Shown in pieces: positions 1 through 64,000 of a DNA stretch of 64,000 nt. Location of the stretch: positions 1-64,000 of the forward strand of contig JAKJHU010001533.1 of NCBI GenBank assembly GCA_022316685.1, in the 5' to 3' direction. The stretch's first letter is position 1, and each line of letters starts with the position of its first letter. The DNA is from Progne subis subis (Eukaryota > Chordata > Aves > Passeriformes > Hirundinidae). The position numbers and the translations under genes are program-made. The notes under the pieces were generated by a model, which was not told where the DNA came from, did no database searches, and saw only the letters and a list, made by a program, of their open reading frames with translations.

Positions 1-300
1 TTCCTGGTTCACTCTCTCTCTCCTCGGCCTCCTGGAACATCACATCGAGAATAAAGCTGGGACGGAAGCTGGGGGTGAGAGCCACTCGTTTGAAATCTCT
101 ATTCTGTCTCTCTGAAATATATTTCCCTAAAACCCCTGAATAACTGAGCTAGCGAGAGCCGGGGGGGTGCCTAGAGGGAAGTATAGTTTCAAACGAGTTG
201 TTACATTTAAGGGGAAGCCTGCTTTATATTTCCCTTAGTCTCTCTCCCACAGAAAGAGTAAAGAGTAAGACCAAAGTTTAGTCAACAGGAAACCGTGACA
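1..300 (+). mobile_element. 3' end of an LTR related to solo LTR 'A'
   Basis: The last about 110 bases (190-300) align by eye with the end of LTR A at 36,985-37,095: both carry the stretch reading CTCTCTCCCACAGAAAGAGT and both end in a CA dinucleotide. An AATAAA at about 50-55 could be the polyadenylation signal. The 5' part of the LTR lies outside the window, so no target duplication can be checked. The sequence is diverged from the two other A copies, so it is a relative rather than the same subfamily. Confidence 0.55.
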
Positions 301-3300
301 TTCACTAGAGTTGTACCTGGTTTAAAAGTAAAAGTATGACAGAAGAGGACGTGAGAAATCAGCACCAGCAATACTTCTGTCTAGTACCTCCCTCTGGAAT
401 CCGGAGGGATTCAAATGCCTCAGAAAGGAGAGGAAAATGTCTGGACTTGACCGAGAAAGGCAGGATGACTGCTGTCTAGAAGCAGTCCTCAACCTCACAC
501 TGAAATCATCCAGCAGCTCCAGACTCCAGTCATGGGCTCTGCAAAGAAGCAAAGCCAGCTCCACAGAAAGAAGCACCGAAAAGCCACCCCAGAACAAACC
601 TGGGACTGCAACGACAGCTTGACTGAAACGCTTACACAACTCCAAGAGCCACCAGAAGGACAGAGGCAGCAGTTTAAAACCTCCTGTGTGCTCCTAGTGG
701 TGCAGAAACCGAGCCTTTTCCTTTTCCAAAGGGAAAGTCATTCAGAGTGAACAGCTGCTCTTTGGAGAGTCTCTCCTAACCTCCACCTGGATGGCTTTGA
801 AATCCATTGCCCTCAGCAGGACTTCATGTCCAGGACAGACTCAGGAAGTCGCATCCCAGACGGCAACTGGGAAAGCATGTTGTACGTGTCAGCGTACTTT
901 TTCTTCTCTCGATAGGGCACCTTCTGCACCTAAACATACTCCTGGCCAGGAGGAGGTGGGTTGAACCTCGACATACCTCATCATACCGTGGAAGGAATCT
1001 TCCTCTAGGCCACCATTTGGATCACAGAGGTGTCTGATGATGCCTGGAATCGCATGGTAGACAGCATGACCCTGTGCAGAACACCAACGTGTACATGAGA
1101 CACAGAAGCAGAAAGGATCCTTTCACTCAAGCCTAAGAAGCTGCCCAGAGAAAGCAACCTCCTTTCTCTCCACCCCAAATGTATGGACTGAAAGCATCCC
1201 ATTTTTGAAACCAGCAGGACACAGCCAGCCAAACCTAGCCAGGACTATTGGGCTGGCAGGGGGAAACCCAGGCAATCGACAGCCTGGACACTGCACCCCA
1301 ACTGTGCTCCCTGGCATACCCAGATGCGCATTCTTTCTCTTCGTACCTAGTCCCAAGGCAACCAAAAAAACGTCCTGAGTAACAAAACAACCCTTCCTTT
1401 CGTGGAACTGCTTCCCATGTATCCTGAAGTCACTTCTACCTTCTCTTTCCCGCTGCTTGGCCATAGCTTTGGCACATTCGCTGCCCAGATAGGAATTCAG
1501 TGCCATCGGGTGGCCGGCTGTGCTTGAACAAAGCGCAGCGAGACGAGCAAAGCCCTGGCGTCACTGCAGCCTTGCAGGCAAGGAAACAGCAAACTTGGAA
1601 GGGCCCAGGAGAGGCTGCACATGGAATAAGCAGCATAGGTGGGGGTAATGCCACTTCAATTGCTACCTGCTTGGCCAGAAACTACTACCGTGAAGGTACT
1701 GCAGCGTCCCGGAGCCGTAAGCGACTCCAAAAGCTTCAAGTTAAGCTGCATTGCCTGAGCTGGAATGGCAGGCAACTCTGCTAGCAGGCCGAAAGGTGAC
1801 CTGCACAAAACACCTCCTAAGCCTGTGCTGGCCAGACACAAAACAGCAAAGGGAAGAGGCGATGCTTTGGAGCCTGCCTTCCAGTGGGAGTAGATGAGGC
1901 CCAATTTGGCAACATCACGCAGGGAGGAAGCAGAACTGGGATGGCAGCATTGCTTTTCAACAACCCTGACTTAGTCCACAGAGAAACAGAGCAAAAGCTG
2001 TACCCCGTGGACACACGCGCTCCAGGAGTTACGGAATGCATCCGGCCTCCAACATCCCTCCTCTGCTCTCGTGAGAAAAGCTCCGTAAGCATCCAATGGC
2101 CTTCTTGGCAAGTTCAGCCAAGAAGACCTCAGGCACTCCCACCATTTCCTCAGCTTGCTCTAGGAGCACCGTGGCCATGTCATACACTTGACCCTTCCCC
2201 ATCACCACATCTTAAGGGGGGACGTGAGTGAGGACCAGCCCAGCTGTCCGCCTCACGCTCGGGCAGGCGCCCTGCCACCTAACAGGAGCAAACAGGGACA
2301 GCACCAAGCAGCAGGGGAGTATCTCTGACTTACTGTGACTGAGTCCTGACAGATCAAAGCTCTGTCTCCCTGCACCAGCATCTTCACAGTAGCTTTCCTG
2401 GCTTATTGTCATGTTCTGAAGGCTCAGTGTTAACCCTTGCGCAGGGTTTTCATCACATCTGCCCTCTCCCAACCGTGAGCGTAGCGTGACCTGGCGTACA
2501 GATGCAACGTCCGAGGGTACACCGGGTCGGCGAAGCGGATGGCTAGATCTCCTGCTGCAAGAATGAGGTCGCATCTCACATCGGGCAGCGGGGATTTCCC
2601 CAATCGTCGTGAACGGCAGACGCGAGCAGGACTCGGGCAACTCGGACCTGATGAGACAGACGACGGGCAAGAAGAGACAGAGAACAAAATAACAGGTCTC
2701 ACACAGCAGAGGAAAAAAGCAGGTTTCAAAGAAGTCATCTAGGAACGCTCCTCTGCGTTTCTCCTTTCCTGGGGAAAAGAATGGTAACATTGGATTCTGC
2801 TTTTAGGACGAGGAGGGCTGGGAGCAGAACTGTTGCATGACTGAGCAGTACTTGACCGTGCAGACTTTGCCAGGAGCAAGGGCTGCAGCAGCCAACACCA
2901 GCGAGTTGCTGTACATCCTCAGCACCCAGCAGTGGAAGGAAGGCAGAGAACAGGTGCTTCCCTAGAGAATGAGGAGAAAGGCCGTGAGCAGGACATCAGT
3001 GCTTGGGCATCCTACTTTAAAAGCAAGGACACCATCCGTCCCACAGCTGCTGCAAAGTAGGGTGACTTTGCAAAGAGGTCCACTTGCTTTCATGACAGAA
3101 CAAGCACCTCCAGAACAGCAAAGACAAGAAACAGACAGCCTGCCTGGCAACAGATAGCATGCCAAAGGACAACACTTCCATCCAAAACACACGGCCTTCC
3201 TGCTGCACTACCTGACAGCCGCTGGATCTGCTCTTTCACACCGAATCACAGGCAGTATCCCTCCGTGGCAGCAATCACGGGACCACCGACAAGGTCTGCC

Positions 3301-3596
3301 TCAGTAATACTGCAGAGGAGCTCAGCCGGTGTCACTATCAGCAGCCATGGCTCCTGCAAGGCCCAGCTCCTCCTCTGTAGTACTCTCCTTCCCTGTGCTC
3401 TGTGCAGAGAGGAGACTGGAAGAGAGATGGCAGGCAATAACAACCTCTTTCTGCACAGACTTCTCTCAGGTGGGAGGTACAGGCACGGTACCAGCTGCAC
3501 GACAGGAGCAGAGAACACACGGACACAGTGGACAAACCCAATTTCCCCTGGGAAGGCTAGGCTACGACTCGCCGGTTCACACACTGCGGAACACCA
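301..3596. other. no gene supported; unique-looking DNA
   Basis: Several open frames of 60-190 codons occur on both strands, but none shows a recognisable domain, biased composition or consistent splice structure. They overlap one another as expected in stop-poor mid-GC DNA. I see no RNA gene, tandem array or LTR boundary here. Confidence 0.4.
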
Positions 3597-3890
3597 AGCA
3601 AAGGATCACAGCATCAGCCTGCAAGGGACCGCAGCACCTCAGCAGGTCCAGCCTTCCTCCTGCAGCAGGATCTTCCTACAGCACGTGGCACAGCATTGTG
3701 TCCAAAGGGTTGTGGAAGATTTCCATGGAGGGGCAGTCCACAACCTCTCGGGGCAAGCTCTTCTGCTGCTTGCTCACCCCCACGCTCAAGAAAGTCATCC
3801 TTATGTCCACCTGGAACTTCTTGCAGGAGGACTTGCTGCTTATGGCCTCGTGTCCCAGTGCCTGGCACCACCAACAACAGTCTGATTCCA
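3597..3890 (-). mobile_element. CR1 LINE 3' fragment (end of ORF2 plus tail)
   Basis: Read on the minus strand, about 3,880-3,685 encodes a stretch ending in a stop with the typical bird CR1 ORF2 C-terminus: a KFQVDIR-like block, then LPREVV, then PSMEIF, then a short leucine-rich end. It is followed by a GGAAGGCTGGACCTGCTGAGG-like 3' UTR and an ATCCTTTG end resembling the CR1 terminal octamer. CR1 is the main LINE family of birds and is usually 5' truncated, as here. The copy is old, since the upstream frame is broken. Confidence 0.6.
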
Positions 3891-6800
3891 GCCTCTTGGC
3901 ACCCCCTCATCAGATCGTGACAGACAGGGAGCAGGTAGGTCCCTGCTCAGTCCTGACACTTACAACAGGCCCAGCTCCCCCAGCCTTGCTTTTCAACAGA
4001 GAGACTCCAGGCCCCGAATCACCGGAACGGCCCTCCGCATCACCTGCTCCAGGAAGCTGCATGTTTCTCTCCAAATGAGGAGCCCGGAACGGAAAGAAAG
4101 CATGAAATACCAACACAAGAAAGAGTAAACGCAGGTAGGAAACCTCCGGCAATCAATGCCTGAGGCCTGCGGAACACAAGAGATGCTGAAATACGAAAAG
4201 CGAGAAGAGCAAAGCGGCCTTTGCGTGGCTAGTTTTGTGAGCGACGTGAGGGGAAACCGTAGAAGAAGAAAAAGCAGCGCAAGGGAAGAAAGGAGACGTG
4301 GGCATGGCAAGGGGGAACAAAGGTGTAACCGACACCTACTACTTTGAAAATCTCAGCAGGACCTCCTGCCACGTGGAAAGTGGTAGTGACAGTGAAAAGT
4401 ACACAGAGGAGGAAAGGAACGACAAAGTGCCCTGTAGGCCTACCGGTACTAGCATGAAACAGACACGGCATGCCTAGATGGACACAACAGGTTTCTCTTT
4501 TGACCCAGGACACTCATCCTCATGGCACTCTGCAAAATCTTGTTCCAAGGGAGACCTAACACAACAGGGCATTGATAGCAACCAATTCACCTCAGGAAAG
4601 ATGACTGCTAAGCCTTCACCATCACAACCTAGCAGAGGAGAACACTGTCCCATCCTCTGCACTGGGCCTCTGGAAAGCATTTGGCCTCAACTCATGCCAC
4701 AAATGGATGTTCTTCACCACCGCTGCATCTGTTGCAAAAGAGGGGAGCGGTAAGACAGAAGGAGAGGAGTGAAGGGGCAAGCTTGGCCTGAACCTGCTCA
4801 GAACATCATCCTTCGCTCCCTCCGCTCTGCCTCTTCAAAACTCAAGCCCAGGCTGTGACTGGCACTGAAGAGGGGCATTCAGGGACCTCCACTCTCCCTG
4901 TCCATCCTGAGCAGTAGCTGTGTTTCTATTCCTGAAGCACGTCTTGCCGTCGACGTCCTGCCACCTGACACGGCATTCTCCGCAAGGCTGCTGCACCCGG
5001 GACACGAGAGGAGCTTCCCAGACGGAAAGGAAAAACTTCGTGCTTACCTGGGCTCTCTGCTGCCTGATGCTGCTGCCAGAGATGTTCTTGCTCCTCTCCT
5101 CGTTCAGGAGGCAGCATCTTCCAACCTCTGCACGCACAGGCGCTTCCAAACGTGCCACCTGCTGCGGGGCCACCTGTCCCACCGGGGACACCGGCTGCGG
5201 CGGCAGCAACGGGGGAGACTGACAGCGCCATCTGGTGGACTCTGGGTGGAGAATCCCCCTGCAGGGAAAGGACCGAGAGGAACACGGGTCAGCCTTCATC
5301 TGGACCTCTTCCCTTTCTTCAGGGCCAAATCTCACTCAAGTATAGCCCACCTCCACACACCACAGACACAGGGACGCCTTGGAAGCACCCGAGCCCTCCC
5401 GTGGCCAGACTTGCAGCAGCCCCTCAGCCCCGTTCTGCACTTCATCGCAGCCATCCAAAGGAGCACTGGCAAGCAGAGGTAGACATTTCCTTCTGCAGCC
5501 TTTTCCCTCACCCGCTTGCTGCTCTGCAGCTTCTCCACAGCTTGCTGACCGCACACATCCACGATGGCAGCATGCATCTGCCCCTTATGACAGCTGACTC
5601 CTTGAGGGGATCCAGGGACGGCTTGGCTGGCCAAAGCCTGAGGAGGACAAGAGGCAGCGGTGGACCCACACACACCGAGGACGACACAGCCAGTGTCACG
5701 GCTGAAGCCCGGTTCCTGCAACCCTCCTGCAGACCTGGCCTCACCACCTCACTCAGGCAACCGAACAGCCCCTGCTTCTGTGCCGCTCCAAAGGGGACAC
5801 TGCTCTTCTCCGGTGCTGGCTGCAGGGACGGCAGCTCAGTGACACCCCTGGCAGCAGCACGTCACATCCCCCCCAAGCCTTGCCCGGCCCTTCATCTTCC
5901 TGTCTGCGCAAGGTTCGGCAAAGTCATGCCGGGGACAGAAGCTACCCCTCTGCAGCTAAACGCACGCGGTGCAGACATCACCGTCACCTGGGACGGCACA
6001 GGAACCGCACGGCCTGGCTTGAAAGCTGGCCCAAAGGAGGATCCCTGTCATTGAAAAATCATTGCAAAGCAGAAATGCCATCCCTAGAAAGAACTCAGGA
6101 GAGCTCTGCATCCAACAGCACCTCACACTTAGCATCCTGGCCTACATCCTCACCTTGGAGGTGAGGAAGAAGATCACCTGCAGGAAAACTAAAGCGAGTA
6201 GCACAAGACCTCCGGTGTCCCAGCACACCTACATCGACGTGATGAACAGAGACTTCAGCAGAACAGAATGGACTCAAGCATGGACCAGCCTTCAGAACCT
6301 TGAAACAACAACTGCACATTTACCACGAGCCTCTCCTCTCTACTCGACTTCTGCTTCAGGGGGATGAGTCAGGCACAACCAGCTACTGCCAACCGGCCGC
6401 TCGCTCGGTCTGTCCAATCGTTTCAGTTCGGTCCCTTTTCACGTACAAGCTGAGCAGCAGACCTCGGTCCACCAGAAATGGAAAGGCAGCCACCCTGACA
6501 ATGGTGGACAAGGTCACGAGACACGTGAACAGAACTTCTTGCAGCAACAGCCAGAGCGGAAGGAGCTGTCACAGAAGGATGCTGCTCTTGGAAGGACCAC
6601 CGCTTTGGCAATAGAGCTCCTCAATCAAAGTGCCCCGACAACAGAGTCCGGAAAAACGCATTGAGAAAAAGGATAAAGGCCTTGCCGTGGAAAGAAGCCA
6701 TCTGCACTGTGTTCTTCTAAGGACAAACCACGGACAACTTGGAGAACCATGCCAGTCAGAGGGAGGCTAAAAGAATCACACCGCCGGAAACAGCACGAGA

Positions 6801-8049
6801 GAGAAGGCTTCATGCTGGACAAAATACAACGCCCTTTACCATTGACAATCTGAGCGACGGAATGGAGAGAAGCAATTTTCTTCTGCACTCCGCTCCTGAC
6901 AACTTGAATTCAGGCTCTTGCCTCAGGAAAAGTCTTTCAGATCCTGCTCACGGAGGTGAGTAAGGGTCACACACAGTGCTGCTGAATAGTCCTCACCGAC
7001 TTCATTTCAAACTCTGTCCCAGTGGTTCCCTCCTCTCTCTGTCTCTCTCTTTCATCCATACCATTTTACCCGTTTCTTTGCTTGTGGACAATGTCAAGAA
7101 GAAACCCAAAAGCCTTACCTTAGCCTTGCTGGCAAGCTTGCAAACAACAAAACAGACTTCTGGAGGCAGCCTAGAGCCTTCACGTGCCTGCTCAGACAGC
7201 CACGTTGTCCCCCAGACGTCCAGGTGGCTCCGTGCCGTCTCTGCCTTTCCCCTGCTGAACGGAAGGGATGGGAAGATCACGTCAGGGGATGCTGAAACTT
7301 TGCACAAGGAGGGCTAACGGAGACAAAGACTCCCGCTGCTTGCTGGAAGAGAGCGCTTTCGAGAACAGGGGAAGGAACAAAACCCATGCAAACCGTTGAG
7401 GAGACAGTGGGAAGAGCAGCAAGCAAGACTCCTGGGAAGCCAGTGTCATCCGTACAGCATCTGGAGAGGAGTTTCTCCAAAGGGATGGTGAAAGGGGAAA
7501 TGATAGACCTCTACACAAGACAGGAGGGCCACGCATGTTACATGCGTGACTACTGTTGTATTCCTATTTAAAAACTGTCGTCCGTGTCGCTGTGCAGTGA
7601 AAATGCAGCTTTTGGAGCCCAAGCGAAGGAAAAGAGAAATGTTTCCGAGAAAAGGAATGGAGCACTTGCTTCTCCAAAAAGACCAAACTCTCCTGCCTCG
7701 CTCAGCCCTAAAGAAGCCACAGAAATGAAATAAGAAAGTCACAGAAACCACAGGGAATTCTTTCCTGGAATGCAATGGAGGCATCATGGACAACATGGAG
7801 GAATAGGCAGCAGGCTAGTGCTTGGAACAGAGAAGCCTTTGGGAACAGGGGTCCTCCTTCTTTGGAGCTTTGGGCTCAGGAAGGCACCCAGACATCTGTT
7901 CCTCTGGTTTTAGTCTCTCCTATTCTAAGCCAAAATGTTCCATTTGAGATGCCTGTCATTCTTTTCATAGAACGATGGTAAAAACTATGAAACTATCAAC
8001 ATTTTTAAAGAACGGACTGGCCTTTTTCACAGGGATCACGAGGGGGCAC
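3891..8049. other. no gene supported
   Basis: Mid-GC sequence with long but featureless open frames (for example about 300 codons on the plus strand at 5,152-6,054). These have low-complexity Ser/Pro/Ala/Arg composition, overlap equally long antisense frames and show no domain. Exons of the possible minus-strand gene starting at 8,288 would lie here if that gene exists, but I could not identify any with confidence. Confidence 0.35.
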
Positions 8050-8480
8050 AGCATTTCAGGGAAAAAACAAGATGCCTGACTCCTCTTTGCTATCAAAAGC
8101 AGGAAGAACCGACGGGGCTAAGGAAAACAGAAACGGACCGCCCCCCGCCACCGTGCCGAGGCACCCGTCGCTCCCAGCCGTCCGAGTTGCAATGGGTCCC
8201 CCGGCTGCCTTACCGGAGCCGGCCGAGGTGGCTGCTCCCACCGCTGCCGCCGCTCTGCCCGTGCCGGGAGGGGTGGACCAGCCGCCATGAGCCGTGCGGG
8301 CTGGCCGCGGTGCCAGGGACGATCCCGCGGAAGGCCCCCCCCTCTCCCGGGGCACAGAACAAAGGCCGCATAAGCGGCGCCGTTTGAGAGGCGTGCCCCG
8401 GGCTATGCCCCGGCTTCCCCCGCCTCCCTGCGCTCAGCTTCGTTCCCTCGGCAACCACAGAAAGGACAGAGAGAAAGCAT
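8050..8480. promoter_or_regulatory. CpG island, candidate promoter
   Basis: Between about 8,105 and 8,450 the base composition changes sharply to GC-rich with many CpG dinucleotides, unlike the flanks. No LTR boundary coincides with it. CpG islands of this size mark promoters of broadly expressed vertebrate genes. The minus strand has a start codon in good context inside the island and a consensus splice donor downstream (see the exon at 8,214-8,288), so transcription would run leftwards. The class I provirus begins only 80-110 bases upstream of the island. Confidence 0.45.
8214..8288 (-). CDS. candidate first coding exon, 25 codons, unknown gene
   Basis: On the minus strand an ATG at 8,288-8,286 sits in the context CTCATGGCG, close to the Kozak consensus, and opens 25 codons starting MAAGPPLPARAERR. 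The frame meets a CCG/GTAAGG splice donor at 8,214/8,213 in phase 0. The N-terminal MAAG and Pro/Arg-rich composition is common in vertebrate first exons. No second exon was recognised. An alternative longer minus-strand frame (8,355-8,056) overlaps in another register. I do not recognise the protein, and this is a hypothesis from signals only. Confidence 0.3.
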
Positions 8481-8561
8481 TTCTCCCTACACACAGCTGC
8501 TGGAAACACCACAAGTTCAGTTCAAAGACAGCCCTGTCCTGATTCTGTCTCCGAAGAGCAG

Positions 8562-9105
8562 TGTGATAAACGCCAATCACTTGTTTTAAAATTTTAAAAG
8601 TTAATAGTAAATAAGATGGTTATAAAAATAGAGTAAAATATTGAACAATTTTAGAGGTAGGACAATATGAGACAATAAAAACAAAGTTTCAGACGTCTGG
8701 GTGCCTCCCCGAGCGAAAAGCTTCGGAGAAGGACCCCCCTTAACAAAGGATTATTTCTTAAAAGCAATAGCCTGTTGAATATTCATACATTTCATACATT
8801 ATGCATACATTCCATTTAAACAAGGTGTTGTTTCTGTTCAGTATCACTTCTCTTCCTTAATCTTTATGGCGTCTACCAGTCTAAAAAGCTGCAAGAAGAG
8901 TTTGGTCTCTACTGATAAGAAAGTAGTAAATTCCCTTTCCCTGAAAGATTTACGTTTTCCTGTGGCTGGCATACAAAACCCACATTTTAACTACAAAACT
9001 ACATTCACCATACTATCAAACTATTAATACAACACTAACAATCAATACAACATAATACATATAATAAATATCTTGCGTAGAGCCATATAATATGCATTTT
9101 TCACA
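8562..9105 (-). mobile_element. 3' LTR of provirus H
   Basis: Starts TGTGATAAACGCC and ends TTTTTCACA on the plus strand, so it has TG/CA termini, and is repeated at 17,164-17,708. One base is missing relative to the 5' LTR (AGTTAATAG versus AGTTTAATAG at about 8,600) and there is at least one substitution (GTTTCAGACG versus GTTACAGACG). It is A+T rich with a short GC-rich block. Confidence 0.9.
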
Positions 9106-9122
9106 ATCCTCCCTCTTTCTTT
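9106..9122 (-). other. polypurine tract of provirus H
   Basis: On the minus strand the bases directly before the 3' LTR read AAAAAGAAAGAGGGAGGAT, the purine run used to prime plus-strand DNA. Its position fixes the element's orientation as minus. Confidence 0.8.
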
Positions 9123-9149
9123 TTATAATTAATTTGGCTCGAGCAATAT

Positions 9150-9755
9150 CTATTGTTTTCTAGCCTTTATTATTCGCTCATATTTTTCACAAATCAATCT
9201 CGCTTCTTTGAAGGGGTCTTCTATATTATTTTGTTTCTTTAATACCATAATCCTTTGTGGTATTGTTGTTGTACGCAAATTCTGGTCCATGTTCACTAAT
9301 TGCATGCCTTGTACCACACTGGTGATGAGCCGAATGAAACAGGGAATTAAACAAGGAAGAAATATTAGACTAGCTGTAGCGCATAAAAGGAAGAAGCCTA
9401 ACTTTTTCTACTATTCTACTCCCAGCACATTATCCCACTAGCTCTTAAGTTCTCTGCAATGTAGTACTTCTTCCCTTTATGTATGCAATTGCCTAATTTG
9501 GATGGGTTATAACAGTGACTGTTGACATGAATGTGAGAGATAAAAAAAGAACTTCAGTGTCTTTCCATGTACAGCTTTTGATAACATCTGTAACATGGCC
9601 TTGTCGATATCCCAAAAGGGAGAAGACAAAAACTGAGTGACAGAAAAAGGAGTAACAGAGGTCCAGTATGGCTTATACTCCCACCTTCCATGCCTATGGG
9701 GTTGCAACCCACAGCAGGTGTATTTGATCTTCTTGGTGGCGAATACAGAGGCCAA
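9150..9755 (-). pseudogene. env remnant of provirus H (signal peptide/SU start and TM end only)
   Basis: Two pieces of an envelope gene survive. About 9,755-9,440 contains a strongly hydrophobic leader-like stretch (LLLLFLSLSFCLLPFG) followed by a Cys-rich start, as at the beginning of a surface subunit. About 9,440-9,150 encodes a transmembrane helix followed by PCLIPCFIRLI and VVQGMQ, typical of the gamma-type TM anchor and tail, ending at a stop near 9,150. The receptor-binding, fusion and heptad-repeat regions are missing, so a large internal deletion has removed most of env. Stops also interrupt the remaining parts. Confidence 0.6.
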
Positions 9756-9780
9756 TCTGGTCTTGCCCTCTATTTCCTTG

Positions 9781-10347
9781 TCACTTCCTCTTAGCTAATT
9801 TCCAGACAAATCGTTTTTGACACTCCTTAACTGTCGTTTCCCACTGTTCTTCCAGTATTTCCCATTCAACAGGCACTAATAATTCCCATCCACAAAACAA
9901 AGTTATTATTTCAGTTTCTTTAAATTCTACTTGGATAGGAGATCGATTTGGCCCTTGACAATTCCTGCAACGAGAGCGTCGCTTGTGTGAACTACAATAC
10001 CAATTCTTCCCACAATTTAAACATTTACATTTAACCCAGCTAGCATGTCTGGTATTTGGGTGGATCAAACAGGGTATTTGGTCTGGCACTGGTGGAAGTT
10101 GCAGCTTCTCTTCCTCCTTGTATAAATCACAGGCTAAGGCGTGAATACAAGAGTCCTCTGTCCGAAACAGTCCTGATCCTCCTGTTTGGAGTGGAAGTAT
10201 TCCTCCCCAGGGAGGGTATCTGAGACGTCTCAAAGCTTGTCCAGGCAGTACTTGAAACCACTGATATAAGGTTGGCCTTATCTCCCAGTTAGGTGTGATC
10301 CTGGGTATGTTTCTGGGACCATTTGGGTCTTCCCAGTTCATTACCAC
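9781..10347 (-). CDS. Cys-rich ORF of 188 codons between integrase and env of provirus H
   Basis: An uninterrupted minus-strand ORF starting MVMNWEDPNGP and ending KLAKRK. Its centre carries a cluster of Cys/His (VKCKCLNCGKNWYCSSHK then CRNC), which could bind zinc, flanked by Trp-rich segments and a basic C-terminus. It lies downstream of integrase and upstream of the env leader, where complex retroviruses keep accessory genes. It stays open although pol around it is full of stops. I recognise no family. Alternatives are a divergent env N-terminal region or a chance ORF. A second Cys-rich ORF occupies the same relative place in provirus G (45,563-46,007). Confidence 0.5.
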   Translation of the reverse strand: MVMNWEDPNGPRNIPRITPNWEIRPTLYQWFQVLPGQALRRLRYPPWGGILPLQTGGSGLFRTEDSCIHALACDLYKEEEKLQLPPVPDQIPCLIHPNTRHASWVKCKCLNCGKNWYCSSHKRRSRCRNCQGPNRSPIQVEFKETEIITLFCGWELLVPVEWEILEEQWETTVKECQKRFVWKLAKRK

Positions 10348-10537
10348 CCAGTCCCCGTTTAAGAGTCAGTTTTGTATCACCCGGTTCAGATGCAATTGTC
10401 TACTCTTTAGGTTCATCCACAGGTCCTTTGATTCTGCTGGCGTGGATCCACCCTCGTTCCTTGGTCCGGATCGCAGCTTCGGTCGTCAGCAATACCTGAA
10501 AAGAACCTTCCCATTGAGGAGTTAAAGATTGTTCTTT

Positions 10538-11462
10538 CTAGGTTTTTACTAGCACCCATTCCCCTGGATGAACATTATGGATTTTAAAGTCTAAAGGTGT
10601 GGTTTGAGGGATTATTCCTTTTAACCGTAAGTTTTCAAGAGTTTTTGCAATGGTGTTAACGTACCTTTTAACGCTTATTTCCCCTACCTCATAGGTAGCA
10701 TTTTCATGTTGAGTGGTTAAAAAGGGTAACCCAAACATCATTTCATAGGGTGACACTCCCAGGTCTGACCTGGGTTGTGTTCGGATCCTCAATAAGGCCA
10801 AAGGTAGGCATTGTACTCATAACATTTGGGTTTCAACTATTAATTTGGTCAAAGTTTTCTTTAAAGTTTGGTTCATCCTTTCAACACGACCAGAACTCTG
10901 TGGATGCCATGGGGTATGCAGCTCCCATTTTATCCCTAAAGATTGAATTAGCTGTTGTAACACTTTTGACGTAAAATGCGTTCCTCTGTCTGAGTCTATT
11001 CTATCAACTATTCCATATCTGGGAATAATCTGCTCTAAAAGGGTCTTACCATGTTGGCTGAGGCCTTGGTAGTGGGAACTGCTTCTACCCAGTGGGTTAA
11101 ATGGTCTGTTCTTACTAATAAATATTTCCATCTCTGTACTTGAGGAAGTTCAGTAAAATCTACTTGAATACTTTGAAATGGTCTAAGAGCTAACTCACGA
11201 CCTCCTAATGTTGTTTTTCTCATTACCTTTTTGTTTATCTTTTGGCAAGTTATACATTTTTCAATTACTTGATTTGCTACTCCAAAAATCCCAATGCATC
11301 CATAGTTCCTTAAAAAAATGATCACACAAAGCTTGAGTACCCCAGTGGGTTTTCTGATGCATATCTTCTAATATTTTTTTAGCTAGTATTTTATTAAGTA
11401 ATTGTCTCCCATCAGGAAGTTTCCATTTCTCTGATTCAGACTGTTCTCCTCCTATCTTGTTT

Positions 11463-11497
<35 letters not shown>

Positions 11498-11536
11498 CTG
11501 CTTCACTAAACTTTGGGATTTCCAATTTTTCCTCAT
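10538..11536 (-). pseudogene. pol: integrase of provirus H, broken
   Basis: Minus-strand pieces show the N-terminal zinc-binding region ending CITCQKINK (about 11,260), the catalytic core with the first Asp in QVDFTELP, the second in SDRGTHFTS and the Glu in GRVERMNQTLKK (about 10,870), and a C-terminal part with SPYEMMFGLPFL (about 10,740). The D,D-35-E triad residues are all visible, but frameshifts and stops split the chain into at least three frames. The gene would insert viral DNA into the host genome if intact. Confidence 0.75.
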
Positions 11537-12020
11537 TTGGAGTTAATATAAACATGACTCTTTCAGCTCCATTTTCTGCTGCATCCTTAGCTTCCTGATC
11601 TGCTAAATTATTTCCTCTTATTTCTGGGGTCACTCCTTTTTGGTGTCCCCTAATGTGTACTATAGCTATTTCTTCAGGTAGTTTTAATGCTTCTAAAATC
11701 TCTAAAATGAGTCCTTCATGTATTAATCCTTTTCCTCTTGAGTTAAGCAGTCCTCTTTCTTCCCAAATTTTTCCAAAAGTATGTACTACTCTAAAAGCAT
11801 ACCTTGAATCAGTGTATATAGTTCCTTTCTTGTGTGCTAAATATTCTAGTGCCTTTTTTTTTTAAAGCATATAATTCACAAATTTGAGCTGACCAGTTTG
11901 AAGGTAATTTTCCTTTTTCAATAGTTTGCATGTTTCTTCCATCAACTACTGCATAACCTGACATTCTTTTTCCTTGTAGACATCTGGAGGAACCATCCAC
12001 ATAGATAATTTCCCCTTCTG
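11437..12020 (-). pseudogene. pol: RNase H region of provirus H with poly(T) expansion
   Basis: Acidic-site segments are visible on the minus strand: VVDGSS-like DGSSR near 11,995, SAQICELYAL near 11,880 and GNNLADQEAK near 11,610. A run of 33 T at 11,465-11,497 (poly-Lys on the coding strand) sits between RNase H and integrase and probably disrupts the frame. The domain degrades the RNA strand during reverse transcription in intact relatives. Confidence 0.6.
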
Positions 12021-12399
12021 AAAGGGCTTGTTCTTCAAGATCCCCCCCGAACTTTTGTTTGATATTGGATAATTTCTAAACAGTTATGCATTAGGTTATC
12101 TGCTGGTTCTCCATATAGGAATTGAGCTGGATTTAAACTCCTGTTTACCTCTAATGTCAGATCATCACTATCTATCAAGATTGCTTCATATTTTAACATT
12201 CTAGAGTCTGTCAACTATTTCTCAGCTTTCTAATTTAGCACATTTCGAACTGCATGAGGTGTGCACACAATTAGTTTACCTCTAAAAATAAGTTTACAAC
12301 TTTCTTCTACCAGGATTGCAGTAGCGGCTATAGCTTGAATACATACTGGCCAGCCGTGGCTCACTGGGTCCAACATCTTTGATAAATAAGCTACTCGTC

Positions 12400-13430
12400 T
12401 CTTTACTCCTCCTCACTCCTGGACCACAACTCCATGAGCTACCCCCTTTTCTATATTCACATACAGATGAAAGGGTTTTTCTAATGAAGGTAAGCTTAAA
12501 GCTGGTATTGAGGCTAGATTTAACTTCAATTTTTCTAAGTTATCATCATCTTCCTTGGCCCATTTTATATTATCTCCCTCTGTCAATTTCTCATACAAGA
12601 ATTTTACTGCTTATGTATACCCCTCAATCCATAATCTACAATATCCTAGTAATCCGAGTAGCTTTCTGATTTCCTTCTTTGAAGAGGGAGGTGGAAGGGA
12701 TAAAATTCCTGCAATTCTCTCTGGACTGAGCCTCCGACTACCCTTACTTATCAAATGTCCAAGATATTTCACCTCTTGTTCTACGAATTGCAGCTTCCCT
12801 TTTGATACCCTTAATCCTTTTTTCCCAAGAAAATTTAAAAGTTTTATTGTAGCCTCTCTAACTTCAACCTCATCTTCCCCAGATAGTAGAAGATCATCCA
12901 CATATTGGATAATTTGTATTCTAGGAGGAGTAGAGAAGCCTTGCAGTATTTTTTTCTAAGGCTTGCCCAAACAAATTTGGAGACTCCGTGAACCCCTGGG
13001 GTAATTTTGTCCATCTTAATTGCTGCTTTCTTCCAGTTTTTGGATCTTCCCATTCAAAGGCAAAAATATCTCGGCTCTCCTTGGCCAGTGGACAGGCCCA
13101 AAAAGCATCTTTAAGATCCACTACACTAAACCACTCATGCTGGGGTGGAACTTTACTTAAAAGTGTATAGGGATTGGGTACTACTGGGTGACGAGACCGA
13201 GTTCTTTTGTTAACCTCCCTTAAATCTTGTACTAGTCTATAACTCCCATCAGCTTCTTTACTGGGAGAATAGGGGTATTATGGGGAGACATGCAAGGTTC
13301 TAGTGTCCCATCCTTTATTAGTCCTTCTATTACTGGCTTCAAACCTTCTCATCCTTCTAAAGATATGGGGTATTGACGTACACGTATGGGACAATCTTCT
13401 CTCTCTATTGTAACACTTATAGGGTCGATA
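12400..13430 (-). pseudogene. pol: reverse transcriptase of provirus H, broken
   Basis: Minus-strand fragments include DLKDAFWACPLA, KLPQGFTESPNLFGQALE (about 12,990) and the catalytic YVDD followed by LLLSGED (about 12,900), then a thumb region with VKYLGHLISKG. The order matches a gamma-type RT. The chain is split by frameshifts around 12,950 and by stops upstream of 13,170. The YVDD motif itself is intact. Confidence 0.75.
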
Positions 13431-13431
13431 T

Positions 13432-13821
13432 TTAATCCTCCCCTATTTCCTTCCCCAGCCCAAACTTCCTTGTTAATTTTTCTTCATCCTCTTGGCCTAA
13501 TTTTAAAACTTTAGCTGTCATTTTCCCATCTTCTGGTATAACCCCTATTCCTAATTTCACTTGTAAGTCTCTTCCTAGTAAGTTGCTACCTGCCTTTGGG
13601 ACTAATAAAACATCTCCCACCCAAATTTTAGTTTCCCCTTCAATTACTACATCTTTAATGACTGGAACTGTAAAAGTTTCTCCTTTTGCCCTTGTTACCT
13701 TTGCAGTATCTTTACTCACACTACAACCTTTTGGTACATTTAGCAGGCAGGTTCTTTCTGCCCATGTATCTACCACAAATTCCAATTTTTCTTCTTGGGG
13801 ACCCACTTTTAGAATTATCAC
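13432..13821 (-). pseudogene. pro: protease of provirus H with altered active site
   Basis: A 129-codon frame carries VVDTWAERTCLL, where retroviral proteases have D-T/S-G, and NLLGRDLQVKLGIGV, the conserved C-terminal block. The Gly of the catalytic triad is replaced by Trp, which should inactivate the enzyme. It follows gag and precedes RT in the usual order. Confidence 0.75.
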
Positions 13822-13879
13822 AGGCTCTAGATGGTATTGTCCCCTAAAAAAAATAGAGCCTTTGACCTCCTTATTCCTC

Positions 13880-14018
13880 CTCTGTGCTCATCTCTTTGAA
13901 GATTTTCAGATCTATTACCTGCTTAGGACAATTTTTCCTATAATGTCCCTCGCCCCCACAGTAAAAGCAGACATTCCTGGAATGCTGCTGAGACTTGGTT
14001 TGTATTGGGATTCTATTT

Positions 14019-14057
<39 letters not shown>

Positions 14058-15110
14058 TCTCCTTTTCCCCTTTCTCTATTAATTTTATCTCTAAAAGTAG
14101 TGCTTGTATATTTTTAAGTGAACTTTTAGTGATTCGGTAAGGCATTTCTAGGGGGAAGTCGTTTCTCTGAGCAGTCGCTGTGGTTACCGAGGGAACGGAG
14201 CTCAGGACAGGAAGGGGGGTGAGAGGAGGGCACAGCGCTGAGGCTTGGTCCTCCAAGGGCGGAGCGTAGGCGGGGTTTGCTGCCGGGACCGGCAGAGGAG
14301 AGGGCAGTTCTGGGGGATACCAGAGGGGAGCGTGGGCAGTCTGCACGTGGCTAATGGCGACTGAGTCAGCGGCTCCCAGCAGAGACAAAGCAGCAGCAGC
14401 AGCGCCCAGCGCAGCCGGCTCGGGCAGAGCAGCCGGGGATCGGGCAGTGGGGGAAGCGATCGGAGATAGGATGGCTGGGACTGACGGGACCCCGGCACCG
14501 CCCTCAGGACGGCCGCAGACCAGGCGGCCGGGGCAGACGAATTCACCGGCGGGGCTGGGGCTCGGCTGTATGGAGGGACCGGCGCCGCTGCTGCTGGCTG
14601 AAAGCCAGAGCTCGGGATGGGAACCGGGGCAGGCGGGGCTGCCGGGGGCTGCCAGCCCACGCTGGGGACGGGAACCGGAGCAAGCGGGGCTGTAGCAGGA
14701 CCCAGGACCGGGGCCTCGGCCGCGAACGGCGCAAGCGGGAACGGAGGGGGCAAAGCCTGCAAAGGATCCCACTCTTTTTCCTTCTTTTCTTCTTGTTCCC
14801 GTCCCTTTTCTTTCCCCTTTTTCTTTTCTTGTTTCGTCTCGGGTGTTTCTGATACATTAAAGATTTTTATTCTCCTAAAATCTCCTGTCCAACATGTGGC
14901 ATATTCTCTTTCTTCAGGATTAAACGGTTCTTTTGAATTTACAAATATATTTAAAGCCTGACAAATCCAGTTCTCAAAAGAGCCGTATTTGGGCCAATAA
15001 ATGTCAGATCTTATTTCCTTCTCTGCCCATTCTATCATGCAAAATTTTATCATTTTTACCTTTTCCTTGTTTTTTTGTACAAGGGTTTTTATCCTAGTTA
15101 GCTAACATAA
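13880..15110 (-). pseudogene. gag: gag of provirus H (matrix, Pro-rich region, CCHC knuckle)
   Basis: The minus strand from about 15,053 encodes a gamma-like matrix region (FCMIEWAEKEI, then a Trp-rich segment to ATCWTGDFRRIK), a Lys/Glu-rich linker and a long Pro/Ala-rich region. Near 13,985-13,945 lies one zinc knuckle, CFYCGGEGHYRKNC, in a different frame from the preceding segment. The frame change coincides with T-runs at 14,010-14,060 (Lys tract on the coding strand). A capsid with major homology region is not evident, so a deletion is likely. The GC-rich Pro region also gives long spurious plus-strand frames. Confidence 0.7.
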
Positions 15111-17138
15111 TGCCGAGAGGGCTTTCTTGAGGTATTTCTGTTGGTAATTTTTTACACTCTTCTTTTTTCTTTTTTTTTTTTTTTTTTTCCTTGTATCCAG
15201 CTTACTGTTTTTCTGTCCCATTTTTTTTTTTTCCCAAGATTTTATCTATTCGTCCCCCACCTCTGTTTTTCACTTTCTCTTACAACTTAAAGACCACTTA
15301 CTTCTATCTATTCACACACAAAAATCCTTTCTATCCCACACAAATATAATACACCTCCCTCTAACAAGATCTAACAACCAACATTACATGTGCTTTCTTC
15401 CATCTACTTTTACTTCATTCCTCCTTCACTTTTACACACTCTTTCACACTCTTAGGACATGAAGCCTGTCGCCAGAGAATCATGGCTTTGTGTGGCCCCC
15501 CCTCACCTTGGGTTTGGTCTCTGGGTTCCAGTAATAGCTGGGTCTCTGAGGAGGGCTCAGAATCTGATCGCCTCTGGTGCCAATCCACCCATGAGGCTAA
15601 TTTGCGTGTCACTTACACTTTACTGCCCCCCCCTCCACACGCCCGGAGGAAAAGGGGCTGGATTGCAGGTCATACACACGCTTTTCCACAGCTCCCCACC
15701 TGCCCGGGGAAACAATGGCCTGTTTGCAGGTCACACACAAGCTTATCCACAGCTCCCCACCTGCCCAGGGAAACTTAGGCATATTTTGTGTGTGACCCAC
15801 TCTCACACAACAAAATACTACACTAGGGGCTCAGACTCTCTTCTGACCCCTTTTGAGGTGAGTCCTAATGACCTCACCCCCTCTGTACCCCCGCGCCTTG
15901 CCTCACCGCTGAGACTCTGGACACGCTTTGCGGCGCACGACAGGGTCCCTAGTACTAGCATCCCCTTCCGGGCCTCAGGGCCTTCCCACGCCTTAGCCCC
16001 CGCCGGGCCGGATACCTTCAATCCGAACCCCGGACTAGGCTGCCCTGTAACTAGTACCGTCCCCCTCTTCACTTTTTTAAACGGAGGTAAGAGGTTAAGA
16101 CTCCGTAGTGGGTTACCTGGGGGGTATCCCTTCCTTGTTTCCAAGGATCAACCCGAACAGGGCCCTACCCCTTTGCCTTCCACCGGTCTGGCTTGACTAC
16201 TTCTCCCCAGAGAAGCAGCCTCGGCAAGAGGGATGAGTGTGTGTGTGCAGGATTCCCGCCTCGCCTCCACGCTGACTCCCCACCCCGGTGTCCTCGGGCT
16301 ATGGGTTTACGGCCTCTTTCCTGAGACCGCGGCAGCACATCCTCTCCGGTGCGTCTGGCTCAGTCCTGGGAAGCAGGGACTCTCATGAGCTCTCAGCACC
16401 CGCGGTGTCTGGGGACACCCCGTACCCTGGTACGGTTTTCCCGCCCCTCCAGGGAAACCCTCTTAGGCTACTCTAGCCCTTAAGGGGGGGGACTTGCCCC
16501 CAAATGCATGCCACTCACACTTTGTTTTCCCCTGCATGCCCAGGGGGTCTATGTGACTCACTCTCACACAACAAAACAACAACAAGGTACCTTTCACTCT
16601 CAAGTCACACATTACAAGTTTTAGGTGTTACTGGCCAGTCCTGGTGCTCTTGGATATCCCCTCCATCCAGCAGATTTTCCTTTTTTTTTTTTTTTTTTTT
16701 TTTTTAAAACTCAGTCCCAGTTTCCCAGGGGGGTTCTCTCACTCTTCTTATCACTCGCTTCGTCTCTTTACTGGCCGTTTTTCTCGCGAAAAGACGGAAA
16801 CGCAGCATGGGAGACTCCGCATTCACTTGGCAGGTCTGGGATAACCAGCCGCCTCTCATTCACACACATTCATCCCCCCTTTAACCGCCCCTCCGAACAA
16901 ATACTTACCTATCCTTTTGTCCTTGGGTCTTGGTCTTCGTGTACACTTTAGTCTTAGGGGCAAATTACCGCGGTTTTAGGGAATCTTTTCCCTTTTCTTT
17001 GTTTTATTGCCTCCTCTTGTCCATTGATCGTAACCTGCATCTGCCGGTCACAGCAGGGGAACACAGAGCGAGGCTGCCAAACTGGGCAGGGTGCACCTTC
17101 CTCACCCTAATTCCCCTAAGGCACCAGCAGTGAGGTGT
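15111..17138 (-). other. long 5' leader of provirus H
   Basis: About 2 kb separates the PBS from the first recognisable gag codons. It is C/T-rich on the plus strand, contains homopolymer runs (15,173-15,188; 16,680-16,704) and a 60-bp tandem duplication, and shows no conserved coding content. A leader this long is unusual; it may hold packaging signals or an IRES, but this is not demonstrated. Confidence 0.55.
15665..15784. repeat. two tandem 60-bp units in the H leader
   Basis: The units start at 15,665 and 15,725 with GCAGGTCA and share CCACAGCTCCCCACCTGCCC; they differ at several positions. A related shorter motif recurs at about 16,500-16,560. Confidence 0.75.
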
Positions 17139-17141
17139 TAG

Positions 17142-17159
17142 AACCATCCTCTGCTACCA
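17142..17159 (-). promoter_or_regulatory. primer-binding site of H, initiator tRNA-Met
   Basis: The minus strand reads TGGTAGCAGAGGATGGTT, 18 of 18 bases complementary to the 3' end of vertebrate initiator tRNA-Met. It lies 4 bases from the LTR end. Gamma-type elements normally use Pro, Gly, Glu, Thr and other tRNAs; initiator Met is typical of Ty1/copia and Ty3/gypsy elements. Confidence 0.85.
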
Positions 17160-17163
17160 TAAT

Positions 17164-17708
17164 TGTGATAAACGCCAATCACTTGTTTTAAAATTTTAAA
17201 AGTTTAATAGTAAATAAGATGGTTATAAAAATAGAGTAAAATATTGAACAATTTTAGAGGTAGGACAATATGAGACAATAAAAACAAAGTTACAGACGTC
17301 TGGGTGCCTCCCCGAGCGAAAAGCTTCGGAGAAGGACCCCCCTTAACAAAGGATTATTTCTTAAAAGCAATAGCCTGTTGAATATTCATACATTTCATAC
17401 ATTATGCATACATTCCATTTAAACAAGGTGTTGTTTCTGTTCAGTATCACTTCTCTTCCTTAATCTTTATGGCGTCTACCAGTCTAAAAAGCTGCAAGAA
17501 GAGTTTGGTCTCTACTGATAAGAAAGTAGTAAATTCCCTTTCCCTGAAAGATTTACGTTTTCCTGTGGCTGGCATACAAAACCCACATTTTAACTACAAA
17601 ACTACATTCACCATACTATCAAACTATTAATACAACACTAACAATCAATACAACATAATACATATAATAAATATCTTGCGTAGAGCCATATAATATGCAT
17701 TTTTCACA
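17164..17708 (-). mobile_element. 5' LTR of provirus H
   Basis: The 545-bp partner of 8,562-9,105, adjoining the PBS. Transcription on the minus strand would start here. The flank beyond 17,708 (GTTTCATTC) does not match the left flank. Confidence 0.9.
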
Positions 17709-19036
17709 GTTTCATTCATAAACATTACTTTATCACAAAAGCATTTTTACAGTGTGGGTGTTACACTGACAATCACTTCCAACACAATCTCTTAACCAGC
17801 AAGGTTTTCAAGAAGTGCATTTGCAAAGGCAGCAAGCAGAGAAGGGGTTTGCAGCACTCTACTGCTTGCTGTAACGCAGGAGGAGAGGGGGTTTGATAAA
17901 ATCTTGCACGTGGCCGGAATGGAATAAGCCACATGAAGATTTACCAAATCTCTGAGGGTGTCCACCACTTGTCAGAATGGCTTAATAATAGCAATAGAGC
18001 TCCTTAAAGATGTTTTGTAGCGATTTCAATAAAAGCAAAGTAACAAACAATACAGAAACAAAAGAAAAAGCTGAGCACAGGTGTCAGAGGTTTCTCTGAC
18101 ACCTTGCTAAAAACACCCCCAAAAACACTTGAGCTGCTTTGTGCACCTTTATAAATACTTAATGATTTAGGAGGGATAATTTGGTTTGTTGCCAATAGAA
18201 GCAGCTACAGACCCTGAGACACTTCCAAAGCTCAATAGGTGCTCTCATGCTGGCACTGAGCCAATTACAATGAGAAGGCTATAGGAAGTTCTAGTTTAAC
18301 GTCCTTACATGTTCCAAAGTAAGCTGAAACTCTTTCCCTTATATAGAAAACACCTGCTTAGGTGTGGAAATGCATTCCTACAGGGGCTGATGCTCCCAGA
18401 CCTTCACAAGGAAATTCTGAGAGCAAAGCTCCAACCCCTCCAGCTCCACCCCGGCTCAGCAGGGCCAGTCCTGCTGCCACCCCGAGAGCAGCCAGCAGGG
18501 ACAGCAGAGTTCCCTGCCCGGCTGCACTCGGAGCAAGGGACTCGGCCGTGCTCAGGAATTACACGTGACAAATGAATTTGTCTCAGCTGTGGGTTCAGCA
18601 TGCACACAGCCCACTCAGTCATTTTGGGGCCTGGCTCTAATTACATGTAAGCAAATACAGACATGGATTAGAGAAATCCAGACTGCCACAGAAGGTGAGA
18701 ACTTGTCATTCCTTCACATGTTTAAATCTCTCCCTATTTTGTAGAAGCCTGAACACCTTGTCAGTCCTCTTAAATACAAGCTATACAAGTTCTGAAGCAA
18801 CACACTTGCAGGAAATAATTTATTTCAAGCATACAATTCATTTCAAGTTGTATTAATATTTTCCCCCAGAGAGAATGGCACAGTTGTTCTCACCTGCCAA
18901 TACCTGTGTGCTCCACACTCCCCAGGGAAGAGAAGGATGTGATCTGGAGAAGTGCTGCCAGCTGTGCTCCAGACCCCAGCGCTCACTCCTGACTTATTAA
19001 AGAAATATGGGTATTGATCTAGTATCGATACCCAAC
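17709..19036. other. no gene supported
   Basis: A/T-rich flank DNA. Short open frames near 18,300-18,620 have no recognisable content. No repeat boundary was found. Confidence 0.4.
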
Positions 19037-19668
19037 TGTGATGGACAAAAACTCTCTAACAGTTTTAAGTTAGAAAGTGTATGTTTATTACGGCCAGGCA
19101 GCACGTGGGATATTTCCCTAATTCGCACTGCGAATTTCACAGGTAATTACAAAGTCTTTTATTTACAAAAGTGTTGAATATCCAAAATACAAATGCATAT
19201 TCGTACCCCTGTCACCTCCCATTCCTCGCTTCGTATGCTAATTGGCAAAAAGGCTATTAAGCATGCGTACTTTGTTTCTTAAAATGAGTCGGGGGTCTAT
19301 TCTGGGGAGGGGTCACCCAAAATGAGGAAGTAAGATGAGTCTTCCTCATCCTGACCTTTCTACCTTTTCAATGCATTCATGACAAATGGATCCTTGGTAG
19401 AACTTACAGTTTCCTGTGTTCAATGGGTCCTTTAAGCAGGAAATCTGCAGCTATCTTATGTCCTATTTACCACATTTTGTTTTTCATTACAAGCACAACT
19501 ACATAAACATAAACCTGACAAGAAAGGAGTTACAAGATCCGGGGTAGCTTATCTAAGATCCGGCTTCTGTTAACTGCTAACAAAGATTACCTATCTACTT
19601 CAGCTAATTCAGCAACTTATTATCTTAACTTTCCTAAAAATCCTTAGTTCCTCAAAATTAACGTCTCA
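19037..19668 (-). mobile_element. probable solo LTR
   Basis: The block begins TGTGATGGACAAAAAC and ends AACGTCTCA, giving TG/CA termini. An AATAAA on the minus strand lies about 50 bases from the minus-strand 3' end (plus 19,083-19,092). Flanks (CCAAC and CTCCT) do not match, so the right boundary may be wrong or the duplication has decayed. Confidence 0.4.
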
Positions 19669-22600
19669 CTCCTTCCCTGCCAATGCAAGGTCCACATAGA
19701 CAGCTAAAGCTTTGCTGGCAAAACCCCAGGGCAACAGGCTCACACCAGGCTGATTTTAAACTGCAATAACTTGCAAAATATCTCACTGAACTTTAGGAAA
19801 AAGGTAGAAACAGGCTCAGGATTACAAAGAACAGGTTTGGTTACATCAAACAGAAAATTGGAAAACTTTTCCCTTGGTTGTTTCCCTGTTACCTCTAAAA
19901 GTGCCACCTCCAGCTGGGTAGCAGCAGGGACAGCTTTTCCCTGTTTAGCACACAGTTATAAGGTAAGAACCTTGTTGGTATCCCTATTCCCTGTATGCAA
20001 GCGGGGAGGGAAAATGTGGCAGAGACAATGCAAACTTGCTCACTTTCCTTTCTGTCAGAGTAATGGAGACTTCTGACTTCAAAAAATAATAAAAAGGAAA
20101 AAACACAGAGTACAGTATTCCCTGGAAACCAATAACTTGCATCCTCTATTATACACAAGCTCCACATGACAGAAAAGCTTAATGGCAGAGCTATAGTAAA
20201 GACCTTTTTCCTTAAAGCAGATGCAAGAAGCAGAGAAGCAGGATTTCTGCTAACTCCAACAAGACTTGAAAGAGTCGCCAAGTTCCTGATGGCTCTCAGG
20301 CAGTCAGAAGGAAGAGTTTGGTTTAACATTTTAGGAGCAAGACTGTGAAACCTGACTTGTGCTTTCATGAGCCTGAAACACAACTGGATCGTGTGTAAGC
20401 ACAGGTATACTGTGACATTCTGGGAAGTGATACCAGCACAGAGCTGTAAGGTGCTTCAAATACAGCCAAAACATTTGGTGTGCAGAGGAGGAGCATGCAA
20501 AGAGAAAAAGCACAGAGCTGATAACCTCCCCTTACCCTGCCTGGTGCTGCAGGGAAGCAGGGCTAAGGGACTAGCAGTCCTTCCCTTTATCTCCATCTCC
20601 TCCATTCTCATCTTACATCCAAGATTTACTTTGGAAGACAGTTTCCAGTTTTAAAAACTAAATAGCTGCCCAAAACAAAAATCTGTTACCTCCTCTAAAA
20701 CCAGTTAAAGACAACTTGGTGGGCCTGTGGGAAGCTCACACAGCAGCACTGAGGGATGCAGCACAGCAAACACTGGGAGCACTCTGGCAAACAGAGCTGA
20801 TTTGTGGCATTGCCTCAGTGCATCTCAGCCAGGCGAAGGCTGCACTTCACAAGATGCTATCTTCCACCATCCCCTGTATGTTTATTGTCCCAATCCAATT
20901 TCATTTATCCTTTTGATTTGTAAATGAACAAAGCCTGCAGAATTTGTAACCCTGAGTTTGCCCAGCAGTAGTCCTCATTTTGTATAATAAAAGGCTGAAA
21001 AGCATACAAACAAAATGTAAGGCATTAGGGAGGACTACAAAATCCAGACATTACTGATGAGCAGGGTACAAAGGGAGAAGTCTCTGCAGCATTTGATAGA
21101 CAAAAGTCACTTGTATCATTAAAGTCTGATGAGTATGAAGACAACTTCAGAAATGCCAGAGCACGTACATGGTTTTTGATGCAGTGTTCTTTGGAGGTAG
21201 ATTTGATGCTTTTCTAAACAGAATATTTTTTCCATGTAGTATTTGGTATTGATATGCAAAACAGAACCTTTACACTAAGAGCTGTGTCAGCACTGAGAAT
21301 TCATCCTACCTGTGACCTTCAGATATACTGTAGGTGATGAAAGGATAAAAAGAATATCAGAAAACTCTCACCACCCCACCCCCCTTAGCCATGGACCCTC
21401 TCCTAAAACTCAATCCCTAATCCCATATATTCAACTTCTAGTCCACCCCAGTAAAACATACATTTAAATATTGTTCTACTTCTCTGCTCTTATTCCAGCA
21501 TGGGCCACTCGCTACAGCACCACTATAAAACAGAGAGACATGCACTCAAAGTCTCTGCCCTGCAGATTTTCTGTGTGTCTGACATTTCCTCTCAGACACA
21601 TCCCAGAGCCCCAGTTATACAGACAGAGCAGAGATTAGCCTGAATTTCAAAGAATGGTTGTTATTTGGTTTATGAGCATTTGTTTTACCTAATGTGAGCT
21701 GGAGGGGGGGGTGGGGGAAAAGGGGACTGACAATGCATCTACTGGCTGCATCCCATTGGGAAAAGCTGCGTATAGCATATTCTGATTTCAATAACTTAAT
21801 CACAAAGTATATTTCTTTTCTAGCTACAGGATGGACTGTTCAAGACAACTGTTCTTAAGGCTCCCAAGTCTCCTTTGGAGAAACAGGGAATCACAGACAG
21901 AAGCCTCAATCCCCAGAGCATGTAATTAAGCACTGGGAAGGGGCTGCTGCAAGGCAGAATTGCACATGGGGCTCACAATCATTCTCCTGAGCATCCCAGC
22001 ACAGTCTGTTTTGGCAGACTGGTGCCAGCCCATTCATCCCATCTTTGAGTGCCCCCAGACCGTCTGGATGGGAAAACACACTGCTCCAGGCTCATCTCTT
22101 ACACAGCTGCCTCTGCACTGATAGCCTCTTTCTCCTTCATCAGCTCCTTTTTGGTCAGGGTTTTCTCCTTAATTCTTTTGACTGTAACTGTGCCACCCCA
22201 CTGTCCCCTCTGCAGTGCCTGCCCCTCTCACAGCCCAGGAAGGGCCCAAGCTGCACATCTGCAGGCCAGTCTGGGCACCAGGGCTCAGAATGTAGCCTCC
22301 TCCGGGATGGAGTTGAGCATTCCCTGCCGAGCATCGCCACCTGCAGCCCAGCCCTGCCCTGCTCCCTGCAGGGATGCTAGCCAGGAGGGCTCAGAGCAGC
22401 AGCCTGGGCATGTGATGGATGGCCCTGCTCGCTGCTGTGGCCCCTGCAGCCTCCCTGGATACAAGAGCGGTGATCTCATATTCCAGACATGATGACTCAA
22501 ATGCAGAAGTAAGCCCAGCCCCACGCTGTTAATGCAACAGTTAAACATTTCACTGGTGCTATAACTCATGGTGGGGAGGCTGCATTGATGTCCTGCAGCA

Positions 22601-23185
22601 CCACAGGGTAATGCAAGAGCCCAGCTCTGCAAAAACTGCATATGAGCAGTGATTGCAGTGTGAGGCTAAGTCCTGACTGCCTGTATACAGTTTTATAGAT
22701 TTTTGTGAAACAAAATCAGAGGGCCATTCTATGGTTGTAGAGACAGTCACAACAGAGTGCTTCAAAAAACTTCAGAAAGCCTTAAGCATCAGCACCACAT
22801 TAACTAAAAGTCTCTTGTACCTTTTCTCTGTTGCAATCCCACAGGCAGCTCCACACAGCTCTGGCCCTTTCTCTCCTTCCTTCCACAGTTCCAGCTCGCT
22901 CCTTCCTATCCCTAGCACAGCCACCTAACCCTGTCTGTCCCTTGTACAACCACCTGTCCTGTCCCTTCCTCCTCACAGCACAACAAGCAAACTCCAACTG
23001 ATCCCCTACCTGCTAACTAACTCTTTATCACACCCATAGCTAGGAGGGCAAGGCTGTTCCCACTCTTGGATAATTAACACAGGTGCAGTATATCAAGGGC
23101 AAGATTGCCTTCAGCACCATCTTTCTCTGTCTCCCCAGACCATTCCAAGGAAATAAGTTACTTGGCATCACATGCTGGCTACATA
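19669..23185. other. no gene supported
   Basis: Mid-A/T host-like DNA with scattered short frames on both strands. I found no domain, tRNA, LTR pair or array. The segment 22,050-22,490 is GC-richer but its frames are low-complexity and overlap antisense. Confidence 0.4.
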
Positions 23186-23191
23186 ATATAC

Positions 23192-23743
23192 TGTAGTAGA
23201 GAGTGGGGACGGCAATGAGAGATCTCTGGAGTCCAGGGCAGCTCTTGAAACACGTGGTTTATTGCATAGTTCGTTGGTGTAAGAGCTTTGCTTAAGCTGC
23301 CAGCCACAGCTAAAAGTGTGCTCGAGCAAAAAAAGTTCTTGTTACGATACACTATATCTCCTTCTGTGTTGAATATTCTAGTTTACACTAACCAACCAGT
23401 ACAAGACACAAATGCTACAGAATTTACATACAGCCTATAGGAACTACTACATTACCATATTGTGCCACATTCCAGACCCTAAAAGCTAGTTTCTAGACTC
23501 CTTTTCCCTGCCACCTTGTCAGGGCCCCTCCCCCTTGGACCCTTGGCATCCTTTTGTCTGTTAGGGGTATTGCTCAATCAACAGGGATCTTGCCTTCAGC
23601 TAACTCAATCACTATCTTCTGGCTTGGCATCCTACATCGCAAAGCTTGCTTTCATTTCTATTTCACTCATAGGTTTCATGCTATTAGAATCTTTTGCCAA
23701 GCAATCATATTTGTAAGGTTTTCCTGTTTCATATTCTCCAACA
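23192..23743 (-). mobile_element. solo LTR with 6-bp target duplication
   Basis: Plus strand TGTAGTAGAGAGTGGGGACG to TTCTCCAACA, flanked on both sides by ATATAC (23,186-23,191 and 23,744-23,749). On the minus strand an AATAAA in GCAATAAACCACGTG precedes the end by about 75 bases, so the LTR is minus-oriented. A 6-bp duplication is typical of class II (alpha/beta-like) integrases. Confidence 0.8.
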
Positions 23744-24027
23744 ATATACTAAGTGAAGGTAAGGAATAAAGCCCCTGTTGGCTGCTAAACCTGATTTAGA
23801 GCTCTAGTTTTTAATCACCCTGTCAAAAGGCAGAAACACTAAGGACTGACCTCTTCCAGTGGCTCTTCCTCTGACCACCATCTCCTCCAGCCCTCCAGTA
23901 AGGTCAGCCCTCTCCTGGAGTGGGTGACAGAGGCAAACTGGTTTATTGGAGTAAAGCCTCCTTCATGCACAGTTTGAGCTGATCTGGTGCACTACAAACA
24001 CAGCCACGTGGCTCCCCAGCTCCTGTG

Positions 24028-24230
24028 TGTCTTGGTTTGGAGACAAATTTGGGGGAAAACTCCTGTATAGGATCCTTCTGGGAAGCAAACCTAAGTGGCT
24101 CCTCCCTCTAACTGGTCTGGTAAAAAAACCTCCTTGGAGAAAAGTGGAAAAAACTATTTTACTAAACAAATGAAGTGCATACACGTATAAAGAATGAATA
24201 ATATGAAACAATAAAACCTCTCTTTCTGAA
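24028..24230 (-). mobile_element. truncated 3' LTR of B1
   Basis: Begins TGTCTTGGTTTGGAGAC and follows the B LTR until CTCTCTTTCTGAAG, where the sequence switches to the gag-proximal GCATCCTAAAGACGG seen at 34,517 in B2. About two thirds of the LTR is missing. Confidence 0.8.
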
Positions 24231-24246
24231 GCATCCTAAAGACGGA

Positions 24247-25290
24247 CTAACCAATTATAGATTTATCATGTCGTCGAGTATAATCCTTTCTTAGGCCACG
24301 AAGGTCCTTCAGGGAAAAGGACTCAATAGTATCTCCTGATCTTGTAACAGTTGGTCGGGCTCCTGGTCTTGTACCAGTTGGTTGGGCTTCTGATTTTGTA
24401 TCAGTTGGTTCGGCTTCTGACTGTGTATCATCAGTTGCTTCAGCTTCTAATTGTGTGTTAGTTGGTTTGACTCCCGACTGGGTGTCAGGAGGCATTGAGG
24501 ATCCTTTACCTGAATCATCGTCTACTGGTTGATCGGTTTTGTCCGTGTGCTTCTTTCCCTTCTTTACTGCAGCAACTGCCGGTGTCTTAGCCTCACTGTC
24601 TGGTTTAGCTGCAGCCTGAATAGCTGTGGGGTTGGCTGCAGCCTGAGTGACTGATTTATCTCCCTGCTCCCTTGCCTCTATCTGCTGCCCTACAGTGTTT
24701 AGCAGTGTGCGACTCATTCTAGAAAAGCTATAAACCATATAGAGGAAAGTCATCAGGTGAAATACCAGGGAGGTGGGGTCTTTAACATTCAGGAGACCCT
24801 GAACATTCTCCAAAAGTGCTGTAACTGACTCAAAAGAGAAGAAGGAAAGAAGAGGCTGAAGAGCCTCATCCCCTACTCCTCCTCTAACAAACTGGGTGCA
24901 ATTATTGATAAATCCCTAAAACATGCTGCTGGAACTAGGATGCAGGGTAGGACGAAAGAACCATAAATTGAACATACCCAGAACAGACTCCAGTATCTTT
25001 ATAAGCTTCTTGTAAGCCATAATCACCGAACCCAGCAAAATAACTATTCTAATTTGTGCATCCCTAGTGTAAAAGCTGTATGTTAGGGACAATATTGGAG
25101 CTATTTCTGGGTAGGAAAGCAAACCTAGGGACCAGAAAGGTATTAAGACTTCAAAAAAGCCTTGGGAACAGAAATGCTGAAAAGACTCCATTCTAAGAGA
25201 TGTTAGGACTTCAAGAAGCAACATGGCCACTGTCTGTTTAATCCCCTCCCAAAGGACAACCAAAAAAAAAATGCAGTTAATAATAATCAA
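24247..25290 (-). pseudogene. gag: first ORF (gag-like) of ERVL B1
   Basis: Read leftwards from 25,290, the frame encodes four hydrophobic stretches (for example CIFFLVVLWEG, IRIVILLGSVIM), then a Thr/Glu/Lys-rich tail with imperfect decapeptide repeats of the form TDTKSEAQPT. A stop (TAG for the Trp in MFWGF of the other copies) interrupts at about 24,914 but the frame continues unchanged. The protein lies where gag should be. An N-terminal run of membrane-like helices is unusual for a gag. The function is unknown. Confidence 0.6.
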
Positions 25291-25314
25291 TACAAGTTTT
25301 TTCTACTCTCTCGT

Positions 25315-25332
25315 GCCCCGCAGTGGGCGCCA
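25315..25332 (-). promoter_or_regulatory. PBS of ERVL B1, tRNA-Lys type, mutated
   Basis: Minus strand TGGCGCCCACTGCGGGGC. It is related to the Lys(1,2) PBS, TGGCGCCCAACGTGGGGC, with differences in the centre. Copy B3 keeps a better match. Confidence 0.7.
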
Positions 25333-25342
25333 ATTTGAAGTA

Positions 25343-25998
25343 TGTCCTGGTTTGGAGACAAATTTGGGGGAAAACTCCTAAATAGGATCCTTCTGGGAAG
25401 CAAACCCAAGTGGCTCCTCCCTCTAACCGGTCTGGTAAAAAAACCTCTTTGGAGAAAAGTGGAAAAAACTATTTTACTAAGCAAATGAAGTGCATACACG
25501 TATAAAGAATGAATAATATGAAACAATAAAACCTCTCCTTCTGAAGTGAGATGGCAAATTGAGAAAGTCTTTGCCGTGGGTGTAGCTCGGCTCTCTCTCA
25601 CTCTCTCATCAGTCCCAGTCCCTCCAGCGCTTCTGGAAAATGCCGAGGTCCAGGCCCCGGTGGGCTGCAGGTGCAGCCCCCAGTGCTTCCCTGGGTTTTC
25701 AGTCTAGAGCAGGTTTAAACAGTTCCAAGAAAAAGAAAAAAAACAGTCTAGGGAACTTCTCTGCCCTAGCTAGCTGAAACTAACTAAAAGCAAAAAGATC
25801 TCTGTTCTGCAGTCTCTCTAAGCCTCTGCTGAACACCACCGTCCGCAGAAGAATGTGGAGGAGTCAGGCAGTTTTCTCAAAACAAACTCCGTGCTTCTCT
25901 TTGCTCTTAGAACCAGTCTTAAAGGCACAAGACTCAATATACAGCACAAACAGAACAGACGATTGGGGATACAAGCATCATAAAGTTACCCTAGGACA
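25343..25998 (-). mobile_element. 5' LTR of ERVL B1
   Basis: A 656-bp LTR from TGTCCTGGTTTGGAGAC to TTACCCTAGGACA on the plus strand, next to the PBS. Confidence 0.88.
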
Positions 25999-26003
25999 CT
26001 GTG

Positions 26004-26541
26004 TCAGTGGGAGAGGTGGCTGTGGGAGTTAACACTGCAACTATCATAACAGAAATGTTCAAAACCAGTGGATAATTTTAGCACCAGCATTTAAAAACAC
26101 CCAACAGCCTATCTTTTCTCTCTAGAGTTCACACAATGAGAATATATCATGGTTGCATGTATTAATAGTCAGGAGAAGTGCAAATGCAATCTGGTCTGAA
26201 TTTCTATTTGAATTACCTTTGGACACCTTGAGCTGGTTCAGAAACTGATTTGTTTGGGGATTCTTAATAGGGAGGAAAAGAGACACTGATTTCATTAAAA
26301 GCTACAGTTTGCTTTCTATTTAAACTCTCTATGCCTTCATTTTTAAAATAACATTCCCAAAAATTAGTTTTCCCTAAAGAGTGTTGGGGGTTTTTTGCTT
26401 GGTATCAATCACTGTCCTGTTATATCACTGGGATCAAAATCTAGTGCTTCATTTTTGGCTTGAGACAGTGGTCTGACATCTGGAGAAATTATCTCTTTAT
26501 AGAAAAAAAAGCCCTGATAACAGCTCAGCAAAAGACAATTG
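26004..26541. other. nothing recognised
   Basis: A/T-rich spacer between B1 and the next solo LTR; no ORF or repeat edge. Confidence 0.5.
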
Positions 26542-26545
26542 GTAC

Positions 26546-27227
26546 TGTTATAAATACGATAGAACAAATTTTAGAAATCAAAATTTAGAATTTTATTGAG
26601 AGACAAAATGACAGTCTCGGACAGCCACAATTAAAAGGACAGCGTCGAGCCTGGGATCGGCACTTGGTGAACCACGATAACACACTCTGCCAATATGTTA
26701 TCCCCCAAGTTCACATTTCTGGCTTGAAGCTGCCCCTTTTTATACACTGGATCACTCAGAAAAATTGGGGCTCCGATGTTTTCCCCGTCTGCGGCGACTT
26801 CATTAACTATTCATGTTCGGGTTCTGGTGTTCTGAATAGTTTTTCCTGGGCAGACAATGGCCTTAATCGTCGAGCCCAGGTGTGTCGTAGATATGATAAT
26901 GTCCGGAGGATGCGGATGAGATATGGATCTGATGTGATCATTTGGTTCCTGGGCTGCTCATCTCCTTCTTCCGTTGTCTTTGTGTTCCTTTCAGGGTTTC
27001 CCGGCAGAGGTATCCCCGTGTCCCTTTTGGTGTCATTCTTAGCATAGTTCTCGTGTCCCTTTTCTTGCACTGTGCTGTCAGCAGAAATACCTCGTACCCT
27101 TCCCCGTATTGCTTCTGTCTCAGTTTCTTGTAACATATTTGGGTAGATATAAAACTTATATTCTATATGGGTGCATTACAATACAAACATATTCCAAACA
27201 CAAATTAACTTTAGGACATATATCACA
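26546..27227 (-). mobile_element. solo LTR with 4-bp target duplication
   Basis: Plus strand TGTTATAAATACG to CATATATCACA, flanked by GTAC on both sides (26,542-26,545 and 27,228-27,231). On the minus strand a TATAAAAAGGGGC box (about 26,733) is followed downstream by AATAAAATTC (about 26,595). The 4-bp duplication suggests class I. A frame of 127 codons on the plus strand inside it is antisense to the LTR and not a gene. Confidence 0.75.
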
Positions 27228-27397
27228 GTACCTACCTGGCTGCACATGGAATAAAACCACCATATCCCCCAGGAGCACAGCAGCTGACTTTCCTGGCCAT
27301 CAGCAACTCCTGGGACTTTTCCCTAAATCATATTATTTTGGCAGAGAAAAATTTAGAGAGGAAAGGTTTAAGCACCACAGTCGGTGAATAAACATAC

Positions 27398-27749
27398 TGT
27401 TGGCAGAGGCATACAATGTGGGCTTGATATTTTTAAGTCTGAAGACACTTTAGTTTGTTAGCAGATGCTAACTGTTTTTTAAGGGAAAACTTCTCAAGAA
27501 AGCTTCTTCTCAAAACAATCTTAGCAAAACAACTATCCTTTCTCACAACAATCTTTCTCCAGATGGCGTTTTGCTGTTCCTCTAGTTTAACCAATGGAAT
27601 TAGAGAGGTGTCGCTCCTATTCACCAATCATGTTAAGCCTGTATCGGAACACCTTATAAAAGGTAGTAAAAATTTGACAATAAAGCCTTTTCTATACTCT
27701 TTGCCTTCTGAATTATTTGGAGTCTTTAATCTTTCTTTCGTGTCCTACA
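27398..27749 (+). mobile_element. probable solo LTR, start uncertain
   Basis: Promoter-like order on the plus strand: CCAAT boxes at about 27,590 and 27,628, TATAAAAGG at about 27,655, AATAAAG at about 27,682, then a T-rich stretch ending GTGTCCTACA. No target duplication was found, and the 5' end may be anywhere from 27,398 to 27,445. Confidence 0.45.
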
Positions 27750-28489
27750 GCGTGTCATAGGGACATCTCTCATCTCTGGGCATCTAGCCCCTAGCAAAGA
27801 CTGTTAAAATGCTAAAATTTGATGGGGGCGGGGGGGCGGGGGGAGGGGCTGGAGGGGAAGATGCAGAGCACTCAGATATCAAGAAGCAGAATTTTGAACT
27901 AAGACTTTTCCAGAGAGAGGAGCCTCAAGGAGCCCTACAAGACATCTCTGCAGCTGCATTTCCTGAGGGGTTGGGAGAAAAGAGCAATGAGCTGCAAAGT
28001 AGCCACACTAACACTCACAGGAGACACCACTGTTCTCTGAATCCAGATCCCTGCTCTGTTTGAGGTAGTTTGGTCTGCTGGACTAAAACTGGTTCCCCAA
28101 AACCACAGCCACTTCCCTGCCAGTGCAGCCCATTGCTGTGAGCCGTAGGCCACTCCTCTCAGGAGACAGGGAAAGCACAGCTGGGCTCAGAGTGTGGAGA
28201 ATAAAAGCAGGGACCACAGCTTCCAACACACAGATTTTAGTATTCAATACTTATAGAGTGGTAAGCTATTATCTTTAAGGAAAAGAACTCCTAGGAGAAG
28301 TATTCCTCTACCTCTCTGATATATTATCTTATAAAACACTAGAGATATTCACACAAATTTATTTCTTTACATTAAACTCCTCAAGATATTGCTTAAGAGG
28401 AAAAAATCCACACAAGTAAAATGGCTACATTCATACATTAAACATAATGAAATAATGCACGTATGAGATGCCTGTGAAATATTTATGTG
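27750..28489. other. nothing recognised
   Basis: Contains a short G-rich tract (27,825-27,850) and A/T-rich DNA. It is host flank upstream of provirus G. Confidence 0.45.
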
Positions 28490-28846
28490 TGTAGCAGGAT
28501 TTTTGGAGATAGACACAGAGAGGCCTTACAGTGCTGGGAAAGTTCTGTTGTTTTAGCACTCTCAAGGACGTTGAGCCTGAGAACCAGGACACCGAGCCTG
28601 AGAACAAGCTGTTGGCCCCTCAATAAAGTGTAAACAGGTAACTACAAAGGAATGCTTATGCAGATAACACTAGCGAATAGTATAGCCCCCTGGGGCTCAT
28701 GGACATGAGGAGATAGCCAATGACATGTAGTAAAATGCCGCGTGAACAGCTTATGCACAAGAATGATATATGTATAAAAGAACCCTGTGTACCCTCAATA
28801 AATTGAGCGTTCACCACTACTTCTGTGAAGAAGGTGTTTGACTCGG
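28490..28846 (+). mobile_element. 5' LTR of provirus G, part 1
   Basis: Begins about TGTAGCAGGATTTTTGG; has TATAAAAG at about 28,774 and AATAAA at about 28,797 near the 3' end of this part. It is interrupted after CTCGG (28,842-28,846) by LTR A and resumes at 37,101 with TCTGCTCCCC, ending about AAAATCA at 37,130, just before the PBS. The exact first base is uncertain by a few nucleotides. Confidence 0.6.
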
Positions 28847-29173
28847 TGTCATGGGTTAGTACAGTGTAGTTTGTTAGTTATAGAGGAATGTGGAGTGGTT
28901 CTCCAGGTCAGGACCTGGGAATTTCTTTGGAAGAGACAGCAACCTATCAGAGAGTTAGTTGGAATATTGGCGTCTGTTCTAACCACTGAAATTGTTGGCT
29001 GCGACTTTGGGAAGTACCATAGAAAACCCCATGAATTTCCTGTAGGTGGGTCCTTTTTCTTCTTTCCTTTGACCAGAGAGAGACAGGTAACATCGAGTTG
29101 GGCCTGCTGCTCCCCCCTTTTGGGGGGGAGCTGGCCTGAGGCCTGGCCAGATTCCATCGGCTCTTAGGTGAAG

Positions 29174-29174
<1 letters not shown>

Positions 29175-29206
<32 letters not shown>
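29175..29206 (+). repeat. run of 32 G inside LTR A
   Basis: Uninterrupted poly(G), a potential G-quadruplex. Its true length may be misassembled. Confidence 0.8.
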
Positions 29207-29207
<1 letters not shown>

Positions 29208-29722
29208 AGGAGAGGTTGCTGTTCTGCAACAGCTACTTTTTTCAGACTTCTCAGGATCAGGGAGAGATCTCTGCTGGGCCCCTGATAAGAGCTATGGGCA
29301 CCATTTGGGCTGAAGCCACCCTGATTTACACCAAGGGGTGGGCTGAGAAGGCATTTATGATCCTGCCTGGTTTTTTTTTGTGATTCCGGACTGCCTGAGT
29401 GCTCCGATCTCTGATGTTTCTGTGAGTTCTTCCTCCCTCATCAGCGCGGCCTTGAACATCTAACACCACGAGCTACAGTGAGAGAGACAAAGACTCCGAG
29501 CAGATTTAACTCTTTCTTAGCAACATGAAGCTTCCAGAGCTTAGCCCTTCTCTGAGAGAGTAACGAAAGACAGAGTGAACATAAAGAACAACAGAATGAA
29601 GTCAGTAGAGCAAGAGTGAAAAGACTATTAAGACAGAGGGTTGAAGAGTTGGTTGTTCTATTCTTACTTGAGCCATGGAAATGAACTCTATATTTAGACC
29701 ATTTCTTTAAATCATAAGAAAG

Positions 29723-30391
29723 TGTCCTGGTTTGGAGACAAATTTGGGGGAAAACCCTTGTATAGGATCCCTCTGGGAAGCAAACCCAAGTGGCCCCTCT
29801 TTCCAACCAGTCCGAAAAAAAAAAAAAAACCTTTGTGGAGAAAAGTGGAAAAAACTATTTTACTAAACAAATAAAGTGCATACAAGTATAAAGAATGAAT
29901 AATATGAAACAATAAAACCTCTCGTTCTGAAGTGAGATGGCAAATTGAGAAAGTCCTTGCCGTGGGTAGAGCTCGGCCTCTCTCAGTTTCTCCTCAGTCC
30001 CAGTCCCTCCGGCGCTGCTGCTGGAAAATGCCGAGCTCCAGGCCCCGGTGGGCCGCAGGTGCAGCCCCCAGTGCTCCCCTGGGTTTTCAGTCCAGAGCAG
30101 GTTTAAACAGTTCCAAGAAAAAAGAAAGAAAAAAAAACAGTCCAGGGAACTTCTCTGCCCTAGCTAGCTGAAACGAACTAAAAGCAAAAAGATTTCTGTC
30201 CTGCAGTCTCTCTAAGCCTCCGCTGAACACTGTCCGGAGAAGAATGTGGAGGAGTCAGGCAGTTTTCACAAAACAAACTCCGTGCTTCTCCTTGCTCTTA
30301 GAACCAGTCTTAAAGGCACAGGACTCAATATACAGAGTCCAAACAGAACAGACGATTGGGGATACAAGCATCATAAAGTTACCCTAGGACA
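29723..30391 (-). mobile_element. 3' LTR of ERVL B2
   Basis: 669 bp, TGTCCTGGTTTGGAG to ACCCTAGGACA. Followed at 30,392-30,415 by the polypurine tract (minus strand GGGGATAAAGGGTGGAA). Confidence 0.9.
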
Positions 30392-30639
30392 TTCCACCCT
30401 TTATCCCCATATTGTCAATTTACTAAAACTAATATATACTCTAGCTCTACACACACATACATCTATATAAAAACAATATGCAATATACAACTACATACAG
30501 TGGCAGCACTATTCAGCACACAATGATAATTACACACGGTTCTCACTCAACAATAAAATCTCTCTGGGGTACACATCGTGTGGTTCTATCTTTCTGCATT
30601 ACTCACCATGTGCAGCCTGGCTCCTGAGCAAAGACAATC

Positions 30640-31440
30640 CCACGGATGGGATCTTCTGTACTTGAAGCAGGATTGATCCAAACTGTCTTCCCTAACAAAC
30701 CTCTTACATGTACTACTGGGACTTTTTCTCTATCTACTGTATGTAGGGGCTCAGATTGGGCAGGGCTTGCTCGGTTGGTGGAACTTCGGGTGTTAACTAA
30801 CTAGGTGGCCTTTGCTAGATGCTGCTCCCAGTTTTTGAATGATCTCCCACTCAGTGCTTTCAGGGTGGTTTTTAGCAGTCTATTGTATCTTTCTACCTTC
30901 CCTGAAGCTGGTGCATGATAGGGGATATGGTACACTTACTCAATGCTATGTTCCCTAGCCTAGTTGTTGATGAGGCTGTTCTTGAAATGAGTTCCATTGT
31001 CTGACTCAATCCTCTCAGGGGTACCATGCTTCTAAAGAACTTGCTTTTCAAGGCCCAGGATGGTGTTCCGGGCAGTAGCGTGAGGCACAGGGTAAGTCTC
31101 TAGCCATCTAGTTGTGGCTTCTACTATGGTCAGCACGTAGCGCTTGCCTTGGTGGGTTTGGGGAAGGGTGATGTAGTTAATCTGCTAGGCTTCTCCATAC
31201 TTATACTTGGACTATCGCTCACCATACTGTAGGGGCTTCACTCGCTTGGGCTGTTTGATGGCAGCACACGTCTCACAGTCATGGATAACTTGAGAAATAC
31301 TGTCCATGGTTAGATCTACCTCTTGGTCTCGGGCCCACTTATAGGTGGCATCTCTGCTCTGGTGACCGGAGGCATCATGGGCCCATCGAGCTAGGAACAA
31401 CTCTCTTTTGTGTTGCCAATCTAAGTCTATCTTTGACACT
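30640..31440 (-). pseudogene. pol: integrase of ERVL B2, broken
   Basis: The minus strand from 31,439 shows the zinc-binding domain: HDASGHQSRDATYKWA and then CETCAAIKQPKRVKP, giving the HHCC pattern. Catalytic-core fragments follow down to about 30,640, with a segment around 31,000 encoding a core-like ESDNGTHF block; CTA triplets (stops on the coding strand) are frequent. The enzyme cannot be made as one chain. Confidence 0.65.
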
Positions 31441-32330
31441 TCTATCTTTGCAGCTTGATCTACCTGCTCGTTGTTTCGGTGCTCCTCATTAGCTCGACTC
31501 TTGGGGACATGGGCATCTACATGACGGACTTTGAAAGGTAGCTTCTCTACCCGAGTGGCAATGTCCTTCCACTCATCTGCAGCCTAGATTGGCTTTCCCC
31601 TGTGCTGCCAATTGGCCTTTTTCCACTTCTCCAGCCATCTTTACAGAGCATTAGCTACCATCCACGAATCAGTGTAGAGGTAGAGCTTTGGCCACTTGTC
31701 TTTTTCAGCAATGTCTAGGGCCAGTTGAACAGCTTTGAGTTCAGCAAGTTGGCTTGACTCACCTTCTCTTTCAGTGGCTTGTGCAACTTGTCGTGTGGGG
31801 CTCCATACGGCTGCTTTCTACTTTCGTTTTATCCCTATGATGCGGCAGGAACTGTCAGTGAAAAGAGCGTAGCAAGTTTCTTCTGCTGGCAGTTGGTTGT
31901 ATGGTGGAGCTTCTTCAGCACGTGTCACTTGTTCCTGCTCTTCTTCATCCATGAGACTAAAGTTTTCACCTTCTGGCTAGTTTGTAATTATTTCCAGAAT
32001 CTTAGGGCGATTTGGGTTTCTAATGCGGGCGCGCTGAGTGATGAGGGCAATCCATTTGCTCCATGTGGCATTGGTGGCATGGTGGGTAGAGGGTACTTCT
32101 GCTTTAAACATTCATCCCAGCACTGGTAGTCGAGGTGCCAGCAGGAGTTGTGTTTCAGTGCCTACTACTTCTGAGGCAGCTTGAATTCCTTCATAGGCGG
32201 CCAAGATTTTCTTCTCTGTTGGAGTGTAGTTGTCTTTGGACCTTTTGTAGCTTCGGCTCTAGAATCCCAGTGGCCGGCCCCGAGTCTTTCTAGGCACTTT
32301 CTGCCAAAGGCTTCAGGACAGGCCATTGTT
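31441..32330 (-). pseudogene. pol: RNase H / connection region of ERVL B2
   Basis: Aligns with 48,830-49,450 in copy B3, where the frame ALFTDGSCCIVG (RNase H active-site Asp) and AELKAVQLALDIAE are clearer. In B2 several TAG stops break the same frame (for example at about 31,808 and 31,970). Confidence 0.6.
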
Positions 32331-33110
32331 TCTGGCTGCTGAGTAGAGCACGTTCTTCACATCTGGTCCCGTCTTGACTGGGCCAAGGGCTACTGCATGA
32401 GCGATCTCCTGTTTGATCTGGGCAAAGGCTTGTTGCTGTTCAGGGCCCCAGTGGAAATCATTCTTTTTGCGGGTGACCAGGTAGAGAGGGCTCACAATCT
32501 GGTTGTACTCAGGGATGTGCATTCTCCAAAAACTTATGGCGCTTAGGAAAGCTTGTGTTTCCTTTTTGTTGGTTGGTGGACACATTGCTGTGATCTTGTT
32601 GATGACTTCAGTGGGAATCTGACGCCTTCTATTGTGCCACTTTATTTCTAGAAACTGGATCTCTCGAGCAGGTCTCTTAACTTTGCTCTTCTTGATAGCA
32701 AAGCTAGCTTTCAGGAGAATCTGGATGATCTTCTTTCCTTTCTCAAACACTTCCATTGCTGTGTTCCTTTACACAATGATGTCATCAATGTACTGTAGAT
32801 GTTCCGGAGCCTCACCTTTTTCGAGTGCAGCCTGGACTAGTCCATGGCAGATGGTGGGGCTGTGTTTCCACCCTTGGGGCAGTCGGTTCCAGGTGTACTG
32901 CACACCCCTCTAGGTGAAAGCAAACTGAGGCCTGCATTCTGCGGCTAGAGGAATGGAGAAAAATGCGTTAGCAATGTCAATAGTGGCGTACTATTTTGCT
33001 GCCTTGGACTCCAGCTCGTACTGGAGTTCCAGCATGTCTGGCACAGCAGCGCTCAATGGTGGAGTCACTTCGTTCCAGGCACGGTAGTCCACGGTCAATC
33101 TCCATTCTCT
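32313..33110 (-). pseudogene. pol: reverse transcriptase of ERVL B2
   Basis: The minus strand keeps QYIDDIIV at about 32,800-32,770, but a TAA/TAG stop follows within a few codons. Downstream is an open segment (32,756-32,313) with thumb/connection motifs such as EIQFLEIKWH and LSAISFWRMHIPEYN. Upstream the fingers/palm region has TAG stops at Trp positions (about 32,912 and 32,992). The catalytic Asp pair is intact, unlike copy B3. Confidence 0.72.
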
Positions 33111-33128
33111 GTTAGACTTGCGCACAGG

Positions 33129-33680
33129 CTAGATAGGGCTATTGAAGGGTGAGTGGGTTTTGCTGACTACCCCTTGGGTCTCCAGCTCACGGATCATCTT
33201 GTGGATGGGGATCACAGCATCTCGAGTTGTTCTGTACTGTCGGCGATGCACTGTTGAGGTGGCAATTGGCACTTGTTGCTCTTCCACCTTCAGAAGACCT
33301 ACAGCAGATGGGTTCTCTGATAGTCTAGGCAAGGTATTCAACTGCTTAACATCTCCTGTCTTTACAGCTGCTATCCTGAATGCCCACCTAAATCCCTTCG
33401 GGTCTTTGAAATAGCCATTCCGGAGGAAGTCTATGCCTAAAATGCACGGAGCCTCTGGGCCAGTCACAATAGGGTGTCTCTTCTACTCATTTCCAGTCAG
33501 GCTCACATCAGCTTCCACTAAAGTAAAATCTTGTGAGCCCCCTGTCACCCCAGCAATGGAAACAGATTCTTCCCCCACATGTCTTGATGGGGGTAATGTG
33601 CATTGTGCACTAGTGTCAACTAAGGCCTCATATTTTTGTGGTTCTGATGTGCCAGGCCAACGAATCCACACAGTCCAAAA
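33129..33680 (-). pseudogene. pro: protease and start of RT of ERVL B2
   Basis: 33,671-33,483 encodes EALVDTSAQCTL, where the active-site Gly is Ser; copy B3 has the normal DTG. After a TAG, 33,467-33,129 continues with ILGIDFLRNGYFKDPKG and the RT entry with RQYRTTRDAVIPIHKM. The order protease-RT in one frame with short gaps fits the family. Confidence 0.7.
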
Positions 33681-33854
33681 AACACGGTTTTCCTTAGCCT
33701 CTACCTGGCTAGAGGCAGGACTTCTCTAAGCCTGATTATCCCTATTTCCTTGGGTAACCGGAGCTGCTTCTTTCTTGCTAGAACTTCCTCTTACAGTCTT
33801 GCCATCTAACAATTCACGCAGCTCTTGTGTCATAGCATCAGTAGATTCTCTATC

Positions 33855-34500
33855 TCATCTTTTCATGTTTTCTCCACAATCACGCAGGAAGGGCCACAGC
33901 TTAGCTCGTGGAATGCCTTTTCCTTCTCTATCTAGGGAACGTTTGCGTGTGGTGCCAGAGCCCCTAACTTGTACTGCAGAGATCTGGAGAATGTTCTCCT
34001 TGAGTTCTTTGTGATTCTCCTCTATCTTGTCTGCTAATCTCTGCACCTGTGTTTCTAAAGCTGCGATTCTTGCATGTGTTGGACCATGCACAGCATTTGC
34101 ATGTGTTCGGAGCTTCTTCGCTATATCTAGCACAGTCTCCTCTGTCTCATCCCGCTTTATTATTGCTAAAGCAGAGGAGTATTCTTGTGGCCTAAGTCGT
34201 ACAAGTTTTCGCCACATTACAGGTGTACATGGTACCAAGTCGGGGTTCCTAGTGTTTAGGTCATCTGAGAAGACAATTTCTGCCGCTGCCATTTCTCTCA
34301 AGCGCTGAATCCCTTGTTTAATGGTTTTCCACTGAGTTTGCTGCAGATAGAGATTGTCGGCACACAGATATCTTTGTGCCACGCTTCTCAAGACCCGTTC
34401 CTAGAGACTGCAAGGACTAGCCTCTCTCATCATCTCTTGGTCAATAACTGGATCATGTGATAGGGATCTAAGATGTCTCGCTTCAGTGCCATCCAGTATT
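33855..34500 (-). pseudogene. gag: gag segment with coiled coil, ERVL B2
   Basis: A 178-codon frame (34,391-33,855) has a helical region followed by a heptad-like stretch (AALETQVQRLADKIEEN) and a basic C-terminus (GTTRKRSLDREGKG). No zinc knuckle or major homology region is seen, as reported for ERVL/foamy-like gags in general. Its counterpart in B3 is 51,233-50,868. Confidence 0.55.
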
Positions 34501-34614
34501 GTAGCATCGCCTGCAGCATCCCAAAGACGGACTAACTAACTAATTATAGATTCATCAGGTCGTCGAGTATAATCCTTTCTTAGGCCACGAAGGTCCTTCA
34601 GGGAAAAGGACTCA

Positions 34615-34905
34615 AGAGTATCTCCTGATTTTGTAGCAGTTGGTCGGGCTCCTGATCTTGTAGCAGTTGGTTGGGCTCTTGATGTTGTAGCAGTTGGTTG
34701 GGCTCCTGATCTTGTAGCAGCTGGTTGGGCTTCTGATCGTGTGCTAGTTGGTTGGACTCCCGATCTTGTACTAGTTGGTTGGGCTTCCGATTTTGTATCA
34801 GTTGGTTCAGCTTCTGACTGTGTATCATCAGTTGCTTCAGCTTCTGATTGTGTGTCAGGTGGTTTGACTTCCGACTGGGTGTCAGGAGGCACTGAGGATC
34901 CTTCA
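34615..34905 (-). repeat. 30-bp coding minisatellite in ERVL gag tail
   Basis: Units reading on the plus strand as GTAGCAGTTGGTTGGGCTCCTGATCTT with variants, about ten copies. Fewer copies are present in B1 (24,340-24,480) and B3 (51,740-51,920). Confidence 0.8.
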
Positions 34906-35714
34906 CCTGAATCATCATCTACTGGTCGATCGGTTTTGTCTGTGTGCTTTTTTCTCTTCTTTACTGCAGCAACTGCCGGTGTCTTAGCTTCACTGTCTGG
35001 TTTAGTTGCAGCCTGAATAGCTGTGGGGTTGGCTGCAGCCTGAGTGACTGATTTATCTCCTTGCTCCCTTGCCTCTATCTGCTGCCCTACAGTGTTTAGC
35101 AGTGTGTGACTCATTCTAGAAAAGCTATAAGCTATATAGAGGAAAGTCACCAGGTGAAACACCAGGAAGGTGGTGTCTTTAACATTCAGGAGACCTTGAA
35201 CATTCTCCAAAAGTGCTGTAACTGACTCAAAAGAGAAGAAGGAAAAAAGAGGCTGAAGAGCCTCATCCTTTACTCCTCCTCTAACAAACTGGGTGCAGTT
35301 ATTGATAAATCCCCAAAACATGCTGCTGGAACTAGGACGCAGGGTAGGACGAAAAAAACCATAAACTGAACATCCTCAGAACAAACTCCAGTATCTTTAT
35401 AAGCTTCTTGTAAACCATAATCACTGAAACCAGCAAAATAACTATTCTAATTTGTGCATCCCTAGTGTAAAAGCTGTATGTTAAGGACAATATTGGAGCT
35501 ATTTCTGGGTAGGAAAACAAACCTAGGGACCAGAAAGGTATTAAGACTTCAAAAAAGCCTAGGGAACAGAAATGCAGAAAAGACTCTATTCTAAGAGACG
35601 TTAGGACTTCAAGAAGCAACATGGCCACTGTCTGTTTAATCCCTACCCAAAGGACAACAACAACAACAAAAAAAATGCAGTTAATAGTAATACAAGTTTT
35701 TTCTACTCTCTTTT

Positions 35715-35732
35715 GCCCCGCAGTAGGCGCCA
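35715..35732 (-). promoter_or_regulatory. PBS of ERVL B2, mutated Lys type
   Basis: Minus strand TGGCGCCTACTGCGGGGC, one base different from the B1 PBS. Confidence 0.7.
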
Positions 35733-35742
35733 ATTAAGGGTA

Positions 35743-36412
35743 TGTCCTGGTTTGGAGACAAATTTGGGAGAAAACCCCTGTATAGGATCCCTCTGGGAAG
35801 CAAACCCAAGTGGCCCCTCCCTCCAACCAGTCCGAAAAAAAAAAAAAAAAACCTTTGTGGAGAAAAGTGGAAAAAACTATTTTACTAAACAAATAAAGTG
35901 CATACAAGTATAAAGAATGAATAATATGAAACAATAAAACCTCTCGTTCTGAAGTGAGATGGCAAATTGAGAAAGTCCTTGCCGTGGGTGGAGCTCAGCC
36001 TCTCTCAGTTTCTCCTCAGTCCCAGTCCCTCCGGTGCTGCTGGAAAATGCCGAGCTCCAGGCCCCGGTGGGCCGCAGGTGCAGCCCCCAGTGCTCCCCTG
36101 GGTTTTCAGTCCAGAGCAGGTTTAAACAGTTCCAAGAAAAAAGAAAGAAAAAAAAACAGTCCAGGGAACTTCTCTGCCCTAGCTAGCTGAAACGAACTAA
36201 AAGCAAAAAGATTTCTGTCCTGCAGTCTCTCCAAGCCTCCGCCGAACACCCCGTCCGCAGAAGAATGTGGAGGAGTCAGGCAGTTTTCACAAAACAAACT
36301 CCGCGCTTCTCCTTGCTCTTAGAACCAGTCTTAAAGGCACAGGACTCAATATACAGAGTCCAAACAGAACAGACGATTGGGGATACAAGCATCATAAAGT
36401 TACCCTAGGACA
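35743..36412 (-). mobile_element. 5' LTR of ERVL B2
   Basis: 670 bp, same termini as the 3' LTR; by eye it differs from 29,723-30,391 at only a few sites, for example a missing GCT triplet near 36,040. Confidence 0.9.
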
Positions 36413-37100
36413 GAAAGATATGCATTTAAGGAGATAATTGTTATAATTTGTGTGTGGATTCGAGCAAAAGTGTTTGTGATGAACTAAGTAATATCCTATA
36501 AGATGCTTGAACAGAGAGAAAGATAAGAAGTCCCCTGCGTTAGTGAAGAAGTAAGAAGATATCTCTGTGCCTTGAGGTGAAGAATCCTTTGCTTTGGAGT
36601 TATTCATCTTTAAAAGGTGACACCCCAGTATGCAAAAGTCTAAGACCTATGACCCATAAGCAGCTTGGGAAACTGCTCCTGGGAGGGTCACAGGGGCAGG
36701 TTTCTCCGGGCGGTTGTTTTGGTGACAGTTTAAAACCCACAAGAGAACTGTTCTAAGTTGTCAGTGGGATCCATGACTCAAAAGGATACTCTTCCCCTAA
36801 TGAATTGATGAAAGACTATTATCAGATAGTGAAACTGACTGAAAATTACAAGTTTTGTCTCTTTATGTTGTTTTGTAAAAAAGTGAACAGTTTGTAAGGG
36901 GAGGGAAGAGTGGTTTTGGAGTTTCATTCTGTTTTAGGTTTTTTCCAACATTTTTTCTTTTCTATTCTTTTAGTGTATGTTAATAAAACTATTGGTTAAT
37001 TTTAAGGTTGAGCCTGCTTTGTTTTTCTCCTAGTCTCTCTCCCACAGAAAGAGTAAGTACCAAGACCAAAATTTAGTAAACGTGAAACCACTACACTCGG

Positions 37101-37156
37101 TCTGCTCCCCGCATTTTTTTTTCAAAATCACCTTTATTTGGTGCCGAACATCGGAC
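37101..37156 (+). promoter_or_regulatory. end of G LTR (to about 37,130) and primer-binding site (37,139-37,156)
   Basis: After the CTCGG duplication the G LTR resumes and appears to end at AAAATCA. A PBS-like TGGTGCCGAACATCGGAC follows at 37,139. I could not match it confidently to one tRNA; the 8-base gap to the presumed LTR end means one of the two boundaries is uncertain. Confidence 0.45.
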
Positions 37157-37434
37157 CTTGAGGTGACGACCTGGAGGAGAAAATTAGTGGTGGGACGCTG
37201 AGTGCTTGGACGCTGAAATCACCGGCAGATGCAGCTGCATTGAGGTGAGACCCTCCGGAAAATAGCGGTCCGACGCTGATCTGCCAAGAGATGCATCAGC
37301 ACTGAGGCAGAAGCTTGCCGTCCTTGCAAATATATTGCGATGCTGAGCTGGTAAGGGGAGCAGGGGGCAGTTTTCTTGAAAAAAGGTGGAAGGCTCTGAG
37401 TACTCCCTTCCCTGCCCCATTGACAACGGCAAGT

Positions 37435-38188
37435 ATGGAGTGAGAATTTGCTGCCGCACTGAAGTTGCTTATTAATATACTCTCTGAGAGAGGAAAAACA
37501 GTAGAAGAAAAAGTACTGCAAAAGCTGATTAACTGGGTGCATGGAAATGGACATTTAACAATCCCGCAGCACCGCGAAGTCGGGGAGGCGCCGTGGGGCC
37601 CCTGCCGTGCCCTCCCGCCGCCTCTGGCGCCCTGGCACTGTCACTGTCCAATGCCCAGCTCGCCGCTCCTGGCTTGCGGACCGCCCCCGTCCCTCCGCGG
37701 CAGCGGTTCCATGGTGCCCGCCGCCCCCCGCCGCCCCACAGTAACAGGCAGGACGAGGATAAAGCAGCCCCCAGGGGTCTGCCACTCCCACCGCCGCTGC
37801 TCCCAGTGCCGCCGCTCCCACAACGCATGCGCCGACTGCCCCGCCTTTTCTCGGCTGTGCCCGAAGAGATACCGGTCGACCAAGAGAGGGGAACCCGTGA
37901 CCTCTGCTGTCAACCACGTTCCCCCAATAATGTTCCACTGCCGGACGAATTAGAGGATGATGGAGCAGTGCTTCCCCTGGCAGAAACCCTGGCAGAACCC
38001 ACGATTGGTTTAAAAGAACTGACTGATCAAATTTAGGCAGTGATGCAGCGCCTGGATGAGTGAGTGCAAGCAGCAACTAACCTGCTGCTGGAAAAAGCCC
38101 AAGAACTATCTACAATAAATGCTAAAAATCAGGAGGAGCCAACATCATTTATCTCCCAGTTAACTCCACTGCAACGACTGCTAGAACA
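37435..38188 (+). pseudogene. gag: gag of provirus G, 5' part
   Basis: An ATG at 37,435 is followed two codons later by a TGA stop, then the frame reads LKLLINILSERGKTVEEKV, a helical matrix-like N-terminus, and a Pro/Arg-rich middle. After about 37,930 another frame carries the sense (LKELTDQI, then a Gln/Glu-rich coiled-coil-like segment up to QLTPLQRLLEH). At 38,188 it is cut by the LTR at 38,189. The continuation is found on the minus strand at 53,591. Stops and frameshifts make it non-functional. Confidence 0.65.
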
Positions 38189-38564
38189 TGTTACCCTGGT
38201 TTTTCTGAGGTTTTAAAGCCTTTTGAAATGGAGTCAGATCCTTTAGTTACTGTAGAATATTAGAGCAGTTTTCTACCTTTTCCCACATATGTAACATAAA
38301 CAAATCCTTTGTTTTTCATTCTCTGTCCTTTGTTTGCATATTTCTAACCTGAAAACAATTGTAACTGACAATTGGTCTGGCCAGTGAGGCTGAGGGGTGG
38401 AAACCCCAAAAAGCCAATCTTCTGCTAGACCCATAAATGTATAAAAAGTAAGAAATAAACAAAGGGGTCTTCTTCTCTCTGCTCTCTCGGCTGTGAGCTG
38501 GATCGGAAGGACCTCTGCGAAAATCTCTTGTCTGCGTGTGACTGCTTTGTGTGTCTCGGTGACA
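38189..38564 (+). mobile_element. 5' LTR of E1
   Basis: 376 bp, TGTTACCCTGG to CTCGGTGACA; AATAAA at about 38,455. Its variants match the LTR at 53,592-53,966, not its apparent partner at 45,187. Confidence 0.88.
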
Positions 38565-38566
38565 TC

Positions 38567-38584
38567 TGGTGACCCCGTGTGGAT
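38567..38584 (+). promoter_or_regulatory. PBS of E1, tRNA-Trp type
   Basis: TGGTGACCCCGTGTGGAT, matching the first 11 bases of the Trp PBS used by avian alpharetroviruses. E2 has the longer match. Confidence 0.7.
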
Positions 38585-38636
38585 GAGCAGTTTGGTGAGG
38601 TTTTCCTTTCCCTTTTTTCCCTGTTTTGTGTTTATT

Positions 38637-41184
38637 ATGGAGGATTTTTTAGTTTTGGAACTTTGGGGAGATCTCTTGGAGAGAAAGAACGCTCAGATCT
38701 CGCGGGAGGGACTACAGAGTCTATTTGCATGGGGCAGGCGGAGGAAGTTTTTTCCCACACCAGGGTCTGTGCTCAGTCGACGGGAGTGGTACCTCCTGGG
38801 GGACTATATGTTAGACACCCTTGATATAGAATATGATGAAGAAACTGCAGAATTGTTGCTGCAGTGGAGGTTATTTGAGAGACCTGTGTTTAAGTCGACC
38901 CCTTACAGCTCGAAGGCTGACAGCCCCAGTCCGAAGCAGGACGGAGAGCTGGAAGGGGGCGGGGTCATTATGTCAGACCCGGAATCTGAACTTCAGCTCC
39001 TTTGTGATGTGGATTCTTCCCCTTCCTCCCCCGTTCCTGCGCGGGGGGGGTTCCCCCCCTCGGGTTCCGGTGCTGGTCTCGGGCAGAGGGGGGGCAGAGC
39101 CCCGCCGGCCCCGCCGATCCCCATGCTGCAGAGCTGCCAGAGCGGGGCGGGGCTGCCTCCTCTCCATGCCTTTCCGGCGTTGGTGGGTGGGGGCGGCCCG
39201 GAAATGTGGGCTCCGCTTTCTTTTGGCCGAGATTCGGTCACTGTGCATTGTCTGTTCTGCCGCACGACCGTCACGTATCCGATGGGGTCGGCTGACGTGG
39301 AGTTTCCCGCTCTGCCGCCTGGGCCGGGCCTGGAGGCGGCTGCGTTGGCTGCCTCTCCCCCGCGCTGCCGGCAGCGCGGGGTGGGGACGCTGCCGAAGGC
39401 AGGGCCCCGGTTGGTCCCTCGGCGGGCACCGCCCCCATGCGCGGGCTGACAGCTCCGCTCCGCTCGGGGGTGGGGGGGGGCTGCAGGCTTCCGCCCCCCC
39501 GCGGGACCCCTTCTCGGGGGGGTTCCGGACACTCCGCCTCCCGCGCCAGCCCCATGGGCTGCAGGTGGTGCTCACGGGGCGGGAAGAGGCTCTAATGTGG
39601 CTGGCTCTAATCAGCTGCCAGCAGGGACTGTCGCGGCCCCGCCAGTGATGGAGGCGCAGTCGCCGCCTCCGCCTGAACGCAGCACAAGCTCCTCAGCCGC
39701 GCAGGGATGTGTTTCCGCCGCGGAGCCATCGGACCAGTCTCCAGCGGCCGGCGCGGGCTCCAGCGGCGCTGAGGATGTGGCGGGCCCAGCGCCTGCAGCT
39801 GGTCCGGCCCCCCCCCCTCCCCGCTTCCCGCTGCGAGCGTTGCGGCGGCTACGGGCGGCGAGGTGTTTAAGTTCAGCACGAACGGGGACACAGCCAGAAT
39901 GCGGCCGGTCTTTGACAGGAGCAAAAGTTCCTGCGCTGTTGGCTCTTCGTAAACAGCCTGGACACTACCCCCTTGTCAGGTGACCATACGGCCGAGAGAC
40001 CGTGGGCAGTTCTGGGACAAGGTGATAGCTAAGGTTGAAGGATTGAGTGCTGGTGCTGGACCTGCAGTGCCTGATGTTCAGCCAGTCCCCAGCCGAGTGC
40101 CTGCCTCTGACCCTATGGGGTCCACAGGGCAGGATAAGGCAGGTGCTGCTGCTTCATCTGAGGGTCTTCAGGCCTTTCCTGTCCTTCAGGGTCCTGCTCA
40201 TAACACCTATCAACCCTTGGCTTGGCAGGCTTTGACAGAACTGCGTGGTGCAGTCGGGAAGTATGGTCTGGGCTCAGCAGAGGTGATGCAGGTTCTCTGT
40301 TATTTTAATGCCAGTCTTTTGACACCCTTTGACATTCGGAGCTTGGCTCGAGCCTTTTTCCCACCAGTTGAATATGACTTCTTTGAGCATAAATGGACTC
40401 AGTTGGCAGTCAGAGCGGTGGAACGGAATAGGACACTGGGTCAGGGTGACCCTAGGCATATGGTTAATATCGATATGCTAATGGGAACAGGCAATTATAC
40501 CAGGGCCGAAGGGCAGGCTGGTTATGAGCCCTTGGTCCAGGAGCAGTGCCAGCAGACAGGCATGGCAGCCCTGGTTCAGACCTTACAGCTGGCTACCCCA
40601 CAGCAGGCCTTTGCAACAATTGTCCAGGGAGTTGAAGAGCCCTTCCTGTGCTTTGCAGGATGGCTGACTGCTGCTGTGGACAAGCAGGTGAGTGATCCTG
40701 CAGCAAGGAAGCTCATGATTCAGTCCCTTGCTCAGGGCAACTGCAATGCAGTTTGCAAGAGGATAATTGAAGCGCTTCCCGGGGAACCATCCATGTCGGA
40801 CATGGTTGGGGCCTGTGCAAAGGTATCCCCTTCCAGCCAACATGTGGCTGCCGTGCCTACAGCTGTGCAGCCAGCTGTGGCTACGATTGTCCAACCGACG
40901 GTGACTACAGCGGTCCAGCCGGCCGTGCCTGTGGCCGTGCAACCGGCTGTGGCTACTGCTGTGCAGTCTGTTTGGGTTGTTCCCCAGGGGGTGCAACAGT
41001 AGCAGTGGGGTGCTCAGGCCAGGAAGAAACAGGGTGGAAAGGCACAGAAGTCTACGGCTGTCTTGTTTTATTGTGCACGATGTGGAAGGCTGAATCACGC
41101 TACAACTGCGTGTAAGGCGACAGTGCATGTGAATGGTCAGCCATTGGGCAGTTCGGGAAACGCAACGCAGAGCGCGAAGGCATG
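38637..41184 (+). pseudogene. gag: gag of E1 (matrix, Pro-rich, capsid, zinc knuckle)
   Basis: Start ATG at 38,637 gives MEDFLVLELWGDLLERK, matching the E2 start. A GC-rich Pro/Gly section (39,000-39,950) has a stop at 39,449 and a frame change. Capsid is clear at 39,980-41,002, including AWQALTELRGAVGKYG, a major homology region with QGVEEPFLCFAGWL, and a C-terminal domain. A tandem region of Ala/Val-Gln-Pro repeats (about 40,850-40,990) is followed by a TAG at 41,000. In the same frame lies a CCHC knuckle, CARCGRLNHATTAC, near 41,075. Gag ends with a TGA at about 41,184. Confidence 0.8.
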
Positions 41185-41958
41185 ATGCGTGCTGACACAA
41201 ATGTCTCTGCCTCAGCCCCAACCAATGGAGATCTGCTCAGCAGGCTTGCAGCCAGCACCCGCGGTTCAGCAGGTGTTGATGTCTGCACAGCCGAGTCTGT
41301 CGTGATTGATTCGGAAAGAATACACAAGGTTCCCCTGGATGCCTTTGGTCCCCTGGGTGATGGCATGAGTGCTTTCTTGATGGGGAGGTCCAGTGCCACC
41401 ATTCAGGGTATCATGGTGCACCTGGGACTGAATGATGTGGATTTTTCGGGACAGATTCACACAATGGTCTCCACACCCACCCCCCCTCTGACTATCCCAA
41501 AAGGCACATGAATTGCTCAACTTGTTCCTTTTAAGTCTTCTGTTTCCAGAACCGAGGACCGGTCGCGAGATGACGGTGGTTTCATCTCTACTGGGCCGCC
41601 TCAAGTGCGCTGGACTGCTGTCCTGACCAAAGACCATCTTGAGAGGCTGTGTATCGTGTCCATGGTTGGTGCCACGCCGTCGGAGATTCACCTTCGTGGC
41701 CTCCTAGATACGGAGGCAGGCGTGAGCATTCTCTCCCTGGCTGCTTGGCCCTCGCAGTGGCCTTTGAGCCTGACAAAGACATCTATATTGGGCTTAGGAG
41801 GAACGAAGCAATGCTACGTGAGCCGGAATCCCGTGGCCATCACGAACCCGGAGGGACAGACAGCCATAATTTGGCCTCATGTTACTGAGATTCCTCAGAA
41901 CCTCTGGGGGAGGAATGTTTTGGCCATGTGGGGGGTGCGATTTGGAACGGATTTTTGA
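41185..41958 (+). pseudogene. pro: dUTPase-protease of E1
   Basis: The dUTPase part shows RGSAGVDVCTAE (motif 1), GRSSA (motif 2), a motif-3 block with NDVDFSGQIHTMV, and a motif-5 KGT-stop-IAQLVPF in which a TGA replaces Arg (41,509). The protease follows with LLDTEAGVSIL: the catalytic D-T-G has become D-T-E. The end [14 protein letters not shown] is a usual class II protease C-terminus. dUTPase would lower dUTP; protease would mature gag. Both E1 and E2 share the D-T-E change. Confidence 0.8.
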
Positions 41959-42392
41959 TTGGGGCCACTGTGATGAAGGGCGCAGAGTGTCCCACGCCTC
42001 CTTTACAGTGGTTGGTGGACGGACCCATCTGGGAGAACCAGTGGCCCCTCCCTCATGACAAACTAATCGCCCTTCGTGAACTCGTACAGGAGCAGTTGGA
42101 TCAGGGGCATTTGGAACCACCTACCAGTTCCTGGAACACTCCTGTCTTTTGTATCAAAAAGAAGTCTGGGAAATGGAGGTTGCTACAAGACCTGCGAAAG
42201 GTCAATGCCATGATGGAAGGCATGGAGACATTGCAGGCGGGCATGCCATCGCCTACCATGCTTCCCGTGGACTGGCCGGTCCTCATTGTGGATCTGAAGG
42301 ATTGTTTTTTAACGATCCCTCTGCATCCTGATGAAAGACCAAAATTTGCCTTCACAGTACCAACAATAAATAATGCAAAGCCCGCACAGCGG
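41928..42392 (+). pseudogene. pol: reverse transcriptase of E1, N-terminal part
   Basis: Overlaps the protease end in another frame, as in pro-pol frameshifting. It contains [20 protein letters not shown] and [20 protein letters not shown] (first catalytic Asp). It stops at QR where solo LTR D is inserted; the next codons (TAT CAA TGG) follow at 43,076 in frame. Confidence 0.82.
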
Positions 42393-43070
42393 TGTGGTGG
42401 TGCAGAACTGTTTTATTAGGTTTTTGTAAGAAGTTTATGTTATGGTTCATTTCACTGTATCCCCAATTTTGTATCCCTTTTGTGTCATCTGTATAATAAG
42501 GTGTTTTGTGTCAATCATCCCACCCCTCACATGGCATGTAACATCCCCTCTGCCCCCCCTCACTCTGGGGCAGCCTGTCTATCACTCCAGGGGTCCCTCC
42601 CAGATTGCGAAACCTCAGGGAGAGGGCTTCAGGTAGATAGGTAGCCTGGGGGAATTCTTTTCCTCTGGAGGTGGTTGGTCCGAGGCTTGGGGGTGGGCAC
42701 ACCTTGTTACCCCCTGAATCCCCTGATTTGCTGTCTTGTTGTATCCTCCCTGGAACCCCTCCCCCGCTTATAAGGGAGAGGGAGATTCAAAGCTTTCTCT
42801 CTCCGAGCAGCTCCTCGCTCAGCTGCTCCTCTCTCAGCTGCTCAGCTCTCAGCCTCTGAGCTCTCTGCTTCTCAACTCTGGAGCTAATAAACATCTTTTA
42901 ACCTGCTAAGCTGAGAGCCAGCCTTTTCTCTTCTGCTGCTGTTGACTGTCTCGACATACGGGGTCCAACTGCTAAGCCGAAGCCGAAACGAACTGGAAAC
43001 ATCTGTATCTGTGTTGACCGAGCTAGCCAGAGGTCCTCTCCCGCCCGGAGTGGGGAAAAAACCAGATACA
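42393..43070 (+). mobile_element. solo LTR 'D' inserted in E1 RT
   Basis: 678 bp, TGTGGTGGTGCAG to CCAGATACA, flanked by AGCGG (42,388-42,392 and 43,071-43,075). TATAA in GCTTATAAGGG at about 42,768 and AATAAA at about 42,886 give plus orientation. The start of an antisense copy is at 63,948. Confidence 0.88.
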
Positions 43071-43075
43071 AGCGG

Positions 43076-45106
43076 TATCAATGGAGAGTTCTGCCTCTGG
43101 AATGGACAATCCGTCACCAGGAGGTGCATTTTGTGCAATTGGTGAAGACACTGAATGATGCTCAGAAGCTGGTAGGTTTTATCACTTGGTTATGTCCTTA
43201 CTTGGGACTGACCACAGCACAACTGTCTCCTTTGTTTGAATTGTTGAAAGGGGACACTGATTTAAAGTCACCTCGTGAATTGACTCCTGAGGCACGAAAA
43301 GTGCTGGAGGAGGTTCAACAAGCTGTTTCGGCTCGCCAGGCGTACCGCATTGAACCTTCCATTGATGTCACTGTGTTCATTACCACTCCTGATTTACATC
43401 CTACAGGTATCATCGGCCAATGGAATGATGATTGGACTGATCCTCTGCACGTATTGGAATGGGTCTTCCTGCCTCATCAGCCGTGTAAGACGGTGACGGC
43501 GCTGTTTGAATTGATTGCGCGCTTGATAATCAAGTGCCGGCAACGCTGTTTGCAATTGATGGGTGCAGATCCCTCAAAGATCATACTCCCCATTCAGAGG
43601 GAGGAATTTGATTGGAGCTATGCGAACAATGTTTCGCTGCAAAGTGCTCTCGAGGGTTTTTCAGGGCAGATCACTTATCATCTGCCTAGCCACAAGCTAT
43701 TGCAAGTGGCCAAAAATACTCAATTTTCTCTACGACCCAAAAATAGCCAAGAGCCAGTGCAAGGACCCACCGTCTTCACTGACGGTTCAGGCAAAACAGG
43801 AAAAGCCATTGTTACCTGGCAGGATGGATCTGAGTGGCAGGTTTTGGAAGGCCATGAGGATGCGTCAGCCCAACTGGTTGAACTAAGGGCTGCTGTCATG
43901 GCATTTGAGAAATTTTCCCAGGAACCTTTCAATTTGATCACGGATTCAGCCTATGTTGCTGACATCGCACAGCGATTGGGTTGTTCAGTTTTGAAGGAGG
44001 TCAGTCACCCTGCCTTGTTTAATTTACTGAAGGCCCTGTGGTGTGCAATTCAGGCCAGAGTTCATCCATACTACGTTCTGCATGTACGGAGTCACACTAA
44101 ATTGCCAGGACTTGTAGCAGAAGGTAACGCAAGGGCTGACAAGTTGGCTAACCCAGCGTGGGTAGCCCCTCAGCCTGACGTGCTCGCGCAGGCCAAGGCA
44201 TCGCATGGGTTTTTCCACCAAAATGCGCATACGCTGCAGAAGCAGTTCAAACTGACAGCCACTGAGTCTCATGAGATTGTCGAGTCGTGCGACGACTGCC
44301 ACGCCCTTGGTGCGCCATTGCCGGCAGGAGTTAACACCAGAGGCCTTAAAGCCTTGGAGCTTTGGCAGACCGATGTCACCCAGGTCGCCGAGTTTGGCCG
44401 GCTCAAGTATGTGCATGTCACGGTGGACACGTTCTCCTCTGCGATGTGGGCTTCTGCTCACACAGGAGAGAAAGCCCGTGATGTCATTGCCCACTGGAGG
44501 CAGGCCTTTGCCGTTCTTGGCATACCTTCTGCTGTGAAAACCGACAATGGTCCTGCTTATGCCTCGCAGCAGGTACGGCAGTTCCTACAGTCGTGGGGTG
44601 TGTCACATAACTTTGGCATCCCTCATTCTCCGACGGGACAGGCGATTGTAGAATGCGCTCACGGTACACTCAAGCGTGTTCTTCAAAAACAAAAACAGGG
44701 AATGCAGGGTGAAACCCCGCACAGTCGGTTGGCAAAGGCTTTGTACACCATCAATCACCTTATGGTGCCGCAGAACTCAAATAATCCTGTCATTTTGAAC
44801 CATCATCTCTCGTTGCAGGCTTCAGACGGTGAGCAACAGCCTCAAGGCAAGGTACGGGTCCGAAATTTAGTCACCAAGCAATGGGAAAGACCCTATGACC
44901 TAATCGCTATGGGGCGAGGGTATGCGTGTGTGTCCACAGACACTGGGACACGCTGGCTACCTTCAAAGTGTGTCCGTCCTGACCTGCGACCACAGAGGCA
45001 GAATTCAGCCGACAGGCAAGGTGGAAGCCGTGATCTACTTGAAAGCCACCAAGTGGATGAATCCTCGAGTGATCACTCTGATGATTCCTCCACAGACAGT
45101 GATTGA
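43076..45106 (+). pseudogene. pol: pol of E1, C-terminal part: RT thumb, RNase H, integrase
   Basis: One open frame of about 677 codons. It begins YQWRVLPLEW and jumps directly to thumb sequence (VKTLNDAQKLVG), so the palm with YMDD is deleted (E2 retains it). RNase H residues: FTDGSG, VELRAA, ITDSAYV and EGNARADKLA. Integrase: HHCC with SHEIVESCDDC, Asp in WQTDVTQV, Asp in VKTDNGPAYA, Glu in GQAIVECAHGTLK, and a C-terminal RWLPSK block. The tail is Ser/Asp-rich. The RNase H and integrase regions show no stop, which suggests recent age, but the protein as a whole is defective. Confidence 0.82.
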
Positions 45107-45174
45107 ATTTGTATATATTCCTTTTGTAAATTTGTTCATTTTTTCTTTTTCTGTTTTTCTTTTTTTGTAAAGTT

Positions 45175-45186
45175 AAAAGGGTGAGA
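45175..45186 (+). other. polypurine tract of E1
   Basis: AAAAGGGTGAGA directly before the 3' LTR. Confidence 0.8.
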
Positions 45187-45562
45187 TGTCACCCTGGTTT
45201 TTCTGAGTTTTTTAAGGCCTTTTGATTGTTCATAAAATGGAGTCAGACTTTTTAGCTACTGTACAATATTAGGAGCAGTTTCTACTCTTTCTCACACATG
45301 TAACACAAACAAATCCTTTGTTTCTCATTCCCTGTCCTTTGTTTGCATATTTCTAACCTGAAAACAATTGTAACTGACAGTTGGTCTGGCCATTTGGCTG
45401 GGAGGTGTAAACTCCAGAAGCCAATCCACAGCCAGACCCAGAAATGTATAAAAAGTAAGAAATTAACAGGCAGAGGCTCTCGGCCTTGGCTCTCTTGGAG
45501 GAACAACTCTGCCCTGCGAAATCTCTTGTCTCCGTGTGATTGCTTTGCGTATCCCGATCACA
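45187..45562 (+). mobile_element. 3' LTR of E1
   Basis: 376 bp, TGTCACCCTGG to CCCGATCACA. Shares TTGATTGTTCATAAAATGG with the LTR at 57,085-57,460, absent from 38,189. Right flank ATATCC equals (as complement) the flank right of 57,460. Confidence 0.88.
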
Positions 45563-46007
45563 ATATCCCTCTCTTAATGGCCTCCACTGTCTGCGCAAAT
45601 TCCCAATCTGCTACTCCACCAAAATCTTTAGGAACGGGGTTAGGTATTCTCAACACTACCTGTGCTGCTTGATACAAGGCATAAGGGTACCACTATAGCA
45701 ATGGTCACACAAACCACCCTTATGCCAAAGCTTTGGTGCCTCTCTCTGAAATTGTGCACCACAAACTCTGCAGCTCACTTCTATAACTATTAGTTCCTGA
45801 TACTGAGGACACTCTTTTTTCTTGCCCCTCATACAAGTCCTGGGAAAGTTCCAACAATCCCAAGGGGCCTTGGTGATCAAAGATGCATGCTACAACGCAG
45901 TCTAGGTCAGGAGGGCATTGTTCACCAGCGGCCTCAACCTCCAGCTGTCTCAGCAAGATGGTCCGTGCTCTTCTTCCTTCTTTTCCTTCCTTGCTGGCCG
46001 AGTCCAT
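45563..46007 (-). pseudogene. Cys-rich ORF of provirus G upstream of env
   Basis: Minus-strand frames 46,007-45,720 (start MDSASKEGKEGRR) and 45,880-45,563 (with CRVCGAQFQREAP and LCDHC) form a CxxC...CxxC pattern like a small zinc ribbon. A frameshift near 45,850 separates them. If the E element at this edge is removed, the second frame remains open into the plus-strand sequence at 57,461 and stops at 57,552, overlapping the env start. That continuity suggests a real pre-insertion ORF. The family is not recognised. Confidence 0.5.
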
Positions 46008-46849
46008 TTACTCAGTATCCATTGTGGCCCAAATGCAAAGTTCAAAGGCTTGGGTGCAGCTGTTGTCGAATTCACCTCAGAGGTGTCGTGATCACTGACC
46101 AGCAGGTTTCAGAGTGACGGATTCCAGGGCCCTTGGAGATCTGTCAGTCTGGAACGAATTTGAGATCAGCTGCTCTGGCCGGAAGTGTTCCTCTTATCTT
46201 CTCCGGAGCTGACCATCTGGACTTTTATCTTCAGAGAGCTTGCAGTGTTCACTGCATGCAGAAGGCTTACTGTGACCCTGTTCAGCATGACACCACTTTG
46301 TCAGCAATGCACGAGTAAAATCCACCCCAGCTTGGTGCTTACTTGGCAGCTGCTGCAACCACACAACTTAGTAAGATATCTCTGGGTTTTTACCAGCTTA
46401 AGTCTTTAGTAAATAAATTCCAAGTGGACACTAAACAAGTATTTCGCTAAGAGATGATGAAATACTAAAATGAAAAGCAAGTCAGATTGCAGATGTAATT
46501 ATACTACATTAGAAACTCCAGTTGGTGAGGATCCATTCACCATATAGAGAGAAATTAGTAATCAAGGTAATTACAAAGACAGAGCATTTGTCTCCTGCAT
46601 GCTTTTCCAGGCTTGGAATCAACAGAGTTGACTACATGGAGAGTTGCCTAGGGTGAACTCAGAATTCACTCTCTCAGGCAGGAGACTAGTTAAGGAGTGT
46701 TACTGATAACAAAGAAGAAAAGTTATACAACATTGATTATTATAAATTACTTTGTTCTCATCTGCTTTTAGCATTTGTCTCCTACAAGTCTTCATCCATT
46801 CCTGTAGAAACCTAACTCTTTTTCCATTCCCCTGTGGCAGCTCCCATCC
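46008..46849 (-). other. non-coding segment between CEPT1 stop and the Cys-rich ORF
   Basis: A/T-rich, no sustained frame. The part next to 46,849 is probably CEPT1 3' UTR; the part near 46,008 is probably viral. I could not find the boundary and saw no poly(A) run. Confidence 0.45.
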
Positions 46850-47836
46850 CTAGTGATGGTTCGAGGGCATGGGGCAGCCCTTGATGCAGAACACGTGGAT
46901 GTGCAGGTGGGCAGCAATTCTGGCTGCACACGCTGACACAGTATTGGAGCAGTTTAAACAGGGACAGAATCAGGGCAATCCAGAGGACAATATACTTATC
47001 AATAAAGCTGTTAAAGTACTTGGTCAAGGAACAGCAATGCTGGTCCTGTGAATGCTGTGTCGTATAAATACATTTCACTCTTGGTTATGTGGGCAACCAC
47101 CAGTTTATTTGTGATCTTGGCAGACATAAAGCCAAAAGTCAGGATGCAGAGGCAGGGGTGCCTCTCAAAGAGCTGCACAGCAAATTTCTTGTAGATCATT
47201 GCAGCCAAGGCAATCACGGAGCTAATATGAAGAAAAGGTGAGAGGACACTTGTTCCTGCTAAAGTGGATCCCTTTTTTGCCAACTCCAGTTTGCACAGGA
47301 GAATATGGTTCCTGCCACAGTACAAAGAGTTGGGAGTATTTTCACCTGAATGTTCAGTATTAGTATCAGAGATTGCTAAAAAGGCGGTCCTCCAATCACT
47401 GCCAGTAAATGCATGATTATTATGACGATTTGTATTTCAGTCACATCAATCATGTCGAAGCGCAGCGTTCTTGAGATCTATGTCTGTCAGTGTGCGCAGT
47501 AAAACATGAATGTCACAGCAAAACAGCAGAGGAGCATCCAGTCACAGTTGGTGTACAGCTGCACAGCAATACAAATTTCTAAAACCACAAAGACTGTGGA
47601 CAATGAATCACAGCCATGATCAAAAAGCTCTCCTAACGGAGTGCTGCTCTTTGTCCTTCTTGCTTGTTTTCCATCTGTAGCATTCAGGGACTGGAATGCC
47701 ACAGGCACAAGCAATGAATGTCCAGGGAGGCGTCTGCCTTTGAAGCTGTTGAGCAGTAACATACTAATAGCAGAGTTGTAAATATATTTATTAACAGTTT
47801 GATGATGATGATCCGATTGGGGGCAATCCAGGCTGG
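46850..47836 (-). pseudogene. CEPT1: CEPT1 (choline/ethanolamine phosphotransferase) partial intronless copy, fused to viral gag
   Basis: The minus strand encodes CEPT1 from PAWIAPN (roughly residue 85 of about 416) to the natural C-terminus ending SNHH and a stop at 46,850-46,852. All residues of the CDP-alcohol phosphotransferase motif D-G-x2-A-R-x8-G-x3-D-x3-D are present at 47,675-47,607 (DGKQARR ... ELFDHGCD). Later blocks include [41 protein letters not shown] and FNSFID. CEPT1 makes phosphatidylcholine and phosphatidylethanolamine in ER/nuclear membranes. Lesions: frameshifts near 47,730 and 46,930, a stop for Trp near 47,375, and a deletion of about 24 bases near 47,290. There are no introns, so it came from spliced mRNA. 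The match favours CEPT1 over CHPT1. Confidence 0.9.
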
Positions 47837-47971
47837 AGAATTCATATCAGCAGTATGAATCCAATCTATCATTGCTAGAGCAGTTTTAGATTTCAAGCTG
47901 TGCTCTTTTACTGCATTTTTTGCCTGTTGCAAGATTTTCCATTCATGCTGCTCATACACAGGATTGCCATC
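47837..47971 (-). pseudogene. gag: gag capsid N-terminal segment of G, in frame with CEPT1
   Basis: Minus-strand VYEQHEWKILQQAKNAVKEH and following helices resemble the start of a class II capsid (P-V-x-E...W-K-x-L...A-V-K-E...D-W). The reading frame runs without break from capsid (TADMNS) into CEPT1 (PAWIAPN) at about 47,836. The upstream edge is cut by ERVL B3 at 47,971 (TSD CCATC); its continuation is at 53,434. Confidence 0.7.
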
Positions 47972-48636
47972 TGTCCTGGTTTGGAGACAAATTTGGGGGA
48001 AAACTCCTAAATAGGATCCCTCTGGGAAGCAAACCTAAGTGGCCCCTCCTTCTAACTAGTCCGAAAAAAAAAACCAAATTTTTTTTTTGAGAAAAGTGGA
48101 AAAACTATTTTACTAAACAAATAAAGTGCATACAAGTATAAAGAATGAATAATATGAAACAATAAAACTTCTCCTTCTCAAGTGAGATGGCAAATTGAGA
48201 AAGTCCTTGCCGTGGGTGTAGCTCGGCTCTCTTTCAGTTTCTCATTAGTCCCAGTCCCTCCGGCGCTGCTGGAAAATGCTGAGGTCTAGGCCCCGGTGGG
48301 CCGCAGGTGCAGCCCCCAGTGCTCTCCTGGGTTTTCTGTCCAGAGCAGGTTTAAACAGTTCTAAGAAAAAGGAAAAAAAAAACAGTCCAGGGAACTTCTC
48401 TGCCCTAGCTAGCTGAAACTAACTAAAAGCAAAAAGATCTCTGTCCTGCAGTCTCTCTAAGCCTCCGCCGAACACCCCGTCCACAGAAGAATGTGGAGGA
48501 GTCAGGCAGTTTTCTCAAAACAAACTCCGCGCTTCTCCTTGCTCTTAGAACCAGTCTTAAAGGCACAGGACTCAATATGCAGCACAAACAGAACAGACGA
48601 TTGGGGATACAAGCATCATAAAGTTACCCTAGGACA
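47972..48636 (-). mobile_element. 3' LTR of ERVL B3
   Basis: 665 bp, TGTCCTGG to CTAGGACA. Polypurine tract (minus GGGGATAAGGGGTGGAA) at 48,637-48,659. Confidence 0.9.
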
Positions 48637-48799
48637 TTCCACCCCTTATCCCCATATTGTCAATTTACTAAAATTAATACATACTCAAGCTCTACACACA
48701 CATACATCGATATAAAAAACAATATGCAATATACAGCTACATACAGTGGCAGTACTATTCAGCACACAATGATAATTACACACGGTTCTCACCCAACAA

Positions 48800-49450
48800 T
48801 TAAATCTCCCTGGGGTACACATCGTGCTTTGGCCACTTCTCTCTTTCAGCAATGTCTAGGGCCAGTTGAACAGCTTTGAGTTCAGCAAGTTGGCTTGACC
48901 CACCTTCTCTTTCAGTGGCTTCTGCAACCTGTCGTGTGGGGCTCCATACGGCTGCTTTCCACTTTCGTTTCATCCCAACAATGCAGCAGGAACCATCAGT
49001 GAAAAGAGCGTAGCATGTTTCTTCTGCTGGCAGTTGGTTGTATGGTGGAGCTTCTTCAGCACGTGTCACTTTTTCTTGCTCCTCTTCATCTATGAGACTA
49101 AAGTTTTCACCTTCCGGCTAGTTTGTAATTATTTCTAGAATCCCAGGGCGATTTGGGTTTCTAATGCGGGTGCGCAGAGTTATGAGGGCAATCTATTTGC
49201 TCTATGTGGCATAGGTGGCATGGTGGGTAGAGGGAATTTCTGCTTTGAACATCCATCCCAGCACTGGTATTCGAGGTGCCAGCAGGAGTTGTGTTTCAGT
49301 GCCTGCTACTTCTGAGGCGGCTTGAACTCCTTCATAGGCAGCCAAGATTTCTTTCTCTGTTGGAGTGTAGTTGGCTTCGGATCCTTTGTACCTTCGGCTT
49401 TAGAATCCCAGTGGTCGGCCCCGAGTTTCCTCAGGCACTTTGTGCCAAAG
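48800..49450 (-). pseudogene. pol: RNase H region of ERVL B3
   Basis: 49,069-48,830 reads ALFTDGSCCIVG, AAVWSPTRQVAE and AELKAVQLALDIAE (two acidic-site regions). The sequence switches at about 48,829 to the 3' non-coding part, removing the last RNase H block and integrase. Confidence 0.68.
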
Positions 49451-50483
49451 GCTCCAGGACAGGCCATTGTTCCCGGCTGCTGAGTAGAGCACGTTCTTTA
49501 CATCTGGTCCTGTCCTGACTGGGCTAAGGGCTATTGCATGAGTGATTTCTTGCTTGATCTGGGCAAAGGCTTGTTGCTGTTCAGGGCCCCAGTGGAAATC
49601 GTTCTTTTTGCGGGTGACCAGGTAGAGAGGGCTCACAATCTGGTTGTACTCAGGGATGTGCATTCTCCAAAAACTTATGGCGCTTAGGAAAGCTTGTGTT
49701 TCCTTTTTGGTTGGTTGGTGGACACATTGCTGTGATCTTGTTGATGACTTCAGTGGGAATCTGACGCCTTCTATCGTGCCACTTTATTTCTAGAAACTGG
49801 ATCTCTCGAGCAGGTCCCTTAACTTTGCTCTTCTTGATAGCAAAGCCAGCCTTCAGGAGAATCTGGATGATCTTCTCTCCTTTTTCAAACACTTTCATTG
49901 CTGTGTTTCCCCACACAATGATGTCATTAATGTACTGTAGATGTTCTGGAGCCTTACTTTTTTCCAGTGCAGCCTGGATCAGTCTATGGCAGATGGTGGG
50001 GCTGTGTTTCCACCCCTGGGGCAGTCGGTTCCAGGTGTACTGCACGCCCCTCTAGGTGAAAGCAAACTGAGGCCTGCATTCTGCAGCCAGAGGAATGGAA
50101 AAAAATGCATTAGCAATGTCAATAGTGGCGTACTATTTTGCTGCCTTGGACTCCAGCTCGTACTGGAGTTTCAGCATGTCTGGCACAGCAGCGCTCAATG
50201 GTGGAGTCACTTGGTTCAAGGCACGGTAGTCCACAGTTAATCTATATTCTCTGTTAGACTTGCGCACAGGCCAGATGGGGCTGTTGAAGGGTGAGTGGGT
50301 TTTGCTGACCACCCCTTGGCTCTCCAGCTCACGGATCATCTTGTGGATGGGGATCACAGCATCTCGAGTTGTTCTGTACTGTCGGCGATGCACTGTTGAA
50401 GTGGCAATTGGCACTTGTTGCTCTTCCACCTTCAGAAGACTTACAGCAGATGGGTTCTCTGATAGTCCAGGCAAGGTATTCAA
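49400..50483 (-). pseudogene. pol: reverse transcriptase of ERVL B3
   Basis: Motifs: YRLTVDYRALNQV and LKLQYELESKAAK, then a TAG for Trp, YTWNRLPQGWKHSPTICH, and LQYINDIIVWG, where the catalytic YIDD has become YIND (Asp to Asn), expected to abolish polymerisation. Thumb and connection follow, with a frameshift near 49,710. Confidence 0.75.
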
Positions 50484-50624
50484 CTGCTTAACATCCCCTG
50501 TTTCTACAGCTGCTATCCTGAATGTTCACTTAAATCCCTTCGGGTCTTTGAAATACTCATTTTGGAGGAAGTCTATGCCTAAAATTCATGGAGCCTCTGG
50601 GCCAGTCACAATAGGGTGTCTCTT

Positions 50625-50813
50625 CTACTCATTTCTAATTAGGCTCACATCAGCTTCCACCAAAGTAAAATCTTGTGAACCCCCTGTCACCCCAGCAATG
50701 GAAACAGATTCTTCCCCCACATGTTTTGATGGGAGTAATGTGCACTGTGCACCAGTGTCAACTAAGGCCTCATATTTTTGTGGTTCTGATGTGCCAGGCC
50801 AACGAATCCACAC
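50625..50813 (-). pseudogene. pro: protease of ERVL B3
   Basis: EALVDTGAQCTLLPS keeps the canonical D-T-G. A TAG at about 50,624 interrupts before the RT, at the same Trp codon as in B2. Confidence 0.7.
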
Positions 50814-50867
50814 AGTCCAAAAAACACGGTTTTCTCTAGCCTCTACCTGGCTAGAGGCAGGGCCCCT

Positions 50868-51560
50868 CTAAGCCTGATTATCCCTATTTCCCTGGGTAAC
50901 CGGAGCTGCTTCCTTCTTGCTAGAACTTCCTCTCACAGTCTTGCCATCCAACAATTCATGCAGCCGTTGTGTCATAGCATCAGTAGATTCTCCATCCCAT
51001 CTTTTCATGTTTTCTCCACAATTACGCAGGAAGGACCACAGCTTAGCCCGTGGGATGCCTTTTCCCTCTCTATTTAGGGAACGTTTGCGTGTGGTGCCAG
51101 AGCTCCTAGCTTGTACTGCAGAGATCTGGAGAATGTTCTCCTTCAGTTCTTTGTGATTTTCCGTTATCTTGTCTGCTAATCCCCGCACTTGTGTTTCCAA
51201 AGCTGCGATTCTTGCATGTCTTGGTCCATGCATGGCATCTCCATATGTTCAGAGCTTCTTCGCCATATCAAGCACTGTCGCTTTTGTCTCATCCTGCTTC
51301 ATTATTGCTAAAGCAGAGGAGTATTTTTGTGGCCTAAGTCGTACAAATTTTCGCTACATTACAGGTATTTAGGTTATCTGAGAAGACAATCTCCACCACA
51401 GCTATTTCTCTCAAGCGCTGAATCCCTTGTTCAATGGTTTTCTACTGGGTTTGCTGCAGATAGAGATCGTCGGCACACAGATATGTTTGTGCCACACTTC
51501 CTAGGACCTGTTCCCAGAGACTGCAAGGACTAGCCTCCCTCATCATTTCTTGGTCAATAA
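50868..51560 (-). pseudogene. gag: coiled-coil gag segment of ERVL B3
   Basis: 51,233-50,868 contains AALETQVRGLADKITEN and a basic tail; upstream (51,234-51,560) the frame is broken. Counterpart of 34,391-33,855. Confidence 0.55.
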
Positions 51561-51648
51561 GTGGATCATGTGATAGGGATCTAAGATGTCTTGCTTCAGT
51601 GCCATCTAGTATTGTAGCCTCGCCTGCAGCATCCTAAAGATGGACTAA

Positions 51649-52700
51649 CTAACTAAATACAGATTCATCATGTCGTCGAGTATAATCCTTTCTTAGGCCA
51701 CGAAGGTCCTTCAGGGAAAAGGACTCAATAGTATCTCTGGATCTTGTAGCAGTTGGTCGGGCTCCTGATCTTGTAGCAGTTGGTTGGGCTCCTGATCTTG
51801 TAGCAGCTGGTTGGGCTTCTGATTTTGTATCAGTTGGTTCAGCTTCTGACTGTGTATCATGAGTTGCTTCAGCTTCTGATTGTGTGTCAGTTGGTTTGAC
51901 TCCCGACTGGGTGTCAGGGGGCATTGAGGATCTTTCACCTGAATTATCGTCTACTGGTCGATCGGTTTTGTCCGTGTGCTTCTTTCCCTTCTTTACTGCA
52001 GCAACTGCTGGTGTCTTAGCCTCACTGTCTGGTTTTGCTGCAGCCTGAATGGCTGTGGGATTGGCTGCAGCCTGAGTGACTGATTTATCTCCCTGCTCCC
52101 TTGCCTCTATCTGCTGCCCTACAGTGTTTAGCAGTGTGTGACTCATTCTAGAAAAGCTATAAGCCATATAGAGGAAAGTCATCAGGTGAAATACCAGGGA
52201 GGTGGGGTCTTTAACATTCAGGAGACCCTGAACATTTTCCAAAAGTGATGTAACTGGCTCAAAAGAGAAGAAGGAAAAAAGAGGCTGAAGAGCCTCATCC
52301 CCTACTCCTATTCTAACAAACTGGGTGCAATTATTGATAAATCCCCAAAACATGCTGCTGGAACTAGGACGCAGGGTAGGACGAAAAACCATAAACTGAA
52401 CATACTCAGAACAAACTCCAGTATCTTTATAAGCTTCTTGTAAACCATAATCACTGAAACCAGCAAAATAACTATTCTAATTTGTGCATCCTTAGTGTAA
52501 AAGCTGTATGTTAGGGACAATATTTGAGCTATTTCTGGGTAGGAAAACAAACCTAGGGACTAGGAAGGTATTAAGACCTCAAAAAAGCTTAGGGAACAGA
52601 AATGCAGAAAATATTCTAAGAGACATTAGGACTTTAAGAAGCACCATGGCCACTGTCTGTTTAATCCCCTCCCAAAGGACAACCAACAAAAATAAATGCA
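51649..52700 (-). pseudogene. gag: first ORF of ERVL B3 (hydrophobic plus repeat tail)
   Basis: 52,550-52,400 carries the hydrophobic part; after a frameshift, 52,392-51,649 continues through MFWGFINNCTQFV and the Ala/Lys linker to a short repeat tail (about five units). The Trp missing in B1 is intact here. Confidence 0.6.
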
Positions 52701-52737
52701 GTTAATAATAATCAATACAAGTTTTTTCTACTCTCGT

Positions 52738-52755
52738 GCCCCACGTTGGGCACCA
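52738..52755 (-). promoter_or_regulatory. PBS of ERVL B3, tRNA-Lys(1,2) match
   Basis: Minus strand TGGTGCCCAACGTGGGGC, essentially the Lys(1,2) PBS known from beta-type viruses and distinct from the Leu PBS that gave ERV-L its name. Confidence 0.78.
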
Positions 52756-52765
52756 ATTAAGGGTA

Positions 52766-53433
52766 TGTCCTGGTTTGGAGACAAATTTGGGGGAAAACCC
52801 CTGTATAGGATCCCTCTGGGAAGCAAACCTAAGTGGCCCCTCCCTCTAAGTAGTCCGAAAAAAAAAAAAAAAACCCCTTTTTGTAAAGAAGTGGAAAAAA
52901 CTATTTTACTAAGCAAATGAAGTGCATACGAGTATAAAGAATGAATAATATGAAAAAATAAAACCTGTCCTTCTGAAGTGAGATGGCAAATTGAGAAAGT
53001 CCTTGCTGTGGGTGTAGCTCGGCTCTCTTTCAGTCTCTCATCAGTCCCAGTCCCTCCGGCGCTGCTGGAAAATGCCGAGGTCTAGGCCCCGGTGGGCCGC
53101 AGGTGCAGCCCCCAGTGCTCCCCCTGGGTTTTCTGTCCATATCAGCTTTAAACAGTTCTAAGAAAAAGGAAAAAAAAAACAGTCCAGGGAACTTCTCTGC
53201 CCTAGCTAGCTGAAACTAACTAAAAGCAAAAAGATCTCTGTCCTGCAGTCTCTCCAAGTCTCTGCCGAACACCCCATCCACAGAAGAATGTGGAGGAGTC
53301 AGGCAGTTTTCTCAAAACAAACTCCGCGCTTCTCCTTGCTCTTAGAACCCGTCTTAAAGGCACAGGACTCAATATACAGCACAAACAGAACAGACGATTG
53401 GGGATACAAGCATCATAAAGTTACCCTAGGACA
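52766..53433 (-). mobile_element. 5' LTR of ERVL B3
   Basis: 668 bp, TGTCCTGG to CTAGGACA, 10 bases from the PBS. Confidence 0.9.
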
Positions 53434-53591
53434 CCATCTCTGAACACAACAGGACATGCTACAAGACATGCTGTGTCTCCTGCGGGTTCCACTGTCTTTC
53501 TCGTATAGCATCTCGTATAATTTTGGACCATCGAGTCACAGGTGGAGCAGGCGAAGGCATTGCCTGGGAACTGCTTTCTGCAGTCTCTTCT
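53434..53591 (-). pseudogene. gag: gag segment of provirus G (matrix-capsid junction)
   Basis: Minus strand from 53,591: coding traces PPVTRWSKIIRDAIRE and ACPVVFRDG, a class II pre-capsid linker and capsid start. A frameshift lies near 53,465. It links the gag piece at 38,188 (other side of the E insertion) with the capsid piece at 47,971 (other side of ERVL B3). Confidence 0.62.
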
Positions 53592-53966
53592 TGTCACCGA
53601 GACCCACAAAGCAGTCACATGCAGACAAGAGATTTTCGCAGAGGTCCTTCCGATCCAGCTCACAGCCGAGAGAGCAGAGAGAAGAAGACCCCTTTGTTTA
53701 TTTCTTACTTTTTATACATTTATGGGTCTAGCAGAAGATTGGCTTTTTGGGGTTTCCCCCCCCCCAGCCTCAGTGGCCAGACCAATTGTCAGTTACAATT
53801 GTTTTCAGGTTAGAAATATGCAAACAAAGGACAGAGAATGAAAAACAAAGGATTTGTTTGTTACATCTGTGAGAAAAGGTAGAAAACTGCTCTAATATTC
53901 TACAGTAACTAAAGGATCTGACTCCATTTCAAAAGGCTTTAAAAACTCAGAAAAATCAGGGTAACA
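53592..53966 (-). mobile_element. 3' LTR of E2
   Basis: 375 bp; on the minus strand begins TGTTACCC like the E1 5' LTR and shares its AATGGAGTCAGATCC variant. Polypurine tract CTAAAAGGGTGAGA at 53,967-53,980. Confidence 0.86.
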
Positions 53967-53989
53967 TCTCACCCTTTTAGCTTTACAAA

Positions 53990-54754
53990 AAAAGAAAAAC
54001 AGAAAAAGAAAAATTCCAGAATTTTGACCCCCAAATATTTCCAGGGAGGTTGTTGTTGTACCTGTTCTGGAGCCACCTGCAGTCCATGTGAATGCAGAGC
54101 ATTCAACAACTGAGGCTGTATCCTCAGCAGCTCATCCTGGGTGGGCGCAGCCACCAAAATGTCGTCCATATAATGATAGATGTGAGTACCGGGAAACTGC
54201 TTGCGAACTCCAGACAAGGCACAGGCTACATACAGGTGGCATAACACTGGGGAATTTCGCATGCCCTGAGGCAAAAATTTCCATTGATACCGCTGTGCAG
54301 GCTCGGCATTATTTATTCTTGGTACCGTGAAGGCAAATTTTGGTCTTTCATCAGGATGCAGAGGGATCGTAAAAAAAAAATCCTTCAGATCCACAATGCG
54401 GACCAGCCAGTCCATGGGAAGCATGGTAGGCGATGGCATGCCCGCCTGCAATGTCCCCATGCCTTCCATCACGGCATTGATCTTTCGGAGGTCTTGTAGC
54501 AACCTCCATTTCCCAGACTTCTTTTTGATACAAAAGACAGGAGTGTTCCAGGGACTGGTAGATGGTTCCAAATGCCTCTGGTCCAACTGCTCCTGTACGA
54601 GTTCAAAAAGGGCCACTAGCTTGTCATGAGGGAGGGGCCAATGGTTCTCCCAGATGGGTCTGTCCACCAGCCACCGTAGAGGAGGCGTGGGACACTCTGC
54701 GCCCTTCATCACAGTGGCCCCAATCAAAAATCCGTTCCCAATCGCACCCCCCAT
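53990..54754 (-). pseudogene. pol: reverse transcriptase of E2
   Basis: A continuous frame from protease overlap to WKYLGVKI, with [47 protein letters not shown] and HYMDDILVAAP, so all RT palm motifs are present. It then runs into A/T-rich 3' non-coding DNA; thumb, RNase H and integrase are deleted. The palm that E1 lacks is present here. Confidence 0.8.
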
Positions 54755-55600
54755 GCGGCCAAAACATTCCTCCCCCAGAGGTTCTGAGGAATCTCAGTAA
54801 CATGAGGCCAAATTAGGGCCATCTGTCCCTCCAGGTTCATGATGGCCACGGGATTCTGGCTCACGTAGCATTGCTTCGTTCCTCCTAAGCCCGCGATCGA
54901 TGTCATTGCCAGGTTCAAATGCCACTGCGGGGGCCAAGCAGCCAGGGAGAGAATGCTCACGCCTGCCTCCGTATCTAGGAGGCCACAAAGGTGAATATCC
55001 TGGACCAAGGGCTCAAAACCAGCCTGCCCGTCGGCCCTGGTATAATTGCCTGTTCCCATTAGCATATCGGTATTAACCATACGCCTAGGCTCCCCTGGAC
55101 CCAGTGTCCTATTCCGTTCCACCGCTCTGACTGCCAACTGAGTCCATTTATGCTCAAAGAAGTCATATTCAGCCAGTGGCAAAAGTGCTCGAGCCAAGCT
55201 CCGAATGTCAAAGGGTGTCAAAGACTGGCATTAAAATAACGGAGAACCGGCATCACCTCAGCTGAGCCCAGACCATACTTCCCGACTGCACCACGCAGTT
55301 CTGTCAAGGCCTGCCAAGCCAAGGGTTGATAGGTGTTATGAGTAGCACCCTGAAGGACAGGAAAGGCCTCAAGACCCTCAGATGAAACAGCAGCACCTGC
55401 CTTATCCTGCCCTGTGGGCCCCACAGGGTCAGAGGCAGGCACTCAGCTGGGGACCGGCTGAACACCAGACATCACATGTCCAGCACCAGCATCAGCACCA
55501 CCGTTCAGTCCTTCAACCTTAGCTTTTACCTCCCCCCAGAATTGCCTGCGTTCTTTCGGGCATACCGTCACCTGATAGGGGGGGAGCGTCCAGCAGGCTG
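54724..55600 (-). pseudogene. gag: capsid fused to protease in E2
   Basis: 55,442-55,218 and 55,221-54,996 encode capsid (AWQALTELRGAVGKYG, EHKWTQLAVRAVERN) up to FEPLVQ, which jumps to DIHLCGLLDTEAGVSIL, the protease. About 1.15 kb (capsid C-terminus, knuckle, dUTPase) is missing compared with E1. The protease again has D-T-E. Confidence 0.72.
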
Positions 55601-57009
55601 TGGATGAAGAGCCAACAGCGCGGGACCCTCTGCTCTTGTTAAAGACCGGCCGCATTCCGGCCGTGTCCTCGTTCGCGCTGAACTTAAACACCTCGGCGCC
55701 CACCACGGCCGTAACGCTCACAGCGGGAAGCGGAGGCAGGGCCGGACCAGGTGCTGGTGCCGGGCCTGCCGCATCCGCAGCAGGGCGGGAGCCTGCCAGC
55801 AGCGCCGCGGCACCGGCCACCGGAGACCAGTCAAAGGGCTCCGTGGTGGGCACACATCCCGGCCTAGCTGGGGAGCTCGGGCTGTATTGAGGCGGAGACG
55901 GCAACCGAACCTCGGCCACACCAGGGGTCGCGCCGTCCCCCGCCGGCAGCCTATCACAGCTGGCCGTACCAGAGTCTCTCCCCGTCCGGGAGCACCATCC
56001 CCAGCCGCAGCCCATGGTGCTGGCACGGGGAGCGGAGCTTCTGGGACCTCCCCGAGAAGAGTCCCTGCGGGGGGGCAGAAGCCTGCAGGCACCGCCCCCC
56101 CCAAGTGGGGCGGAGCTGTCAGCCCGCCCATGGGGGCGGCGTCCATCGAAGAACAGACCGGGACCTTGCCTCTGGCAGCGTCCCCGCCCCGCGCCCCCTC
56201 AGCAGGCGGCGCGGGGACAGAAGTGGCCAACACACCCCCCTCCGGGCCTGGCCTGGGTGGCAGGGTGGGGTGCTCTGCTTCACCCGACTCCATCGGATAA
56301 GTGATCGTCGTGCGGCAGCACGGACAGTGCACAGTGACCGAATCCTGGTCAACCGACAGTGGGGGCCGCACCCCTGGGCCGTCCCCCCCCACCAACGCCG
56401 GAAAGGCATGGAGGGGAGGCGGCCCCGCCCCGCTCCGGTGGCTCCGCAGCGCGTGGACAGGCAGGACCGGCCCCGGGCTCGGCAGGGTCCCGCCCCGCCG
56501 CTGCCCGAGCAGCGCTGACGGGGTCGGGACGCGACCCCCACTCAGAGATCATCGCCGGAGCCCGATGGGATAAAACCACCCGGCACAGGGACCGGGGAGG
56601 AAGGGGTTGAGTCCATCTCACAAGGGAGCTGAAGCTCGGACTCAGACAATACTTCCGGGTCTGATATAATGACCCCGCCCCCCTCCAGCCCCCCGTCCAG
56701 CCTCGAAATGGGGGAGACAGCCCGCGAGGAATGCGAGCTGGGAGGGGTCGACCTAAACAGAGCCCTCTCAAATAACTTCCACTGCAGCAACAAACTTGCA
56801 ATCTCCTCATCATATTCTCTTTCAAGGGAGTCCATCAGACGTTCTCCCAGGAGGAACCATACCTGCCGACTGAGCACAGCATTTGGCGGGGGAAAGAACC
56901 CACGCTCTCTGCCCCACGCGAACAGACGCTGAAGCCCCTCCCAGGAGACTTGAGCGTGTTTCCGCTCCAAGAGGTCCCCCCAAAGCTCCAATACCAGAGT
57001 GTCCTGCAT
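55601..57009 (-). pseudogene. gag: gag matrix and Pro-rich region of E2
   Basis: ATG at 57,009 gives MQDTLVLELWGDLLERK, equal to E1 in layout. The matrix frame is open to about 56,542; the GC-rich Pro/Gly part is frame-shifted. Long plus-strand frames in this segment are composition artefacts. Confidence 0.7.
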
Positions 57010-57064
57010 GGCAGGCACACCACAGGGAAAAAGGGGAAGGAAAACCCCACCAGACTGTTTCTCC

Positions 57065-57082
57065 CACATGTCGGGGTCACCA
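57065..57082 (-). promoter_or_regulatory. PBS of E2, tRNA-Trp
   Basis: Minus strand TGGTGACCCCGACATGTG, close to the avian tRNA-Trp PBS (TGGTGACCCCGACGTGAT). Confidence 0.78.
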
Positions 57083-57084
57083 CT

Positions 57085-57460
57085 TGTGATCGGGATATGC
57101 AAAGCAATCACACAGAGACAAGAGATTTCGCAGGGCAGAGTTGTTCCTCCGAGAGAGCCAAGGCTGAGAGCCTCTGCCTGTTAATTTCTTACTTTTTATA
57201 CATTTCTGGGTCTGGCTGTGGATTGGCTTCTGGAGTTTACACCTCCCAGCCAAATGGCCAGACCAACTGTCAGTTACAATTGTTTTCAGGTTAGAAATAT
57301 GCAAACAAAGGACAGAGAATGAGAAACAAAGGATTTGTTTATGTTACATGTGTGAGAAAGAGTAGAAACTGCTCCTAATATTGTACAGTAGCTAAAAAGT
57401 CTGACTCCATTTTATGAACAATCAAAAGGCCTTAAAAAACTCAAAAAACCCAGGGTGACA
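57085..57460 (-). mobile_element. 5' LTR of E2
   Basis: 376 bp; minus strand TGTCACCCTGG to CCCGATCACA, matching E1's 3' LTR in diagnostic variants. Confidence 0.88.
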
Positions 57461-57464
57461 GGAT

Positions 57465-58189
57465 ATGGCAGGCCCGCATGGTAAGACCTTCTCGCATGTT
57501 GCGTGCCTTTTGCTCATGGTGTCAACAAGTGTTGCAGGATCTTCTCAACTAGCTCATCAATTTTCTAAGAGATCTAATGTATGGGTGACATTTGCCAAAA
57601 TGACTGGACAGGATTCTATTTGCCTTAGCCTGGCCCATCCCCAAAACCTGTTCAGAACTTCTTTAACAGGAACACCCCTTTGGAGCCCTCACAAATTTAT
57701 AGGTTATGTGAAAAATGAAACATTTCTGAATTTTACTGTGGCAAACACCACGCTGTGGACATCAGGTTTCACAGCCACCCAGGCTGATGGAGGCTGGCAG
57801 TGTAAAAATTATAGAGCAACTTAATGATATGCTTACTTCACCACCTGAAGAATTAGACCTCCATGAATGTATGAATGCCAGCTCTACGAATAGAAGTGAG
57901 GGAGGTTGGGTGTCCTTTGAGCACCTCACAGAGCAGAGTCTAAATATACATAGCCAGAAATCGGCTGCAATAAATTCAGCTTGACTATCTAGTAGCAGTA
58001 TACACCAACAACTTTATTCCAAATGTATTTTGACTGGCAAACCAGCGTGACACCTTCCACCAGGAGTATTTTTAATATGTGGGGACCGCACTTGGAATGG
58101 AGTCCCAGCCAGCCCACATGGGGGCCCATGCTATTTAGGGAAGCTTACCCTGTGTCATGGTTTTAATTTCAAAACGGGCAGAAACACCA
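57465..58189 (+). pseudogene. env: env surface-subunit fragment of provirus G
   Basis: ATG at 57,465 opens a 119-codon frame with a hydrophobic leader (VACLLLMVSTSVAG), then NVWVTFAKMTGQDSICLSLA, a surface-subunit N-terminal pattern of avian alpha-like envelopes, and two N-glycosylation sites (NETF, NTTL). It ends at a stop near 57,824, but coding traces continue ([24 protein letters not shown]) to about 58,160. LTR A' truncates it at 58,195. The fusion subunit is not in the window. It is non-functional. Confidence 0.62.
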
Positions 58190-58194
58190 ATTAA

Positions 58195-59311
58195 TGTAGT
58201 GGTTTTACGTTTACTAAATTTTGGTCGTGGTACTTACTCTTTCTGTGGGAGAGAGACTAGGAGAAAAACAAAGCAGGCTTAACCTTAAAGTTAACAAATA
58301 GTTTTATTAACATACACTAAAAGAATAGAAAAGAAAAAAAGTTGGAAAAAAACCCCCTAAAACGGAATGAAACTTTTTAAAACAGTCTTCCCTCCCCTTA
58401 CAAACTGTTCACTTTTTTACAAAACAACATAAAGAGACAAAACTTGTAATTTTCAGTCAGTTTCACTATCTGACAATAGTCTTTCATCAATTCATTAGGG
58501 GAAGAGTATCCTTTTGAGTCATGGATCCCACTGACAACTTAGAACAGTTCTCTTGTGGGTTTTAAACTGTTACAAAAACAACTGCTCAGAGAAACCTGCC
58601 TTTGTGACCCTCCCAGGAGCAGTTTCCTAAGCTGCTTATGGGTTATGGGTCTTAGACTTTTGCATACTGGGGTGTCACTTTTTAAAGATGAATAACTCTA
58701 AAGCAAAGGATTCTTTACTTCAAGGTACAGAGATATTTTCTCACTTCTTCACTGGCGCAGAGGGCTTCACATCTCTATCTCTGTTCAAGCATCTTATAGG
58801 ATATTATTTAGTTCATCACAAACACCTTTGCTTAAATCTACACACAAATTAAAACAATCATCTCCCCAAATGCATATCTTTCCCATGATTTACAGGAATG
58901 ACCTAAATATAGAGTTCATTTCCATGGCTCAAGTAAGAATAGAACAACCAACTCTTCAACCCTCTGTCCCAATAGTCTTTTCACTCTTGCTTTACTGACT
59001 TCATCCTGTTGTTCTTTATGTTCACTCTGTCTTTCGTTACTCTCTCAGAGAAGGGCTAAGCTCTGGAAGCTTCATGTTGCTAAGAAAGAGTTAAATCTGC
59101 TCGGAGTCTTTGTCTCTCTGTCTCTGTAGCTCGTGGTGTTAGATGTTCAAGGCCGAGCTGATGAGAGAGAAAAAACTCACAGAAACATCAGAGATCGGAG
59201 CACTCAGGCAGTCCAGAATCACAAAAAAAACCAGGTAGGATCATAAATGCCTTCTTAGCCCACCCCTCGGTGCAAATCGGGGTGGCTTCGGCCCAAATGG
59301 TGCCCATAGCT
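58195..59311 (-). mobile_element. antisense LTR A' fragment
   Basis: Complement of LTR A from its 3' end (TGTAGTGGTTTTACG on plus) to a point matching 29,293 (GCTATGGGCACCATTTGGG). The first about 446 bases of the LTR are missing because provirus C begins at 59,312, probably inserted here. ATTAA (58,190-58,194) would be its left TSD. Confidence 0.75.
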
Positions 59312-59630
59312 TGTTGTAATGCATTGATTGTGTTCTTTATATCTGTCTCTGTCCGACTGGTGCCCATCCCCCTTGGGCCGGGTCCGGTTTCCCCCCCTCC
59401 TTCTGAACCTGATTGGGTGATACCTCTGGGTCTCGCCCATGGGCCCTGCCCCCTGGGGGAAAAAGCCATGGCGGGGGAGGGGCCGGGGACACTCAGGACT
59501 GGCAAACGATCGGGACAGTTCAGCAAACAAAGCAGGACAAGTGAATAAAGCTGTAAAATCCCAAAGGAGCCAGGAATAGACTCTCTTATTTTGCCATCGG
59601 TGGCTGTCAGATCTCGTGGGGAAGGCTACA
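59312..59630 (+). mobile_element. 5' LTR of provirus C
   Basis: About 319 bp from TGTTGTAATGC to AAGGCTACA; AATAAA at about 59,546 is followed by about 85 bases of R/U5. The first base could be 59,315. A minus-strand frame of 187 codons here is antisense to the LTR. Confidence 0.65.
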
Positions 59631-59632
59631 AC

Positions 59633-59650
59633 TGGCGCCTGAACTGGGGC
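59633..59650 (+). promoter_or_regulatory. PBS of provirus C
   Basis: TGGCGCCTGAACTGGGGC, three differences from the tRNA-Lys(3) PBS (TGGCGCCCGAACAGGGAC), 2 bases after the LTR. Confidence 0.7.
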
Positions 59651-60274
59651 TTGAAGCCACAAAAGGTTCCCAAAAAGCTGGAAGAACCACTCAGCACGTG
59701 GCCGAAGAAACCCACACAGAGACAGACCCATCAGGCTTGGTGCTTGCTGTGGAGTCTCCAGATACAGGATTCTACAGGGAAGGGCTGCAGTTTTCTCTCT
59801 TGGACTCAAAAATCCCATTGGAGTGCTGCAAAGAAGCCCTACTGACCGGCAAGCTGCTCTGGACAGTGACCACGTGTTCGTGGAAAACTAATCTGGGAGA
59901 CTGAGGCTAGAAGCTCTTTTTGCACCAAGAAGGGTCAATCTTAGGCAAAACGAGAAAGGAGGAAAGAAAGGAAAGAAACGCTGGAATTTTGGTGAGTACC
60001 ACTTACGGTTTTCTAAGGGAAAATTTTCTTCAGAGGTGGGATTCCTCAGGGAAAAGGGTTTTTCCCTCTATCAGGGAAGGTTTTACTTTCAGAGTAAGCA
60101 CCTTCAAAGTGCTATTATCAGCTTCAGGGGGTGGAAAAGGAAACTGTTTCCTCTTTTTTGTTTTTTTTTTTTTTTCTCTCCAGCGAAGGTTTTTTTTTTC
60201 TCCTTCTCTTTTTCTTCCTTGCAATTTCTCAGTCACAACAGAGAGGACACAGAAACTTAAAATCTGAGCCAAAA

Positions 60275-62103
60275 ATGGGTGCGAAATTATCTGTGTCTCA
60301 AAAGAGGGTCTATTACAATATTTTAAATGCCTTGGAGGTTGGGAAAACCCATATTTCCAAGAAGCAATTAAAAAATTTCCTTCAGTGGTTATTTGCTCAG
60401 TTTCCAGAGGTATCTGAGCAAATAAACTCCCCAGAATTTTGGGAAACTGTTGTGAAAAAATTGTCTCAATCAAGCTCCCCTAATGATAAAGAAAAAGCAA
60501 ATTTTGCTCTTTGGAGCTTGCAGATTCTATTTGCAATGCAAAAACAAAATGAAAAGAATAAAAAGCCGGTTCCTTGTGGACTTTCCCCAGTTTCCTCAGT
60601 TTCTCCCTATCCTGACCCCAAAATCCCTTCCCCAAAATCAGATATTCCTCGAGAAACCCCTAAGCTTTCCCCAAAACTGCCTTCTTCCCCAGCTTGCAAA
60701 CCCAGAGTTAGGTTTACTTTTTCAGGCAGTTCGAGTGCACAAAACACCCATCTTAGTGAATCCCAAGCTAGTCTTAGTTCGGAAGGAGGATCACAAGTTG
60801 GAGGGGACTCCTGTGTTTCCCAAAATGGCTGAAGCCATGTGCTCTCGAGTCACAAAGAGCCTCTCTCTTTGTTTGTCCCTCCTCCCCACAATCCCTTTCG
60901 AAATCCCTTCCTCCCCCCAGACCCCTCCTTCCCTTCGGTGCTGCCCCCAGCACTGCCCTCCCCTCTGACTCCGCCCCCTACCCTCAAACCTCTGCCCTCC
61001 AACTCTGCCCCGTGTGACTCAAGCCTCCAGCCCCTCCTCCCTGCCCCTGGTTCCCACGGTTTCCCCGCCCACAGCCCCAGTTCCCATGCCCCGGGGGGGG
61101 GGGGGGGGGGGGTCGGGGAGCCGGGAACCCGGAAGCAGGAGATTATCCTGGCTTCTCGGCCACCCCTGTCACATACCGATGGTCAAAAAGAGGGGGTGCT
61201 GTCCACAGTAATTGGGACCCTTTCCCCCAACAAGCGATTCAGGATTTATGCAAAGCTCAGGCCAAATTTGGATGCGAAAGTGAATATTTTCGCAGCCTTT
61301 TAAAAGCAAATTTAGCAGGAAATCCTATTGTTCCCTTTGACCTCCGACAGCTTTTTTCTGCCCTCCTTTCATCTACACAGTTCAGGCTTTGGGACTCCAC
61401 ATGGAAAAAAAGATTAAGAGATTTACTCGCAGAGCTTTGGCAAAATCCGGAAACGGCTGTTGATAATAATAATTTGCCAATTCAGTTAGAACATCTATGT
61501 GATGATGGTGAATGGGCTGCAGCACTAAAACAAGCTCAAGAAATTCCTTTAGTTGTTTTAGAACGCATTAAAGAGACTGCTTCCAAAGCATTCTTTTCAA
61601 TCCAACCCAATGGGTCCTTTCAACCTTACAGTAAAATAAAGCAGCTTCCATCAGAACCTTTTGTAACATTTGTTGAGCGATTAATCCGAGCTGTTGAGCT
61701 ACAGGTTAAGAATGAAGGAGCCCAAGAACAGGCCCTGGAGGAGATGGCACTGACCAACGCAAACAAATAGTGTAAGGCAGCCATCCTCAGCCTGCCCATG
61801 GACCCGGCTCCAACCTTAGATGACATGCTCCACGTGTGTACCAAGAAGGTTCCCTTCACGACAACTCACCTAAACCACAGTTCCAGAGGTGCATTCAGAC
61901 CACCGCAAAGAGCTGCAGCAGCAGATGCCATGCCCCCTGTGCCTGTGCCACGGCCACTGCCCAAGAGAAGAACGACTTGTCTCCTGTGCAATCAGGCTGG
62001 ACACTGGGCATCTCAATGCCCTTTAAAGAAGCAATTTATGGACTTTCGGGACAATGGGGGCGGGAGGTTTCAAGAGCTCAAAGGGAATGTTTCAAAAAGC
62101 TAA
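60275..62103 (+). pseudogene. gag: gag of provirus C
   Basis: ATG at 60,275 gives MGAKLSVSQKRVYYNIL, an N-myristoylation-type beta matrix. It continues to 60,832, then in other frames a Pro/Ser-rich part (with 20 G at 61,093-61,112) and capsid: a block ending QFRLWDSTWKKRLRDLL, then a major homology-like region, EPFVTFVERLIRAVELQV (about 61,660), with a TAG at 61,768, and a CCHC knuckle CLLCNQAGHWASQC near 61,980. Frameshifts lie at about 60,830 and 61,300. Long 5' leader of about 620 bases. Confidence 0.75.
61093..61112 (+). repeat. run of 20 G in gag of C
   Basis: Uninterrupted poly(G); it probably causes a frame shift. The length may be unreliable. Confidence 0.75.
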
Positions 62104-62163
62104 AATGTCCGTGCTCACTTGCCCAGCGTGCCAACATAAATAGGGCAAATCAGAGGGGGGAGG

Positions 62164-62479
62164 TGTCCTGGTTTGGAGACAAATTTGGGGGAAAACCCCT
62201 GTATAGGATCCCTCTGGGAAGATAACCCAAGTGGCCCCTCCCTCCAACCAGTCCGAAAAAAAAAACCTTTGTGGAGAAAAGTGGAAAAAACTATTTTACT
62301 AAACAAATAAAGTGCATACAAGTATAAAGAATGAATAATATGAAACAATAAAACCTCTCGTTCTGAAGTGAGATGGCAAATTGAGAAAGTCCTTGCCGTG
62401 GGTGTAGCTCGGCTCTCTCTCAGTCTCTCCTCAGTCCCAGTCCCTCCGGCGCTGCTGGAAAATGCCGAGGTCCAGGCCC
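62164..62479 (-). mobile_element. truncated ERVL-type LTR inside provirus C
   Basis: Starts TGTCCTGGTTTGGAG like the B LTRs but breaks off at GGTCCAGGCCCC (half length) and joins TCGGAAAAACTAAAAAATG, which is provirus C sequence. Only one end and no target duplication are seen, so an insertion followed by a deletion is likely; an assembly break is the alternative. Confidence 0.75.
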
Positions 62480-62561
62480 CTCGGAAAAACTAAAAAATGC
62501 AAATGTTAAATTAAATAATCCTTTTATAACCAGTTCTACCTTTCAGCAAAAGTCACCAGAT

Positions 62562-63347
62562 ATGACCCTTTCAGATCATGACGTAAGCAGACCCTGTTTA
62601 ACCACAGAATGTTTCCAAGAGCCTTTTAGGTTGCAACTGATAGAATCCTTGCACCTAAGTGACACAGACTGGCATTTAGGTTCATTGGATCTACAAGTGC
62701 CAGGCTCCTGGCAACATGTTGGCAGTAAGTATGCCATCCTTGGGGACACCAAGTACACACCGAGAGAGATCGAGACCCTTCCGGGTCTTGCCTCATCAAA
62801 CCCTAAACAACTAGTTCTCTGGCTGCAGTGTGTCCGCCCACCTTTGTTTCTGCCTAAGGGGCAGATAATAGCTCAGGCAATTCCAGCACCTGACTCATTC
62901 CCTCGAAAAAACAGCACAAGGAACAAACACCTTGAGGTTCGCCCCACACGAGTTATTGGGAGGGACAAACTCATAATAGGGTGTGAGGTCCGTCACGGTG
63001 GGGACATAATAAACCTCAAAGGGGTTTTGGACACAGGCACGGCGGATGTAATGATTGTACCAGAAAGGATGTGGACCTCACATTGGGAACTGCAAAATGT
63101 GTCCGGGCATGTAGAAGGTATAGGGGGAATGAAATGGGCAAAACAATCAAAAGGTGTTGTGCAAATTAAGGGGCCAAATGGACAATTAGCTACACTGCGT
63201 CCATTTGTTTTAGATTATTCAGAGCCCTTGTCGGGGAGAGACCTGATGGCCCAGTGGGGGGTCAGGATTGGCATTCCAGATGCCCCCCCGGTTTTTCAGG
63301 CCCTACCCAGAAACTCAATTGGAAAACTGATTCACCAGTCTGGGTAG
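62562..63347 (+). pseudogene. pro: dUTPase-like and protease of provirus C
   Basis: A 262-codon open frame. Residues 50-110 (GSKYAILGDTKYTP, PKGQIIAQAIPAP) are like the dUTPase-derived region before beta-type protease. The protease has the catalytic D-T-G at residues 157-159 (VLDTGTADVMIV), a flap-like GHVEGIGG and a C-terminal GRDLMAQWGVRIG. The first residues are cut by the LTR fragment at 62,479. The D-T-G is intact, unlike E1/E2 and H. Confidence 0.72.
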
Positions 63348-63947
63348 AGCAGTGGCCGCTCAGTAAAGAAAAACTGAAGGTGCTCCAGGAGCTAGTGGAT
63401 GAACAGCTAGCTAAAGGCTACATTGTGGAAACTATGTCTCCGTGGAATTCCCCAGTCTTTGGTATAAAAAAGGCAAACAAAGGCAAGTGGCGGCTCCTCC
63501 ATGATCTCCATCAAATTAATAATGTCATTGAGGACATGGGTTCTCTCCAGCCAAGGATGCCATCCCCGGCAATGCTCCCCCAAAATTGGAATTTGGCAAT
63601 TATTGATATCAAAGATTGTTTCTTCCAGATTCCTCTGCACCCTGACGATGCCCCATATTTCACCTTCTCGGTCCCTACCCTCAACCGAGAAGCCCTGAGG
63701 AAAAGATACCACTGGAAATTTCTTCCCCAAGGGTGAAAAACTCGCCATCCATTTGTCAGTGGTACCTCTCTTCCCTGCTGTCCCCAGTGTGTGCAGCTGT
63801 AGGAGAAGCCATCATCCTGCACTACATGGATGATGTGCTTGTGTGTGCCCCCAATGATGACTTAATGTGCCACGCGCTTGACCTGACAATCGATTCTTTG
63901 GTTGCTGCAGGGTTCGAGCTTCGGGAGGAAAAGATTCAAAGGATGCC
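63254..63947 (+). pseudogene. pol: reverse transcriptase of provirus C, truncated
   Basis: The pol frame overlaps the protease end. Motifs: MSPWNSPVFGIKK, DLHQINNVIEDMG, AIIDIKDCFFQIPLHPDD and HWKFLPQG, then a TGA at 63,734 and a frameshift, then LHYMDDVLVCAPNDD near 63,820. At 63,948 LTR D cuts the thumb. Confidence 0.78.
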
Positions 63948-64000
63948 TGTATCTGTTTTTTTCCCCACTCCGGGCGGGAGAGGACCTCTGGCTAGCTCGG
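63948..64000 (-). mobile_element. start of an antisense LTR D at the window edge
   Basis: TGTATCTGTTTTTTTCCCCACT and on is the complement of the 3' end of LTR D at 43,070 back to about 43,018. ATGCC (63,943-63,947) would be its left TSD; the other end is outside the window. Confidence 0.75.

Follow-up and report, generated by a model that had tools for sequence, protein, structure and literature searches.

We have found that the genome of Progne subis subis harbors a family of endogenous proviruses in which a retroviral gag capsid sequence runs in frame into an intronless copy of the host gene CEPT1. The account that we consider very probable is that a retrovirus without pol transduced CEPT1 and spread by means of helper enzymes, with CEPT1 carried as a passenger. 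This family constitutes a new and unusually well-documented variant of retroviral gene capture, and one genome preserves the host gene, relatives without CEPT1, the breakpoint on the 5' side and a ladder of intermediate copies, which makes it possible to read in what order capture, loss of function and spread took place.

Results

In the window (the whole stretch of 64,000 nucleotides that was analysed), the minus strand from 47,971 to 46,850 holds a retroviral capsid piece joined in frame to intronless CEPT1 (Table 1). In a Pfam scan the capsid piece upstream of the junction matched Gag_p24 (PF00607) above the cutoff, with an E value of 5.8e-06; two other copies scored below the cutoff, and no Pfam match was obtained with three ORFs from the gag region of copy C2354. 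The P codon of PAWIAPN begins at 47,836, the part that follows is colinear with the spliced host exons and the natural CEPT1 stop is at 46,852-46,850. When gene-body pieces were used in PDB searches, CEPT1 outscored its paralogue CHPT1 for three of them; the short junction ORF scored slightly higher with CHPT1 (37.7 versus 36.6 bits).

A preliminary description of this DNA had proposed an in-frame fusion of gag capsid to intronless CEPT1, retention of the natural C-terminal stop at 46,850 and decay to a pseudogene, and all of this was borne out: the Gag_p24 homology is genuine, if weaker in two other copies, and indels and stops break the CEPT1 of the window. The interval 47,971-46,850 that it gave does contain the fusion but is incomplete, as the host-derived sequence continues past the stop into the 3'UTR, reaching about 46,274, and the upstream gag is located elsewhere. 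Where the description erred was in assigning all motif residues to one reading frame. Beyond the junction the frame that enters from gag runs on for 50 codons and then closes, after a 1-nt insertion (near codon 33) and a deletion of 8 nt, and the catalytic motif and the later part of the gene occupy two other frames (ORF 47,846-47,487 for the motif; 47,436-47,011 in the third frame).

Table 1. Parts of the gag-CEPT1 provirus in the window, in element order.
Feature	Position	Strand	Basis
5' LTR, first part (TGTAGCAGGA...)	28490..28846	+	80% identity to LTR positions 1-310 of two other copies; then another ERV with flanking CTCGG duplications
5' LTR, end (...AAAATCACCTTTA)	37095..37136	+	86% identity to LTR positions 307-348 of copy C2117
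Primer binding site and leader	37138..37434	+	aligned with leader of other copies
gag 5' part (matrix-like by eye), broken	37435..38188	+	80-85% to copies C2354 and C2117; interrupted by provirus A
gag segment immediately upstream of capsid	53434..53591	-	85-89% to contiguous gag of other copies; adjoins provirus C
gag capsid N-terminal piece up to junction	47837..47971	-	PF00607, 5.8e-06; CEPT1-less relatives diverge beyond junction
CEPT1 coding part, 338 host codons aligned (stop included), intronless, with indels and stops	46850..47836	-	host exon alignment, PDB searches
CEPT1 3'UTR part, ends mid-UTR without poly(A)	46274..46849	-	host 3'UTR match of relatives C2354 and C2117; base-level breakpoint from other copies
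Cys-rich viral ORF, 3 stops here, open in several other copies	45567..46007	-	Hirundo rustica homologue 89% to copy C2354
env 5' part, truncated by another ERV	57461..58157	+	91-92% to two other copies whose env matches Avian_gp85 (PF03708)

The host CEPT1 gene was located on C1358 through an exon match (91%). Eight of its exons were examined, and the 7 introns between them, which have GT-AG ends after a small by-eye adjustment of boundaries, are absent from the copies. The joined host exons are open over 374 codons plus a stop; 338 codons (stop included) were captured in a piece of about 1.6 kb. The 5' breakpoint lies inside a coding exon, the host reading GAGTT-CCAGCCTGGATTGC, the window and most copies ...TTCT-CCAGCCTGGA and a CEPT1-less relative ATTCTCCGCTGGATTGC; as judged from this alignment, the 5' switch appears to have occurred at TCC/A within a patch of similarity. 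At the 3' breakpoint host and copies agree up to ...CAGGGTC and then diverge, and the copies inspected pass from mid-3'UTR directly into viral sequence. The marks of a LINE-made processed pseudogene, which the preliminary description had named as an alternative, were looked for in the CEPT1 part, and neither a poly(A) nor a target duplication of its own was found. Breakpoints in an exon and in a 3'UTR without poly(A) form the pattern that template switching on a spliced mRNA would leave.

The element is laid out as LTR-gag-CEPT1-Cys ORF-env-LTR. Its env matches Avian_gp85 (2.3e-14 and 1.5e-13 in C2354 and C2117). The Cys-rich ORF is about 148 aa long, is located before env and is stop-free over at least 146 aa in 4 of 10 downstream pieces; it is also widespread, with at least 150 genome matches (the best 150 of 228 candidates were scored), and a protein search with one example (P0001, L020:4249-4692:-) returned only a swallow homologue, 89% identical. 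In 10 ORFs scanned from C2354 and C2117, which represent part of the ORFs of these copies, there was no pol or gag domain. We take the element to be probably betaretrovirus-like. Bearing on a class II assignment are PF00607, above the cutoff in the window copy and below it in 2 others, and an RT thumb in 1 CEPT1-less relative; the env is of the Avian_gp85 type.

A 49-aa gag probe gave at least 155 genome matches (best 150 of 271 candidates scored), and among six gag pieces that were retrieved three continue as gag (L089, L092, L094) and three enter CEPT1 (L090, L091, L093). Downstream of the one CEPT1-less relative sampled, a 207-aa ORF contains an RT thumb domain (1.6e-09). The distance from capsid to Cys-rich ORF is 4.2, 4.8 and 4.2 kb in the CEPT1-less relatives C2218, C147 and C2328, respectively, and 1.8-2.5 kb in six CEPT1 copies (the window, C2354, C2117, C114, C438 and C1450). 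Given this shorter gap and the pol-bearing relative, CEPT1 occupies the place of late gag and pol; from the lengths compared, about 1.6 kb of CEPT1 would replace roughly 4 kb of the relatives. The loss of pol suggested at the outset, in an arrangement of gag, CEPT1, Cys-rich ORF and env, would accord with the lack of a pol domain in the 10 ORFs and with the short gap. That host cDNA was transduced by a provirus containing gag, a Cys-rich ORF and env, in which pol was not detected, is strongly supported.

The window copy has been taken apart by later insertions. Its pieces at 37,138-38,188, 53,591-53,434, 47,972-45,563 and 57,461-58,157 line up with successive parts of a single element as represented by C2354 and C2117, upstream and downstream pieces having been compared separately, and its primer site is presumably of the Lys type. 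Provirus C (53,433-47,972, minus strand) is inserted in gag with a 5-bp duplication, GATGG. The env 5' part continues from 45,563 across the 6-bp GGATAT duplication of provirus B and is broken off at about 58,157, and no 3' LTR of this copy turned up in the window or in the final 7.2 kb of the contig. Proviruses A and B (38,189-45,562 and 53,592-57,460), which we assume from a primer site to be alpharetrovirus-like, make up an inverted pair with exchanged LTR similarity: the 5' LTR of A is 96.8% identical to the 3' LTR of B and the 3' LTR of A is 97.9% identical to the 5' LTR of B, while the two LTRs of A share 79%. Their target duplications are likewise crossed, with AGAACA/AGAAGA (a mismatch at one of six bases) flanking A and GGATAT present twice. 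The swapped similarity and crossed duplications point to inversion of the segment between A and B, CEPT1 included, and recombination between the two proviruses would leave this pattern. Related ERV stretches of the window also contain 27-30 bp tandem repeats (24,333-24,488; 34,622-34,884; 51,740-51,889), the last of which falls inside a 275-aa ORF.

The gag-CEPT1 junction is present many times in the genome searched (1.166 Gb in 2,896 contigs). The 1,122-bp gag-CEPT1 query gave at least 41 matches (best 40 of 225 candidates scored), and a junction pattern of 30 nt, allowed to differ at no more than 3 positions, gave 169 (84+85), which may include the host exon; the reversed control gave 0. Both ends were retrieved for 10 copies, and these have LTRs, a primer site and a polypurine tract. 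The LTR starts TGTAGCAGG, ends CACCTT(T/C)A and is 343-392 bp long where the pair could be separated; the 3' LTR of C1450 contains an insert. Target duplications of 6 bp were found in 4 of the 10 two-ended copies (exact in C1450, C2117 and C114; 5 of 6 bases in C2354); none was found in C2218, C2838, C2127 and C2870, and the ends of C1247 and C259 gave no clear answer. C2218 and C2838 (L017-L018, L023-L024) have a second primer site and leader after the 3' LTR, as would tandem proviruses sharing an LTR.

K2P distances were available for 8 of the 10 LTR pairs, C1247 and C259 being without a value. The clean pairs gave 0.024 (C2117), 0.041 (C2354) and 0.042 (C114). Values for the remainder do not come from clean pairs: 0.036 for the tandem C2218 and C2838, 0.154 and 0.130 for C2127 and C2870, which are without a duplication, and 0.316 for C1450, an artefact of its insert. 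The songbird substitution rate is near 2e-9 per site per year, and at this rate the three clean pairs suggest an age of very roughly 6-10 million years.

We obtained 5' flanks for 31 of 40 copies (the window, the 10 two-ended copies and 20 further copies), and these form 10 clusters, or 9 sites once C2218 and C2838 were merged by eye. One site holds 22 of the 31 flanks, indicating that a single insertion was multiplied at the DNA level and that there were far fewer than 169 retroviral insertions; the other 9 rows lie at 8 further sites. The preliminary description had called for a search for multiple insertions with the same junction, and this is what the 169 matches, the 9 sites and the four copies with duplications of their own provide; the junction is therefore no single-copy assembly chimera, and the chimera was propagated as a unit. 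The shared 22-contig site (for example L015, L021, L025, L027 and L070-L084) has the look of a large DNA-level amplification, perhaps sex-linked or satellite-like. In many copies (such as L008, L036, L055 and L056) A-runs are expanding in the gag capsid (KKKK..) before the junction.

Our first alignment held 40 rows, the window and the 39 copies nearest to it. All 40 have a 23-nt deletion and TGA in place of TGG at codon 119, 39-40 have the 8-nt deletion (shifted by one base in one row), and codon 156 is a stop in 35 and TAC or TAT in 5. A founder already broken by both deletions was considered and dropped when a pattern for the undeleted 8-nt segment was found at 5 genome places, the host and four copies; the earlier reading reflected sampling bias because the 40 rows were those nearest to the window. 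With the host as root the ladder runs from the host through L098, L103, L095 and L104 to 46 further rows: L098 and L103 have neither deletion, as far as they are readable, L095, which is interrupted near host nt 405 by another ERV, is without the 8-nt deletion, and L104 has the 23-nt deletion only. In L096, L097 and L101 there is a 79-nt deletion (CEPT1 nt 500-578) with the same end point as the common 23-nt deletion.

Codon 156, TGG in the host, is TAG, TAC or TAT in 49 of 49 readable copies (41 TAG, 4 TAC and 1 TAT in the 46 main rows; TAG in 3 early rows), and a full-length open CEPT1 frame is absent. Five changes are fixed between the host and all readable copies, four of them silent and the fifth the codon-156 stop. 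The ancestor from which all readable copies descend probably already had this stop, a timing that rests on three early rows, one of the four early copies found being unreadable at this codon.

The pattern of substitution in the captured gene is that expected under neutrality, where the expectation was built from the copies' own mutation spectrum and post-insertion decay is included. Across 50 copies the variable states number 393 non-silent, 166 silent and 18 stop, compared with 392.9, 163.1 and 21.0 under neutrality (p 0.79); a count over 40 rows agrees (272/103/12, p 0.61). Neutrality also fits states present in at least 3 of the 50 rows (129/64/6, p 0.45), codons 1-155 (p 0.34; 0.90 for states in at least 3 rows) and codons 157-337 (p 0.43; 0.21). 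The 22 changes fixed between the host and the 40 rows (11 non-silent, 9 silent, 2 stop) are somewhat silent-rich and include change in the host lineage. Of the 7 positions that we take to make up the catalytic motif, 6 are host-like in at least 39 of 50 rows, often out of frame, and one glycine is host-like in only 19. The proposal that phosphatidylcholine/ethanolamine supply might have benefited the virus is thus unsupported, codon 156 being TAN in every readable row, and the dN/dS-type comparison across copies advised in the same description revealed no departure from neutrality.

The fusion is also present in the barn swallow (Hirundo rustica), where a 209-aa protein (P0006) has the identical gag-CEPT1 junction. 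Its precomputed Pfam domains are CDP-OH_P_transf and Gag_p24, and its UniRef name starts Choline/ethanolaminephosphotr. Over 126 aa P0006 has 98% identity to L090, and over 138 aa 96% to L095, with which it also has an in-frame loss in common; its last residue is the one preceding codon 156. Captured codons 1-155 are open in the swallow protein, so that a truncated product is possible. A protein search with the junction ORF of the window gave nothing informative, and a viral-contig scan of 70 stretches yielded 0 confirmed.

Discussion

We favor a scenario in which the spliced mRNA of CEPT1 was captured by a bird retrovirus that was betaretrovirus-like. We infer that viral RNA and CEPT1 mRNA were packaged together and that two template switches followed. 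One would have joined gag capsid to CEPT1 inside an exon, at the PAWIAPN codon, where the two have a short patch in common (TCC/A beside CTGGATTGC); the other would have linked the CEPT1 3'UTR to the viral sequence that precedes the Cys-rich ORF. As the LTRs, primer site, polypurine tract and env were kept, the element would have been mobilisable by the Gag-Pol of related full-length proviruses, and further deletions would have been gathered as it continued to spread. Damage that accumulates during spread is what marks CEPT1 as a passenger, and the family suggests that a transducing provirus can multiply even if the gene it carries is of no use to it.

An unlikely alternative is that a working CEPT1, full or truncated, was used by the virus for membrane lipid supply or for anchoring Gag to membranes and decayed only after endogenisation. 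The in-frame junction, the 209-aa fused ORF annotated in the barn swallow and the six well-preserved motif positions could all be read in this way, but codon 156 is TAN in all 49 readable rows, changes shared by three or more rows fit neutrality both over codons 1-155 and over the whole, and the seventh motif position is host-like in no more than 19 of 50 rows. A narrower variant, that the codon-156 stop fixed a short Gag-CEPT1 (the capsid N-domain plus captured codons 1-155, the catalytic motif among them) that was for a short time of use to the virus, for example as a membrane-anchored Gag partner, before it decayed, seems to us quite doubtful. We would also regard it as unlikely that the template was the transcript of a young CEPT1 processed pseudogene already bearing the codon-156 stop, instead of a functional mRNA. 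That the stop is the sole non-silent change among the five fixed ones is suggestive of such a template; however, the other four being silent is as expected for a fresh mRNA plus change in the host lineage, and a non-exhaustive search turned up no separate CEPT1 pseudogene.

The remaining readings concern how the chimera arose and multiplied. An intronless, 5' truncated CEPT1 is also what a LINE (CR1) would leave on inserting a processed pseudogene in or beside a gag fragment, but the same junction at 169 places, the run from mid-3'UTR into viral sequence without poly(A), and copies bounded by LTRs with target duplications make this very improbable. Equally improbable as an explanation for the family is multiplication of one capture locus purely by DNA duplication, without retroviral spread: it accounts for the 22 of 31 flanks at one site and is true for that sub-group, but is contradicted for the family by the nine rows at eight further sites (one pair merged by eye) and by the four copies with their own matching 6-bp duplications. 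An assembly chimera is hardly conceivable; although the region is repeat-rich, no support for one was found, and the junction is on many contigs and also in the separately annotated barn swallow assembly.

Several known systems resemble the retroviral transduction that we prefer as a reading. In acute transforming retroviruses gag is fused in frame to a 5'-truncated host cDNA, pol is lost and a helper is needed. The gag-CEPT1 element resembles these in its in-frame fusion and truncated cDNA, with pol undetected and helper use probable, but differs in that CEPT1 is a metabolic enzyme without a known oncogenic role and that, in a germline family, it is truncated and evolves neutrally. LTR-mediated retrocopies made by template switching, which are mostly single events, likewise have spliced host mRNA enclosed by LTR sequences and breakpoints that fall within exons; the gag-CEPT1 chimera, unlike these, made many insertions. 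As judged by titles and the starts of abstracts, searches of the open-licence literature showed no CEPT1-bearing provirus, although the fusion does figure in a swallow protein record, and host-gene capture does not appear in the part of a songbird LTR paper available to us (PMC6523648). The nearest published case that we met is that of crocodilian ERVs that captured KIT-ligand and nectin3, with ORFs reported to be under purifying selection and nectin3 replacing env (Chong et al. 2014, PMC4299795). Those are also multi-copy endogenous proviruses with captured host mRNA, in one instance at the expense of a viral gene; in the gag-CEPT1 family, by contrast, the gene for a lipid enzyme, CEPT1, stands at the position of pol, and no readable copy has codon 156 intact.
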